This document shows positions 1 to 64,000 of a stretch of DNA of 64,000 nt, one piece after another. The translations under genes and the position numbers were made by a program. Source of the DNA: Bacteroidota bacterium (GTDB lineage: Bacteria > Bacteroidota > Ignavibacteria > Kapaibacteriales > UBA2268); contig SCSM01000040.1 in assembly GCA_004322215.1 (NCBI GenBank), positions 62,001 through 126,000 on the forward strand, read 5' to 3'. The stretch's first letter is position 1; each line of letters starts with the position of its first letter. The notes under the pieces are model-generated. The model did no database searches. It was not told the DNA's origin and worked only from the letters and a program-made list of their open reading frames with translations.

Positions 1-1
1 C

Positions 2-370
2 AGAGGCATCTGGGATTTCAAAATCGTAAACTTCGGCAAATTTACCGATGTCAGCGATAAGCAAAATAATGATATACCGAAAATCGAACTTAGTTGCTAT
101 CCGAATCCATTCAGTGAAAAAGTATCTATTGACGTAAACTGTACAAAACTTTCGCATTATAACATTCGCATTTACGATTTACCCGGACACCTTGTGAAAG
201 AATTATATTCCGGCATTTTGAATGAAGGTACAAAAAATTTTGAATGGGACAGCAGGGCATCGGACGGTATCGGACTTCCTTCCGGCACTTATATACTAAC
301 AGTTTCATCCGAAGGTTACACGAATTATGCGAAATTAATTTTCGATTCGTTTCTTGGCATTGGGGAATGA
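2..370 (+). CDS. C-terminal part of a T9SS-sorted secreted protein (5' end outside window)
   Basis: Open frame from base 2 to TGA at 368-370 (absent from ORF track): ...CYPNPFSEKVSIDVNCTKLSHYNIRIYDLPGHLVKELYSGILNEGTKNFEWDSRASDGIGLPSGTYILTVSSEGYTNYAKLIF; typical PNPF...GxYxL T9SS/FlgD-like CTD. Confidence 0.85.
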   Translation, partial: RGIWDFKIVNFGKFTDVSDKQNNDIPKIELSCYPNPFSEKVSIDVNCTKLSHYNIRIYDLPGHLVKELYSGILNEGTKNFEWDSRASDGIGLPSGTYILTVSSEGYTNYAKLIFDSFLGIGE

Positions 371-428
371 ATAATGAATAGTAAAAATCGAATTATCATT
401 AAAAGTATAAATAATAATAGGAGTTTAA

Positions 429-722
429 ATGATTATTGTAAGAGATGTATTCCAGTTAAAATTCGGTAAGGCAAAAGATGCTTTATCGCTGATGAAGCCA
501 CTTATTAAAAAAATGAATGACAATGGCACAGGCAAGTTCAGGTTATTAACCGACCTGGTCGGTAATTATTATACTTTGGTTATCGAAGGAAGTTATGGCT
601 CGATGGAGGAATACCTGAAAGTGCATGAACAATCAAATGATGTTGGCTGGGATGAAGTATATCCAAAATTTGTAGAACTTGTTATGAACGGTTACCGTGA
701 CATTTGGACTGTTGAGGAATAA
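429..722 (+). CDS. Small dimeric alpha/beta-barrel (NIPSNAP-like) hypothetical protein
   Basis: 97-aa ORF with upstream purine-rich start context; fold guess from pattern only. Confidence 0.6.
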   Translation: MIIVRDVFQLKFGKAKDALSLMKPLIKKMNDNGTGKFRLLTDLVGNYYTLVIEGSYGSMEEYLKVHEQSNDVGWDEVYPKFVELVMNGYRDIWTVEE

Positions 723-745
723 TTATAAATTGCGGATTTGGAATA

Positions 746-874
746 TTTGTCACATTTTGTCATAGTTTGCCACACTTTTTTTTATTTTTACATTGCTAAC
801 TGGAAATAATATTGATTTGTAAGGAGTTAGAATATTACGCAAGTGGAATTTTTGTCACATTTTGTCATAGTTTG
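746..874. repeat. 24-bp perfect direct repeat TTTGTCACATTTTGTCATAGTTTG (746-769 and 851-874) with iterated TTTGTCA motifs
   Basis: Read directly; both copies preceded by similar GGAATnTTTGTCA context. Confidence 0.85.
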
Positions 875-999
875 TCATAGTGATGTCACTTTTGGAGTGA
901 AAAAAGGTGACAGGTTTAAGAAATTTTGAATTTTGAATTTTAAATTTTGAATTGTGGATATACTAAATTTATAATCCCTCTTGATTTATAATCCCTCTT

Positions 1000-1021
1000 G
1001 GGGCAATTCGTGAATTGCCCC
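1000..1021. repeat. Palindromic dispersed repeat, GGGGCAATTCGTGAATTGCCCC (copy 1)
   Basis: 10-bp perfect inverted arms; same sequence recurs at 51683-51704 and 56907-56928. Confidence 0.9.
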
Positions 1022-1500
1022 TACATTTAGCGAATCTGGTTTATCAAAGAACAAAGCGGGGCAAAGATAAGGATGTGGGAATGATATAAAAATAAAATGG
1101 TTTTAAAAGGATTTTAAAATTGATTTTGTTTTATACACCTACCCAAACCCTTCCTCGCAGGAAGGGAAATTTTGGTTCAGGCAAAGACGGAAAGGACAGG
1201 AAGGACGCAAATTGTCTGAACAGGATTTTCTTGATTAAAGGATGGACAGGATTATTTTTAAAAAAGCTCTCAACCCTACCCTTCTCCCAGTGGTAGAAGG
1301 AAAAAAGGATATATGAAATTTATTATTGGAAAATGGCTGTGTCGCAATTTGGGAGTTGGGAATTGGGACTGGGGGAGTGCGAGAGCGGTTGAATCTCACA
1401 CGCTCACACACACCCCCTGACCCCCTCTTTTTAGAGGGGGGGAAAGCGGGCGGAGCCGCAAAAGAAAATGGCTGTGCTGGGGATTAATAGGATTATATAC

Positions 1501-2475
1501 TTAAACAATACAATGTTGAATAAAAATCATAATAAGATTCAGTACTAATCTTGCAATATGCTCATTTGCATATTCTATTTTTGGATGTGGGTCACCTGAT
1601 TCTTGCCTTTTTTGCATTAAATAGGATTGAATTTCTTTGAGTACATTTATTGAAAAAGAATCATCAGGAATTAATGATTTTTTTTGTGCTGATTTTATTA
1701 AATCACTTAAATCTCCTTTTCCAGTTTTACCAAAAACAATGATTTGTAAGAAACCTTGAAGAGCTGAAATTGCGTGTGTTATACAACTGCTATAACCTTG
1801 TGGTGTTTTTTCTTGAAATTCTCTGAATGCATCAAAGAAATCCCTATTTACTGGTGCCCACTTTTTATTAGATAAATAAGACAAAACTGGAACATATATA
1901 TCTTCAGTGATTTTTTTATCTTGGCGAAAAACTAAACCATTCCTTGTTAGAAGAACATTTAAACTAAAATGTTCAAATATATCATTGAAATCTTTAGCAA
2001 ATTCATCAAATTTTTTAAATGCAAGGTTTAAGTATTTTTCTTTTTCTTTTTTACCTCTTGCTTTTTCTGATAAATCTAATGATTTAACATCTAAAATATT
2101 AAATACTAAGATAGAAAACATTTCATAAACGATATCCTGATTTTTTTGATTAAAAATATTATAAAAATCAATAAATGAAGTTTTAAGACAGCAATGAAGA
2201 AATTTTTTTCCCCATTGGGTTGCTTCTGTATGCGGACCACCATGAACTAGTAAACTAATTCCATAACTTTGGTTTTTATTATTCTCATTTAAATAATAAA
2301 TAGAATAATATATATAACTTGATTCTTTAAACCAATCTTTATTTACAAAGTAATACCATATTTTTTCTTTTTCTTCAATTTTAAGGGAATCCCAATCTCT
2401 CATCCCTAAATCTGGAGAAATATTTTTTTTGGCTTCAGGGTTGTAATCACTCCATAATTTGAAAGACGTTTTCAT
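1501..2475 (-). CDS. Hypothetical protein with HEPN/Abi-C-like C-terminal region
   Basis: 324-aa ORF; C-terminus ...LMQKRQESGDPHPKIEYANEHIARLVLNLIMIFIQH contains an R-x6-H motif in a helical context like many abortive-infection HEPN proteins. Confidence 0.6.
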   Translation of the reverse strand: MKTSFKLWSDYNPEAKKNISPDLGMRDWDSLKIEEKEKIWYYFVNKDWFKESSYIYYSIYYLNENNKNQSYGISLLVHGGPHTEATQWGKKFLHCCLKTSFIDFYNIFNQKNQDIVYEMFSILVFNILDVKSLDLSEKARGKKEKEKYLNLAFKKFDEFAKDFNDIFEHFSLNVLLTRNGLVFRQDKKITEDIYVPVLSYLSNKKWAPVNRDFFDAFREFQEKTPQGYSSCITHAISALQGFLQIIVFGKTGKGDLSDLIKSAQKKSLIPDDSFSINVLKEIQSYLMQKRQESGDPHPKIEYANEHIARLVLNLIMIFIQHCIV

Positions 2476-2546
2476 ATAGTTATAGCAATAATAATATTAA
2501 AAACATTAATGTCAGAAATATTTAATTAAAAATTTAATTATTTTTT

Positions 2547-3284
2547 TCATTCAATCATACTTAAACAGCTATCTGTGGAAATCATCCCTTCATAATACAA
2601 GGAAATTTCTTCAATCCGAGCTCTTCTCCAAGATGAAATAAAAGCATTAATTTTTATTTTTTTTCCTTTTACAAATAAATTAAACCAATTTATATTTTTA
2701 GGTGTTTTCATTTCAGAATATGGTTTATTTGGTAAATAGGGAATATTATCTAATTTATAAAATAAAATAGTTTGAGTACTTTTAAGAAAATTATTTGTAT
2801 CTATTTTTATTGTATCTGGTAAAGGTAATGATTCTGGCCTAAATAGATGACCACCAAAATTATTCATTTTTATATAAATACTTTCCCAACTTGTAAACGG
2901 TTGTTTGTTTACCGAAACTCTAACAAATAAATATCCTTTTATAATATCTTCATTAATTAAAATAACTTTTTGAATAGATTTAACACTGTCTTTTTTTCTT
3001 GGTGTCCAACTATCCATAGTATCAATTATATTCAATTTCTTCATATTTTTCATTAAAAAGTAATCTGGGAATTTTTCCTTAATTATATTTATGTTATTTA
3101 ATGAATCAAAAAATTTTTGTTTCATTGATAAAGAATCTTCTAAATTTTGATTAATTATTAAATCATTTTTAAAAGATTTATATATATTGCCAAGATATAT
3201 CATTCCACCTAATGTAATAATTAGGTAAATAATTGGCAATAAAGTATGTTTAAAAAATTTTTTGTTTTCCATATTAATACACAA
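2547..3284 (-). CDS. Membrane-anchored hypothetical protein (N-terminal TM helix)
   Basis: 245-aa ORF, one N-terminal TM segment (LPIIYLIITLGGMIYLGNIY); overlaps upstream ORF by 11 nt. Confidence 0.6.
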   Translation of the reverse strand: MCINMENKKFFKHTLLPIIYLIITLGGMIYLGNIYKSFKNDLIINQNLEDSLSMKQKFFDSLNNINIIKEKFPDYFLMKNMKKLNIIDTMDSWTPRKKDSVKSIQKVILINEDIIKGYLFVRVSVNKQPFTSWESIYIKMNNFGGHLFRPESLPLPDTIKIDTNNFLKSTQTILFYKLDNIPYLPNKPYSEMKTPKNINWFNLFVKGKKIKINAFISSWRRARIEEISLYYEGMISTDSCLSMIE

Positions 3285-3768
3285 TTAAAATAAATGTTAA
3301 TAATAGATAAAGAAAACCAATGATATTTGGTATTATTATTCCATAATTATTTATTTCATAATTTATATCGTTATTTAAATCATTATTTATTTTATTCCAA
3401 CCCTTCTTTCTTATAAAAAATGAAACAATAAAAAGTCCACCAATATATAAAATTGGTAATAAAATGGAAATTATAATAATGATATTAATTATTTTCTCGG
3501 AATTAATTTTATTATATTCGCTATAAATTATATAATATTTCAATTTTTTTAATATATCTAATGAATAGGTAAATAATAAAACAATTGAAGTAATAATAAT
3601 ATTCAATCCTATAAAAAAATCTTCTTTCTTTATAAATTTATCTCTATCTTTTCTACTATTTAATTTCATAAAAATTGAAATTATTATAGTTCCTATTGGG
3701 AATGCAATGTATCTAAATTGATCACTAAATATTAAATCAATTAATTTTTCAATAATTTTTTCCTTCAA
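3274..3768 (-). CDS. Multi-TM hypothetical membrane protein (TTG start)
   Basis: 164-aa ORF with about 4 hydrophobic helices; TTG start at 3766-3768 overlaps TGA of an upstream mini-ORF. Confidence 0.55.
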   Translation of the reverse strand: MKEKIIEKLIDLIFSDQFRYIAFPIGTIIISIFMKLNSRKDRDKFIKKEDFFIGLNIIITSIVLLFTYSLDILKKLKYYIIYSEYNKINSEKIINIIIIISILLPILYIGGLFIVSFFIRKKGWNKINNDLNNDINYEINNYGIIIPNIIGFLYLLLTFILIVY

Positions 3769-3926
3769 AATAATCCCTCCTCCTTCACACCATTATCCAA
3801 TCGCTTGGTTGCACTTTTGAAAGTCAGCATTTCACCTAAGCCGGGGAGGCGGACGGTTTTGACCGGGTGCTGTTTGTTCAGTTCCTTGAGTACATCGAGC
3901 GAGTCGCCGAAATAGAGTGTGTTCAT
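3765..3926 (-). pseudogene. DNA methyltransferase fossil (N-terminus joined to a presumed C-terminus)
   Basis: 53-aa frame MNTLYFGDSLDVLKELNKQHPVKTVRLPGLGEMLTFKSATKRLDNGVKEEGLF; MNTLYxGDxLDVL is the usual start of type III/adenine-specific methylases, catalytic motifs missing; below ORF-track threshold. Confidence 0.55.
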
Positions 3927-4063
3927 TGAAAGCTACCGATTATAAATATAAATAATTGATAAAATTAAGAAGAAAATGTATGAAAGTCAAGTGTTTTTTT
4001 CACCTCACCCCCAACCCCTCTCCAAGAGGAGAGGGGAGAAAATTAATGAGGATTTCCGGCTTT

Positions 4064-4090
4064 GGATTCCGCATCAAGTGCGGAATGACA
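4064..4090. repeat. 27-nt palindromic unit GGATTC-N13-GAATGACA
   Basis: GGATTCCGCATCAAGTGCGGAATGACA; same outer arms as 31929-31955 (reverse) and related to 11637-11663. Confidence 0.8.
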
Positions 4091-4214
4091 AAGGGGAAAT
4101 TCTTCGACTTCGCAGGGAATATAAAAAAAAAGTCCCTCTCCACCACTGGAGAAGGACTTTCGCTTTATTATTAATCCCCCAAGAATCCCTTTTTGAAAAA
4201 GGGGGAAAATGAAG

Positions 4215-6149
4215 TTAATTAATATCCATATAATACGGCATTGCCATGATTACTCTTTCCTTTTGGGAGATACCCAGGATGTCGAGCATGTAGTTAACCT
4301 GCTGTTTCATTCCATCGGGCATCGAATTGTAAAAGTAATAAACATCATCCCTGCTGACTCCGAATATGGCTGACAGGTTCTTTTTGAAGAAGTTTCCGGT
4401 CGAGGCATCGTCATTTTCTTTTTCAAAACCGAACATACGAAGTAGTGCTGTAACTTCGTCAACCGGCTCGGGATAAATTTTCACACGTACTTTCATTTTT
4501 TCGGGTACACCGATTCTTTTCTTAACAATCGAAATAGCATCGAACAATCCTCCGTTGACATCAACCAGACCGCGTTTAAGAGCATCCTCGCCAGTCCAAA
4601 CTCTTCCTTTTGCGAGTGCGTGTGCCTCTTCGAAAGTCTTATGTCTGTGTTGGGCAACCTTTTGTATGAACCTGTCATAAATCGGTTTGCCAATGTTGTA
4701 CAGCTTTTTCTTTTCAACATCCGAATACGGCAGTAAACCGTTTAATGAATTGGCACCGGGATTCGATGAAATTGTATCAACCGTAATATCGAGCTTGTTC
4801 AATAAACCATGGAAATTCGGTACTGCAAGAATAACACCGATTGAACCGGTTATAGTCGCGGGATGGGCAATAATCGTATCGCAAGCCATCGGAATGTAGT
4901 ATCCGCCTGAGCCGGCAATGTCGCCCATAGAAGCAAAAATCGGTTTCACTTTCTTAGTTTTGATTATTTCATCGCGAATTGCATCGGAAGTGATTACGGA
5001 CCCTCCCGGGCTGTTTATTCTCAGTATGATTGCCTTGACATCTTTGTCTTCTCTTGCTTTCTTAAGGTATTTCACCATTTCTTTTGTGCAGATTACTTTT
5101 TCCGAAGAGAAAGGACTTCCACCTTCGTCCATCACAGAACCTTCCGCAAAAATTATTGCAATTTGATTTTTCTCGCTTGCGAGGTTTTCCTTCTTCACTT
5201 CGGGAAGGTCATCTGTATAATTTGAGACGCTGACCAGTCTCAGCTTTTTGTCTTTATCATCAGGTTTTGTCTTGCCGAATATTTTCTCTTTGAGCATATC
5301 TTTTACATCGGACTCCTGGGCAAATTCATCAATGAAACCGAGTGCCTTAAGAGAATCTGCAGAGTAAACCCCGCGATTCAAAACATCCATAACGAGCTTG
5401 CGGTCCATCTTACGGAAATCAACAACAGCATCAACGAACATTTTCAATCGCTGATTCAAAATGACCTGTAATTGGTAGCGTGATGAGTCGCTGAAATTTT
5501 TCCGCGAGAGTGATTCACCCGCAGATTTGAAATCTTCGAAACCGAGAACGTAAAATTCAATGCCGAGTTTATCGAAAAAGCCCTTAAGAAACATAGATGC
5601 ACCGCCGAAACCGTTCATCTCGAGAATTCCTTCGCTGGGCATATAGATTTTATCTGCAGGCAATGCGAAGTAATAATCCTGCTCTCTCCCGGTTTCAATG
5701 TAAGCATAAATGAATTTTCCTGATTGCTTGAAATCTTTGAGTGCATTCTGAATTTCGTTTGCACGAGCCAATCCCATATTGTTCGGCGTTGATTTAAAGA
5801 ATATACCTTTAATCCTGTTGTCGTCTTTAGCAGCTTTGATAGCAGTTAAAATATCAAAAAAAGTGGCGTGAGATTCTTCACCGAGAAAGTTGAACGGATT
5901 GTTGGATGGAGATTCGCCTACCACCTTACCGAAATCGAGGTAAAGCACCGAATTATCTTTCACTGTAAAGGGTTCTTTTGAAAATGAAGAGCCGATAGCG
6001 CTGAATATACCAATGATTATTGAAAAGAATACAATAAGAACTCCGACCACGATAACAACCGGAATCCACCATCGGGACTTTTTCTGCTGATAAGGCGGGT
6101 AATAACCCGGTGGCATTTGCGGAGCTGATTGAGCTTGATTATCTGCCAT
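4215..6149 (-). CDS. sppA: Signal peptide peptidase SppA, 67K type
   Basis: 644 aa; N-terminal TM, duplicated S49 peptidase domain, INSPGGSVITSDAI and GDIAGSGGYYIPMACD motifs. Confidence 0.92.
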   Translation of the reverse strand: MADNQAQSAPQMPPGYYPPYQQKKSRWWIPVVIVVGVLIVFFSIIIGIFSAIGSSFSKEPFTVKDNSVLYLDFGKVVGESPSNNPFNFLGEESHATFFDILTAIKAAKDDNRIKGIFFKSTPNNMGLARANEIQNALKDFKQSGKFIYAYIETGREQDYYFALPADKIYMPSEGILEMNGFGGASMFLKGFFDKLGIEFYVLGFEDFKSAGESLSRKNFSDSSRYQLQVILNQRLKMFVDAVVDFRKMDRKLVMDVLNRGVYSADSLKALGFIDEFAQESDVKDMLKEKIFGKTKPDDKDKKLRLVSVSNYTDDLPEVKKENLASEKNQIAIIFAEGSVMDEGGSPFSSEKVICTKEMVKYLKKAREDKDVKAIILRINSPGGSVITSDAIRDEIIKTKKVKPIFASMGDIAGSGGYYIPMACDTIIAHPATITGSIGVILAVPNFHGLLNKLDITVDTISSNPGANSLNGLLPYSDVEKKKLYNIGKPIYDRFIQKVAQHRHKTFEEAHALAKGRVWTGEDALKRGLVDVNGGLFDAISIVKKRIGVPEKMKVRVKIYPEPVDEVTALLRMFGFEKENDDASTGNFFKKNLSAIFGVSRDDVYYFYNSMPDGMKQQVNYMLDILGISQKERVIMAMPYYMDIN

Positions 6150-6307
6150 ATTGATTTATCTCCTGATTTAATGAATTAAGCTTTTGACTTTATACGATAA
6201 ATATTTAATATAGTTTCGTTGTTTTATAATAAAATACACAGAATAAAAAGTCAAAATAAATAAAATAAGAAATAAAAAGAAAGAGAATGTGAAATATTTG
6301 ATTGAAA

Positions 6308-6460
6308 ATGAGTTCAGATTCAAACGAAGTTGACATATTTGTAAATTTCAATAGGAAAACATTTCGAATTTATAACGGGCTGAAATATTATCTTGAAGAA
6401 TTAATCGGAAAAAAAGTTGATTTGGTTTGTGAAAATACATTAAAATCTTCTTCAGAATGA
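6308..6460 (+). pseudogene. Truncated MntA-type nucleotidyltransferase antitoxin fragment
   Basis: 50-aa frame MSSDSNEVDIFVNFNRKTFRIYNGLKYYLEELIGKKVDLVCENTLKSSSE matches the second half of MNT-domain proteins (DIDILVxF...LKxxLExLxGxKVDLV); GSxARG...SD half absent, in-frame stop just upstream. Confidence 0.6.
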
Positions 6461-6704
6461 ACCTCCTTCATGATTTCAGAAGTATCTTTAACAATATTAT
6501 CAGCTATAGATTGAATTGTAATTTCGTTTGAATCGAATATTTGTTCTTTAACCATTTTATTAATGATAAAAGTTATTTGATAAATATCTCTGCAAGTACA
6601 AAGTTAAGGATTATACAATAATTAACATTGTAGAATTTACTCTTAAATAATAATATAATGTAGATTAAATTTAAATTTGCAAATATTTTATAAATTAGAT
6701 ATTT

Positions 6705-7346
6705 TCACACTCTCGTTCTGAAAACATAGTCCCACAGTGGCTGGCTGACACCATAGCTCTTTTCGGGTGAAGTATAATGATGCTTCATGTGATTTGTTTT
6801 TATTTTAAGGAAAATTTTGTTTTTGATTGCAGAGTGGTGAACGGCATAATGCATCATGTCGTAGCACAGGTAACCAGATACCAGACCGGCATAGAACGGC
6901 GATTGGAATTGACTGCCGAGTGTGTAATAAGTTATGACATAAAAGATGATTCCTAACGGTATGCTGATTGACGGGGGCATTACTAATCTTTTAGAATCGT
7001 TTGGATAGGCGTGATGAATTCCGTGCATGATGAAACTCAGTTTTATACCTGATTCTGTTTTCGGTTCGTAATGAAAGACAAACCTGTGCAAAAAATATTC
7101 GAGTAAAGACCAAAAAAGTGTTCCAGATATATAAAGAGAAAAAATATTCAAGAATGATAGCTCATTTATGAAAATACTTTTGTACATAAAGAATAAAACT
7201 ACAGGAATATACAGCAACAGAGGCACAGACCAGTGAATCCGCGAAAATACTTCCAAAAAATCACTTTTAAAAAGCCGGATTGTTTCATCCTTATTCGATT
7301 GAAATAGTTTTTCCATAGATACCCAAATAATTTCAGAAGAATACAC
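6705..7346 (-). CDS. Fatty acid hydroxylase / sterol desaturase superfamily protein
   Basis: HRFVFHY, HGIHHAYPND, HYAVHH, NHMKHHY histidine boxes and TM helices. Confidence 0.85.
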   Translation of the reverse strand: MYSSEIIWVSMEKLFQSNKDETIRLFKSDFLEVFSRIHWSVPLLLYIPVVLFFMYKSIFINELSFLNIFSLYISGTLFWSLLEYFLHRFVFHYEPKTESGIKLSFIMHGIHHAYPNDSKRLVMPPSISIPLGIIFYVITYYTLGSQFQSPFYAGLVSGYLCYDMMHYAVHHSAIKNKIFLKIKTNHMKHHYTSPEKSYGVSQPLWDYVFRTRV

Positions 7347-7536
7347 GTAAAAATTAATACAAAATTTTAGTGTTGGCTAAATAATTATGTAAGTCATTGA
7401 ATAATAAATTATTATAAATGACAATCCGAATATTTCAGAAATAAAATATATAAAAAATATTTAATAAAATTTTGCAACTAAAAAAATTTTATTTAATTTC
7501 GGATAAAAGAGTCTTTAATTCTTTTTTAAAATTGTT

Positions 7537-7962
7537 ATGGCATTATTATCAAAATCTTGTTTATACGGCTTAAGGACAGCAATCTACTGCGCCCATCAAT
7601 CAGGTAACGGGTACATTCCAATATCCGAAATAGCGAAAGAACTTGAAATTCCGGCTGACTTTTTAACAAAAATTCTCCAGAAATTAACCAGGAAAAAAAT
7701 CATGAGTTCACTTCGCGGTGTAAAAGGAGGTATTAAGCTTGGAAAGTCTTCCGAAAAAATTTCACTCTACGATATCGTTCAGGCAATTGACGGAGAAACC
7801 ATATTTAGAAAATGTTTTCTTGACCTCGAGGGTTGCGGAGAGGAGACTCCCTGCCCGTTTCATGAAAGCTGGAAAAGTTACAGAACAGACCTTGGGAATA
7901 TGCTTAAGAATACATCCTTGTCTTATCTAATCGAAAACAGAAAATATGCACGGCTAAAATGA
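7537..7962 (+). CDS. Rrf2-family transcriptional regulator (NsrR/IscR-like, Fe-S cysteines)
   Basis: Rrf2 wHTH; KCFLDLEGCGEETPCPFH three-Cys cluster; heads the nos locus. Confidence 0.88.
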   Translation: MALLSKSCLYGLRTAIYCAHQSGNGYIPISEIAKELEIPADFLTKILQKLTRKKIMSSLRGVKGGIKLGKSSEKISLYDIVQAIDGETIFRKCFLDLEGCGEETPCPFHESWKSYRTDLGNMLKNTSLSYLIENRKYARLK

Positions 7963-7981
7963 TTGTTTAATTTTTTTTTGT

Positions 7982-8413
7982 ATGGAGTTAATTATGAAAA
8001 AGCTAATATTATTTACACTCGGAATGATGATTTTTTTAATCGCCTGCGGCGGCGGCTCGAAGGAAGATGAATTCGACCATGTAAAATACGGATTCGGTCC
8101 GATTACCAAAGTTGATTTGGGTCCTATAGACCCGGCGCTTGCGGAAAAAGGCAAGCAAACTTTTGAAGTCAAATGCACTGCATGTCACAAAATCGAAACG
8201 CGGTATGTCGCTCCCAAACTCGGCGGCGTTACAAAAAGAAGAACACCTGAATTCATAATGAATATGATATTGAATCCCGCGGAAATGATTCAGAAGAATC
8301 CTGAAACGAAAAAGCTTTTAGCTGAATACAACGTCTCGATGACTTTCCAGAATGTTACTAAAGATGATGCAAGAGCTATTCTCGAGTATTTCCGAACATG
8401 CGAAGATAAATAA
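7982..8413 (+). CDS. Cytochrome c lipoprotein (single CxxCH)
   Basis: Lipobox LIACGGG; CTACHK heme motif; immediately upstream of nosZ. Likely start at MKKLILFTLG (7994). Confidence 0.85.
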   Translation: MELIMKKLILFTLGMMIFLIACGGGSKEDEFDHVKYGFGPITKVDLGPIDPALAEKGKQTFEVKCTACHKIETRYVAPKLGGVTKRRTPEFIMNMILNPAEMIQKNPETKKLLAEYNVSMTFQNVTKDDARAILEYFRTCEDK

Positions 8414-8465
8414 TTTTTGATTGTAATAATATCTAAAATAATTGTATTAATTGTATGAGGTTTAA

Positions 8466-10427
8466 ATGAAAAAATTGAAATTCACAAAATTGTCGATTGC
8501 AATTGTCAGTTTAATAACCGTGATTGCAATATTCGGTGCATGCAGCAGAAGCGGCAGGAACAAAGCCATGGTCGAAAGCGATGCTGCAGAAAAAGTGTAC
8601 GTTGCACCGGGAACTTATGACGAGTTCTATGCTTTCTTATCAGGTGGATTCAGCGGACAGCTTTCTGTTTACGGACTTCCATCGGGACGCTTGTTCAAGG
8701 TTATTCCAGTGTATTCGCAGAACCCGGAAAATGGGTATGGCTATACCGAGGAAACCAAGCCGATGCTGATGACAAGCCACGGTTTTGTTCCATGGGATGA
8801 TGCCCACCATCCGGATTTATCGCAGACAAACGGTGTGCCAGACGGCAGGTGGATTTTTATAAATGGTAATAACACGCCGAGAATTGCCAGGATTAATTTG
8901 AAAACGTTTGAGACGAATGAGATAATCGAAATTCCGAATACGGGTGGCAACCACGCATCGGCTTTCGTTACACCAAATACCGAATATGTTGTTGCAGCAA
9001 CGAGATTCAGTGTGCCATATCCTCAGAGCGATGTGTCGATTACAGATTATAAGAAGTTTTTCAAGGGAGCTATATCTTATATTAAAGTCGAACCCGGGAC
9101 AGGCAAAATGTCAATTGCATTCCAGATTCTGATGCCGGGATTTGATTATGATTTGGCACATTCAGGCAAAGGGCCATCATTTGGCTGGTCATTTTTCACC
9201 TGCTATAATTCTGAACAATCCCAGACTTTGCTCGAAGTAAATGCATCTAAAAACGATAAGGATTTCATTGCCGCAGTTAACTGGAAGAAAGCCGAAGAAG
9301 CAGTAGCAGCCGGAAAATTCAAGACAATGAATTGTAATTATTTTCACAATGTTTATAATGACGAAACACATTCGGCGACATCTGAAAAGCTTACGAGCGT
9401 TAAAGTGCTTGACCCGAAAGATGTGCCCGGCTTGATTTATTACCTGCCGACACCGAAATCGCCACACGGTGTCGACGTTGACCCGACAGGTGAATATATT
9501 GCATGCGGCGGTAAGCTTGCAGCAATGATACCTGTTCATTCATTTACAAAGATGAAGAAGGCAATCGAGGAAAAGAAATTCGATGGTGAAATAGACGGTA
9601 TTCCGATATTGAAGTATGATGCTGTCATAGCAGGGGAAGTGAAGGATTGCGGATTAGGGCCACTGCACACAGAATTTGATGGAAAAGGATATGCTTATAC
9701 ATCGGCATTTATTACATCTGAAGTTGTTAAGTGGAAAGTCGGAACATGGCAGGTCGTCGACAGGATTCCATCATATTATTCAATCGGTCATCTTATGATT
9801 CCCGGCGGTGATTGTGCAAAGCCATGGGGTAAATATTTGGTCGCACTGAATAAAATAACAAAAGACAGATATTTGCCGACCGGTCCGGAAATGTGCCAGG
9901 CAGCCCAGTTGATTGACATCAGCGGCGACAAGATGAAGCTATTACTCGATTTCCCGACAATAGGAGAGCCACATTATGCACAGGCAATTCCAGCAGAAAT
10001 ACTGATGAAAAACAACCAGAAGATTTTCCCGATTGAACAGAACAAACATCCATACGCAGCTAAAGGTGAAAAAGAAGCAAAAGTCGTACGTGACGGCAAC
10101 AATGTTCATATTTACATGACAATGACAAGAAGCCACTTTATGCCGGACAACATTGAAGGTGTAAAGGTTGGAGATAATGTTTATATTCATACGACAAACC
10201 TCGAGCAGGACTGGGATGTGCCTCACGGATTTGCAATTCTGGGTGCCGAATATTCCGAATTGCTCGTGATGCCGGGACAAACAAGAACATTAGTATGGAG
10301 ACCGAAAGAGGTGGGAGTATATCCATTTTATTGCACTGATTTTTGTTCTGCATTGCACCAGGAAATGTCGGGATATATAAGGGTATCGAATACAAATATC
10401 CCGATTAGTTACAATAACCCGAATTAA
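8466..10427 (+). CDS. nosZ: Nitrous-oxide reductase, clade II-like (Sec/lipoprotein signal)
   Basis: DDAHHPDLS, KSPHGVDVDPTGEYIACGGKL, GPLHTEFDGKGYAYTS, CuA motif CTDFCSALHQEMSGYI; N-terminus IFGACSRSG, no twin-arginine. Confidence 0.96.
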   Translation: MKKLKFTKLSIAIVSLITVIAIFGACSRSGRNKAMVESDAAEKVYVAPGTYDEFYAFLSGGFSGQLSVYGLPSGRLFKVIPVYSQNPENGYGYTEETKPMLMTSHGFVPWDDAHHPDLSQTNGVPDGRWIFINGNNTPRIARINLKTFETNEIIEIPNTGGNHASAFVTPNTEYVVAATRFSVPYPQSDVSITDYKKFFKGAISYIKVEPGTGKMSIAFQILMPGFDYDLAHSGKGPSFGWSFFTCYNSEQSQTLLEVNASKNDKDFIAAVNWKKAEEAVAAGKFKTMNCNYFHNVYNDETHSATSEKLTSVKVLDPKDVPGLIYYLPTPKSPHGVDVDPTGEYIACGGKLAAMIPVHSFTKMKKAIEEKKFDGEIDGIPILKYDAVIAGEVKDCGLGPLHTEFDGKGYAYTSAFITSEVVKWKVGTWQVVDRIPSYYSIGHLMIPGGDCAKPWGKYLVALNKITKDRYLPTGPEMCQAAQLIDISGDKMKLLLDFPTIGEPHYAQAIPAEILMKNNQKIFPIEQNKHPYAAKGEKEAKVVRDGNNVHIYMTMTRSHFMPDNIEGVKVGDNVYIHTTNLEQDWDVPHGFAILGAEYSELLVMPGQTRTLVWRPKEVGVYPFYCTDFCSALHQEMSGYIRVSNTNIPISYNNPN

Positions 10428-10441
10428 TTATGAATGATAAG

Positions 10442-10497
10442 AAATTATGACTACCCCTTAATCCCCTCCTTAAACAAGGAGGGGTAAAAGGGGAGGA
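10442..10497. repeat. GC-rich palindromic intergenic element (CCCCTCCTTAAACAAGGAGGGG)
   Basis: 9-bp perfect stem AND resemblance to 1411-1441 and 4004-4036 elements. Confidence 0.7.
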
Positions 10498-10520
10498 TTA
10501 ATAAAAATACAGGCGAAAAA

Positions 10521-11105
10521 ATGAAAACTAAATTTAAAATATTGATAGTCATTTCCTCATTACTACTGATAACATCTTACTTTCTCCCTATTTGGTATAT
10601 ATCACTCGATGCACCGCAGTATCCCGAAGGAATGGGCATGCAAATTTTCATTAATGACATCAGAGGCGAGAAAGAACATGATTTAAAAAATATCAATGAA
10701 TTGAATCATTACATCGGAATGAACAGAATCATTCCCGATTCAATTTCAGAACTAAAGTATATGCCGTTTATTATAGGTGCATTAATACTGCTTGGATTAA
10801 TTGCCGGAATATCAGGAAAAAAAATCATGTTGTATATTTGGATGCTTGTATATTTTATTATCGGAGCTGTCGGACTTTATGATTTCTGGCACTGGGAGTA
10901 TGATTACGGGCATCACCTCAATCCCGAAGCAGCATTGAAAATACCGGGTATGTCATACCAGCCGCCGTTAATAGGTTCAAAGCAGATAATGAATTTTTAT
11001 GCTACCTCGATGCCAGACATAGCCGGCTGGATTATTTTTGGCGTATTCTTCATCGGGTTGGCAATAACTACCATTATGATTTTTGGAAAAAAGAAAGAGG
11101 TCTGA
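10521..11105 (+). CDS. nos-locus integral membrane protein with His-rich loop
   Basis: 194 aa, multiple TM helices, loop YDFWHWEYDYGHHLNPEAALKIPGM; between nosZ and nosL. Confidence 0.75.
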   Translation: MKTKFKILIVISSLLLITSYFLPIWYISLDAPQYPEGMGMQIFINDIRGEKEHDLKNINELNHYIGMNRIIPDSISELKYMPFIIGALILLGLIAGISGKKIMLYIWMLVYFIIGAVGLYDFWHWEYDYGHHLNPEAALKIPGMSYQPPLIGSKQIMNFYATSMPDIAGWIIFGVFFIGLAITTIMIFGKKKEV

Positions 11106-11106
11106 T

Positions 11107-11580
11107 ATGAAGAAGATAATAAAGTTGAATTTATTGGCAGTAACAATAATTTTCTTTACAATTATTTCGATTGGCTGCAGCCGGGAGCCGGAGCCGATAG
11201 ATTACGGCAAAGACAATTGTTCGTATTGCAAAATGTCAATTGTAGAAAAACAATTCGGAACAGAATTAATCACAAAAAAAGGCAAGATTGATAAATTCGA
11301 TTCAATAGAATGTCTCGCAGCATTTTTGGAAAGCGGAGGAACAAACAAAGATGATATTCAGTCCTGTTGGATTACCGATTATTTTCATCCGGGCAGTTTT
11401 ATAAATGCAGGTGAATCGTTTTACCTGCGTAGCGAGAATCTGAGGAGTCCGATGGGTGAGTTTTTATCCGGCTATTCAAACATTAATGATGCAAAAAGAA
11501 GCATGAATCAGCATGGTGGTAATATCTTAAAATGGGATGAAGTTAAATTAATGGTTAAAAAGGATTGGCTTGAAAAATAG
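11107..11580 (+). CDS. nosL: NosL-like copper chaperone lipoprotein
   Basis: Lipobox SIGCSREP; DNCSYCKMSIVEKQFGTELITKKGKIDKFDSIECL motif; start taken at MKKIIKLN inside the ORF-track frame 11083. Confidence 0.92.
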   Translation: MKKIIKLNLLAVTIIFFTIISIGCSREPEPIDYGKDNCSYCKMSIVEKQFGTELITKKGKIDKFDSIECLAAFLESGGTNKDDIQSCWITDYFHPGSFINAGESFYLRSENLRSPMGEFLSGYSNINDAKRSMNQHGGNILKWDEVKLMVKKDWLEK

Positions 11581-11636
11581 ATTACTTATAATTTCATTCT
11601 TAACCCGATTCAGAATATAAGTAGGATTTAGCCAAT

Positions 11637-11663
11637 GGATGCTGAAATAAATTCAGCGTGACA
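11637..11663. repeat. 27-nt palindromic unit GGATGC-TGAAATAAATTCA-GCGTGACA
   Basis: Same core as 31929-31955 with a compensatory G-C/T-A stem pair change. Confidence 0.8.
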
Positions 11664-11683
11664 AATCAAATTCAATAAATAAT

Positions 11684-12934
11684 ATGAAAATAATATTTCA
11701 AATAAATATTATAATATTACTAATCATTACATTTCGCCATACAAATCTTGAAGCGAAGGATATTATTATTGACAAATCAGGAGCAATAACGAGTATTAAA
11801 CAAGCCCTTGGGCTTTGTCAAAATGGTGACAGGTTAATAATAAAAAAAGGATATTACAAAGAAAGAGATATTGAAATTAATAAAAGCGTTCAAATTACAG
11901 GAGAAGATTTCCCGGTTGTCGATGCAGAATTTAAATCAGGTTTGTTTCATATCAAAGCCGATGATGTGCGAATTGAAGGTCTGATAATAAAAAATACCGC
12001 TATGAGTTTTGTTGCCGAATATGCAGGAATAAAAATAGACAGTGCAAAGAATTGCATTATAAAAGGAAATAAAATTCTATATAATTATTTCGGTGTTTAT
12101 ATAGCATTCGGTGCCGATTGTAAAATAGAAGATAATATTATAGTTGGCAGACAAAGCAAGTCTGAAACAACATCAGGCAACGGTGTCCATTTATGGTACT
12201 CAAAAAATATTACTATTTCAAACAATAAAATAAGCAACCAGAGGGACGGCATATATCTCGAATTTTCTCAAAATTCAGCCATAGATAATAATATAAGTGA
12301 AAATAATTTAAGATACGGTTTACATTTCATGTTTTCGCACAGATGTGTTTATAATGGAAATACTTTCAGAAATAATGTCGGTGGTGTCGCAGTTATGTAC
12401 ACAAAATATATCCACATGTATAATAACAAATTCGAGAATAACTGGGGACCCGCATCTTACGGTTTGCTTCTGAAGGATATAACAGACAGCGAAATTAAAT
12501 ATAACTTATTTCATGAAAATTCGACAGCAATTTATCTCGAAAATTCTGTGCGTCTGCTGATTGAGCATAATAATATCACTGATAACGGATGGGCATTAAA
12601 AATCAAGTCCAATTCAACCGATAACGATTTCGTCAACAATAACTTTATTAATAATACATTTGATGTTGCAACCGGAAGCAAGAGAAATTATGTAACATTC
12701 AGGAAAAATTACTGGAGCAAATATTCAGGATACGATTTGAATCGAGACGGATATGGCGATGTCCCTTACAAGCCGGTGGGATTGTTTTCCGCCATAGTTG
12801 AAAATAATTCTCCAGCCATGATTTTATTAAGAAGTTTGTTTATTCAGATTCTTGAAGTAGCTGAAAAAATTGTTCCTTCCATAACTCCGGTTGATTTAGA
12901 GGATGAATCACCCTTGATGAGAAGTGTAAGATGA
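11684..12934 (+). CDS. nosD: NosD periplasmic copper-binding beta-helix protein
   Basis: Right-handed beta-helix repeats, ...RKNYWSKYSGYDLNRDGYGDVPYKP motif typical of NosD. Confidence 0.94.
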   Translation: MKIIFQINIIILLIITFRHTNLEAKDIIIDKSGAITSIKQALGLCQNGDRLIIKKGYYKERDIEINKSVQITGEDFPVVDAEFKSGLFHIKADDVRIEGLIIKNTAMSFVAEYAGIKIDSAKNCIIKGNKILYNYFGVYIAFGADCKIEDNIIVGRQSKSETTSGNGVHLWYSKNITISNNKISNQRDGIYLEFSQNSAIDNNISENNLRYGLHFMFSHRCVYNGNTFRNNVGGVAVMYTKYIHMYNNKFENNWGPASYGLLLKDITDSEIKYNLFHENSTAIYLENSVRLLIEHNNITDNGWALKIKSNSTDNDFVNNNFINNTFDVATGSKRNYVTFRKNYWSKYSGYDLNRDGYGDVPYKPVGLFSAIVENNSPAMILLRSLFIQILEVAEKIVPSITPVDLEDESPLMRSVR

Positions 12935-13653
12935 TTAGAATAGAAAGATTAAATAAAAGTTTTGGAAAACTTCATGTATTGAAGGATGTCAATCTCGAAT
13001 TCGAGAATAGTAAAGTAACAGCTATTATTGGTCCTAATGGTTCAGGCAAGACAACCCTGATAAAAATAATACTCGGACTAATGAAAGCGGATTCAGGAAA
13101 AATTCTTGTTAATAATATCAATATTAAGAAAGGTGTTGATTACAAAAATAATATCGGGAATATGCCTCAAATTGCCCGGTTTCCTGAGAACCTTCGGGTT
13201 GGCGAGTTAATTGATATGATGAAAGATTTAAGGTCAAAAAAGAATGGAGTTGATAAAGATTTATTCGCTTCATTTAAGCTTGATAATGAGATAAATAAAA
13301 AGCTTGGAACTCTCTCTGGCGGGACTAAGCAGAGAGTCAATGCTGCACTGGCATTTCTTTTTAATCCCGATATATTGATTCTCGATGAACCGACTGCAGG
13401 ACTTGACCCTATATCGAGCAGTGCATTAAAAGATAAAATTCTGAAAGAGCAAAAAAAAGGAAAAACAATTTTGATTACTTCTCATATTTTGAGTGATATC
13501 GAAGAACTTGCAGAAAATCTGGTTTTTATTCTCGAGGGAAAAATAATATATAATGGAACTGTTAAATTGTTAATCGAAGAAAAAGGAAAAAGCAATCTCG
13601 AAAGAACAATTGCTTCACTTATGGAGTCGAACGCAAATGAACACAATGCTTAA
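12931..13653 (+). CDS. nosF: ABC transporter ATP-binding protein NosF
   Basis: Walker A GPNGSGKTT, LSGGTKQRVN, DEPTAGLDP; ATGA overlap with nosD. Confidence 0.94.
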   Translation: MIRIERLNKSFGKLHVLKDVNLEFENSKVTAIIGPNGSGKTTLIKIILGLMKADSGKILVNNINIKKGVDYKNNIGNMPQIARFPENLRVGELIDMMKDLRSKKNGVDKDLFASFKLDNEINKKLGTLSGGTKQRVNAALAFLFNPDILILDEPTAGLDPISSSALKDKILKEQKKGKTILITSHILSDIEELAENLVFILEGKIIYNGTVKLLIEEKGKSNLERTIASLMESNANEHNA

Positions 13654-14428
13654 AATAATAAAGTATGAACTGAGAGACGTCATCAGGAGCAAATGGATTC
13701 TCATTTACTTTGGCTTTCTTTTCCTGATTACAGAAGGAATGTTTCAGTTCAGCGGCAGCAGTTCCAAAGTATTATTAAGTCTGCTCAACATAGTACTGAT
13801 TTTGATTCCAATTATAACAATAAGCTATGGAATTATATACATGTACAGTTCACGTGAATTTACAGAAATGCTTCTCGCTCAACCAATAAAACGAAAAACA
13901 CTTTTTTCCGGTTTATATTCCGGTTTGGCATTGCCATTATCAATAGCATACCTGTTTGGAATTGGAATACCTTTCATTTATCACGGGGTAGATGAAGTAA
14001 GTCAGTTCCCAGTATTAATTATTCTCATGCTTTCAGGAGTAGCACTGACATTTGTATTCACTTCACTTGCTGTTCTCATATCACTCAGTTCCGAAGACAA
14101 GGTAAAAGGATTAGGAATTGGAATTTTTGTATGGCTTTTCATGGCTGTAGTATATGACGGAGCACTGCTATTCGGTTCTTATCTTTTATCAGAGTATCCA
14201 CTCGAAAAACCCATGATTGCAGTAACTATTCTCAATCCGATTGACCTCGCCCGTATTCTATTGATGTTGAAATTCGACATATCGGCATTAATGGGCTACA
14301 CAGGTGCAGTATTCAAAAAATTCTTCGGTGGTCCGCTTGGAATGTTACTTTCATCAGGTATGCTTATGCTATGGATAATAATTCCTTGCCTTATAGGTAA
14401 AAGGATATTTGTGAGGAAGGATTTTTAA
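13637..14428 (+). CDS. nosY: ABC transporter permease NosY
   Basis: 6-TM permease; likely start MNTMLKII at 13637 (track frame begins 13610) overlapping nosF. Confidence 0.9.
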   Translation: MNTMLKIIKYELRDVIRSKWILIYFGFLFLITEGMFQFSGSSSKVLLSLLNIVLILIPIITISYGIIYMYSSREFTEMLLAQPIKRKTLFSGLYSGLALPLSIAYLFGIGIPFIYHGVDEVSQFPVLIILMLSGVALTFVFTSLAVLISLSSEDKVKGLGIGIFVWLFMAVVYDGALLFGSYLLSEYPLEKPMIAVTILNPIDLARILLMLKFDISALMGYTGAVFKKFFGGPLGMLLSSGMLMLWIIIPCLIGKRIFVRKDF

Positions 14429-14534
14429 AGTAGATTTTGGTTTACCGCACTGAATTTAATAATTCTCATATATCTCAACATTTCATTATATTTGAAATTG
14501 ATTTATTATTTTCTAAAAATAATTTTGGAATAAT

Positions 14535-15017
14535 ATGCAAAGAATTGCTGTATATCCCGGAACATTCGACCCCATAACGAACGGGCATGTAGATGTAATC
14601 GAACGTGCATCGCAGATGTTCGATAAAATTATCGTTGTTGTTGCCGTGAACTCAAAAAAAGAAGTACTATTCAGCGATGAGGAACGATGTGACCTGGCAG
14701 TTGAATCCCTGAAAGAACTTCCGAATGTCGAGGTTGCAATGCACCGCGGCTTGATTATAGAATATGCCCGTAAGAGGAATGCAATTGCCCTTATTCGCGG
14801 TATCAGGGCTGTTTCCGATTTTGAATATGAATTTCAATTAGCGTTGATGAACCGGAAGCTTGTTCCGGAAATAAAAACTATTTTTCTTATGCCGCATGAA
14901 CGCTATACTTATCTTAATTCAAGTATAATCCGTGAGCTTGCAAAGTATAAGCAGGATGTAAGTGAATTTGTCCCGGAAGTTGTGTATCAAAGGTTGAAGG
15001 AGAAGTTTAAGTATTAG
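14535..15017 (+). CDS. coaD: Phosphopantetheine adenylyltransferase
   Basis: AVYPGTFDPITNGHVDVI, RGIRAVSDFEYE, YLNSSIIREL. Confidence 0.96.
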   Translation: MQRIAVYPGTFDPITNGHVDVIERASQMFDKIIVVVAVNSKKEVLFSDEERCDLAVESLKELPNVEVAMHRGLIIEYARKRNAIALIRGIRAVSDFEYEFQLALMNRKLVPEIKTIFLMPHERYTYLNSSIIRELAKYKQDVSEFVPEVVYQRLKEKFKY

Positions 15018-15085
15018 AAAATTTTACTAATTTTATAAAATGTAAATGTTCCTGAAACGTTAAGTTTAGAAACTTTGGAAATTAT

Positions 15086-15298
15086 ATGGAAACAACATTA
15101 ATAGCTACTTATAAAAAACGGACTTTAATATTAGATAAAGATTTACCCTTGCAACCAAAAACAAAAGTCAAGGTTACTATAGATTTACCTATAAAGGAAG
15201 AAAAAAAATCATTTTTAGAACAAGCTATTGAACTTGACTTTGATGCCCCTGCAGATTGGTCCCAAAAGGTTGATGAATATCTATATGGGGTAAAATAA
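15086..15298 (+). CDS. Antitoxin of a PIN-domain TA pair
   Basis: 70-aa small ORF directly upstream of PIN toxin. Confidence 0.7.
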   Translation: METTLIATYKKRTLILDKDLPLQPKTKVKVTIDLPIKEEKKSFLEQAIELDFDAPADWSQKVDEYLYGVK

Positions 15299-15299
15299 A

Positions 15300-15710
15300 G
15301 TGAAGAATAAATACTTTATTGATACAAGTTACATTATTGCTTTATCCTCAAAAAAAGACCAATTACATTCAAAAGCAGTAGAAATTGCCCAAAAAATAAA
15401 ATCGAATGATATCCCTTTGATAACAACAGAATTCATTCTTCTTGAATTAGGAAATTCATTCTCAAAGCAGCATTTAAAAAAATTAGGTGTTATTTTATTA
15501 AATTCAATTTATAATGATGAAAATATCGAAATAGTTAAATTATCAGATAAATATTATAAGCATGGATTATCTTTATTCAATAGTACACAAGACAAAAGCT
15601 GGAGTTTAACTGATTGCATTTCATTTGAAATTCTTAAAGAGAAAAATATTCGGGATGTGTTAACTAGTGATTTACATTTTACACAAGCAGGTTTTAATAA
15701 ATTACTTTAA
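15300..15710 (+). CDS. PIN-domain (VapC-like) toxin, GTG start
   Basis: YFIDTSYIIAL..., TTEFILLELGN, TDCISFEILKEKNIRDVLTSDLHF. Confidence 0.85.
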   Translation: MKNKYFIDTSYIIALSSKKDQLHSKAVEIAQKIKSNDIPLITTEFILLELGNSFSKQHLKKLGVILLNSIYNDENIEIVKLSDKYYKHGLSLFNSTQDKSWSLTDCISFEILKEKNIRDVLTSDLHFTQAGFNKLL

Positions 15711-15756
15711 ACTTAGTTTTAAATTCCTTCCGAAACTAAAGCAAGTTGTATCTTAG

Positions 15757-15795
15757 GTCGTGTATAAAAGTTTGAAAGAGAAGTTTAGGTATTGA
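15757..15795 (+). pseudogene. Displaced duplicate of coaD 3' end
   Basis: GTCGTGTATAAAAGTTTGAAAGAGAAGTTTAGGTATTGA = VVYKSLKEKFRY*, cf. coaD C-terminus VVYQRLKEKFKY* (14979-15017), 32/39 nt identical. Confidence 0.75.
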
Positions 15796-15859
15796 GTTAA
15801 AAAATATAAGAAAATATCATACGTTACTTTAAATGATAATATTATTTTAGGAGTTTTAA

Positions 15860-16096
15860 ATGTCAAATGAAGAATTAAAAGAAAAATTAATTGATAAAGT
15901 GCGTCTCACCTCCGACACATTTTTGCTTCGTGAAGCAATTCTCTTGCTTGACCCCGAAAATGAAAATGTTGAAATATATAAACTCAACAAAAATGAACGT
16001 GAAGCTATTATCAATGGCATAAAAGATATTGATGAAGGGAGATTTCTGACGAGTGAGCAGTCAAACAAGGAAATCAGGGAATGGCTAAACGTGTAA
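15860..16096 (+). CDS. Addiction-module antitoxin (RelB/TIGR02574-like)
   Basis: Small acidic ORF ...NEREAIINGIKDIDEGRFLTSEQSNKEIREWLNV overlapping toxin. Confidence 0.78.
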   Translation: MSNEELKEKLIDKVRLTSDTFLLREAILLLDPENENVEIYKLNKNEREAIINGIKDIDEGRFLTSEQSNKEIREWLNV

Positions 16097-16380
16097 TCTG
16101 GTCTCTTCAGGCACATATCAATCGAAAAGAAATCCTACAGTATTGGAACGAAAGAAATAAATCCAATCATTACAGCCGAAAATTAAATGAAATAATTGAA
16201 AATTCGATTACTCAAATTTCAATTTTTCCAAAAATTGGAATACCTACAGATTTTGAAAATGTTCGCTGCAAAACATTGAAAGATTACAGAATATTTTATA
16301 AAGTGGATTCAAATTCAATTTCAATCCTATCCATTTGGGATTGTAGAAGAAATCCTGATAAAATTGAAAAATTATTGTAG
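16081..16380 (+). CDS. RelE/ParE-family toxin
   Basis: IWSLQAHINRKEILQYW...KTLKDYRIFYKVDSNSISILSIWDCRRNP. Confidence 0.85.
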   Translation: MAKRVIWSLQAHINRKEILQYWNERNKSNHYSRKLNEIIENSITQISIFPKIGIPTDFENVRCKTLKDYRIFYKVDSNSISILSIWDCRRNPDKIEKLL

Positions 16381-16465
16381 AACAATTGCTTATTCATAAA
16401 TGAGAATGTGTATTTATTTCTATATTTGTCAAATATAAACTTCTGTTTAAATTGCAAAAAAAAAT

Positions 16466-17524
16466 ATGGCTACTAAAGTTTTAATATCGGATGATTCGTT
16501 TAACCGTGAACTGACTTCACGAGAGCGGGATATTCTGCGTTCAATCATTCATTTGTATATTCTTAAAGCCGTACCAATCGGCTCACGCCATCTCGCTAAG
16601 TATCTTGAAAGAGAAATGAAGCTCAGCCCTGCAACTGTACGCAATGTGATGTCCGACCTCGAGGAAATGCAGTTCATCAGCCATCCGCATACCTCAGCAG
16701 GGAGAATACCTACTGACAAAGGATACCGCTTTTATGTAGATTCCCTTATGGATATTGAAAAGCTGTCAGGCAGAGATATTCTTACTCTGAAAAAGAATCT
16801 TTCGACTAGCGCAAGCGAATCGGTACTGAAAGATGCTTCAAGATTACTCGGCATGATTTCACGCTATCTCGGGATTGTAGAAATACCTCATCTCACAGAA
16901 CTGATTGTTCTGAAAATCGAGCTGATTGCTCTCTCTTCCAATAAAATTTTAGTTGTGCTTGCACTCGATTCAAATATTGTTCGTACAGTTACACTTGAAT
17001 CGGATATACATATTGATTTGAAGCATCTCGACGAAATAACAAGTTATATAAATGAAAAAATCAGCGGTAAGACTTTAAAATTCATTCGTGATAATTTCTT
17101 CGAAATGGTAAGCGAATTGGGAAATACCGATACACCTTTAGTCAGATTGTTTCTCGGTTCAATCGATAAAATTTTCGAAAGCCAAAGCACCACCGACAGA
17201 CTACACATCGCCGGAACGCAGAATCTTTTAAAGAATCCCGAATTTGAAGATTTGGATAAGGTACGCGGTGTTATCGAGCTTGTCGAAAATGAGGAAATCA
17301 TAGTTCACCTGCTCGATAAATATGAAGAAACAAATGGCGTAAAAGTCTTGATTGGCAAAGAAATCCATACCGAGCCGCTGAACGATTACAGCATGATAGT
17401 TACCAATTACCGCATTGGCTCTGCCTCAGGAGCAATCGGATTAATTGGTCCAAAGCGTATGCACTATTCACGGATGATTTCACTCGTGCAGTATGTATCG
17501 GAATTAATATCATTGAAAGAATAA
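16466..17524 (+). CDS. hrcA: Heat-inducible transcription repressor HrcA
   Basis: LTSRERDILRSIIHLYI, VGSRHL-like, HPHTSAGRIPTDKGYRFYVD, IGPKRMHYSRMISLV. Confidence 0.96.
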   Translation: MATKVLISDDSFNRELTSRERDILRSIIHLYILKAVPIGSRHLAKYLEREMKLSPATVRNVMSDLEEMQFISHPHTSAGRIPTDKGYRFYVDSLMDIEKLSGRDILTLKKNLSTSASESVLKDASRLLGMISRYLGIVEIPHLTELIVLKIELIALSSNKILVVLALDSNIVRTVTLESDIHIDLKHLDEITSYINEKISGKTLKFIRDNFFEMVSELGNTDTPLVRLFLGSIDKIFESQSTTDRLHIAGTQNLLKNPEFEDLDKVRGVIELVENEEIIVHLLDKYEETNGVKVLIGKEIHTEPLNDYSMIVTNYRIGSASGAIGLIGPKRMHYSRMISLVQYVSELISLKE

Positions 17525-17609
17525 TATTATTTAAATTTATTTTTACAATTATTGAATTAGTGTAATTTTGTATATTACTTTTTATATTAAACTTTGTTGA
17601 TAAATCAGC

Positions 17610-18242
17610 ATGGATAATCAAATCAAAACTTTGTTTACAGATAATAAAATAGTTGGGAAAATAAAAGATAAACTTCCGAAATTATTTTATATGGCAGAGC
17701 TTGAAAGCTCAAGAGCAGGTAGAGTTGGTATGGAAGTTGGTAGCTTGAGAGAAAGAATACTAGTAGCATTATTAATCTACAAATATGGTGATAAGAATGT
17801 AAAAACTGATATTCCGATTACCGAACCTGAAATTGATGTTCTTGTTTTTAACAATCCCATTTCAATTAAAACAAAAACAGGAATAAATTTATCAGGAGTA
17901 AAACTTGTATGGACAGTGGATGCTGATAGTGCATTATCTTTTCGTGAAAATTACAAACCAAAATATGACATGATGCTTGCTCAAATTAACTGGAATAATG
18001 GAGGCTTTTTGTATTATATCTCTAAGGAAATTCAATTACAAGTATTTAAAAGTTTAGGTAAAAATGAGTATATAAAACTACCAAAAGCAGGTACAAACCC
18101 TAGAGGTGTTGAACTAACAGAAAAAGGTTTAAAGGAGTTAACGCAGAATAAAAAAACCTTGAAAATTCCAATTGAATGGAAAAAAGAAATAATAAACTAT
18201 AATGCTTTTGATAGGTGGGTTGAATTATGGCAACAAGATTAA
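17610..18242 (+). CDS. ThaI-like type II restriction endonuclease
   Basis: LFYMAELESSRAGRVGMEVGSLRERILVALLIYKYG; EPEIDVLVFNNPISIKTKTG (D/E-x-K type core); RWVELWQQD; overlaps methyltransferase gene. Confidence 0.75.
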   Translation: MDNQIKTLFTDNKIVGKIKDKLPKLFYMAELESSRAGRVGMEVGSLRERILVALLIYKYGDKNVKTDIPITEPEIDVLVFNNPISIKTKTGINLSGVKLVWTVDADSALSFRENYKPKYDMMLAQINWNNGGFLYYISKEIQLQVFKSLGKNEYIKLPKAGTNPRGVELTEKGLKELTQNKKTLKIPIEWKKEIINYNAFDRWVELWQQD

Positions 18243-19138
18243 AATCACATCAAAGAGGTACTGAAACAAGTGTGTTTGGTACAGTAGGTAGAATAAATCA
18301 TGATTCAACCAAATTCTACAATACTAAGTTGTATTCCGAATTGCAAATAAATGGTTCAAGTGATTTAAATGAAAATGAATTTCCAATTAAGTTACTTAAT
18401 AAGGTAATATTGGGAAATGCTGAGAACATGACTGAAATTCCAAGTAATTCATTACATTTGATGATAACATCCCCTCCATATAATGTTTCAAAAGTATATG
18501 ATAATGATTTAAGTTTATCTGATTATCTCGAATTATTAAAAAACGTAATGAAAGAAACATATCGTGTTTTAATAAACGGAGGTAGGGCATGTATCAATGT
18601 CGCTAATATTGGAAGAAAACCTTATATACCCCTCTCAGATAATATTTCAAAGATGATGATAGATATTGGCTTCAATATGCGAGGCGAAATTATATGGAAC
18701 AAAGGTGCCGGTGCTGGAACTTCTATGGCTTGGGGTAGCTGGCAATCTGCAACGAATCCTGTTCTTAGGGATGTTCATGAATACATTTTGATTTTTTCAA
18801 AAGGTGATTTCCAAAGGAAAAATGGAGTAAAAGAAAATACAATAACACGAGAACAGTTTATGGAGTGGACTAAATCAGTTTGGACTATGAATCCTGAATC
18901 AGCAAAGAAAGTTAATCATCCGGCTCCATTTCCAGAAGAACTCCCATTTAGATTAATACAATTATATTCATTTAAAAATGATATTATCCTAGACCCATTT
19001 ATGGGAAATGGAACAACAGCCATTGCCGCACTTAAAACAAATCGTACGTTTGTCGGATATGAAATTAATTCTGAGTACAAATCAATTGCAGATAAAAGAA
19101 TAAAGAATTTTATCAGTCAACAGTCTATTGTTTTTTAA
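18227..19138 (+). CDS. Site-specific DNA methyltransferase (probably N4-cytosine; SPPY motif)
   Basis: TSPPYN motif IV and DPFMGNGTTAIAALKTNRTFVGYEIN motif I; 16-nt overlap with endonuclease. Confidence 0.92.
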   Translation: MATRLKSHQRGTETSVFGTVGRINHDSTKFYNTKLYSELQINGSSDLNENEFPIKLLNKVILGNAENMTEIPSNSLHLMITSPPYNVSKVYDNDLSLSDYLELLKNVMKETYRVLINGGRACINVANIGRKPYIPLSDNISKMMIDIGFNMRGEIIWNKGAGAGTSMAWGSWQSATNPVLRDVHEYILIFSKGDFQRKNGVKENTITREQFMEWTKSVWTMNPESAKKVNHPAPFPEELPFRLIQLYSFKNDIILDPFMGNGTTAIAALKTNRTFVGYEINSEYKSIADKRIKNFISQQSIVF

Positions 19139-19227
19139 ATAAACAATCTGTATTTTTCTATTTCTCTTTTATTTTATCAAATTTATACTTATATTTCCTT
19201 GTTAATCCGTCCTTATAATTAATTTAT

Positions 19228-22044
19228 GTGGGGTTAAATATGAAAATAAATGATACATTTTATAGAAGTACAATCTTCGTACTTTCGATTCTGATTTTAT
19301 CTTTTCAGCTTTTGACTGCTGAAGATGACGCAAAAACACTTTCAAACAGGATAAAAGATAATCCTTTTCAACGACAGAATTATGATATGCAGAAACTTAT
19401 AAATCCGAAAACAGGTAAAATACCTGAAGGCATTAATTCTGCCGAATATAAATTTGCTCAAACTCTTCCTAAAAGAGAAGCAAGTTACGGAATTGATAAA
19501 AAAAACGACAACTCTACTCAGTCAGTAATCTGGCAAAACCGCGGTCCACAAAATATCGGCGGTAGAACCCGCGCATTGGGAATTGACAAATCAAATCCCA
19601 ATATAATGCTTGCGGGTTCCGTTGCAGGTGGAATGTGGCGTTCGCTCGACGGAGGGCAATCCTGGGTTCGCACTACCAGGTCTGACCAGCAGCCGAATGT
19701 GAGTTGTGTGGCGCAGGACCCGCGCCCCGGTTTCACCAATATATGGTATTATGGCACCGGGGAATATATCCTTGGCAATCAAATGGTAGCCGGTGGCGGT
19801 GCAGGTGCATACAGGGGTGACGGCATATATAAGTCAACCGATAACGGAGCAAGCTGGTTCCCTCTCGATGCAACAATTTCCGGAACACCGCAAAAAGATG
19901 ATTTGTTCGATTTAGTATGGAATATCCAGGTCAATAAGGATGGTATTGTCTATGCAGCTATCAAAGGTGGTGTAGTTCTTTCTAATGATGGTGGCAATAA
20001 CTGGTACTGGGCTATGCCGGAATTCGAAACAAATCAATCATATTTTACCGATGTTGCAATTGATTCGAAAGGTAATGTATATGCTGCATTAAGCAGCATC
20101 ATTGATATTAATAATCCATTTGCAGTTGCCAATTATTATGGAATTTATTATTATAATGCAACTAAACATACCTGGTATACTATTTCAGGGGTAGGTTCCG
20201 GTTTTCCTGTTCAATCCTCAAGCATTCTCGGACGTACTGTCATTTCAATAGCACCATCCAAAGAAGAATGGGTATATTTTCTTTCTGTCAATTACGGCTC
20301 CGGAGCTAAAAATCCCGAAACTGATAATCCGGAATGGTATGTTCTTGCAGGACTTATTATTGACCATAGTTCTTTGGGCTATCAGTGGGTTGATTTAAGC
20401 TTAATGATACCCGTTCAACCGGATGTATTCGGCCATTATAGTTCACAGTTATGTTATGATATGGCAATTAAGGTGAAACCGGATGATGCTAATACAGTAT
20501 TTTTTGCGGGAACCAATCTATACAGGATTAATACAAGCACCGATTTGAATCCAACAGACTGGATAGGAGGATATAATCCTCAATACGACCCGAGTTCATT
20601 CGATAACGGGAACTATCTCGAATGGAAAAACATGAATTATCCCAACAGCGGATGGGATTTCCATACAATTTGCTTTCATCCATCGAATCCGAATATTATG
20701 TTTACGGGAAGTGACCACGGTGTTCAAAAAACTTCAAATTGTACCGCTCCGGGCGTACAATGGGAAAATCTCGACAATGGTTATCTCACAACAAACTTCT
20801 ATTGCATTGCAATAAATGAATCCGTTGCAGGAGACAATACCGTTATTGGCGGTATGCAGGATAACGGAACATATGGTTCGAAGAATCCGGGCGACCCGTG
20901 GAAATGGCTTACGGGCGGCGACGGTTCCTTCTGTGCCATACCGGATAACAATAATTATTATTATGTATCATGTCAGAAAGGAATCCTGTTCAGGGATTAT
21001 ATTGATGGCAACTTTAATACATATCGTATGGTATATAGTGCCATAAACGACACAACAGCTCATAAAGACTTCGTATCACAATTTGTAATTGACCCAAACA
21101 ACAATTCGGTTATGTACTTTGCAGCAATCAACGGTGTTTGGAGAAATAATGACATTACGGGTGACAATGCAAGCCAACTGTGGGAACCAATATTGAATGC
21201 GGCAGATAATTCAAGTTTATCAACTATTGCCATATCAAAAAATCCTGCCAACTATCTTTTTATAGGAACAAAGAAAGGTTTGCTGTACAGGGTTGACAAT
21301 GCAGACTGGAATCCCACACCTTATGATATAACAAATCAGGTTTTTCCCCAGGGCGGATACATAGATAACATCGCAGTTGACCCGGAAGATGCCAACAAAG
21401 TGATTGTTGTGTTTTCAAATTATGAAGTCCAGAGCTTATTTTACACAAGCGATGGGGGTAACAGTTGGACAAATATCAGCGGTAATCTCGAACAGAATCC
21501 CGATGGTTCGGGAGCAGGACCCTCGTGCCGGACTGCAGCATTTTTACACAGAGCGGGTCAGACAATATATTTTGTCGGCACAAGTGTCGGATTATTTTCT
21601 ACAACTCAATTAAACGGCGAACAGACTGTTTGGACGCAGGAAGGACCAAATTCAATAGGGAATGTAATGATTCAGATGATAAAGACAAGGCAATCGGATG
21701 GATTCGTTGCTGTCGGCACACACGCTAACGGTGTTTACACTACAACAATACCTAATTCTGCAGAAGAAACCGTAAAGCCCGATTTGTTCTATGTCGAGCA
21801 GAATTTTCCTAATCCATGTAATAAGACGACAACATTCAATTATTCAATACCAAAAAATTGTCATTTTAATGTTAAATTGTACGACATAAATGGAAAATTA
21901 ATCAATACATTATTCGATAAACAAGTATATGCGGGATACTATAATTTATCTTTTAATGTTGATAATTTACCTGACGGTATATATTATTACCGGGCAGAAG
22001 CAGAAGGATTCTCACAAACAAGAGCCGTTAATGTAGCACATTAA
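19228..22044 (+). CDS. Secreted sortilin/BNR-type beta-propeller protein with T9SS CTD
   Basis: SxDGGxSW repeats (RSLDGGQSWVR, KSTDNGASW, TSDGGNSWTNIS); C-terminal NFPNPCNKTTTFNYSIP...GIYYYRAEAEG. Confidence 0.9.
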   Translation: MGLNMKINDTFYRSTIFVLSILILSFQLLTAEDDAKTLSNRIKDNPFQRQNYDMQKLINPKTGKIPEGINSAEYKFAQTLPKREASYGIDKKNDNSTQSVIWQNRGPQNIGGRTRALGIDKSNPNIMLAGSVAGGMWRSLDGGQSWVRTTRSDQQPNVSCVAQDPRPGFTNIWYYGTGEYILGNQMVAGGGAGAYRGDGIYKSTDNGASWFPLDATISGTPQKDDLFDLVWNIQVNKDGIVYAAIKGGVVLSNDGGNNWYWAMPEFETNQSYFTDVAIDSKGNVYAALSSIIDINNPFAVANYYGIYYYNATKHTWYTISGVGSGFPVQSSSILGRTVISIAPSKEEWVYFLSVNYGSGAKNPETDNPEWYVLAGLIIDHSSLGYQWVDLSLMIPVQPDVFGHYSSQLCYDMAIKVKPDDANTVFFAGTNLYRINTSTDLNPTDWIGGYNPQYDPSSFDNGNYLEWKNMNYPNSGWDFHTICFHPSNPNIMFTGSDHGVQKTSNCTAPGVQWENLDNGYLTTNFYCIAINESVAGDNTVIGGMQDNGTYGSKNPGDPWKWLTGGDGSFCAIPDNNNYYYVSCQKGILFRDYIDGNFNTYRMVYSAINDTTAHKDFVSQFVIDPNNNSVMYFAAINGVWRNNDITGDNASQLWEPILNAADNSSLSTIAISKNPANYLFIGTKKGLLYRVDNADWNPTPYDITNQVFPQGGYIDNIAVDPEDANKVIVVFSNYEVQSLFYTSDGGNSWTNISGNLEQNPDGSGAGPSCRTAAFLHRAGQTIYFVGTSVGLFSTTQLNGEQTVWTQEGPNSIGNVMIQMIKTRQSDGFVAVGTHANGVYTTTIPNSAEETVKPDLFYVEQNFPNPCNKTTTFNYSIPKNCHFNVKLYDINGKLINTLFDKQVYAGYYNLSFNVDNLPDGIYYYRAEAEGFSQTRAVNVAH

Positions 22045-22281
22045 AAGTATAAATTTAATTGGAATTTTTAGTAAATTAAATAGATAAATTTTGAGAAAAA
22101 TATTAAATCAGGATTTTATTAATTACCTTAATCATTAAAAATACTTCCTGATGTAATATATTAATACCGTGTTGAAGCTGATGATTGCACGCAGATGAGA
22201 TGTGTAATTGTAGTGCATTAGTTATTGTTTGTTATCCCGGTGTCTTCATTATTTAGACATCTTTTTATTAGTGGTATTGTC

Positions 22282-23424
22282 ATGAAAATCGGGTACACTA
22301 CTTATTTTGATGCTAAAGATATTGGTGCCTGGTCAGGAACTATATATCATATAGGTAAGAATTTTGAAAAACAAGGTTTCGAAGTCGAATATATTGATAA
22401 GCTAAAAAAGTTTTCCCATTATCTTTTCAGATATAAATCATTGTATTACAAATTAATAAACAAACAATACCATAGGATAAGAGAACCATTTATAAATAAA
22501 AATATAGCCAGACAAATTGAAAAAAAGATAAAAATAATTAATCCCGATATAATTTTTTCAGCCGATGCTTTGCCGGTTTCATGTCTTGAATGCAAACAAC
22601 CTATCGTTTTTTGGTCTGATGCTACATTTGCAGGAATGTTAAATTTCTATTATTGTTATTTCAATTTAAACAAGAAAACAATTGAAAATGGTATGATGCT
22701 TGAACAGTCTGCTTATGACAGAGCAAAACTAATATTATTTTCTTCTGATTGGGCGGCTCAAACTGCAATAGATAACTTTAAAGTTGATAAAAATAAGATT
22801 CATGTTGTTCCTTTTGGCGCAAATATTGAAACTGAATTTACTTATGAAGAAATGAAAAGCATAATTCTTTCAAGAAACAATAATATAATAAAAATTCTTT
22901 TTGTTGGAGTTGATTGGATTAGAAAAGGAGGAGATATTTTAATTCAAGTAGTCAGGGAATTAATAAAATTAGGATTCAAAATAGAACTTAATATTATCGG
23001 TACAAATCCCGAATTAAGAGAAGAAGATTATAAATTCACCAATGTACATGGTTTTTTAAGAAAGTGGGTTCCAGAAGAAAATAAAAAAATCATTGACTTG
23101 TTTAAAAACTCACATATATTCATAATGCCAACAAGAGCAGAAGCTTACGGTATTGTGTTTTGTGAAGCTAATGCTTTTGGATTACCTGTAATAGGACCTG
23201 ACACGGGAGGTGTTCCAACAATAATAAAAGATGGAATAAACGGATATTTAATAAATCATGAGAAACCGGTAGAATCAATAGTTAAATTATTTTCCAGTAT
23301 TTTTTCTGATTCCAAAAAATATACTGAGCTATCTTTAAGTTCATTTAATGAATATCAAAAAAGGTTGAATTGGAAAGCTTCTATTCTCAAGGTTAGAGAA
23401 TTGCTTAATCAAATAGTTAATTAA
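22282..23424 (+). CDS. Glycosyltransferase family 4-like (GT-B)
   Basis: KILFVGVDWIRKGGDIL, MPTRAEAYGIVFCEANAFGLPVIGPDTGGVPTIIKDGINGYL; start at MKIGYTTYF. Confidence 0.9.
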   Translation: MKIGYTTYFDAKDIGAWSGTIYHIGKNFEKQGFEVEYIDKLKKFSHYLFRYKSLYYKLINKQYHRIREPFINKNIARQIEKKIKIINPDIIFSADALPVSCLECKQPIVFWSDATFAGMLNFYYCYFNLNKKTIENGMMLEQSAYDRAKLILFSSDWAAQTAIDNFKVDKNKIHVVPFGANIETEFTYEEMKSIILSRNNNIIKILFVGVDWIRKGGDILIQVVRELIKLGFKIELNIIGTNPELREEDYKFTNVHGFLRKWVPEENKKIIDLFKNSHIFIMPTRAEAYGIVFCEANAFGLPVIGPDTGGVPTIIKDGINGYLINHEKPVESIVKLFSSIFSDSKKYTELSLSSFNEYQKRLNWKASILKVRELLNQIVN

Positions 23425-23489
23425 TAGTATTTATATAGACCTTTACTATATAGCATAAATGATAAAATAATCTTCTTCTGAAAATAAAT

Positions 23490-24554
23490 CTATGACTTCC
23501 GGTATTTTTCTAAAGCTTTGGAACCCAGCCAGCCAATGAAATTCAGGTTACGGGATAATATGTTCCCTTTGCCTGTTCTTAGATAATTTCGGCATTTTAC
23601 ACAAACTGTATTACATTCTGTATTATTTTTATCGAGAAAATGTTTTCGGGATGAAATGTATTTTTCATTATTCCAGATTTCAAACAGTGGGGTCTCGAAT
23701 GCATTGCCGAATGAATGTTCCTGCTTATATGTATAACAGCAGGGGGTCACATAACCGTAAACATTGATAGACATGTTATCCCAAAGATGAGGGCAGCGTA
23801 TGGGTTCCATTAATGCTTTCGGATGTTCGCTCCGATAACGGTACATCCAGTAATTCTTATCATCAGGCAGCCAGTAATCGAGTGTTTTTTCCAGTTCTTC
23901 AGCGTTTAAATTATCCCAGTCAACATTATCTTCCCTGAAACCCATTTGAACAAATGCATAATCAACTTTATCAGGCAAGCCATTAAAAATTTGCATAAAC
24001 TTGTCAATTTCCTTCTCATTATACTTATTTACCACAACCTGGTATTTTATGTCAAAATGCTCCGCATTTTTTTCCTTTCTCAATCTGACAAGCTCTCTGA
24101 AATTATCGAGTGCTAAATTGAAATCTCCTTTCCACCTGTAAAGCGAATAGGTTTCCGGTGATGCTCCGTCTATTGAAGCCGACAAATAATCCAAGCCGCT
24201 GTCCACGATTTTGGGGATGAGGGATTTATCAATATTCAAATTAGAGTGTAACTCAAGATGTAAATTCCTTTTTTTTCCTTCCCTGATAATATCAAATATA
24301 TCAGGATTCAAAAACGGCTCTCCGAAATGGTAAAGAGCAACGGCAGTTCCGCTCCTCAACTGGTCAGCAATGTGAACAAATTCCGAAGTTGTCAAATACT
24401 TGTTTTTTTCTTTGATATAAGCAGTGGAACATGCCGGGCATTTCAGGTTGCAGAAATTTGTCGGCTCTATCTGAACCATCATCGGCAATTCTTCGATTAC
24501 ATCCTTTACATTAAATACCTTATTCCTGTACTCTTTAATTAATCTTTTAAGCAT
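23490..24554 (-). CDS. Radical SAM/SPASM domain protein
   Basis: CNLKCPAC cluster motif, C-terminal CxxC-rich SPASM region. Confidence 0.93.
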   Translation of the reverse strand: MLKRLIKEYRNKVFNVKDVIEELPMMVQIEPTNFCNLKCPACSTAYIKEKNKYLTTSEFVHIADQLRSGTAVALYHFGEPFLNPDIFDIIREGKKRNLHLELHSNLNIDKSLIPKIVDSGLDYLSASIDGASPETYSLYRWKGDFNLALDNFRELVRLRKEKNAEHFDIKYQVVVNKYNEKEIDKFMQIFNGLPDKVDYAFVQMGFREDNVDWDNLNAEELEKTLDYWLPDDKNYWMYRYRSEHPKALMEPIRCPHLWDNMSINVYGYVTPCCYTYKQEHSFGNAFETPLFEIWNNEKYISSRKHFLDKNNTECNTVCVKCRNYLRTGKGNILSRNLNFIGWLGSKALEKYRKS

Positions 24555-24810
24555 TTTTAAATCTATCAGAATAATAAAAAAAACAATAATAACAAATTGA
24601 CTTCTAAAATAGAAATTAACTAATAATATATTTTTGTGTCATATCAATAAATTTTATAAATTATAAATGTCAGGAAAAAAGAAATTATTTTATTTAATAT
24701 AAATGCCGGATTTATTCGGCTGGAATTTTAAATCTATTTCCTAAAGCAGCCATTAATAGCCGTTTAGGAGTTATTGTCTAAAGTTTGGAATATTAATTCC
24801 GGGGTTTACA

Positions 24811-27800
24811 ATGAAAATAATTTCTATTTTGTTGCTCGTATTTTTTGCATTGGCAGAAAAGCCAAAAACACAGGAAACAAATTCCCATGATAAACGAAGT
24901 GTACCACTCAGAAAAAGCATTATTAAATTCATTGTTTTTGTCACTTTATTGTTAAATATAATAACATCAAATGCAGAAGAACCAGATATACTATGGCAGA
25001 AATGTCTGGGAGGTAGCAATGGAGATAATGCAACTTCAATTCAAAAGACAAGTGATGGAGGATATATTGTTGGGGGTTATACTACTTCAAACAATGGAGA
25101 TGTTAGTGGGAATCATGGTAATACGGATATATGGGTAGTGAAACTTAATAGCAACCGTGTTATTCAATGGCAGAAATGTTTGGGTGGAAGTGGTAATGAA
25201 TATGTTGAATCAGATAAATCAATACTTGAGACAAGTGATGGGGGGTATATTCTTGCTGGACGGACTTATTCAAATAATGGGGATGTTAGCGGAAATCATG
25301 GAGGCCAGGATTATTGGATAGTGAAACTTAATAGTAGCGGAGTTATTCAGTGGCAGAAATGCTTAGGAGGGACTGGTAATGAAGAATTATACTCAATTCA
25401 AATAAATAGCGACAATGGGTATATTGTTGCAGGTCTTGCATTTTCTAATGATGGGGATGTTAGCGGAAATCATGGTTTGGCTGATTACTGGGTAGTGAAA
25501 CTTAATAGTAGTGGTGTTATATTATGGCAGAAATCACTAGGAGGAACTGGAAGTGATCAGGGAAATTACATAAATAATACAAGTGACGGCGGATTTATTG
25601 TTGCAGGACAAACTGCTTCAAACGACGGTGATGTAAGCGGTAAACATGGTGGTTATGATTACTGGATAGTGAAGCTAAATAGCAGTGGAAATATATTATG
25701 GCAGAAATGTCTTGGGGGTAATAATGAAGAATGGTATCCATCTGTTCTAGAGTCAAGTGATGGTGGATTTATTATTACAGGATATACTACTTCAAATGAT
25801 GGAGATGTTAGTGGTAATCATGGCCAAAATGATTATTGGGTAGTGAAACTCAATAGCAGTGGCTCTATTCAGTGGCAGAAATGCCTTGGAGGAAGTTATG
25901 ACGATTATGCTGAATCTATCATTCAAACAAGTGACGAAGGTTATATAATTGTTGGATATACTTATTCAAACGATGGTGATGTGAGCGGAAATCATGGTGG
26001 AGGTAAATACGATGCCTGGGTAGTAAAAATTAATAATAGTGACGTTATTCAGTGGCAGAAATGTCTTGGTGGGAGTGATTATGATGGTATATATTCAATT
26101 AAAGAAACAATTAACGATGAATATATTCTTGCAGGATGGACTTATTCAAATGACGGAGATGTCAGTGGTGTTAATGGTAGTTATGATTTTTGGATAGTTA
26201 AATTAACTTTAAACTCCATCTCCACCGGCACAATTTCTCCATTATCTCTCTGTCAAAAAGCAACTGTCAGTGTTCCATTTACAGCCACAGGCACTTTCAA
26301 TGCCGGGAACACTTTCACAGCCCAGCTTTCAAATGCTACAGCCAGCTTTGCTGCTGCAACGACTATCGGTACACTGTCAAGCACAAACTCAGGTTCCATT
26401 AACTGCACTATACCGACGAACACGCCCCCAGGAAACGGTTACAGGATTAGGGTTGTGTCCTCTAATCCTTCTATAGATGGTTCCGACAACGGCACGAACA
26501 TTACTATCAACGCACTTCCAGTTCCTTTAATCGTGGGACCTGATACGGTCTGTGCCGAAAATAAATATATTTATACATGCACAGCTCCCGGCTCAACAGG
26601 CAGTCAATGGAAAGTTATTAACGGTAAATTCGAGGGACCCTCAACCGGCAATTCAGTCGAAATCGAGTGGGACAACAAAAGTTCAGGCACTATTACTCTA
26701 ATACAGACAACATCATCAAACTGTATTGATTCCGCTAATTTAGTAGTAACGATAAATCCTCTCCCGCATCCTGTCATAACAACATCCGATACAATTTTAT
26801 GCGTTGGCAAAACCGGCTTATATCAATCGAACACACAAGCTGGTATTTTATATAAATGGGTGGTTAACAGGGGAATAATAATTGGTCCTGAAGATGCACC
26901 TACACTTACAGTCAGATGGGACACTGCTGGAACCGGTTTTGTACGTCTTATTCAAACTTATTCAGGTACCGGGTGCAAGGATTCAACGAAGAAGGATATT
27001 GTAATAAGTCCATTGCCACAGCCGAAAATCACAAGCAACGACACCATATTATGCATTAATACAAGCGGTTCATACTCTACCGACGTCGATGTAAATCTCA
27101 TTTACAAATGGATTGCAACCGGGGGGGTCATTCAGGGACAAGACAATACCTCCTCTGTAACCGTGCTATGGAACGTTTCCGGGACAAATAAAATTAAACT
27201 TATTCAAACTTATCCTCTCACCGGATGCAAGGATTCAACCGAGAAAACGATTATCATAAATCCCCTTCCGTCAACGCAAATAACGGGAAATGACTTTACT
27301 ACACTCAATACTACCGAGCAGTACTCGGCTTACTCACCTGCGGATATCGATAATTTATGGTCGGTCAATAATGGTACGATACAGGGTTTGACAACAGATT
27401 CAATTCTATCAGTTAAGTGGGAAAGTGTTGGGACCGGAAGAGTAATGCTCCGGCAAACAAATACATTCACAAATTGTATTAACTACGACACAATGCTCGT
27501 TACAATTACCGAATCCATACCTCCATTGATTGTAGATGCGGGACAAGATAAAGCAATTTGCAAAGGTGAATCAATTCAAATAGGAAATACTAATCCTGCT
27601 TCCGGCGGTGTTCAGCCATACAGGTACAAATGGTCTCCTTCACAAGGATTGAACAATGATACATTGCCGAATCCCAATGCCAAACCGGATATAACTACAT
27701 TGTACACTCTGACCGTTACTGATAGCCGTGACAGCACTGCAACAGACAATGTAAGTGTAACTGTAAATCCGTTGCCGGTTCCGCAGATTACCGGTAATAC

Positions 27801-29718
27801 CAATGTGCTTTTGAATAATGAAGAAATATATACTGCAATTACACCTGCAGGAACTAATAATACCTGGTCTGTTGTGAACGGAACACAAATCGGAATCAAT
27901 AACGCCGATACATACCATGTAAAATGGGATTTGCTCGGTTCAGGAAGAGTGACACTTGAGCAAAAAATAAATGCAACCGGATGTGAAGATGTAAAATCTC
28001 TCGATGTAAATATTTCGGCTTCGATTCCTAAACTCACTGTTGATGCTGGTCCTGACAAGGAAATATGCATGAATGATTCCGTTCAATTATCGAGTACTAA
28101 TCCCGCTTCAGGAGGTCAGCCGCCATACAAATACCTGTGGACGCCTTCGTTCGGATTGAGCAACGATACAATTCCGAATCCGATTGCAAATCCTGATAAT
28201 TCCACTCAATATTTGTTGACCGTGTGGGATTCTTTGGACAGCACTATATCTGATTCCGTGTATGTCGTTGTTAATCCCTTTCCCGAAGCACTTGTGAGAG
28301 GGAACAGAAATGTATTGGTCAATTCAATCGTAACTTATTCGGTTTACACTCCACCGGGAATCGAAAGCGAGTGGTTTGTCGAAAACGGCATCCAGATAGG
28401 ACCCAACAATGACAGCACTTTCAGGGTTCAGTGGAATAATCCCGGCACCGGCAAAGTTATTTCGTTGCAAACAATCACAGCAACAGGATGCAAAGAAGCC
28501 GACACAATTGAAATAACTATTTCACAATCCGTACCTGTTTTAATTGCAGATGCCGGAGCGGATAAATCTGTCTGCCTTGGTGACACTATCCATATAGGCA
28601 CTGTCAATGCCGCTTCAGGGGGTGTTGAGCCATACAAATACAAATGGTCTCCATCAACCGGTTTGAGCAGCGATACAATTCCCTATCCCGAGACATATCC
28701 GAAAACAACTACAATTTATACTATTACTATAACTGATGCACAGGACAGCGTTTCAACAGATAATATGACGATTACTGTTAACCCCCTTCCTACACCTCAA
28801 ATTATAGGCAATGACAAAGCGATGAAAAGTACAACGGTTTCGTATTCAGTCAGTCCCGTTGCAGGAATATCGAATGAATGGTCTGTGGATAACGGTACCC
28901 AGATTGGCTCAGGTAAGGGAACTACATTCCAGGTTCGGTGGGATTCTGCAGGAACGGGTAAAGTAATTCTCGAACAAAAGAACATTGTTACCGGATGCCA
29001 TTTTTCAGATACTTTGATTGTAACAGTCGATGCTCAGCAGTATGCGGCAATGCTCGGATTGCCCGATATGTCCGCAGAACCCGGAGGAGAAATTTACATG
29101 CCTGTTTATTTGCGTGATGCCGAATTACTCGCTAATACAAATGTTACGGGTATAGTCGCAGATTTAGTTTACAATGCTTCTTTGCTCGAGCCGATTGAAA
29201 CGACACCAAAGGGAACATTATCACCGGATGGAAATGAAAGAACGATTCCTCTGCGTCTCGGTGTAAATCCGCTCTCTGACAGCACACTTCAGCATCTCAG
29301 TTTCATGGCAATGCTCGGCAACGACACTACTACCGTATTAAAATTGATAAATATAAATTCAATCGGAGCAAATGTCAATATAGGTGCATATCGGGGAACA
29401 TTCACACTTCGGGGTATCTGCCGCGAGGGTGGAGCACGGCTCGTAGGTTCAAATGGTCAGGTGCAGTTAATGCTTGTCCGTCCTAATCCAGCCCAGGAGT
29501 TTGCAGAAGTAGAATACGAAACAACAGAATCGGGACGGACACAATTATACTTAGTTAATGCACTCGGCAAAACAGCTTTGAGCTTGATTGACGGAGATAT
29601 TCCAAAGGGAAGAAAAGTTATAAGATTAAATATAGATGAGATAAAATCAGGAACATATTTCCTCATATTGAAGACTACGACACAAGTGAGAAGTGTGAGA
29701 GTGGATGTTGTTAAATAA
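24811..29718 (+). CDS. Giant multidomain T9SS cargo: 7 propeller-like repeats, PKD/Ig-like modules, cohesin-like domain, sorting CTD
   Basis: Seven WQKCLGG...SDGGYIVAGYTxSNDGDVSGNHG repeats, repeated YKWSPSxGLxxDTxPNP modules, C-terminal LVRPNPAQEFAEVEY... Confidence 0.88.
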   Translation: MKIISILLLVFFALAEKPKTQETNSHDKRSVPLRKSIIKFIVFVTLLLNIITSNAEEPDILWQKCLGGSNGDNATSIQKTSDGGYIVGGYTTSNNGDVSGNHGNTDIWVVKLNSNRVIQWQKCLGGSGNEYVESDKSILETSDGGYILAGRTYSNNGDVSGNHGGQDYWIVKLNSSGVIQWQKCLGGTGNEELYSIQINSDNGYIVAGLAFSNDGDVSGNHGLADYWVVKLNSSGVILWQKSLGGTGSDQGNYINNTSDGGFIVAGQTASNDGDVSGKHGGYDYWIVKLNSSGNILWQKCLGGNNEEWYPSVLESSDGGFIITGYTTSNDGDVSGNHGQNDYWVVKLNSSGSIQWQKCLGGSYDDYAESIIQTSDEGYIIVGYTYSNDGDVSGNHGGGKYDAWVVKINNSDVIQWQKCLGGSDYDGIYSIKETINDEYILAGWTYSNDGDVSGVNGSYDFWIVKLTLNSISTGTISPLSLCQKATVSVPFTATGTFNAGNTFTAQLSNATASFAAATTIGTLSSTNSGSINCTIPTNTPPGNGYRIRVVSSNPSIDGSDNGTNITINALPVPLIVGPDTVCAENKYIYTCTAPGSTGSQWKVINGKFEGPSTGNSVEIEWDNKSSGTITLIQTTSSNCIDSANLVVTINPLPHPVITTSDTILCVGKTGLYQSNTQAGILYKWVVNRGIIIGPEDAPTLTVRWDTAGTGFVRLIQTYSGTGCKDSTKKDIVISPLPQPKITSNDTILCINTSGSYSTDVDVNLIYKWIATGGVIQGQDNTSSVTVLWNVSGTNKIKLIQTYPLTGCKDSTEKTIIINPLPSTQITGNDFTTLNTTEQYSAYSPADIDNLWSVNNGTIQGLTTDSILSVKWESVGTGRVMLRQTNTFTNCINYDTMLVTITESIPPLIVDAGQDKAICKGESIQIGNTNPASGGVQPYRYKWSPSQGLNNDTLPNPNAKPDITTLYTLTVTDSRDSTATDNVSVTVNPLPVPQITGNTNVLLNNEEIYTAITPAGTNNTWSVVNGTQIGINNADTYHVKWDLLGSGRVTLEQKINATGCEDVKSLDVNISASIPKLTVDAGPDKEICMNDSVQLSSTNPASGGQPPYKYLWTPSFGLSNDTIPNPIANPDNSTQYLLTVWDSLDSTISDSVYVVVNPFPEALVRGNRNVLVNSIVTYSVYTPPGIESEWFVENGIQIGPNNDSTFRVQWNNPGTGKVISLQTITATGCKEADTIEITISQSVPVLIADAGADKSVCLGDTIHIGTVNAASGGVEPYKYKWSPSTGLSSDTIPYPETYPKTTTIYTITITDAQDSVSTDNMTITVNPLPTPQIIGNDKAMKSTTVSYSVSPVAGISNEWSVDNGTQIGSGKGTTFQVRWDSAGTGKVILEQKNIVTGCHFSDTLIVTVDAQQYAAMLGLPDMSAEPGGEIYMPVYLRDAELLANTNVTGIVADLVYNASLLEPIETTPKGTLSPDGNERTIPLRLGVNPLSDSTLQHLSFMAMLGNDTTTVLKLININSIGANVNIGAYRGTFTLRGICREGGARLVGSNGQVQLMLVRPNPAQEFAEVEYETTESGRTQLYLVNALGKTALSLIDGDIPKGRKVIRLNIDEIKSGTYFLILKTTTQVRSVRVDVVK

Positions 29719-29763
29719 AATTTAAAAAATGAAAATTTGTAATTATTAATTACTCGATAATAA

Positions 29764-31869
29764 ATGAAATATTTTACGTATATCTTTTTGTTAGTATTAA
29801 CATGTGTTTTACAGGCACAGCTGGTAAAAACCGATGAACCGTACACAAACATCGGATTGAACTTCGATTACCTTCTGAATATGCACACTGCAAATTTCCA
29901 GAGTCTTCCGGGTGTTCCCAACTGCTGTCCGAAATTCGAAAGCGGCAAAGGCACAGGAATTTTTATAGGCGGATTTTATGAATATTCATTTATACCCCGA
30001 CTGTCCGGAATGATTAGAGTTGGATATAATTCTTTAAACGGATTGCTTAATGCAACAGAAACAGAGTATATATCGCAGTCAGGCACCGGCGTTTGGGGCG
30101 AAATCGAACACAAAATTGATGCATCGCTTGCTTCTGTTTCATTACAGCCGGTAATCAGTTATTATGTTACTGACCTGTTCAAAATCAGCGGTGGCATTAG
30201 TGCAGATTTGATGTTGATAAATAATTTCAATCAGTCCGAAGAAATAATTTCTCCGAAAGGTCAGGTCAGCTTTATTGACACTGCAACCGGTTTGCCTTCG
30301 GGTGAGTACATTCGCAACAAAAGAGACAGTACAATCCCAAATGCATCACCATTGGTTCTTTCCTTCCTGGGCGGGGTGAGCTACGAATTTCAATTAAACA
30401 AGGACAGAACTCTCCTTTTAATACCTGAGTTAACTTTTAATTATGGAATGACTCCTTACGTAAAGAATTTGACATGGTCGTCAAACTCAGCACGCTTTGG
30501 TTTGTCACTTGTTTATTCCACTGCAAAGTACAGAATGATTGAGAAAGAAAAACCCGATGTTTTCGATATGAAATTACTCCTTGCTGAAAACGAAATCGAA
30601 GTCCTCGGCAATCCCGACAACCTTATTTACGGGGTTTATGACATATCTGAAAATGCACTCGCAGAAAATATTTTGCAATCCGATTTATTTGCTACGTCTT
30701 ATGCGGTCGGAATTAATGAAGGCATAGAGGAATCAAAACCGATTCTCCATATCGAAGAGTTTTTATCATTGAACATGAGACCGCTGTTAAACTATATTTT
30801 CTTTGATTACAACAGTGCGGCGATTCCGGCAAGGTATAAGAAAATAAGCCCGCAGGATGCAAATAAATTCGATTTATCCTCACTTTCGAACGAGCCGGTT
30901 CTTCCGACTTATTACCGGATTTTGAATATAATCGGCAGGAGAATGAAAGAACATGGCAATGCAAACATTACTCTCACCGGTTGTAATTCCGACAATGGTA
31001 AAGAAAAATCGAACAAGCAATTATCTCAGCAAAGAGCTGAAGCAGTTGCCGATTACTTAAAAAAAGTATGGGGTATCAATCCCTCGAGAATAACAATCAA
31101 AGCAAGAAATCTCCCCGAATCCGCTTCGAATAACACAAGCGAAGACGGAATGCAGGAGAATCGCAGAGTGGAAATTATTTCGGATGACAATAAAATTCTT
31201 GAACCCGTTGTTACAAACGATACTATTGTAAAAGTAAATCCGCCGGTAATCAGATTTTATAATAATGTAAAATCAGCAAACGGAATTGATAAATGGAAAC
31301 TGAATGTTTACGAAGAAAATTCTCTGACAAAAAGCTTTGACGGAAACGATTCGGTGCCGGCTAAACTCGATTGGTTAATAGATAAGGAGAAAACCGGCAT
31401 TCCGAAAAACTATGACAATCTTTCTTACATGCTGGATGTTGCTGATAAATCCGGTAACACTAAGTCTGCCAAAACAGAAATTATTCCACTCGACCAGATT
31501 ACATTAAAGAAAAAACAGATGAGTAAATCGGGCGACAAAAGAATTGATTATTACAGTTTGATTCTTTTTCAATTCAACTCTGCCGAACTTTCGGCTGCAA
31601 ATAATGAAATATCTCAATTCATCAGAGGTAATCTCAAGGATAATTCCAAAATTCTTATTTCCGGGTATTCCGATAGGATGGGAGAGCCAGGACATAATCT
31701 GGAACTATCAGAGCAAAGAGCAAAAAATCTTGGTAAATCATTAGCATCAAAAAATATATATATTAGAGCCGTGGGTGCAAACGAACTGCTTTATGACAAT
31801 GACCTTCCCGAAGGAAGGTTCTATTGCCGTACAGTTGTCGTTGAAGTCGAAACACCTATAAAATGGTAG
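29764..31869 (+). CDS. Outer-membrane beta-barrel protein with two OmpA-C-like domains
   Basis: FDYNSAAIP...LSQQRAEAVADYL...ENRRVEI and second FQFNSAELSAANNEI...LSEQRAKNLGKSL. Confidence 0.85.
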   Translation: MKYFTYIFLLVLTCVLQAQLVKTDEPYTNIGLNFDYLLNMHTANFQSLPGVPNCCPKFESGKGTGIFIGGFYEYSFIPRLSGMIRVGYNSLNGLLNATETEYISQSGTGVWGEIEHKIDASLASVSLQPVISYYVTDLFKISGGISADLMLINNFNQSEEIISPKGQVSFIDTATGLPSGEYIRNKRDSTIPNASPLVLSFLGGVSYEFQLNKDRTLLLIPELTFNYGMTPYVKNLTWSSNSARFGLSLVYSTAKYRMIEKEKPDVFDMKLLLAENEIEVLGNPDNLIYGVYDISENALAENILQSDLFATSYAVGINEGIEESKPILHIEEFLSLNMRPLLNYIFFDYNSAAIPARYKKISPQDANKFDLSSLSNEPVLPTYYRILNIIGRRMKEHGNANITLTGCNSDNGKEKSNKQLSQQRAEAVADYLKKVWGINPSRITIKARNLPESASNNTSEDGMQENRRVEIISDDNKILEPVVTNDTIVKVNPPVIRFYNNVKSANGIDKWKLNVYEENSLTKSFDGNDSVPAKLDWLIDKEKTGIPKNYDNLSYMLDVADKSGNTKSAKTEIIPLDQITLKKKQMSKSGDKRIDYYSLILFQFNSAELSAANNEISQFIRGNLKDNSKILISGYSDRMGEPGHNLELSEQRAKNLGKSLASKNIYIRAVGANELLYDNDLPEGRFYCRTVVVEVETPIKW

Positions 31870-31928
31870 TTTTAGAAGTGTTAGGTGTTGAATGAAAATT
31901 TAAAATGAAAAATGAGGAAATGGTAGAG

Positions 31929-31955
31929 TGTCATTCTGAATTTATTTCAGAATCC
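31929..31955. repeat. 27-nt palindromic unit (reverse orientation), GGATTC-TGAAATAAATTCA-GAATGACA
   Basis: Direct reading of TGTCATTCTGAATTTATTTCAGAATCC. Confidence 0.8.
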
Positions 31956-32071
31956 ATTACTTTAAATCCATATCCAAACTTGCTTTCTTAACACAAAATT
32001 TGATAAAAAGCAAGCACAAGGGACACAATGAATTATTATGAACGAAATATTAAAAAAATAAAAGAACTAGT

Positions 32072-34858
32072 ATGAAACAAAAAAAATATTTTATTACAGT
32101 TTTATTATTCATTATTCATTGTTCATTATTCATTGGCTTTGCCCAATCCTGGGAAGAGCTGATACAGAAAACGGGATTATTTCTAAATGAAAAGAATATT
32201 GATTCTGCACTCGCAACTGCCGATAATGCCCTGAAAATTGCAATCGGCAGTTCTCCGTCAAAGCATGCACTGACTTTGGGTATGATTGGTCAGATTTACT
32301 TCGACAACGGAAATTACGAAAAAGCAGCAGAATATTTTATGACAGAGAAAAACCTGAAACAGACATTTCTCGGCAGGAACAATCCGAGCTATGCCGTATC
32401 GCTGAATAATCTCAGTTCGACTTACCAGTATCTCGGAAAATTCGATGAAGCTGAAAAACTCCTTATGGAAGCAATAGAAATTAAAAGTTCAGCAAATATA
32501 AGAGATACCATACTTGCAAAATCGTTCCATAATCTGGGAAAATTATACCATTCGACCGGATTGTATGGTAAATCGGAGGAAAATTATATTAAAGCGCTCG
32601 ATATCAAAAGAGAGATATGCGGCGAGAACCATCCTTTATACGCAAACACACTTTACAATTTAGGATTGCTATATAAATCTTATGGCAATTTTGAAACAGC
32701 AGAAAAGAATCTTACCTAGGCATTAGGAATTTACAACAAAGAAGCTAACAAAGAATTAATTCGTGATGTTGAACTACAGCTTGCTCTTGTTTACAATGAA
32801 CAAAACAAAACTGATGAATTTGAAAAAATCATGTCAAAATATAATGATTCGGAAAGCATTGATATTAATACACCTAATGCAGGAAGTACCCTGTATGAGC
32901 TTGCACTATTGAATGTAGTAAATAAAAATTACGATAATGCCCAAAATTTATTAATCAAAGCAAAGCCATTGATTGAAAAGCAATATGGTAAAACATCAAC
33001 ATTATTTCTTTCCTGCCTCAATGCACTCGGAATCGTGAGCTGGATTCAGGGAGATTTGAATAAGGCATATAAATATCTCAACCAGGTTGTCGGGCTGAGA
33101 GAAGTTTTCTTCGGCGACAAACATCCCGATTATGCTACGGCATTGCACAACCTTGCGGGATTGCAAATCGAGATGAAAGAATTCGAACAGGCAGAAAAAA
33201 ATTATTCAGATGCATTGTCAATTTATCTTGAATTAATAAAAAATTATTTCCCTTATCTCAGCGAATCGGAAAAGGCAAGATTCAGCAACAACATTAAAGA
33301 ACGCTTCGATATGTTTTATAACTATGTACTACAGCGTGCTGATGATAATCCCAACCTGATTGGGCAAATGTTTAACAACCGGCTTGTTACCAAAGCCATT
33401 TTGCTGAATAATTCAATTTCAATCAATAATAAAATCAGGAACAGCGGCGATAACGAACTTATCGAAAATTACGATAAGCTTATAAATATAAAAGAACAAT
33501 TGTCCGTTGCTTATAGAATGAGCAAAAAGGAAGCGGAAAAAATCGGAATTAACACGGATTCTCTCGAATATTCAGCCAATACGCTTGAAAAAATCATTTC
33601 CTCAAAATCTTTTGACTTTAAAGATGAATTTCAAAAAAATGAAATGACCTGGAAGGATATTCAATCGGTTCTTGGTAACGATGAAGCCGCAGTTGACATT
33701 GTAGCATTTAAACAATTTTATCGCGGCTGGACTGACAAAACATATTATGTCGCTTTAATTATTGATAAGGAATCGTCAGTTCATCCCGAATTGGTAGTAA
33801 TTGACAAAGACAATCAACTCGAACAGCAATTCTTCGGCAATTATTCGAATTCTGTCAGGCATAAAATCGAAGACAAAGATTCATACAATGCTTTCTGGAA
33901 AGCAATTGATAATAAGCTTACCGGTAAAAAGAAAATTTATATTTCTCTCGACGGTGTCTATAATAAAATTAATCTGAATACAATACTCCTTGCATCGAAT
34001 AAGTACGTGTTCGATGAAAAATCAATTATAACTTTAACGAATCTATCCGAATTGATTAGTTCGGGAGCAGGAAAAACTTCTTCAGTAGTCAACAAAACTG
34101 CTGAATTATACGGTTCACCAAAATTCGATTTCACTCTGCCGGGATTTGGAGCCGAGCCGGTAAAACACGGCGAATTGGCTTTATCTCCGGACATCAGGAA
34201 TATTAAATTACAATATTTGCCGGGAACAAAATCCGAAGTTGAAAATATCTCCCGATTATTGGCTGACAATTCATGGAACTGCAAATCTTATCTCGAAGAA
34301 AATGCAACCGTAACTCAACTGAAAAAAGCAGTTCATCCAAACCTTCTCCACATTGCAACTCATGCTTTTTTCCTAAGCGATATTAATACTAAATCGAGCA
34401 AAAAAGCATTCGGGATGGATATTTCAAATACAATCGAAAATCCATACCTTAGAACCGGATTGTTATTTGCCGGAGCAGAAAATACAATCAATAATCCGGC
34501 GCTTGCGGGTAAATCCTCGGATAACGGAATATTGACCGCTTACGATGTGTTAAGCATAGACCTCGAAGAACCGCAGTTGATTGTTCTAAGTGCCTGCGAA
34601 ACAGGACTCGGCGAAATTCAAAACGGCGAAGGCGTTTATGGATTACAAAGAGCTTTCCGTATCAATGGTGCGAAAAACATTATCATGAGCTTGTGGAAAG
34701 TTGAGGATGAGATTACTAATGAGCTGATGACAGATTTTTATAAAATATGGCTCGGTGGTAAATCCATCCATGACGCATTCCGGGAAGCTCAAATAACTAT
34801 AAAAAACAAACATCCTCAGCCATACTACTGGGGAGGGTTTGTTTTAATCGGAGAATAA
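32072..34858 (+). pseudogene. TPR-CHAT (caspase-like) protein split by an in-frame TAG at 32717-32719
   Basis: ORFs 32072-32719 and 32831-34858 are in the same frame; read-through gives AEKNL-T-[TAG]-ALGIYNKEANKELIRDVELQLALVYNEQNKTDEFEKIMSK; CHAT motifs LHIATHAFFLSD and LIVLSACETGLGEIQNGEG. Confidence 0.85.
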
Positions 34859-35077
34859 AAAGAATGTTGAGTTTTGAATGTTGAGTGTAAAGATCTTTAA
34901 CAATTTGATTCTCAGCGGCTTTACGGTTAAATATATTTTTGTGACACTCAATACAAATCTCACTTTCAATAAAAACATGAATAGGAGTTTATTTATCATT
35001 TGAATTAAATATAATATTCATTACTTTTGTTAATTATATCATTAATATAAAATCAAGTAAATATTCGGAGCTAAGCC

Positions 35078-37195
35078 ATGAAACTGTTTGTTATTATTGT
35101 TTTCAGTATTGTTGTTTTATCATCTTCATTATTTTCAAAGGATGCATGGGAAAGAGTCAACGCACCCAACGACACTCCCACCCTGGAACTTGCTATTGAT
35201 TCGAGCGGAAATCTTTACACTTGTTACTTTGGCATGTACAAATCAACAAATGACGGCTTATCCTGGCAGGTGATTGATGAACTTTCAGCACAGGGTGTTA
35301 CAGTAAAACTTTCGCAGACGAGTATAATAATGTCTTCTATAGATGTTGCAAAGAACGGGTATCTCTTTTCTTCGATGAGGGATGGAGGTGTTTTCAGGTC
35401 TAAAGACGGTGGACTATCCTGGGATTTTTTATCTGATTCACTTCAAAATATTCACAGTTTCATTTCATGTAACAATGGAAGATTATTTTGCAATAGCACT
35501 AATGACCTTTATTATTCCGATGATTATGGTGATAGCTGGACAAGATTCTCTGGCTGGCCTGATGTAGACTGGACAAGTTTTACCAAAAAGAGAATGGCTC
35601 TTTCACCTTCCGGTAAACTATTTGCATCAAACAAAGGTGTTTGGGTAATAGATACAGGTTCACTGGCATATAATTATTACACTGATGGAATTGATTCATC
35701 CTTCGTCCGTTGCTTCGCATTCGGTAACGGAAAAGTTTTTGCAGGTACGGATACCGGTGGCGTGTACTTCTCGACCAATGACGGACAATCATGGACTAAT
35801 CTTCCAAATTCTCCAAAATCAGTTTCTATTTCTTCAATGGTTTATACAAATACAGGAAAGATTATTGCTGGTTCTGATGATGGCGGCTTGTTCTATTCAA
35901 CCGATGATGGCTCGTCGTGGACTGAATCAACTCCATTTTCAGATTATAAAATTAACGATATTGATATTTATAAAGATAAAATTTATGTTAGTTCAAATGG
36001 AATTTTTACCTCAACTGATGATGGTATAAGATGGGAAAAGCTTCCATCAAATCCAGGTTACCCAATTGTTTATTATTATAACATGAACAACGCCGGTAAA
36101 ATATTCGCTTTTACTGACTTAGGATTATACTCATCAAGCGATAATGGTAATTCATGGGATTTAAATCCTTTGAAAGAAATAAATAGAGATGAGTTGACGG
36201 GTATTTTATTGAATAAAGATGATAAACTATTTATTTGGTCCTATTGGGAAGAATATTTTAAATATTCAGACAATGACGGAGAAACATGGAACAATGTTCC
36301 CGGTTTTGAGGAAACTCATACTTACACATTAAAAGAAAATTCAATAGGATATCTTTATTTAATAAATGACTACTCAGAAGATATTTACATTTCCAAAAAT
36401 AATGGTTCATCCTGGGAAAAAATTGTTAGCAATTCCGGTGTTTATTATTTAGGGATCGGTACAAAGGATGAATTAATTTATACAGATGCACTCACTGTTT
36501 ACTATTCTACTGATTATGGCTATAACTGGATTCCCAAAACATGTAACCAGTTAAATGGAAGATTTGGAAGAGAAAACCTCGAAAAAGATGGTGATTTTAT
36601 TTGGATTAGCCATTCACAGGATGGGATATTAATGTCGAGTGATTTAGGTAATACATGGAGAGAAATTAACGGTGGATTGCGAGACCCAAAGTATGTCGGG
36701 GAATTCCAGGTTAATTATATGAATAAAATTGCCAATACACTATACACAGGATTAGCTTACGGATTATTTAGCTATGATTTTGATAATAACAACTGGATAC
36801 TGTCGGATTCGGGAATTACACCTTCTGCAATTGTCCGTGTTGACCATTTAAAAGACAAGCATGTATATGCTTTGACTACAACCGGGGTTTACAGAACTGT
36901 TGATTCAGTTGTTTCTGTCGAAGAACAAGTTTCAACCGTTGAAGATAATTCAATCGCTGCATATCCGAATCCGTTCTCCGATAAAATCATATTAAATATA
37001 AAAGGAAATAACAAATCCGAATCAATAATAATAAGTGATAATCTTGGAAGAATAATTCTAACCACTCAAACAGAATTTCTTGAATTGGGTAGAAACCACA
37101 AAATCACTTTACATACTGAAAATTTTGCATCAGGCGTTTATTATGTCAGGATTCCTGGTTCAACAACAGCCAAAGTAATTGTTAAAACCGAATAG
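35078..37195 (+). CDS. Secreted BNR/sortilin propeller protein with T9SS CTD
   Basis: SxDGGxSW-type repeats; AYPNPFSDKIILNIKGNNK...GVYYVRIPG. Confidence 0.9.
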   Translation: MKLFVIIVFSIVVLSSSLFSKDAWERVNAPNDTPTLELAIDSSGNLYTCYFGMYKSTNDGLSWQVIDELSAQGVTVKLSQTSIIMSSIDVAKNGYLFSSMRDGGVFRSKDGGLSWDFLSDSLQNIHSFISCNNGRLFCNSTNDLYYSDDYGDSWTRFSGWPDVDWTSFTKKRMALSPSGKLFASNKGVWVIDTGSLAYNYYTDGIDSSFVRCFAFGNGKVFAGTDTGGVYFSTNDGQSWTNLPNSPKSVSISSMVYTNTGKIIAGSDDGGLFYSTDDGSSWTESTPFSDYKINDIDIYKDKIYVSSNGIFTSTDDGIRWEKLPSNPGYPIVYYYNMNNAGKIFAFTDLGLYSSSDNGNSWDLNPLKEINRDELTGILLNKDDKLFIWSYWEEYFKYSDNDGETWNNVPGFEETHTYTLKENSIGYLYLINDYSEDIYISKNNGSSWEKIVSNSGVYYLGIGTKDELIYTDALTVYYSTDYGYNWIPKTCNQLNGRFGRENLEKDGDFIWISHSQDGILMSSDLGNTWREINGGLRDPKYVGEFQVNYMNKIANTLYTGLAYGLFSYDFDNNNWILSDSGITPSAIVRVDHLKDKHVYALTTTGVYRTVDSVVSVEEQVSTVEDNSIAAYPNPFSDKIILNIKGNNKSESIIISDNLGRIILTTQTEFLELGRNHKITLHTENFASGVYYVRIPGSTTAKVIVKTE

Positions 37196-37300
37196 AGTAA
37201 GTCACGAATCGGAAGTCATTAGTAAATAAAAATACTTGTAATCTAAGCTAATGACTTTCGACTAACGACTATTGACTATTATAATTCAAAATTCAAAATT

Positions 37301-39490
37301 TCATTTTATGAGAACCATCTTCCCTGCTATCGCCTGTCCTTCAAATTGTATCCTATAAATATACACACCGTTTGGTGCTTCGCTTCCCGCATCTGTCCTG
37401 CCATCCCAGGTAGCTGTGTGCTTCCCTGAATCAATCACACCTGAATACAAATCCCTCAGCAACTGCCCCTGCAGAGCATAAATTTTGATAGCAACATTCC
37501 CAGCTTTAGGCAAAGTATATTCAATGTTTGATGTGTATTGAAACGGATTAGGGAAGCTTTTACTGAATGTTATATCTTTTGCAAGCGGTTCCTTCTCTTC
37601 ATCCACATCAAGAATCACACCTCCTTCACGGAAGACAGCAAGACCACCACCCATTGTTCCAATCCATTTATTATCGTATTTATCAATAACAATTTGACCA
37701 ACATCATTATCTGGTAATCCCGAATTATTAATATTATATACAAACCAATTAGTTCCATTATATTTTACTAAACCTCCATACCATGTTCCGATCCACTTAT
37801 TCCCCTGTTTATCTATTATTACTGTTAATAACCCATTAAATGGTAACCCTGAATTGCTCGTGTCATATAAAGACCAATTTGTTCCATCAAATTTGTATAA
37901 ACCATCTCGATTTCCAATCCATTTATTTTCATTATTATCTATGGCTATTGTCTTTATATAATTAGAATGTAATCCCGAATTACTTGTGTTATATACAGTC
38001 CAATTTGTACCGTCATATTTTATTAAACCTCCTTCCTCGGTACCTATCCATTTAATATCTCTATTATCAATTGAAATTGAAATTACACAATTATCCGATA
38101 ATCCGGAATTGCTTTTATCATAAACAATCCAATTTGTACCGTCATACTTAATTAAACCATTATTATTAGTTCCAATCCATTTATTACCTTGTTTATCTTT
38201 TGCTATTGCCCTTACATCATTATCAGGTAATCCAGAATTGTTTTTGTTATATACAGTCCAATTTGTACCGTCAAACTTTATTAATTCACCGCCAGATTCA
38301 AACCATTCATTACCTTGTTCATCAACAACAATCAATTCTACTTCATTAGTTGGTAAACCGGAATTATTATTATCATATACTATCCAATCTACACCGTTAA
38401 ACTGTACTAAACCTCCAATATAAGCTCCGCTCGACCCAATCCATTTATTACCCAAACTGTCAATTGCTAATGTATATATTTCATTATTACCAGGTACCCC
38501 TGAATTACTTGTATAATATGAAATCCAATTTATTCCATCAAATTTGGTTAGACCGCCAATATCTGTACCAATCCATATATCATCCTGTTCACCAATAGTT
38601 ACAGATAGTACAAAATCCCAGGGTAACCCAGAATTATTTGTTTTATACACTGTCCAATTTGCCCCATCAAACTTGGCAAAACCTCTGGTAGTACATATCC
38701 ATTTATTTCCATTTTTATCAATGTCTATTGCTTTCACATTATCATTAGGCAATCCGGAATTGATAGTATTATACACAATCCAATTTGTCCCATCAAATTT
38801 AGCTAATCCTTTTCCTCCAAAAGTTCCAATCCATATATTCTCTTGTTGATCTATTGCAATTGACCATATATTATTTGATGGTAAACCAGAATTGTTTGTA
38901 TTATAAACAGTCCAATTTGTTCCATCAAATTTAGCTAAACCCCCTGATCCTGTACCAATCCATTTATTCCCCTGTCTATCTATAGCTATTGCATTTATAT
39001 AATTATCTCGTAACCCAGAATTTTTGTTATTATATATTGACCACACTTCCCCATCAAACATTGTTAAACCGCCTAATTCTGTACCAATCCATTTATTTCC
39101 TTGCGAATCTATTGCTAATGATTTAATACAATTAGTAGGTACTTCCGAATTGTTTGTATTATAGACAGTCCAATTTGTTCCATCAAATTTAGCTAAACCT
39201 CCTGATTCTGTACCAATCCATTTATAACCATTATTGTCAATAACTATTGTATTTATCAAATTATAAGGTAACCCTGAATTTGATCTATTGTAGAATAATG
39301 TTTTATAAGTTATTTTATTAAACCGTACAAGCCCACCATTTGTTCCAATCCACAAATAATTACCTTCATTACTTATGCAGGTTACATCTTGTCCGTTCGT
39401 ATAATTCACCCACTCGGGATTTTGCGATTTGACATTTAATATGAATATAACAATCAATGCAAGAAATGAAGTCAGGTACACATGTTTCAT
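37301..39490 (-). CDS. Secreted Reg_prop propeller protein (about 14 repeats) with T9SS/FlgD-like CTD
   Basis: Repeats NKWIGTxxGGLAKFDGTNWTVYNTNNSGLPxNxVxxIxID; SFPNPFQYTSNIEYTLPKAGNVAIKIYALQG. Confidence 0.9.
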   Translation of the reverse strand: MKHVYLTSFLALIVIFILNVKSQNPEWVNYTNGQDVTCISNEGNYLWIGTNGGLVRFNKITYKTLFYNRSNSGLPYNLINTIVIDNNGYKWIGTESGGLAKFDGTNWTVYNTNNSEVPTNCIKSLAIDSQGNKWIGTELGGLTMFDGEVWSIYNNKNSGLRDNYINAIAIDRQGNKWIGTGSGGLAKFDGTNWTVYNTNNSGLPSNNIWSIAIDQQENIWIGTFGGKGLAKFDGTNWIVYNTINSGLPNDNVKAIDIDKNGNKWICTTRGFAKFDGANWTVYKTNNSGLPWDFVLSVTIGEQDDIWIGTDIGGLTKFDGINWISYYTSNSGVPGNNEIYTLAIDSLGNKWIGSSGAYIGGLVQFNGVDWIVYDNNNSGLPTNEVELIVVDEQGNEWFESGGELIKFDGTNWTVYNKNNSGLPDNDVRAIAKDKQGNKWIGTNNNGLIKYDGTNWIVYDKSNSGLSDNCVISISIDNRDIKWIGTEEGGLIKYDGTNWTVYNTSNSGLHSNYIKTIAIDNNENKWIGNRDGLYKFDGTNWSLYDTSNSGLPFNGLLTVIIDKQGNKWIGTWYGGLVKYNGTNWFVYNINNSGLPDNDVGQIVIDKYDNKWIGTMGGGLAVFREGGVILDVDEEKEPLAKDITFSKSFPNPFQYTSNIEYTLPKAGNVAIKIYALQGQLLRDLYSGVIDSGKHTATWDGRTDAGSEAPNGVYIYRIQFEGQAIAGKMVLIK

Positions 39491-39900
39491 AGCATCAACT
39501 TAATATTAATATTTAAATGTTTATTTATATAATTTTATTTCTTTCAGAGTTAGCTAAGTAATTTCTTAGCACACCAAACAACCCGACATTCAAAATTCAA
39601 CATTTCTTTTCCACTCAACACACAACACACAAAACACAACACAATTATCTCACCACCACCATCTTCCCAATTATCGCCTGTCCTTCAAATTGAATCCGAT
39701 ACATATACACACCGTTTGGTGCTTCGCTTCCCGTGTCTGTCCTGCCATCCCATGTGGCTATGTGCATCCCCGCATCAATTGAACCAGAATACAAATCCCT
39801 CAGCAACTGCCCCTGCAGAGCATAAATTTTGATAGCAACATTCCCAGCTTTAGGCAAAGTATATTCAATGTTTGTTGTGTATTGAAATGGATTCGGAAAG
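39481..39900. repeat. Segmental duplicate of about 43739-44150 (intergenic + CTD coding DNA)
   Basis: CATAGCAT...TTAATATTAATATTTAAATGTTTATTT...CTTTCAGAGTTAGCTAAGTAA...CTTAGCACACCAAACAACCCGACATTCAAAATTCAACATTTC shared almost base-for-base. Confidence 0.85.
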
Positions 39901-41309
39901 GTTTTACTGAATGTTAAATCCTTTGCAACCGGCTCCTGCTCTGACTTAACATCAAGTATAACACCACCTTCGCGGAATACAGTAAGTCCTGAACTATTTC
40001 CCAACCATTTGTTACCATATTTATCTATTGTGATTGTAAGTACGCTATCATGATGTAATCCGGAATTTGATGTATTGTAATTAGTCCAATTTATATCGTC
40101 AAATTTTGCTAAGCCACGATATGTAGTCCCAATCCACTTATTGTTATTATTATCTATTGTTATTGATCTTATTGAATTTGATGGAATACCGGAATTAGGC
40201 CAATTATAATTAATCCAATTTGTCCCATCGAATTTTACTAGCCCTCCACCATCATAGCCAATCCATAAATTACCATCTTTGTCTATTGTTAATGCTTTGA
40301 TATAATAAACTGAAAAACCGGAATTATTTTTGGAATAAATAATCCAGTTCAATCCATCAAATTTTGCCAAACTATCATTTCCAGTACTAATCCTAATCCC
40401 AATCCACAAATTTCCACTACTGTCTATAGTAATATTCCTGACATTGTTATCTGGTAATCCGGAATTTGATTTGTTATAAGTAATCCAATTCGTTCCATCA
40501 TATTTTGTAAGACCGCCTCTATAGGTTCCAATCCAAATATTCCCACTTACGTCAATTGTTATTGCATGTACCCAGTTATCAGGTAAGCCGGAATTTAATG
40601 TGTCGTAAGTAATCCAATTCGTTCCGTCAAATTTTGTCAATCCGCTGTCAGTCCCAATCCACTTATTGCTATTTCCGTCAATTGCTATTGTATTGATATA
40701 GTTATCAGGCAAATCGGAATTCGATATGTCGTAATTAATCCAGCTTTTTCCGTCAAATTTTAACAAGCCATCACCATTTGTCCCAATCCATTTATTGTTA
40801 TTTTCGTCTATAATAATTGAACTGATTTGGTTGCCATTCAAACCGGAATTTGATGTATTGTAGATATTCCAATTCATATCGTCAAATTTTGTTAAGCCAT
40901 CCCTAGTACCAATCCATTTATTGTTATCTTTGTCTATTATTATTGAATTGACTTCATTATTAGGCAAACCGGAATTTGTTTTGTCATAAATAATCCAATT
41001 CGTACCGTCAAATTTTACTAATCCTTTATAAGTCCCGATCCACTTATTACCATGTCCGTCTGCAGCTAATACACTGATATAATTATCAGGCAAATCGGAA
41101 TTTGCTTTATTATAAAAAGTTGGATTGCCAGTTTCTTTTTCAATTTTCACAAGACCGCCGGTAGTACCTACCCATAAATAATCTCCTTCTTCCGCCAATG
41201 CAGTAATCCTATCACCATTCGTATAATTCACCCACTCGGGATTTTGCGATTTGACATTTGATATGAATATTACAAACGCAAGAAATGCAGTCAGGTACAC
41301 CTGTTTCAT
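39645..41309 (-). CDS. Secreted Reg_prop propeller paralog (about 10 repeats) with T9SS CTD
   Basis: Same repeat unit and near-identical CTD. Confidence 0.9.
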   Translation of the reverse strand: MKQVYLTAFLAFVIFISNVKSQNPEWVNYTNGDRITALAEEGDYLWVGTTGGLVKIEKETGNPTFYNKANSDLPDNYISVLAADGHGNKWIGTYKGLVKFDGTNWIIYDKTNSGLPNNEVNSIIIDKDNNKWIGTRDGLTKFDDMNWNIYNTSNSGLNGNQISSIIIDENNNKWIGTNGDGLLKFDGKSWINYDISNSDLPDNYINTIAIDGNSNKWIGTDSGLTKFDGTNWITYDTLNSGLPDNWVHAITIDVSGNIWIGTYRGGLTKYDGTNWITYNKSNSGLPDNNVRNITIDSSGNLWIGIRISTGNDSLAKFDGLNWIIYSKNNSGFSVYYIKALTIDKDGNLWIGYDGGGLVKFDGTNWINYNWPNSGIPSNSIRSITIDNNNNKWIGTTYRGLAKFDDINWTNYNTSNSGLHHDSVLTITIDKYGNKWLGNSSGLTVFREGGVILDVKSEQEPVAKDLTFSKTFPNPFQYTTNIEYTLPKAGNVAIKIYALQGQLLRDLYSGSIDAGMHIATWDGRTDTGSEAPNGVYMYRIQFEGQAIIGKMVVVR

Positions 41310-41546
41310 AGCATCACCTTTTGATTACTACTTAAAATTTTATGTATTTATTTATATTATTTTATTTCTTGCAACTTAATATATTATAATGACACATGAA
41401 AAGGGGAAAGGTCTCAGAAATAATTTACAATTAATAATTAACAATTAATAATTTTATAAAAAATAACCGAAATTATTCACTATTCGTTAAAAAAAAATGA
41501 CACCTAAAAAGAGAAAATGTCTCAGAAAAATAATAAATTATTATGT

Positions 41547-41570
41547 AGGGACACGGCATGCCGTGTCCCT
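41547..41570. repeat. Perfect 24-bp palindrome AGGGACACGGCATGCCGTGTCCCT
   Basis: Arms GTAGGG...CCCT(A/G)C shared with the GGGGCAATTC palindrome family; sits directly after the stop of the 41573 gene. Confidence 0.85.
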
Positions 41571-41572
41571 GT

Positions 41573-43747
41573 TTATCTAATCAAAATCATTTTATTCGAT
41601 ATTATCTGTCCTTCAAATTGAATCCGATACATATACACACCGTTTGGTGTTTCGCTTCCCGTGTCTGTCCTGCCGTCCCATGTAGCTGTGTGCTTGCCCG
41701 CATCATTTGTGCCTGAATACAAATCCCTCAGCAACTGCCCATGTGTATCATAAATTTTGATTGTAACATTCCCTGTTTTCGGCAGAGTGTATTCAATATT
41801 TGTTGTGTATTGAAATGGATTTGGAAAAGTTTTATTGAGTGTTAATTCCTTAGCAACCGGCTTCTGCTCCGACTCCACATCAAGTATGACACCCCCTTCA
41901 CGAAAGACAGCGAGACCACCGTAATGGGTACCTATCCATTTATTATCTGATTCATCAATACTTATAATTCTCACATAATTTTCAGGTAACCCGGAATTAT
42001 TTATGTTAAAAACTGTCCAATTTATTCCATCAAATTTAGCAAGTCCTCCCCCCCAATATGTACCAATCCATTTAATTCCCTTATCATCTATTGCTATTGC
42101 CCAAACATCATTATATGGCAGCGCTGAATTTGATGTATCGTAAATAATCCAATTTGTTCCATCAAACTTAGCAAGCCCTTTTCCTGTTCCTATCCATTTG
42201 TTCTCTTGCTCATCTATTACTATAATATTAACCCAATCAGATGGAAGTTCAGAATTTGATGAATTGTAAACAGTCCAATTTGTTCCATCAAATTTCGCTA
42301 ATCCCCACCAATTAGAACCAATCCATTTGTTTCCTTCTTTATCTATCGCTATCGTATTAATTCGATTATTTGGTAAACCTGAATTTGAATGATTGTAAAC
42401 AATCCAATTAACTCCATCAAACATAGCAAGCCCCCCACCTTCTGTCCCAATCCATTTGTTTCCCTGTTTATCTATAACAATAACTTGAACCCAATTATGT
42501 GGTAAACCGTTATTTGAATTTTTGTAAACAGTCCAATTCACTCCATCAAACTTAGCAAGTCCTCCCCAATATGTCCCGATCCATTTGTTTCCCTGTTCAT
42601 CTATAGCAATTGCATCAACAAGATCAGCTGGTAGGTCTGAATTTGATTCGTCATAAACAGTCCAATTTATTCCATTAAACTTAGCAATCCCACCTCCTTC
42701 AGTTCCAACCCATTTGTTACTTTGTTCATCTATCGCTATTGCATGAATTATATTAGACCCCAAACCTGAATTCGATGTATTAATAGTTGCAAAGTTTGTA
42801 CCATTAAACTTAGCAAGTCCTCGATAGTACGTTCCAATCCAATTATTTCCCTTTTCATCAATCGTAATTGCTGTAATCCAATTACCTGGTAAACCCGAAT
42901 AAGATGTATTGTAAACAGTCCAATTAATTCCATCAAATTTCGCAAGTCCTCTCCTAGTCCCTATCCATTTGTTTCCTTGTTCATCAATCTCTAAAGCTTC
43001 TATAAGATTATATGGTAATCCTGAATTTGATGTGTCATAGATAGTCCAATTTGTGTCATCAAACATAGCTAATCCACCATGTAAACCAATCCATTTATTT
43101 CCATTGTTATCAATTTCAAGCTTATAAATACTATTACTAGGAATACCAGAATTTGATTCGTTATAAACTGTCCAATTTACTCCATCAAATTTAGCAATTC
43201 CACTACCATCTGTCCCAATCCATTTATTCCCTTGTTCATCTATATCTATAGTTCGTATCCAATTATATGGCAAACCTGAATTAGAAACATTATAGACTGT
43301 CCAATTTACTCCATCAAATTCAACAAGTCCTCTACCATCTGTGCCAATCCATTTATTCCCCTTACTATCAATAACTATATCCATAATCCTATTATATGGC
43401 AAACCTGAATTTGATGTGTCGTAAATAATCCAATTATAACCATCAAATTTTGCAAGACCTCCTTTTTCTGTCCCAATCCATTTGTTACCCTGACTATCTA
43501 TTGCTATAACATTTACCCGATTATATGGAAGACCTGAATTAGACATGTTATAAAAGGTTTTTTCTTCTGTAATCATATTAATTTTCACAAGTCCACCACT
43601 TGTTCCAACCCATATATAATCACCTTCAACAGCAAGTGAAATTATCCACTTCCCACATGTATAATTCACCCATTCGGGATTTTGCGATTTGACATTTGAT
43701 ATGATAAAAATAAAAGCAAGAAATGAAGTCAGGTACACATGTTTCAT
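41573..43747 (-). CDS. Secreted Reg_prop propeller paralog (about 14 repeats) with T9SS CTD
   Basis: Same repeat unit and CTD. Confidence 0.9.
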   Translation of the reverse strand: MKHVYLTSFLAFIFIISNVKSQNPEWVNYTCGKWIISLAVEGDYIWVGTSGGLVKINMITEEKTFYNMSNSGLPYNRVNVIAIDSQGNKWIGTEKGGLAKFDGYNWIIYDTSNSGLPYNRIMDIVIDSKGNKWIGTDGRGLVEFDGVNWTVYNVSNSGLPYNWIRTIDIDEQGNKWIGTDGSGIAKFDGVNWTVYNESNSGIPSNSIYKLEIDNNGNKWIGLHGGLAMFDDTNWTIYDTSNSGLPYNLIEALEIDEQGNKWIGTRRGLAKFDGINWTVYNTSYSGLPGNWITAITIDEKGNNWIGTYYRGLAKFNGTNFATINTSNSGLGSNIIHAIAIDEQSNKWVGTEGGGIAKFNGINWTVYDESNSDLPADLVDAIAIDEQGNKWIGTYWGGLAKFDGVNWTVYKNSNNGLPHNWVQVIVIDKQGNKWIGTEGGGLAMFDGVNWIVYNHSNSGLPNNRINTIAIDKEGNKWIGSNWWGLAKFDGTNWTVYNSSNSELPSDWVNIIVIDEQENKWIGTGKGLAKFDGTNWIIYDTSNSALPYNDVWAIAIDDKGIKWIGTYWGGGLAKFDGINWTVFNINNSGLPENYVRIISIDESDNKWIGTHYGGLAVFREGGVILDVESEQKPVAKELTLNKTFPNPFQYTTNIEYTLPKTGNVTIKIYDTHGQLLRDLYSGTNDAGKHTATWDGRTDTGSETPNGVYMYRIQFEGQIISNKMILIR

Positions 43748-43901
43748 AGCATTACCTTAATATTAATATTTAAATGTTTATTTAAATTATTTTATTTCTT
43801 TCAGAGTTAGCTAAGTAACTTCTTAGCACACCAAACAACCCGACATTCAAAATTCAACATTTCTTTTCCACTCAACACACAAAACACAACACACAACACA
43901 A

Positions 43902-45524
43902 TTATCTCACCACAACCATCTTCCCAATTATCGCCTGTCCTTCAAATTGAATCCGATACATATAAACACCGCTCGGTGCTTCGCTTCCCGTATCTGTCCT
44001 GCCATCCCATGTGGCTATGTGCATCCCCGCATCAATTGAACCAGAATACAAATCCCTCAGCAACTGCTCCTGCATATCATAAATTTTGATAGTTATATTT
44101 CCAGCATTTGGCAATGTATATTCAATGTTTGATGTGTATTGAAATGGATTTGGAAAATTATAAGTTAGTGGTTTTTCCGGCGAAGTTTTTTCCACAGAGC
44201 TTGGTTCTTTATATTCATAAGCACCAATGTCCCAGCCAGCTCCCTGAGGGCGTGAAATAGCATCTTTGTCTGTAGTAAAAATGCTATTTAAACTAAGTCC
44301 ATTATTCACTGCATTTGCAGTGTATTTAAGATGCAAATCATATTCTGCAGAATTAACGAAAGGGTCTTCCGACTCCGTAACCTGGTTTGGCTCACCTGTC
44401 GGTATGTTCATTCCGGTATTTTCAAAATAGTCATTATTCGATGCAGATGTAAAATTATAATGGTGGTTTCCAAATGGGCATTTTACCCAAATATTATTTT
44501 TTATTTCAAGGTTTGTTGCTCCTGTGAAGTCACATCTTATATGAGAGCCGTAGCCCCCAAGATTATAAAACGTATTATTGTAAACATACATATCTGAAAC
44601 ATTGACTGATGCGGCATGCCAAAAAATTGCCGAAGCATTGGCGTAAATTCCCGGTTCGGTGGAATAAAATACATTATTGTAAATCCTGCTTTGCGAGTGT
44701 GTGCCTTTGCCAAGATAAGATATAGGTCCCTGCCCGTAAATATTCCTGAAAGTATTATTTCTGATTATAATAAATGAATCTGTCGCCGAATATCCTATTT
44801 GTATACCCTGTCCATGTATGCCGGGATATGCTATTCCGACTCCCCCAGTTTCACTGAGAACATTGTTTTCATACAGCATACCGTAATCAGAATAACTTGT
44901 CCCGATACTGCTTCCGATTGTTATGCCGTTTCTCGGAATTTCATGAATCCAGCAATAAGCAACATAAAATCCTTTTTGTCCGAAATTATAATAGATACCA
45001 TCTGTACCTAAGCTTCCGTAGTCGAATCCCGGTCCTTTTAATTCAAGGTGTGAAAGATGATAAGGTCCCGTGCCATTAGAAAGCATTACAACATTCAGAG
45101 ACGTTGTTACATTTATCTTTATACCATGTCCTGAAGTATCTGAGCCAGTAACTCCGTCAATTTCAACTGAGCCGGTTAAACTTGTAATATTCCCATTGAT
45201 AACTACCTGGTTTGTTGCATAATAATCTTCCCATCCAGGTTCATTCCCATTATCTGAGACATTTGCCTTCTTAATGGTTATCCAACTTGTCCCCGAAGTG
45301 GAAGGAATCGAGATATTCTCGTTAAATGTTCCGCCTGCTACATAATAAGTATCGCCTCTTGTCCAAGTAACTTCACCGAAATTAGTCCAGGCATCAGTCC
45401 AGCTTTCTCCGTTATTGGCTCCAGTCGCTTCTGCTCGGATATAGTGATTAGCAGCAAAAGCCGGCTTAACAAAGAAAAAAACTCCAAAGACAATTACCAA
45501 AATGATTAAATTTTTTGTTTTCAT
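43902..45524 (-). CDS. Secreted right-handed beta-helix protein with T9SS CTD
   Basis: Signal peptide, parallel beta-helix-like N/I repeats, NFPNPFQYTSNIEYTLPNAGNITIKIYD CTD. Confidence 0.85.
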   Translation of the reverse strand: MKTKNLIILVIVFGVFFFVKPAFAANHYIRAEATGANNGESWTDAWTNFGEVTWTRGDTYYVAGGTFNENISIPSTSGTSWITIKKANVSDNGNEPGWEDYYATNQVVINGNITSLTGSVEIDGVTGSDTSGHGIKINVTTSLNVVMLSNGTGPYHLSHLELKGPGFDYGSLGTDGIYYNFGQKGFYVAYCWIHEIPRNGITIGSSIGTSYSDYGMLYENNVLSETGGVGIAYPGIHGQGIQIGYSATDSFIIIRNNTFRNIYGQGPISYLGKGTHSQSRIYNNVFYSTEPGIYANASAIFWHAASVNVSDMYVYNNTFYNLGGYGSHIRCDFTGATNLEIKNNIWVKCPFGNHHYNFTSASNNDYFENTGMNIPTGEPNQVTESEDPFVNSAEYDLHLKYTANAVNNGLSLNSIFTTDKDAISRPQGAGWDIGAYEYKEPSSVEKTSPEKPLTYNFPNPFQYTSNIEYTLPNAGNITIKIYDMQEQLLRDLYSGSIDAGMHIATWDGRTDTGSEAPSGVYMYRIQFEGQAIIGKMVVVR

Positions 45525-45543
45525 TCAATTTATAATTTAAAAT

Positions 45544-45660
45544 TTATTTTATGAGCACCATCTTTCCCGAAATAGTGTGTCCTTCAAATTGAATCCTATA
45601 TATATAGACACCGTTCGGTGCTTCACTTCCCGCATCTGTACTGCCATCCCATATAGCTTT
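45544..45660 (-). pseudogene. Orphan T9SS CTD fragment
   Basis: Minus-strand KAIWDGSTDAGSEAPNGVYIYRIQFEGHTISGKMVLIK* with no N-terminal protein; between two intact genes. Confidence 0.8.
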
Positions 45661-45685
45661 GTTTTTGTCTGGACAAACCAAATTA

Positions 45686-47407
45686 TTAATTGTCAATTAA
45701 TTTTTTCTCAATTTTGATTAAATTGAAATTTGTCTCTTTATCATGAAATAACAGTGAAAAGTTCCAATTAATCTTTTCAGATTTGAAATACCCCTTTTTT
45801 AAGAATTCATTAATTGATGTTGAGTTCTCCAAAATACTATCAGGTAGAATAATATAATAAGAAGATGCTATTAACTTATATCCTCTCTGATATGCGATTT
45901 CGAGTGGTTGAGATTTTTTCAGGGAATCAAATGCCTCTTTATCTATACAAATGCCTAAGCCATTAAATACAGATTGGTAAAAAGAATAAGCTATAATTCC
46001 ATCATCTATTTCAATTAATCCTTTACCTTCGAAATATATATTAACACTATCCTGTAAAATTTTCCTTTTTTCCCATACTGCAGCATATTGATTTTGTTGA
46101 AACCATTTATTTTGATACCTTAAATCAAAGCTGCTTCCCTGATTATTGGCAAATTTATTTGAAATAACAAGTACAATTACAATCAATAAAAAATTTATTA
46201 TTGGTTTGCCAGGTACTTTCTTGCTTAAATAATATGTTATGATAATATTAATCCAAATAATACCTATCGGGAAATACCAGAAACTCTGAAACCAGATATT
46301 AACAAATAGAATATTATACAGCGATTTTCCTATTAAATACAAACCAAAAAAACAAAAAATTTGAATTACAACCGGCAATTCCTTTATTTTTAAATCATAC
46401 TTTTTCCATATTGTCAGAAGAAAACCAATTGAGGTTAGAAATAAAATAAAAACCTGAAGAACTCTATGTGCAGAACCACTCCAATTTATCCAGATATAAA
46501 ATTTCTCGGGATTAATAATACCAATCGGGAAAAAAACGTTTATAAAATGAGCAAAATTAATGAGTGAAAACCCTGACTTATAAGCTCCGCTAACAGGTAT
46601 TAACATTCCTGAATATGATAAATTAAAAATTAAATAAGCTCCTATCAATAAAATTGGAATGATTGAAGCAATTAATGCATTTCGTATAAATTCAGAAATT
46701 TTTCCGGTTTGTATATAAATAAAAATAAAAAATGGAATAAAAATAAAAATATCATCCAATCTTGCCAATGTTAGAAGTGTTAAGCAAAATGATAGAAAAA
46801 TTAATTTCATTTTGGAATTGAAAGAGTCGAATACATCATTTTTTCTAATGAAATAAAGTAATAACAAACTGAACATTATTATGGTAAAAGGTGTTTCCAT
46901 CGAATTAATATAAGACCAGGGAGAATAGTATTTTTGATCTACAAACGAAAAAATGAGATAGTAGAAACCCGGCACGCTACCCAAAACAGATAATCCAATA
47001 TTTCCTGTTATTTTAAACAATACATAAGAAATAATACAAAATCCAATTACTATACATAGTAATGAAATAAGAAATGCAAATTTGATTTGTGATTCCTGGC
47101 TATGTAGATATTTAAAAGAATTTGCAAGAAAGTATTGCCATAATGGGTGAAAACCATTTGTAAGGTGTGAGCTGTCTGATGTATATGTATTTGTTTTTGA
47201 AAATTTATCAGCAACGTTTAAATAATAAAATGAATCTGCTGCAAAAAAAGACATTGCTCCCGCATAAAAACCTTTGTCCTTAATCGTTAAAAAAGGTACA
47301 TAAACAATGAAAAATAATGTAACAATAATTACAATTATTGACTGAAATTTTGTCTTCTTCAATTTTAATCCTTGATATAATAAAATTCCCTGAACCGAAA
47401 AAAACAC
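45686..47407 (-). CDS. Polytopic membrane protein, probable glycosyltransferase (GT-C-like)
   Basis: Many TM helices; ADSFYYLNVADKFSKTNTYTSDSSHLTNGFHPLWQYF early loop. Confidence 0.6.
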   Translation of the reverse strand: MFFSVQGILLYQGLKLKKTKFQSIIVIIVTLFFIVYVPFLTIKDKGFYAGAMSFFAADSFYYLNVADKFSKTNTYTSDSSHLTNGFHPLWQYFLANSFKYLHSQESQIKFAFLISLLCIVIGFCIISYVLFKITGNIGLSVLGSVPGFYYLIFSFVDQKYYSPWSYINSMETPFTIIMFSLLLLYFIRKNDVFDSFNSKMKLIFLSFCLTLLTLARLDDIFIFIPFFIFIYIQTGKISEFIRNALIASIIPILLIGAYLIFNLSYSGMLIPVSGAYKSGFSLINFAHFINVFFPIGIINPEKFYIWINWSGSAHRVLQVFILFLTSIGFLLTIWKKYDLKIKELPVVIQIFCFFGLYLIGKSLYNILFVNIWFQSFWYFPIGIIWINIIITYYLSKKVPGKPIINFLLIVIVLVISNKFANNQGSSFDLRYQNKWFQQNQYAAVWEKRKILQDSVNIYFEGKGLIEIDDGIIAYSFYQSVFNGLGICIDKEAFDSLKKSQPLEIAYQRGYKLIASSYYIILPDSILENSTSINEFLKKGYFKSEKINWNFSLLFHDKETNFNLIKIEKKLIDN

Positions 47408-47515
47408 TAGGATTAATTATTTCAAAATTAATCATATTTGTTCAAAATAATGATAAGTAAATAACGAATTGTTATTCGAATTTTATTAAGATATGGCTCA
47501 CAATCTCTTTCAGGT

Positions 47516-48688
47516 TTATTTAACCACCAACATTTTCCCGGAAATAGTGTGTCCCTCAAATTGAATCCTATACATATAGACACCGTTTGGTGCTTCGCTT
47601 CCCGCATCTGTCCTGCCGTCCCAGGTTGCTATGTGTTTACCGGCGTCAATAGAACCAGAGTACAAATCCCTCACCAACTGACCCTGCTGAGCATAAATTT
47701 TGATAGCAACATTCCCAGCTTTAGGCAAAGTATATTCAATGTTTGATGTGTATTGAAACGGATTTGGAAAATTATCGTATACCTCAAACTTGTTTCTGTT
47801 ATCATCATACTTTACACTCGTAATTGGACCTATATATTCCGTTGAAACAACAACATCATCGAACCATACCGTATCAGTTTGTCCCTGCTCGCCATCCGTC
47901 ATATAAAACAGGAGCCAAAAGAAATTCAGTTTCAGATTAATGTCATTTCGCCATTGAAATCCTTCGAACGGAAGACTGTCAGGTTCAGGATGAAAGCTGT
48001 CCCAAACCCAATAGCCATTAGGGATACCTTCTCCGAGGTGAATAATCTTTTCGTCGTTTATCCAAAGTGCTTGTTCACCGTTGTATGATGAAACCGGATT
48101 GTTTGTTTTCATCATTGTCTCGATGCAGTACCACTCACCCCGCTTGATTTTTGACGGTGGTGTAGGATTAAAATCATTACCCCAATAAGTTCCCACTTGA
48201 GGATTACCCCTCATATGCATCCAATATGAATAGAAATCCCACTCCCAGCGATTACCCATCGGCTCAATCCCGCTCGTGAATCTTTCATTTCCATTCGGCT
48301 TAATCCCTGCTCCACCTTGAGGCCATCTCGTTGGAGGATTATATCCTCCCGTATGAACGAAATGATGAACAGGATGGCATGTTTCGGCAAATTTCACATA
48401 GAAGCGATAATAAAGAGTGTCGTATCCCCGGTCAAACATTTTATAAAGGTGGCCGCCTGTATTCTGACCAATTATCGAAGTCATCATCAATGATTTTTTT
48501 CCTGAACTTGCCGGAGGTATGTCATCGGAAAGTAACATTCCGTTGAGATTTACTGATTCGTTCCAATTCGTTGTTACCTGAGAGAGTGTAGTAGCTTCAA
48601 AATCTTCGCTGAATATTATCGTTTGCTGGCTCGAACAAACAAATACGCTCAAGCACACAAGAATAATTAGACAGTAATAAAACATCAT
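47516..48688 (-). CDS. Secreted polysaccharide-lyase-like (jelly-roll) protein with T9SS CTD
   Basis: IIFSEDFE...YYRFYVKF...GEWYCIETMMKTN...WFDDVVVS; T9SS CTD. Confidence 0.75.
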   Translation of the reverse strand: MMFYYCLIILVCLSVFVCSSQQTIIFSEDFEATTLSQVTTNWNESVNLNGMLLSDDIPPASSGKKSLMMTSIIGQNTGGHLYKMFDRGYDTLYYRFYVKFAETCHPVHHFVHTGGYNPPTRWPQGGAGIKPNGNERFTSGIEPMGNRWEWDFYSYWMHMRGNPQVGTYWGNDFNPTPPSKIKRGEWYCIETMMKTNNPVSSYNGEQALWINDEKIIHLGEGIPNGYWVWDSFHPEPDSLPFEGFQWRNDINLKLNFFWLLFYMTDGEQGQTDTVWFDDVVVSTEYIGPITSVKYDDNRNKFEVYDNFPNPFQYTSNIEYTLPKAGNVAIKIYAQQGQLVRDLYSGSIDAGKHIATWDGRTDAGSEAPNGVYMYRIQFEGHTISGKMLVVK

Positions 48689-48711
48689 AAATTTTCCATC
48701 AGTAAAAAAAT

Positions 48712-51495
48712 TTATTTACACTTAACCATTAATTTCCTTATAATCTCATTCTCGGTTTTCAGAATATAATAATAAATCCCATTCAATAGATTACTGCCAT
48801 CGAAAATAACTACATTTTCACCTGTATCAAATTCGCCATTTACTAATGTTTTAACTTCACAACCGAGAATATCAAATACTTTGAGTGTTATTTTTTGAGG
48901 ACGGGTAAGTCTAAAGCTAATTCTGGTTTCATTGTTGAACGGATTGGGGTAGTTAAATATCATTAAGTTAAAATCATCTGCATCATCAACTCCCGTATTT
49001 TTATTTACTATAATATAATCCGTCACTGTCTTTGTGTCATTATAATTTCCATCCGATACAGTAAGAGTAACAGTAAATGTTCCTGATGTCTCATAAATAT
49101 GAACCGGATTTTGCTCTGTACTGCTGCTGTCGTCACCGAAAGTCCAATACCAGCCCGAGGGTTCACCTGTGGAATTATCAGTGAACTGAACTGAAAGAGG
49201 TGTTATTCCTGATTGTGGTTCAGCCGTGAATGAAGCAAGCAATTTCGGCTTCACAATTATATAATCAGTTTTCTCTACTTCGTTTGAATCATTATTCTTT
49301 TTGATTTTCAGTTTAACTGAATATATTCCTTCTTCAGTATAAGTGTGAACTGGATTTTGTTCTAATGATGTTCCACCATCACCAAACTGCCAAAAATATG
49401 ATGTAGGTCCTCCTGTTGATGAATCTGCGAAATTCACTTCAAGAGGATTCCTTCCGATAATAGGTTCTGCGGAAAATGAAGCCACAAGCGGCTCGGGACC
49501 CAACATATTCTTTGAATTGGGTGTGAAATAAGTCATAAACCGAAATGCTCCCGTTCCGTTCGGATATCGTCCCCACGACACATCATCCAACTGTGCTCCG
49601 AATGTAACCGAATCGAGAAGCTTATTTCCATTCAAATCCGAATCATATAAAAATGCACCTTCTCCATCTCTCGACAACTTGAAAGATGCGTGCAATCCCG
49701 GTGTATCGAGTGTGTCTCCATCGCACCAGATGAGCAAATAACCATTTCCACTAATAGAAACACCAGTCGGAAATCTCCATTTTTTCGGCTCGTTAATATC
49801 ATCCGAAAGATACTTCCCTCCCAAATCAACAGCGACTGCAGATGTATTATAAAGCTCCACCCAATCTGCAAAGCCGCCTTGCGGGTCAGCAATTGCTGTC
49901 TTGTTCGCCGCCATTACTTCATTAATCACTACAGCAGAATTTCCGCTTACAGGCTGAACAGTATAAGTGAAAAACTGATGCTCTGCATGTGAAGGATTAT
50001 AAGCATATACTGTCTGGTTCGATATTGCCTCGAAATAAAATCTAATGTATGTTCCCGGCAACTGCTTCGGTATCGTTGCATCATAAGCACCCGGCTCACC
50101 CTGTACAGATTTCATAATTATTTTCTGAAACGGTTGATTGTTTATGCTGTACCACAAATTCAAGTCCCTTGTGTTTGTTGTATTGGCTTTCACTTTAACA
50201 TCATCTTCCGATTTAGGGTTCTGTGGTGTCAGTTCATAACCTGTTGCAACCGGTAAATCGCTCTGGAACTCACCCAGTGACCATAAATAATTCTCACGGT
50301 TATTTACAAATGATAATATTCCGGGAATTAGTCTTTGTCCGGGACCCATCTGCACCTGTGTATTTGAATTCACATTCTGGTCGAATTGAGTCATATTATA
50401 AAGTTTTCTTGTATCAGCTTCAAGTGATGTCCTGATTAATCCCTGGAAGAACTGCACACGCTTCCTCCAATAGCTCTCATTCATCACCTCTTCGAGCATT
50501 GTCCTGTAATGTGCGATATATCTCTTCTTCCATTCTGCGACTGAAAGCAGTCTTCTCGTTAGAGGACGTCTCTGATCCTGGTCACCGAAATAAATACCAA
50601 GCGACTCAAGCTGCGGTATTGTCATTTGCATCTGGAATGTACCAAGCACCTCATTCAAATCCCAGGGTATTGTATTGAATCTGATGTCAACAGGGTGGTT
50701 GTAGAAATAAAAATTGTGCCCGCTTCCTATGTATGAATCCAAGCTCGATAAAATATTGCAAAATGCAAGGTACCACAATGCCCTGTCAACATCGAGATAT
50801 TTATAAATTTCTGTTTGAAATGTTTGCTGTGGCAGATTATTCAGCTTTTCAATGAATCCAACGAGGTCGCTCCAGTCTGCTTCAGTTTCATTTGTCTTTT
50901 TCTCATAACTTTTTTTATATTGTTGAGTATCAGTGCCGAGCCAGGTCAAATCACCACGCGGGTCGCATTTATAAGAGTTGCCGTCATTAGACAGAAAATT
51001 CTCTTTCAAAAATGTTTTGTTCGGCTGTTGAATATTGAGATACAAAGCCCAATACTCATTGTTGATGTATAGCTTCGCATAATTCGCTTTCACTGCAGGT
51101 AAAAATCTTCGGGCGACATCATACCCGATTTTCTCCCTCACAAACGCAGGGTCGAAGAAACCGTTATTCAAATTCAGTGTCTTGTATCCCAGCAAATTCT
51201 GGTCCTGTTTGTAAGCATCCATCGTGATGTTGAACGGCTTTTTTTCGCTCGGCACATTGAAAGAGGAATTTCCCTTATATCGAATACCCACGCTGTCGTA
51301 TCGTACACCATCGAAAAAGAGTGTACATGGAATATCCTTTTCATCTTTTACGTTCTGCATAAGCAAATCCCGCCAGTTTGGCTGTGAAAATTCAATCCTT
51401 ATTTCAACTATGACTGAATCATTGTACAGGTCTTGTGCGGAAGCACCGAAGTAGTTAAACAAATAAACAAATGCTAATAAAAATAATCTTTTCAT
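48712..51495 (-). CDS. CotH kinase-like protein with lamin-tail, two PKD domains and T9SS CTD
   Basis: CTLFFDGVRYDSVGIRYKGNSSF..., VINEVMAANKTAIADPQGGFADWVELYN (LTD), YFWQFGDGGTS/ WYWTFGDDSSS (PKD). Confidence 0.88.
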   Translation of the reverse strand: MKRLFLLAFVYLFNYFGASAQDLYNDSVIVEIRIEFSQPNWRDLLMQNVKDEKDIPCTLFFDGVRYDSVGIRYKGNSSFNVPSEKKPFNITMDAYKQDQNLLGYKTLNLNNGFFDPAFVREKIGYDVARRFLPAVKANYAKLYINNEYWALYLNIQQPNKTFLKENFLSNDGNSYKCDPRGDLTWLGTDTQQYKKSYEKKTNETEADWSDLVGFIEKLNNLPQQTFQTEIYKYLDVDRALWYLAFCNILSSLDSYIGSGHNFYFYNHPVDIRFNTIPWDLNEVLGTFQMQMTIPQLESLGIYFGDQDQRRPLTRRLLSVAEWKKRYIAHYRTMLEEVMNESYWRKRVQFFQGLIRTSLEADTRKLYNMTQFDQNVNSNTQVQMGPGQRLIPGILSFVNNRENYLWSLGEFQSDLPVATGYELTPQNPKSEDDVKVKANTTNTRDLNLWYSINNQPFQKIIMKSVQGEPGAYDATIPKQLPGTYIRFYFEAISNQTVYAYNPSHAEHQFFTYTVQPVSGNSAVVINEVMAANKTAIADPQGGFADWVELYNTSAVAVDLGGKYLSDDINEPKKWRFPTGVSISGNGYLLIWCDGDTLDTPGLHASFKLSRDGEGAFLYDSDLNGNKLLDSVTFGAQLDDVSWGRYPNGTGAFRFMTYFTPNSKNMLGPEPLVASFSAEPIIGRNPLEVNFADSSTGGPTSYFWQFGDGGTSLEQNPVHTYTEEGIYSVKLKIKKNNDSNEVEKTDYIIVKPKLLASFTAEPQSGITPLSVQFTDNSTGEPSGWYWTFGDDSSSTEQNPVHIYETSGTFTVTLTVSDGNYNDTKTVTDYIIVNKNTGVDDADDFNLMIFNYPNPFNNETRISFRLTRPQKITLKVFDILGCEVKTLVNGEFDTGENVVIFDGSNLLNGIYYYILKTENEIIRKLMVKCK

Positions 51496-53099
51496 CTCAA
51501 TATCTGAATTATTTCGGATTTCAATAATTTCTTATTACTATTAACACGCAAGATATACATTCCGTTGCAAAGTCCGGATAAATTAATTTTTTGAATTGTT
51601 CCAGTCCGGTCAAAATTCAAAGATTCATTCCCAAAAGTCGTAACGCATTCGCCAAAAATATTAAACAATCTGATTTCCGGTAGGGGCAATTCATGAATTG
51701 CCCCTACATTTATATTAATGAAATCCGTGGCAGGATTCGGATATAATAAAATATTGAAATCATTTTTATAATTTTCTTCAACCGACGTAACACCACTCCC
51801 TTTAATATCCAACGACAGCTTCCAACCCGGGTTTGAACCTTCTCCTGAATATGCACCATATTTTGATATTGTCATCTGATTACCATTGAAATCCAAGTCA
51901 TAATCAATATCTTTTTCCATAAACAAATAATCAACTTTTGCTTTAGATGTTCCTGATTTCGGATAAAAATCCATTTCTCCGATAATTGTACTTGGATTAT
52001 TAAAATATGAATCTGCTTCATTAATTAAACCGGTCAAATTATCATTTGCTGATTGTGCAGAAATTGGTGTAGTGGCAAAAATTGCATTCGCCATAATAAT
52101 TTGCTTTTCTGTTGGCACCGGATTAGTAATTCTAACTCCGATATTAACATTGTAAATGGAATTATTATATACGAAAATTTCTTTTGGACTGCGGCTGTTG
52201 TGCGGCTGAAACGTCATTGCACCTTCGGGTGAGATAACAAAAATATTATGATGAACCGATACATTCCCGGTTGCCTGGAGCAAAAATTCACGTGGATTAT
52301 TATAAAAGAAATTTCCGTAACATTCAACTCTGTCATCCGAACCGGTTCCACTGAGAGGTTGTCCGCCGAAAAGCACATTTGGTCTGTCTCCATCCGGTGA
52401 TTCGCGGTCATTCTTTGCAAAAACATTATGTCGTACAATTGTTGACGAGGGTAGTGTTGGAATACCCGGAAATGAAGGTCTATCGTTCTGATGTTTGATT
52501 TGCATGCAATATCCGACAGGATTCAGTACAAAGTTATACTCAATTATTCCCCTTATAAAAGGCATATTCCCATCTGAATTACCAAGATACAATCCCGTTC
52601 CGGCACTCATTATTTTATTATAGCTGATTGTCCAGTTCCAGCACGGAATTTTTGTAGAAATGCCAACTGTCTGCTGGTCTGAGTCATGTCTTATTATAAT
52701 ATTATTATGAATCCAGATGTGGTGAGCCCAATTCGTGGCACTGCCCGACGCCTTTATTGCATCAATATAAGGAATCTTATGTCCATCGAATTTCAATCCT
52801 TCTATTTTTATATAACTACAATCAGTGATGTCCATCGTATTGCTTCCGTCCCGTCCCAACAGCACAGCTTCGTGAGGCACTTCGGATTTAATAACAATCC
52901 AATTGTCAGCATACCCGTTGATGTTATTCAATCTTAATCCGTCCGTGTAATTCCCCGGTGTCAGCAACAATGTATCGCCTGCAACTAACTGGTCCCGAAA
53001 ATTAAGATAATTGGCTGGGTTAGCAATGTAGGTAGCGGTATGGAGACTAATGCATCCAAAAACAAAAAGAAGATAGTAAATAGTATTAATGATTTTCAT
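51492..53099 (-). CDS. Chondroitinase-B/PL6-like beta-helix protein with T9SS CTD containing a palindrome-encoded insert
   Basis: PANYLNFRDQLVAGDTLLLTPGNYTDGLRLNNINGYADNWIVIKSE; CTD NVGAIHELPLPEIRLFNIFGECV. Confidence 0.8.
   Translation of the reverse strand: MKIINTIYYLLFVFGCISLHTATYIANPANYLNFRDQLVAGDTLLLTPGNYTDGLRLNNINGYADNWIVIKSEVPHEAVLLGRDGSNTMDITDCSYIKIEGLKFDGHKIPYIDAIKASGSATNWAHHIWIHNNIIIRHDSDQQTVGISTKIPCWNWTISYNKIMSAGTGLYLGNSDGNMPFIRGIIEYNFVLNPVGYCMQIKHQNDRPSFPGIPTLPSSTIVRHNVFAKNDRESPDGDRPNVLFGGQPLSGTGSDDRVECYGNFFYNNPREFLLQATGNVSVHHNIFVISPEGAMTFQPHNSRSPKEIFVYNNSIYNVNIGVRITNPVPTEKQIIMANAIFATTPISAQSANDNLTGLINEADSYFNNPSTIIGEMDFYPKSGTSKAKVDYLFMEKDIDYDLDFNGNQMTISKYGAYSGEGSNPGWKLSLDIKGSGVTSVEENYKNDFNILLYPNPATDFININVGAIHELPLPEIRLFNIFGECVTTFGNESLNFDRTGTIQKINLSGLCNGMYILRVNSNKKLLKSEIIQILR
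51680..51707. repeat. 28-bp perfect palindrome GTAGGGGCAATTCATGAATTGCCCCTAC (in-frame within CDS)
   Basis: Direct reading; encodes VGAIHELPL on minus strand. Confidence 0.92.
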
Positions 53100-53120
53100 A
53101 ATAATCCATTCTAAAGTTGA

Positions 53121-53154
53121 TATATCATAAAAATACGAATTTTGTTATATATCA
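53121..53154. repeat. 34-bp direct repeat, left copy: TATATCATAAAAATACGAATTTTGTTATATATCA
   Basis: Identical to 54275-54308; a degenerate partial copy (AAATTGTTATATATCATTT) follows at about 53169-53187. Confidence 0.92.
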
Positions 53155-53228
53155 CACAACATTTATCACAAATTGTTATATATCATTTAGTAACTACAAC
53201 ACCTTATTTTATTATAATTTTTCTGATT

Positions 53229-54131
53229 TCAATAAAAATTCCAAAATTTATCTTTTTTCCAATCCATTGGAAATCCCATATAATGCAAGGGTATCTCAGG
53301 ATATTCAATCAATAAATTAGTTAACTTCTCATTAAAAGTTGTATTTGGATTAATGATTTTTGAAAGATAAAAAATAATAGTTAGAATTATATAAATTCTG
53401 TCTGCCCTATCAGGTATATTTGTCAGCCACTCATTATATGGATTTCTTGGTATCATTGGTTTAATTGGTAGTTGTCTGTTCCAAAGTCTTGAATGATGAG
53501 CGCAAATATTTCTTACGAATGAAAGTGATTCAAACCAGGATTCTAATACAATTGCATCTACGCCAAAGTAATGCGCAATTTCCTTTTTAGCTTTTGATAT
53601 TTTTAAGTTCTTATATAAGAGTGAAACCTGCCCTAAAGAAATTATTTCCAATGACATCCATGATGGAGGTAGTTCTGGTTCAGTATATTTAGTTTTATAA
53701 TGATTTATAAATATCTCTTTTGATGATTTTGTCGTATCATAAAGAATTTCGATAAACCTATTTTTATAATTAATATTTTTGTATAATGTTTCGTTTAAAT
53801 ACCAATGACTGCCAAATTCAATTGAATAATTATAAATCAGTTGTGTTTTGAAAGAATTTTCTATTCTTTCAAGTTGGTCGAAAATTAGTAAACGCAATTT
53901 CCTGTCAAAAATGAATGTTTTAATAATCTGGCTAAATTTAGTATTGCTTTTGAATTGATGAAGTTCATGTGGCGGTTTGAGAAATGTATGCCAATATCCA
54001 CTTAATTTATAATAGCTTATATTTTTTAAATATCTTTCTGCTTCATCATTATTATCTATAATCAAACCCCTGCTTTTAAGAAGTTCAATCTGCTCTGTGA
54101 AGGATAATGGATTTTTGTTGAAATTTGACAT
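53229..54131 (-). CDS. Abi_2 superfamily (AbiD/AbiF-like) HEPN abortive-infection protein
   Basis: YKLSGYWHTFL, FDRKLRLLIFDQLERIENSFKTQL, HWYLNE, SFVRNICAHHSRLWNR (RNxxAH HEPN motif). Confidence 0.9.
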   Translation of the reverse strand: MSNFNKNPLSFTEQIELLKSRGLIIDNNDEAERYLKNISYYKLSGYWHTFLKPPHELHQFKSNTKFSQIIKTFIFDRKLRLLIFDQLERIENSFKTQLIYNYSIEFGSHWYLNETLYKNINYKNRFIEILYDTTKSSKEIFINHYKTKYTEPELPPSWMSLEIISLGQVSLLYKNLKISKAKKEIAHYFGVDAIVLESWFESLSFVRNICAHHSRLWNRQLPIKPMIPRNPYNEWLTNIPDRADRIYIILTIIFYLSKIINPNTTFNEKLTNLLIEYPEIPLHYMGFPMDWKKDKFWNFY

Positions 54132-54150
54132 AGTTAATTAAAATGAAAAG

Positions 54151-54191
54151 ACTCGCCCTGGTGCGCTGTTCCTATGGGAAGCGTGGCGAGT
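54151..54191 (-). ncRNA. Candidate structured RNA / 5' leader hairpin of abi gene
   Basis: Minus strand ACTCGCC-A-CGC-TTCC-CATA-GGAA-CA-GCG-CACCA-GGGCGAGT then CTTTTCATTTT; GC-rich island in AT-rich DNA, 20 nt upstream of abi ATG. Confidence 0.6.
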
Positions 54192-54274
54192 ACTGTTAAT
54201 CAAAATTAAATATTATTTTTCATAAATGCAAATTTATTTTATAATATTATTTCAAACAATTTAGCGAATTACAT

Positions 54275-54308
54275 TATATCATAAAAATACGAATTTTGTT
54301 ATATATCA
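54275..54308. repeat. 34-bp direct repeat, right copy
   Basis: TATATCATAAAAATACGAATTTTGTTATATATCA, perfect match to 53121-53154. Confidence 0.92.
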
Positions 54309-54312
54309 TTTT

Positions 54313-54402
54313 TCACCACACCACAACTTTTCCTGTTCTGATATTTCCTTTTGACTTTACTTTTAAATAATACAATCCTTTTTGTAGGATGGATGTATTC
54401 AA
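54313..54402 (-). pseudogene. Orphan T9SS CTD fragment
   Basis: Minus-strand LNTSILQKGLYYLKVKSKGNIRTGKVVVW*; in-frame stop immediately upstream. Confidence 0.65.
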
Positions 54403-54508
54403 TTATATTTTGGCTAAAACATAGCAAATTGCTAATTTAATATTAAATTATTGTAAATACAAAGATTAAAGAGTTTAAACAATTTAAAATACTACAGTTA
54501 AATAAAAA

Positions 54509-55111
54509 ATGGATGAATTACAAATAGAATCAGTAATAAAAGAAGTTTCTGACTTTAACAAAAAGGCTGCTAACAAGGTAGATAATAGACTTGCTAAATT
54601 TTTAGAACTTTTTAATAATGAATTTCCTGAAAATAGTATTGTTAGATTTAAAGCTGAGACAATAACTTGGGCTTTTTTAGATACTGTATTATCTTTATAT
54701 GCAAATGGGAATAATAGTTCTGTTATTATTGAAATATATTCAATTATTGAAAAATTCGCAATTCGTGATTTGCCAAAATTTCTAAGTAGGAACAAAAAAG
54801 TACAATCAATAATTACTGATTTAATCGAACGTAAGAATTTAAATGAAATTGCAATATTCTTTGAAAGAATTGGTATTTGGTCAGATAATGATTTAATAAA
54901 TATAAAACAAATAACAAAAATTAGAAATGGAATTGCTCATAAAAGTGAAAAATTGATTGCAAAGGCTCTAAATAGTGGAAAAAAAACACATTTTTTAGAA
55001 ATTGACTCAATTGTTAAAGAATATGATTCAAGTCAATTTATTATTATTACTATTAATCTTTTATTAAAAATAATTTTTAATAAAAAATATTCAAATAATT
55101 TGAAAAAATGA
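54509..55111 (+). CDS. HEPN-motif hypothetical protein
   Basis: 200 aa, helical, KQITKIRNGIAHKSEKL (Rx4H) motif. Confidence 0.65.
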   Translation: MDELQIESVIKEVSDFNKKAANKVDNRLAKFLELFNNEFPENSIVRFKAETITWAFLDTVLSLYANGNNSSVIIEIYSIIEKFAIRDLPKFLSRNKKVQSIITDLIERKNLNEIAIFFERIGIWSDNDLINIKQITKIRNGIAHKSEKLIAKALNSGKKTHFLEIDSIVKEYDSSQFIIITINLLLKIIFNKKYSNNLKK

Positions 55112-55250
55112 AAAACTTCCTACAACACTTGATATGAACAATAAGGATTTGGTTGATAAAAGAGGTATCGTTTCTCGCCTCAAATTTCGTAACTATGAAT
55201 ACTAACATAGCAGGCAATTAATTACTTGTATTACTGCTAAAAGTAACCAA

Positions 55251-56363
55251 TTAATGCTTTACAAATATTTTACTTTTATCTTTTATTTTCAAATAATATA
55301 TTCCATCAATTAACTGTGATGTATTCATCTGTATTTTTATTTCACCTATTTCCTTATCTCCTTCAAAAACAGTCATCACTTCCCGTCCAAGCATGTCATA
55401 AAGCTTCAATGAAACAAAACCGGATATTGGATTGTTGAAACTTATTTCAGCGGATTCGCTGACTGGATTGGGATTTATTTCTAAAACTTTACTCTGAGTT
55501 TCAACATCCCCGACATCGGTAACACCAGACCAGCCGGCAACACGAGCCATCATCCACCAGAAAGCTTTTCCTTTCTGCTGACAATTCAAACATTTCGAGT
55601 GGGCACATCCACAGCTATTGCATTTACCCGGATTCGCTGCACACCATTCATCAGCCCAGTTCCCGCCATTATAATCACAGGCGTCATTCGCTCCTTTGTC
55701 AAGAAAATACTTTCCGTCGGGGTCGTAACTCTCGATGTCTGCAAAATCGAAAAGGATTTTATTATTGTCTCTGCAAAATGTTCTGATTTGCTCATTTCTC
55801 TGATTTACATTACCGTTCACACCCGTACCATTCAAATGTCCCGTCATATAAATAAATTTGATATTCGGGAATTCACTCTCCAACTGATTCATCAGGTTCA
55901 GATAAGTCTGAATATCGCTCTGTGAGCCGTCCACCTGACCACACCATGACCACATCACCATATTAATGTTTTGCGTATTATTGTTAAGCATCGTCCTCGT
56001 TCTCGTTGCCCATGTTGTTCTGTCAGGATTACCCAAATCCCCTGCGAGCAAAGATGCATCATTCAGATAAAGAGAGCCATCTCCTTTATTATACGTATGA
56101 ACCGAACCCGGCAAATTATTCAGCAGACTCATACCCGTAACAATCTGGCTTCCGTGAGAAGTATGCCCGTAAGCCAGCCGAAAATCCGATTTCGCCTGTT
56201 CCACCCAATTATCAGACACTTTAGTAATGTCACAGCAGCTATGGTCAATTATTATCGGTCTGTTCTGGCTAAACGCAGTCACTGAAATAAACAGAAAAGC
56301 AAGAATCAAAATCATCAAACGTGTTTTCATATAACCTCCAAAAAAATAATTTGTAATTTTCAA
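55251..56363 (-). CDS. Secreted hypothetical protein with Cys-rich segment and T9SS CTD
   Basis: Signal peptide, LAYGHTSHGSQIVTG, CNSCGCAHSKCLNCQQKG, CTD INPNPVSESAEISFNNPISG...GIYYLKIKDK. Confidence 0.75.
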   Translation of the reverse strand: MKITNYFFGGYMKTRLMILILAFLFISVTAFSQNRPIIIDHSCCDITKVSDNWVEQAKSDFRLAYGHTSHGSQIVTGMSLLNNLPGSVHTYNKGDGSLYLNDASLLAGDLGNPDRTTWATRTRTMLNNNTQNINMVMWSWCGQVDGSQSDIQTYLNLMNQLESEFPNIKFIYMTGHLNGTGVNGNVNQRNEQIRTFCRDNNKILFDFADIESYDPDGKYFLDKGANDACDYNGGNWADEWCAANPGKCNSCGCAHSKCLNCQQKGKAFWWMMARVAGWSGVTDVGDVETQSKVLEINPNPVSESAEISFNNPISGFVSLKLYDMLGREVMTVFEGDKEIGEIKIQMNTSQLIDGIYYLKIKDKSKIFVKH

Positions 56364-56742
56364 TTTTCAATAAATTTTTAATATTTTAATTCATAATTTT
56401 CAAAACATTATTTATATATTTCAATAGCACACCGATTTTACTGATTCCTAAAAATTCTGTGCAAATCTGTCTTATCCGTCTCATCTGTGTCCTATTAATT
56501 GATTTATTTGTCTATTATTTTTTTCTTTCTTTTAATATTTCTTCATTAAAAATTCATTTTAAATTTTAATTTGAAAATTCTTTGTGTTCCTCTGTGCTTA
56601 ACTCAGTGTAACTCTGTGATACAAAAAATGACTGTTAACCTTATCCACACAACACTCAACACACAAAACTCAAAACAATTTATATATTTCATCATTAAAA
56701 ATTCATTTTAAATTTTAAATTATAAATTGAAAATTCTTAGAA

Positions 56743-58152
56743 CTATTCTTTCACAAACATCTCCGTTTCATTTCCAATTTTTACAAAATACACACCCTCT
56801 GCCAATTTGGAAATATCTATCCTCATCCCTTCTTCTATTTGGATACGGGCAGGCATAAGGTTAAGGACACATTCTCCCAAAATGTTATATATACAAATAT
56901 CCTGAAGGGGCAATTCGTGAATTGCCCCTACATTTATTTCAATATAATTCGTCGCAGGATTTGGATAAACCGATAATGAAGATAATGATGAATTATCATC
57001 AACACCCATTGGAAGCCATTCATAAGCTCCTATATCAATTGTATAATGCAAGGGACGTACTCTATAAAACATTGGGTGTTCATACTCATAAAAAGGGATT
57101 AGACTCGTTCCTGATACTGAATCTGGGTCTGTTCCCGCATTAATTGCAGGATTCCCGAATAATAACTGATAATCATAATTTGTTTCATTCCTAAATCCTG
57201 CCTGTGTAACATCCGCAAAATGTATATTAGTTACAGTATCTGCTGTACCAAGTAAAACCTCACCAGGCCCTGTAAATATGTTATTAATTATTTTTGCTTC
57301 TGTTGTTCCTTGCTCAACATGGACAAAAGTCGCTCCTGCACTCCTTTTATTCACTATTGTATTGTTTACAATATAAAGCACATTTTCAGGATTTTTTAAT
57401 CCTTCAGCACCATAAGAAATTAATTTCTTGTTTTCAGCATTAGGTCCCTGCATCAAGAGATTGCCTATGATAAAAGATTTTCCCCCGTTCGGCAGGTCAA
57501 TCAGCATACTCGAATTTCCTGTTTCTTCATCCATGATTCTGTTGTACAAAATGTAATTTTCTCTGGCGCGGCTTTTCAGATTATGACCTATTTTTGCATG
57601 ATGTGAATAATTGAATCTGAACCTCAGACTTCTGACTTTTCCAATGTAAAGATTGTGAGATTGTCCGTCGCCATAACCATTATGGTTAAATTCCGATTGC
57701 ACGATAACAATATCACTACTGTCATTTGCACCCGTTAAAACTCCATCTTCATTATCGTGAAAATTGCAATGGCGGATTGTAAGATTTGTTCCTTCAAAGC
57801 GAATTCCAGCACCGTTTTGGTCGGGAACAGTACAATCCGAAAATTCGATGTATTCGATTACATTATTATTTCCCCCGACAACCCAAATCGCCTTGCCTCC
57901 TGAATTCTTTCCTCCTGCCGCAAGATGAGCAAAGCCACCAACACCACGAATTAATATATTATTTTTTAAGAAGGAGCATACATCACCAGAATATGTTCCT
58001 GCATCAATTTCGACAGTATCCCCATCCTGAACAGCAGCAGATGTTAATGCCTGGCTCGGAACTGCGAATTGCTTTCCCGACCCAACTTTAATAACACTTG
58101 AATTTGCAGTTAAACATAATAAGAACAATAGTAAAATTGTAGAAAGTATCAT
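56743..58152 (-). CDS. Secreted right-handed beta-helix protein with T9SS CTD containing palindrome-encoded insert
   Basis: LKNNILIRGVGG..., FNYSHHAKIGHNLKSRA; CTD VYPNPATNYIEINVGAIHELPLQDICIYNILGECV. Confidence 0.82.
   Translation of the reverse strand: MILSTILLLFLLCLTANSSVIKVGSGKQFAVPSQALTSAAVQDGDTVEIDAGTYSGDVCSFLKNNILIRGVGGFAHLAAGGKNSGGKAIWVVGGNNNVIEYIEFSDCTVPDQNGAGIRFEGTNLTIRHCNFHDNEDGVLTGANDSSDIVIVQSEFNHNGYGDGQSHNLYIGKVRSLRFRFNYSHHAKIGHNLKSRARENYILYNRIMDEETGNSSMLIDLPNGGKSFIIGNLLMQGPNAENKKLISYGAEGLKNPENVLYIVNNTIVNKRSAGATFVHVEQGTTEAKIINNIFTGPGEVLLGTADTVTNIHFADVTQAGFRNETNYDYQLLFGNPAINAGTDPDSVSGTSLIPFYEYEHPMFYRVRPLHYTIDIGAYEWLPMGVDDNSSLSSLSVYPNPATNYIEINVGAIHELPLQDICIYNILGECVLNLMPARIQIEEGMRIDISKLAEGVYFVKIGNETEMFVKE
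56907..56928. repeat. Palindromic dispersed repeat GGGGCAATTCGTGAATTGCCCC, in-frame within CDS
   Basis: Identical 22-mer to 1000-1021. Confidence 0.92.
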
Positions 58153-58372
58153 TTGTTACCCGATTAATATAAAAACCGATATTAAATTAATAATAACCTT
58201 ATTAATTACATAACACAAAATCAAATGAAAAGTTGCAAACGTATATTTCACTTCCTTAAGGAAGGGTTCGGGAAGGTGTAAAAAATAAAATAATTAAAAG
58301 ACACTATCTGCAATTTGTTTAGTTGATGATACGTTATTAAATTTGTTAGAATAATAAATAATAGGTTAAGAA

Positions 58373-58555
58373 ATGCTGACAAAAGAACTTGTAACAAAAA
58401 CGATTCATTCATTGCCCGAAGAATTTGAACCAGAGGAACTAAAAGACAGAATAATTCTTCTTGATAAGATACAACAGGGCTTGAAAGATTCAGAAGAAGA
58501 AAGAACATTTAGCGAAAAGGAAGCATCAAAAAGGCTTGAAAAATGGCTATTATAA
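58373..58555 (+). CDS. Orphan antitoxin-like small protein
   Basis: 60 aa ...KIQQGLKDSEEERTFSEKEASKRLEKWLL resembles the 15860 antitoxin; no toxin ORF follows. Confidence 0.5.
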   Translation: MLTKELVTKTIHSLPEEFEPEELKDRIILLDKIQQGLKDSEEERTFSEKEASKRLEKWLL

Positions 58556-58760
58556 TTTCCACTATCAAATTCAAATTTAAAAACCTATATATAATATTAA
58601 AACCTTATATATTCCTTATATATTCCTTTTGACCTTAATAACAAACCTATGAAACTCCAATCAAACCTTATTACCTTATTTTGATTTGGATTTAATTGAT
58701 TCAGGTTAAAAAAGTAATTATTACTTAAGCTAAATAGTAATATACTAATGTACTTACGAA

Positions 58761-58920
58761 TGGCACACCGATTGCTATAAACAAAAAAATGGAGCCGTCA
58801 TTGGGATTTGGGGTAGCAAACAACACCAATGAGGCTCCCTGCCGGCAAAGCTCCATTATACTTAATGGGGCTTGCCTTTTAGCGGATGTTCACGTTCTTA
58901 CATTGACAAGCTCTGTGCCA
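58761..58920. ncRNA. Candidate structured intergenic RNA/DNA element
   Basis: Closing stem TGGCACA(58761-58767)/TGTGCCA(58914-58920); stem GGAGCCGTCATTGG(58791-58804)/CCAATGAGGCTCC(58826-58838); stem GGCAAAGCTCCATT(58844-58857)/AATGGGGCTTGCC(58864-58876) followed by TTTT; minus strand has T7 after the 58791 stem. Confidence 0.55.
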
Positions 58921-59105
58921 ATTTATTTTTAATTATTTATCATTTTCTTAATTCATTGAATTTCAATCTGTAACAAAAATTACAATTTTGTCCGTTTTTA
59001 TTTGTGGTCTTATATTTTTATTCGTTTTGATTATATATCTGCACAGATGAGTAAAATTAACCATAATCCTGATTCGTTACTGATAATTTCAATTTTCATT
59101 TTATA

Positions 59106-59657
59106 TTGTTATTTGATTTTGAACCTTTTGAGGTTTTACTGAAAAAATTAATGTCAATATTGCTGATAATAACAACTGTATTTCATTTATGCGGTTTCTG
59201 CTTCGTTTTCGTAATTGCTCAGAAATCACACAGGAAATACATACGTAATAAAATCAAATCCGAACTTATCAAAACCGAGACTTTGAAATTTTCCAAATAT
59301 GAAATTAAAAGTAGAATTGTCCATATTAATTATGTGAAAGAAGATGAAATCAAATTTGATAATTCTATGTACGATATCGTTTCAGTAAAAGAAACCTCTG
59401 ATTCATTATTCATTACCTGCATCAATGACAAAGAAGAAAAAATATTAATTGAAAATTACATAGAAAATGAAAAAAAATCTGATTCTGATTCTAATCAGAC
59501 AAATTATAAGAATTTGAAACCTTTCTCGGTTTTTGTTTTAAATGAATTAAGAAAATATCCTGAATTTTATTCAATCAGGATTCTGGAAAATGAGTTTGGA
59601 AATGATTTTTACAAATCAATTATTTCCGATGTATTATCTCCGCCTCCCAAAGCTTAA
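59106..59657 (+). CDS. Hypothetical membrane-anchored protein
   Basis: 183 aa, N-terminal TM, upstream of TonB-dependent receptor. Confidence 0.5.
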   Translation: MLFDFEPFEVLLKKLMSILLIITTVFHLCGFCFVFVIAQKSHRKYIRNKIKSELIKTETLKFSKYEIKSRIVHINYVKEDEIKFDNSMYDIVSVKETSDSLFITCINDKEEKILIENYIENEKKSDSDSNQTNYKNLKPFSVFVLNELRKYPEFYSIRILENEFGNDFYKSIISDVLSPPPKA

Positions 59658-59853
59658 TCTGTTCCATTTGATTAATAACTACTATTTTTAAATAGTAAGC
59701 TAATAAAAAAATTCATTTTCGGATTTTTCCTCTCACATTTAAGTAAGCGGATAAAACCATTTGTTGGTATTGAATCCATACCACTATCTTTAGATTGTGT
59801 CTGTTCAATATCATAAATATATAGTATAACAAAAATTAATAACGGAGATAATA

Positions 59854-62004
59854 ATGAAAAATAAATTTATAATTATTTGTGTATTATTAATAAGCAGCAA
59901 CCTGCTGTTTTCACAAATCGAAAAAGTTAAAAAGAAAGATACTCTAGAGTATAAAACATCAGAAATTGTTGTTTCAGCACTTAGGTATCCCGAAAGAGTA
60001 ATCGAAGTGCCTTTGGCAATAAGCTACATATCAATGCACGATTTTTCTATGATTAAAGGAATCGGAATTGATGAGCCGCTCAAAACCATTCCAGGAGTTC
60101 TTGCACAATCCCGTGCGGGTGGGAGCGATGTGAGAATCACAATCCGCGGCTTTGGTGCAAGAGGTTCCGGCGACCGTTCAAACTCGGGAACTTCACGCGG
60201 AATCAAATTCTTCCTTAACGGAATTCCTCAGACTGAACCTGATGGCAGAACCTCTTTCGATTTCCTCGATTTTTCACTCGTGGATAATATCGAAGTTATC
60301 CGTTCCAATGCTTCTGCCATCTGGGGCAATGCTGCAGGAGGTGTTATCAGTATTTCTACAATGCCTGTCGCCAAGCAATCATTTCTCGATTTCACTGCTC
60401 AAGCCGGCTCTTATGGTTATAAAAAATATATTGCCGAAGCCGGCTCAGAAATGGATTTCGGCTATTTGAATTCATCATTTTCTGCAAGCACTTACGATGG
60501 CTGGAGGCAATTTTCTTCATCTGAAAGATATTTATTCAATCTCGGATTGACTTCAACTTTATCAAAAAATACCTTGCTTAATTTGTTCCTTTCAGGTGTA
60601 TCGAACAAGTTCAATATACCCGGTCCTTTGACTCAAACAACCTTCGATAACAATCCCGATTCTGCAAATTCAACATATCTTAGCCGTAAGGAAAGACGTT
60701 ATAACAAAGCAGTTCAAATCGGATTGAATCTCGAACATAATCTGAATGAAAATAACTCGATTTCAGGTATGTTCTTTGTCAATCCGAAATACCTGCAAAG
60801 GTCGGAACGTAATACTTATCGTGATTTCACAAGATACCATCTGGGTGGAAATGTGAATTTCAAGAACAAGCTCGAAATTGCAAATGCTGTAAATAATACT
60901 TTGTTAATCGGACTCGATGAGCAATACCAGGACGGGGCAATCCTGTTTTATTCACTTTCTCCCGATGGAAACCGCGGAAGCACACTGAAAGACAACAAGC
61001 GGGAAGGAGCTAACACATCAGGAGTCTTCATACAGGATGAAATCATGTTCAACGATGAATTCAGTGCCGTTCTCGGATTACGTTTTGACGACGTTTCATA
61101 CTACTACGAAAACTTTGTTAATCAGGACGTATCCGAAAACAAATCCTTTTCAAAATTAACTCCCAAACTTGCTATGTCATACCGGTTTTCAGGTCATCAT
61201 AATATCTATTTCAATCTTGGTGGTGGAATCGAAGTTCCCGCCGGCAATGAAACTGACCCATCACCCTATCTTGGTATGGACACAATTCACTTAGTGAACC
61301 CTTTACTCGAGCCGATTGTTTCGACTACTTATGAAATCGGAAGTAAGAATGTCGGGCAACTCGATGGTTCTTTCATTAACCGGCTGAATTATGAAGCTGC
61401 TCTATATCTGATAGATACAAAAAACGACATCATTCCCTACCAGGGCGGTAAATTCTATTTTACGGCTGGTAAAACTCAAAGAATAGGTGCTGAATTCGGG
61501 CTGGGTGCGAGATTCTTCAATTCACTCGATATTAATGCATCACTAACTTATATGAACAGCAAGTACAAAGATTACAAAATAGATTCCGTTAACTATGATG
61601 TCAGCAAGAAAGATAAATATGCAGACTATTCTGAAAACGATATTGCCGGAATCCCGGATATAATCTATAATGTAACATTGAGATACACGCCAAACCGGTT
61701 TGATTATGCTTTTATAGAACTGAACTTTGAAGGTGTAAGCAAGTATTTCGCTGATGATGCAAATCTGTTCACTGTTCCTTCTTATTCAATTATGAATCTG
61801 AGATTAGGAACTGCTAGACCAATCAGTATTGCTAATGGATTAGGAATGAATTTGTATGCATCTGCAAACAATATTTTGGATGCTAAGTATGCGGCTTCAT
61901 CCTTCATCAATCCGGAAATCGAGAAAGGGACCGGCTTGCCGGTTTATCTCGAACCCGGTTTGCCAAGGAATTTTATATTTGGATTAGCATTTGAGTGGAA
62001 GTAA
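59854..62004 (+). CDS. TonB-dependent receptor (FecA-like)
   Basis: Plug domain ...VRITIRGFGARGSGDRSNSGTSRGIKFFLNGIPQTEPDGRTSFDFLDFSLVDNIEVIRSNASAIWGNAAGGVISI; barrel C-terminus NFIFGLAFEWK. Confidence 0.93.
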   Translation: MKNKFIIICVLLISSNLLFSQIEKVKKKDTLEYKTSEIVVSALRYPERVIEVPLAISYISMHDFSMIKGIGIDEPLKTIPGVLAQSRAGGSDVRITIRGFGARGSGDRSNSGTSRGIKFFLNGIPQTEPDGRTSFDFLDFSLVDNIEVIRSNASAIWGNAAGGVISISTMPVAKQSFLDFTAQAGSYGYKKYIAEAGSEMDFGYLNSSFSASTYDGWRQFSSSERYLFNLGLTSTLSKNTLLNLFLSGVSNKFNIPGPLTQTTFDNNPDSANSTYLSRKERRYNKAVQIGLNLEHNLNENNSISGMFFVNPKYLQRSERNTYRDFTRYHLGGNVNFKNKLEIANAVNNTLLIGLDEQYQDGAILFYSLSPDGNRGSTLKDNKREGANTSGVFIQDEIMFNDEFSAVLGLRFDDVSYYYENFVNQDVSENKSFSKLTPKLAMSYRFSGHHNIYFNLGGGIEVPAGNETDPSPYLGMDTIHLVNPLLEPIVSTTYEIGSKNVGQLDGSFINRLNYEAALYLIDTKNDIIPYQGGKFYFTAGKTQRIGAEFGLGARFFNSLDINASLTYMNSKYKDYKIDSVNYDVSKKDKYADYSENDIAGIPDIIYNVTLRYTPNRFDYAFIELNFEGVSKYFADDANLFTVPSYSIMNLRLGTARPISIANGLGMNLYASANNILDAKYAASSFINPEIEKGTGLPVYLEPGLPRNFIFGLAFEWK

Positions 62005-62082
62005 TAGAGTTTATTTAAAAGGTGATGGATTTAAATTAATCCATCACCTTTTTTTAAATTCTCAACATTATCAATTTAAATT

Positions 62083-63894
62083 CTACTGGTTTCTAACCAG
62101 TCTTATTCCGTCTGTACTGCTCTGAATCGAAGGAGTATCTTCCCACCCGCGCATCGAAGAACGGCATCTGATAGCACTATTATGCCATGAACCGCCACGC
62201 CCAACTTTGATTGTACCAGATGAAGGACCCTTTGGATTAGTTGCTGAACCTCCACTGTAATTGTCAAGCCAGTCCCAGCAAAATTCCCATACATTTCCCA
62301 ACATATCATATAATCCGAAGGAATTCGGATTCTTTTGCCCTACGGGATGAGTCAATTCATTCGAATTTCCGTCGTACCATGCAACAGATGCAAGCTGGGA
62401 TTCAGATGAACCGGAATAATAATCGGAAGTTGTTCCTGCTTTGCAGGCATATTCCCATTCGGCTTCAGTAGGCAATCTCCATCCGTTTGCATTCCAGTTG
62501 CAACTTACACTCGTACCATTTATCGTATAGCACTTTGTTAATCCTTCTTTTTCGGATAATTTATTGCAGAAATCAACCGCCATATACCAGGATATCCTTT
62601 CAACAGGTAAATTATCCCCTTTATTATTACTTGGATTTGTTCCCATTACTGCAGTATATAAATCCTGCTGTACCTCGTAAATGCTCATATAAAAGTCTTG
62701 ACTTATTGTAACTTGGTGTACAGGATGCTCGGATTTCAAGCCATCCGGCGATGAACCGGTATTGCCCATTTGAAATGAACCAGAAGGAATTAATACTGTT
62801 TCGACCCAGGGTTTGATTGTATATGGCACTTCATTGCTCTTAACAGAATTAACCGTTACGGATAAATTTCCTGATACTGCTCCGGCAGGCACTGTACATA
62901 CTATTTGATAATTGCTCCATGATTTGATTGCTGTTGACTGGATTGTTTTAAATGTAACTTTATTCCCGCTTTGTGTAAAGCCGAAACCTGAACCCGATAT
63001 TGTTACATCGGAGCCGATTGGAAATGATTCCGGATTTATACTTGTTATTGTTGGAACCTCAATCAAAGTGAAATTTACTTCATTGCTTCTTAGTGTATTT
63101 ATTTTAATATAAACTATGCCACTATATGCATCCACAGGCACTTTAACTTTTATTTCGGTATCGTCCCAGTTTATTATTTCATCTGCTATTACATCTTCAA
63201 AATATACTTTACCCGTTGCTTGCTCGTTACCAAATCCATTACCTGTAATCGTAATTGTATCTCCTATTTTTGCGGAGGATGGATTCAATTGTAAAATATT
63301 AGGAATCACTCTGAAATTTTTTCCATTACTCATTAATCCATTTACAATAACATAGATATTACCTGTTTGAGTTCCTTCAGGAACCTTTACGACAATTTCA
63401 GTATCATCCCAGCTTGTGTAATCTTGAGCTGCTGCTTCTGAAAAAGTTACGGAACTTCCGGCACGGATGGCTCCGAAATCGCTGCCTGTAATGGTTATTT
63501 CATCTCCTATTATTGCAGAATTAGGTCCAACGCTTTCTATAAAAGGTGACTTTGCGGGTTCTGCGGCGAACACAATGCTGTCAATATCAAATAACAGATG
63601 TTTTTTTGGCATCGAATCAGCAACATAAATTACCAGGTTCCTGATAATATTATTTATGCTCTCAAACTTCATTGAGTCAATCGTTGCAGTCGGATAAGAA
63701 GCAGTCAATATGCCTTCCTGATAAATCTTCATTATGAAATCAGTTTGACTTTTTATAATAAGGATATTATCAATATCCTGGATATTATAAGTTTTAACAC
63801 CGGAATCATTCAGATAGAATTTTATCACTGGCTCCTGTGCATAAAGTGATAATGCAAAGAAAAGCACTGATAAAATGAGTATAAGCTTGTTCAT
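62083..63894 (-). CDS. Secreted protein with three IPT/TIG domains and a formylglycine-generating-enzyme-like (SUMF1) domain
   Basis: ISINPESFPIGSDVTISGSGFG-type repeats; IPSGSFQMGN...WRLPTEAEWEYACKAG...LYDMLGNVWEFCWDW...RGGSW. Confidence 0.92.
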   Translation of the reverse strand: MNKLILILSVLFFALSLYAQEPVIKFYLNDSGVKTYNIQDIDNILIIKSQTDFIMKIYQEGILTASYPTATIDSMKFESINNIIRNLVIYVADSMPKKHLLFDIDSIVFAAEPAKSPFIESVGPNSAIIGDEITITGSDFGAIRAGSSVTFSEAAAQDYTSWDDTEIVVKVPEGTQTGNIYVIVNGLMSNGKNFRVIPNILQLNPSSAKIGDTITITGNGFGNEQATGKVYFEDVIADEIINWDDTEIKVKVPVDAYSGIVYIKINTLRSNEVNFTLIEVPTITSINPESFPIGSDVTISGSGFGFTQSGNKVTFKTIQSTAIKSWSNYQIVCTVPAGAVSGNLSVTVNSVKSNEVPYTIKPWVETVLIPSGSFQMGNTGSSPDGLKSEHPVHQVTISQDFYMSIYEVQQDLYTAVMGTNPSNNKGDNLPVERISWYMAVDFCNKLSEKEGLTKCYTINGTSVSCNWNANGWRLPTEAEWEYACKAGTTSDYYSGSSESQLASVAWYDGNSNELTHPVGQKNPNSFGLYDMLGNVWEFCWDWLDNYSGGSATNPKGPSSGTIKVGRGGSWHNSAIRCRSSMRGWEDTPSIQSSTDGIRLVRNQ

Positions 63895-63906
63895 ATTATC
63901 ACCTTT

Positions 63907-63999
63907 CTATTTGATTAAAATCATTTTTTTTAATTGAATTTCATTATTGAAACACACTTCGTAGTAATAAACTCCACTCTGCACCGGATTGTTGTTTTT
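63907..63999 (-). CDS. C-terminal fragment of a T9SS-sorted protein (cut by window edge)
   Basis: Minus-strand KNNNPVQSGVYYYEVCFNNEIQLKKMILIK*. Confidence 0.7.
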   Translation of the reverse strand, partial: KNNNPVQSGVYYYEVCFNNEIQLKKMILIK

Positions 64000-64000
64000 A

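Follow-up and report, generated by a model that had tools for sequence, protein, structure and literature searches.

Proteins of the Abi_2/AbiF family are HEPN RNase-like proteins that act as defence proteins or toxins. The AbiF relatives that have been characterised are growth-inhibiting HEPN RNases restrained by an RNA of their own (PMC12373285, PMC12737573). For one of them, PbAbiF with its RNA AbiFr, both the structure and the RNase activity have been described (PMC12737573); this pair comes from a Prevotellaceae bacterium (PDB 8VZ6; Zilberzwige-Tal 2025, as cited in PMC12737573 and PMC12373285). In C. difficile, readthrough into abiF from the promoter of the upstream RNA has been demonstrated (PMC12373285). 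An AbiF protein with its RNA is also the proposed ancestor of Cas13 and its guide RNA (PMC12737573, PMC12165695). A second protein relevant to the locus described here is SoFic, an AMPylating abortive-infection toxin (PMC12249575).

We analysed a stretch of 64,000 nt of bacterial DNA, referred to as the window, in which a gene of this kind lies beside a structured hairpin between two perfect direct repeats. With a probability of roughly 85%, the locus encodes a chromosomal AbiF toxin and its cognate abiF-type RNA antitoxin, resembling type III toxin-antitoxin and abortive-infection systems and placed at a site where AbiF and SoFic are exchanged. The basis is computed throughout: the protein family, the active-site residues, the RNA family and its covariation, the position of the promoter, the co-evolution of RNA and protein, and a comparison of the locus between species.

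The abiF gene occupies positions 53229-54131 of the minus strand and encodes a 300-aa HEPN protein of the AbiD/AbiF family. Pfam Abi_2 (PF07751) matches the product over its full length (184/184, 3e-55), PADLOC AbiD matches it at 1.5e-74, and homology to chain A of PDB 8VZ6 extends across 289 residues (E 4.3e-61); the protein thus has both the Abi_2 domain and the length of an AbiF. Its HEPN active-site motif RNICAH (R207...H212; RNICAHHSRLWNR, 53496-53513, minus strand) aligns with RNSCCH of 8VZ6, so that the R-X4-H catalytic pair is kept, and R207 and H212 are invariant in the AbiF alignment. The preliminary description had recognised an Abi_2 gene with a HEPN motif from the letters of the sequence, and the gene is indeed a genuine abiF with an intact motif. 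By analogy with its characterised relatives, the window AbiF is probably a growth-inhibiting RNase.

The hairpin upstream of abiF (54145-54198, minus strand) consists of a 7-bp outer stem, a bulged A, a 3-bp inner stem, a 14-nt loop, a 6-nt 3' strand and a U-rich end. A scan with the Rfam abiF model had been proposed as a check. The outcome was negative: RF03085 gave no match in the window at the gathering score (37 bits) or even at E<=10, and it misses the RNA because the loop is longer. Folding of a single 151-nt sequence was mildly better than that of shuffles (z -1.66) and is by itself insufficient to establish an RNA. Comparison between loci was more informative. When the upstream regions of 90 AbiF loci were examined, a hairpin of the expected plan was present in 73, and in only 9 of 1305 control segments taken from these loci. 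Eighteen sequences of the window type align without structural help and were used to build a covariance model, R1, which scores the window RNA, one of these 18, at 73.4 bits. In each of the 18 sequences all 10 pairs are standard, and 6 of the 10 show changes on both sides, a number reached by none of 500 shuffles; the seed RNAs were chosen by a stem filter, which biases the percentage paired and does not produce the variety of pair types.

R1 finds matches upstream of nearly all of the roughly 90 AbiF genes, the loci that RF03085 detects included. The Rfam model recognises the short-loop members L005 (from the genus of the window), L007, L098, L111 and L120, and each of these is also recovered by R1. 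In the positive control phiC2, the RF03085 match and the best R1 match coincide on the RCd22 motif. Among 100 related genomes, R1 matches all 12 that bear AbiF and reaches E<=1e-3 in only 3 of the 88 others. Since R1 joins the AbiF loci that RF03085 detects with those that it misses, and since the control coincides, the window hairpin belongs to the abiF-type RNAs, with a longer loop that puts it beyond the reach of the present Rfam model. It shares with the known members the stem-bulge-stem plan, the covariation and the position upstream of abiF, and the initial assignment to this RNA type is borne out by a model other than the one proposed.

R1 also matched in less expected surroundings. At L114, abiF-type RNAs at 1519-1572 and 2752-2805 lie on the upstream and downstream sides of a single abiF gene, which suggests tandem RNA-abiF units. 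L189 (G095) and L190 (G061) carry abiF-type RNAs at E ~3e-4 in genomes in which AbiF was not detected, and these are possible orphan antitoxin RNAs. At L179 (G067) and L197, a darT toxin gene (PF14487 at 4.6e-46 for L197) is preceded, at a distance of about 40 nt, by an abiF-type RNA that has the same promoter, and no abiF lies nearby; at L199, from the same genome as L197 (G094), the RNA follows a macro-domain (DarG-like) gene. The darT-linked RNAs may be leftovers of a swapped AbiF or may serve another toxin.

The RNA appears to have a promoter of its own. TAnnTTTG is the consensus of the Bacteroidota promoter element, and in 46 of 56 loci this motif ends 2-4 nt before the start of the RNA model; the fixed position is the reason for the prediction. 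In the window, the predicted -7 element is TAATTTTG (54201-54208, minus strand), with TTTG at 54229-54232 as the -33 element and a 20-nt spacer, and it lies outside the 34-bp repeats. The abiF start codon follows only 14 nt past the modelled 3' end of the RNA; abiF is therefore presumably transcribed by readthrough from the same promoter, as in C. difficile.

This arrangement raises the possibility that the hairpin is a mere cis-acting leader or attenuator (terminator) of abiF, with no antitoxin role. The short distance to the start codon and the U-run at the end of the hairpin fit such a role, and in C. difficile abiF transcription is strongly reduced by the terminator that follows RCd22 (PMC12373285). 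However, RCd22 also acts in trans and binds the protein (PMC12373285), and in the window-type RNAs the loop is about as conserved as the stem. In addition, four loci that form a clade within the family of the window (L009-L012) carry the RNA on the strand opposite to abiF, in divergent orientation. Attenuation of abiF is impossible there and only trans action remains, which argues for trans action in this family. The genus also has a second AbiF, whose RNA is identical at 50 of 50 positions in G001 and G003, although the G003 toxin gene is truncated by an internal deletion; an intact RNA beside a broken toxin gene is what a toxin-antitoxin pair predicts. A role confined to the leader is, on balance, highly improbable.

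The RNA and the toxin are also linked in their evolution. Each RNA was placed in a class by hand on the basis of its sequence, and the AbiF tree requires 12 changes of class, where shuffles require 42.3 on average and none of 200 has as few. Between the genome of the window (G000) and its sister G002, the RNA is identical at 65 of 65 positions, with 74.5% identity for abiF DNA and 69.8% for the AbiF protein. The co-evolution and the divergent RNAs are consistent with direct binding as in type III systems. Tandem RNA repeats of the toxin-processed, ToxIN-like kind were looked for, and the region upstream holds a single RNA motif and no tandem repeat. The preliminary description had proposed a toxin and RNA-antitoxin cassette that would be mobilised or deleted as a whole when the repeats recombine. 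As to the pair, homology and the comparative evidence agree with it, and a type III-like toxin/RNA-antitoxin pair is a well supported prediction for the window locus. Binding of the RNA to the window AbiF and its neutralisation would be expected from the characterised relatives. The proposed movement fared less well, given the single copy of the element in G002 and the operator-like nature of the repeat.

The repeats themselves are as first reported: a perfect 34-bp direct repeat, with copies at 53121-53154 and 54275-54308, encloses a single ORF, the Abi_2 gene, and a single GC-rich hairpin. The window contains exactly two occurrences of the 34-mer, where shuffles give an expectation of 0, and the whole 4.2-Mb genome contains no others; the sequence is absent from 59 relatives even with up to 3 mismatches allowed. 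The left copy, directly upstream of a 535-aa gene, is part of a longer, operator-like conserved block of 72 bp (53117-53188) that contains a second repeat of TGATATATAACAA. The right copy, an operator-like TGATATATAACAA element, precedes the RNA and abiF. The window holds a partial copy of the element upstream of the RNA and a fuller one after abiF.

The sister species give this element its context. In G001 and G003 the two secreted-protein genes that flank this site enclose a SoFic gene, immediately preceded by the TGATATATAACAA element; the 72-bp block of the window is 89-90% identical to this upstream DNA. The protein has Fic_N, Fic and SoFic-like_C domains and matches PADLOC SoFic at 8e-101, and SoFic is absent from G000. 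G002 has one element region upstream of its RNA and abiF and no second copy, and its abiF runs straight into the 535-aa gene. An empty site with one repeat had been predicted for sister genomes: one operator region is indeed kept in G001 and G003, but the site holds SoFic and is not empty.

Both occupants have diverged about as much as their neighbours. AbiF is 69.8% identical between G000 and G002, with 70-84% for neighbouring genes, and SoFic is 80% identical between G001 and G003, with 67-79% for its neighbours. Both are therefore old at the locus, and the window cassette is, as judged from this divergence, long resident and not freshly mobile. Most likely, the locus is an exchange site for two interchangeable suicide-type defences. 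The outgroup G018 lacks the cassette, and a different gene precedes its 535-aa homologue, so that it is uninformative on the first occupant. The support of quartet sites in the flanking genes for a split of G000 and G002 from G001 and G003 comes from one gene alone. G001 and G003, and no other species of the genus, have an esterase-like gene (L028:3999-5129, L030:7200-8336) between their 370-aa and 469-aa neighbours; together with SoFic it marks a two-by-two split of the genus.

The TGATATATAACAA element belongs to this locus. The four genomes of the genus have nine exact copies, eight of them here, and a search of 100 relatives gave copies outside the genus at about the chance level only. As a general SoFic operator the element was rejected on this distribution. 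Immediately upstream of roughly half of the SoFic relatives there are significant direct or inverted repeats, so that a putative autoregulatory operator of SoFic is a reasonable interpretation of the element. Both 34-mers might then have been kept as functional operators, one for the RNA and abiF, and the other, formerly that of SoFic, for the 535-aa secreted-protein gene. Conservation of the element at the locus in four species and almost nowhere else, the repeats upstream of SoFic relatives and the SoFic-like_C domain are compatible with this. However, SoFic is missing from G000, so that a SoFic autoregulator cannot act there now, and the spacer between the half-sites is identical as well. 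The perfect identity of the two 34-mers points to a later, possibly recent, duplication or gene conversion, and two retained operators are unlikely.

The other explanation of the repeats, put forward in the preliminary description, is that the RNA and abiF form a mobile unit for which the 34-bp copies are a target duplication or recombination sites, and which is lost by recombination between them. Perfect repeats do tightly enclose the unit, and the sister sites without AbiF retain one operator region. Of 86 AbiF loci, 11 have direct repeats of at least 19 bp around the cassette, compared with 4 of 518 control intervals of the same size from these loci (p ~2e-7); this is a lead only, as window size and threshold were fixed once the initial results had been seen, and some of the loci are related to each other. 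Further AbiF loci gave 5 of 28, and thus 16 of 114 overall. However, the excess over SoFic genes, of which 3 of 40 have flanking repeats, is not significant (p = 0.40), and the repeat lengths of 19-64 bp are unlike the target duplication of a transposase or integrase. The window cassette has no recombinase gene, G002 shares the order of operator, RNA and abiF and lacks the second copy, and abiF has diverged nearly as its neighbours have. Moreover, the repeat here is a recognisable piece of a local operator-like element. The operator explanation is simpler at this locus, and a mobile cassette is somewhat unlikely. More generally, AbiF RNA-toxin pairs might be recombinase-free cassettes whose spreading leaves perfect repeats of 19-64 bp and which swap with SoFic, possibly also with DarTG, at fixed sites behind a shared control element; we consider this doubtful.

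Other features of the neighbouring DNA were noted. About 875 bp of the window (54413-55287) are absent from all three sister species and lie between the 370-aa gene and a further copy of its 3' tail (54309-54412). An ORF of 200 aa at 54509-55111 of the plus strand has the sequence RNGIAH and a weak match to HEPN_Apea (E 0.024, below the cutoff); no homologue was found in 59 relatives. A palindrome, GTAGGGGCAATTCATGAATTGCC..., occurs at 51680-51707, at 56904-56931 and also at 1002-1024, in frame within secretion-tail domains where it is translated as VGAIHELPL, with 5 strand matches in the window and 0 expected.

In summary, the pair of toxin and RNA may work as follows. The RNA would be transcribed from its own promoter, TTTG-N20-TAATTTTG, and would end at the U-rich terminator. 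The stem-bulge-loop RNA would bind the AbiF HEPN dimer and block its RNase site. A minority of transcripts would read through into abiF, with its start codon 14 nt downstream. Phage infection or stress might upset the supply of RNA, and the freed AbiF would then cleave RNA and stop growth. The two 34-bp repeats would be part-copies of the TGATATATAACAA element that arose by replacement or later duplication, and not the ends of a mobile element. Toxicity, RNA binding and phage defence are ascribed to the window pair from its characterised relatives, and for the history of the repeats, the operator function and the trigger we infer only.

Pairs of this kind were already known. As far as the literature consulted shows, the new elements are a class of long-loop RNAs that Rfam misses, the clade with divergent RNAs, the exchange of SoFic and AbiF, and the excess of repeats. 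The current Rfam model fails to detect most of the Bacteroidota-type AbiF RNAs tested. The class of the RNA tracks the phylogeny of the toxin, and the clade with divergent RNAs is a natural test of trans action. In sister species AbiF and SoFic share one slot, so that defence modules are swapped at a single spot. SoFic (PADLOC SoFic; PMC12249575) resembles the window system as a single-gene abortive-infection toxin that, in G001 and G003, takes the place of the cassette behind the same upstream element; in contrast, its protein and mechanism are unrelated to AbiF, and G000 lacks it. The window RNA shares with RF03085 a 6-bp stem, an unpaired A, a 3-bp stem, a loop and a 6-nt 3' strand, and differs in its longer loop of 14 nt and in the letters of the loop and 3' strand. 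AbiFCd-RCd22 of C. difficile prophages (PMC12373285; phiC2) has a like RNA upstream of abiF, with the stem-bulge-stem plan and the readthrough arrangement, and AbiFCd is about 31% identical to the window AbiF. However, RCd22 has two abiF motifs and belongs to a phage lysis module, whereas the window has one motif in a chromosomal setting between secreted-protein genes. PbAbiF-AbiFr, compared by protein through 8VZ6, is about one third identical, as judged by eye from the alignment. It has a homologous AbiF (289 residues, E 4e-61) with the same R...H pair and a gene paired with a structured RNA. The Prevotellaceae AbiF loci in our set carry the same RNA family as class B, and the window RNA belongs to class A, with its bulged A and CACC strand.
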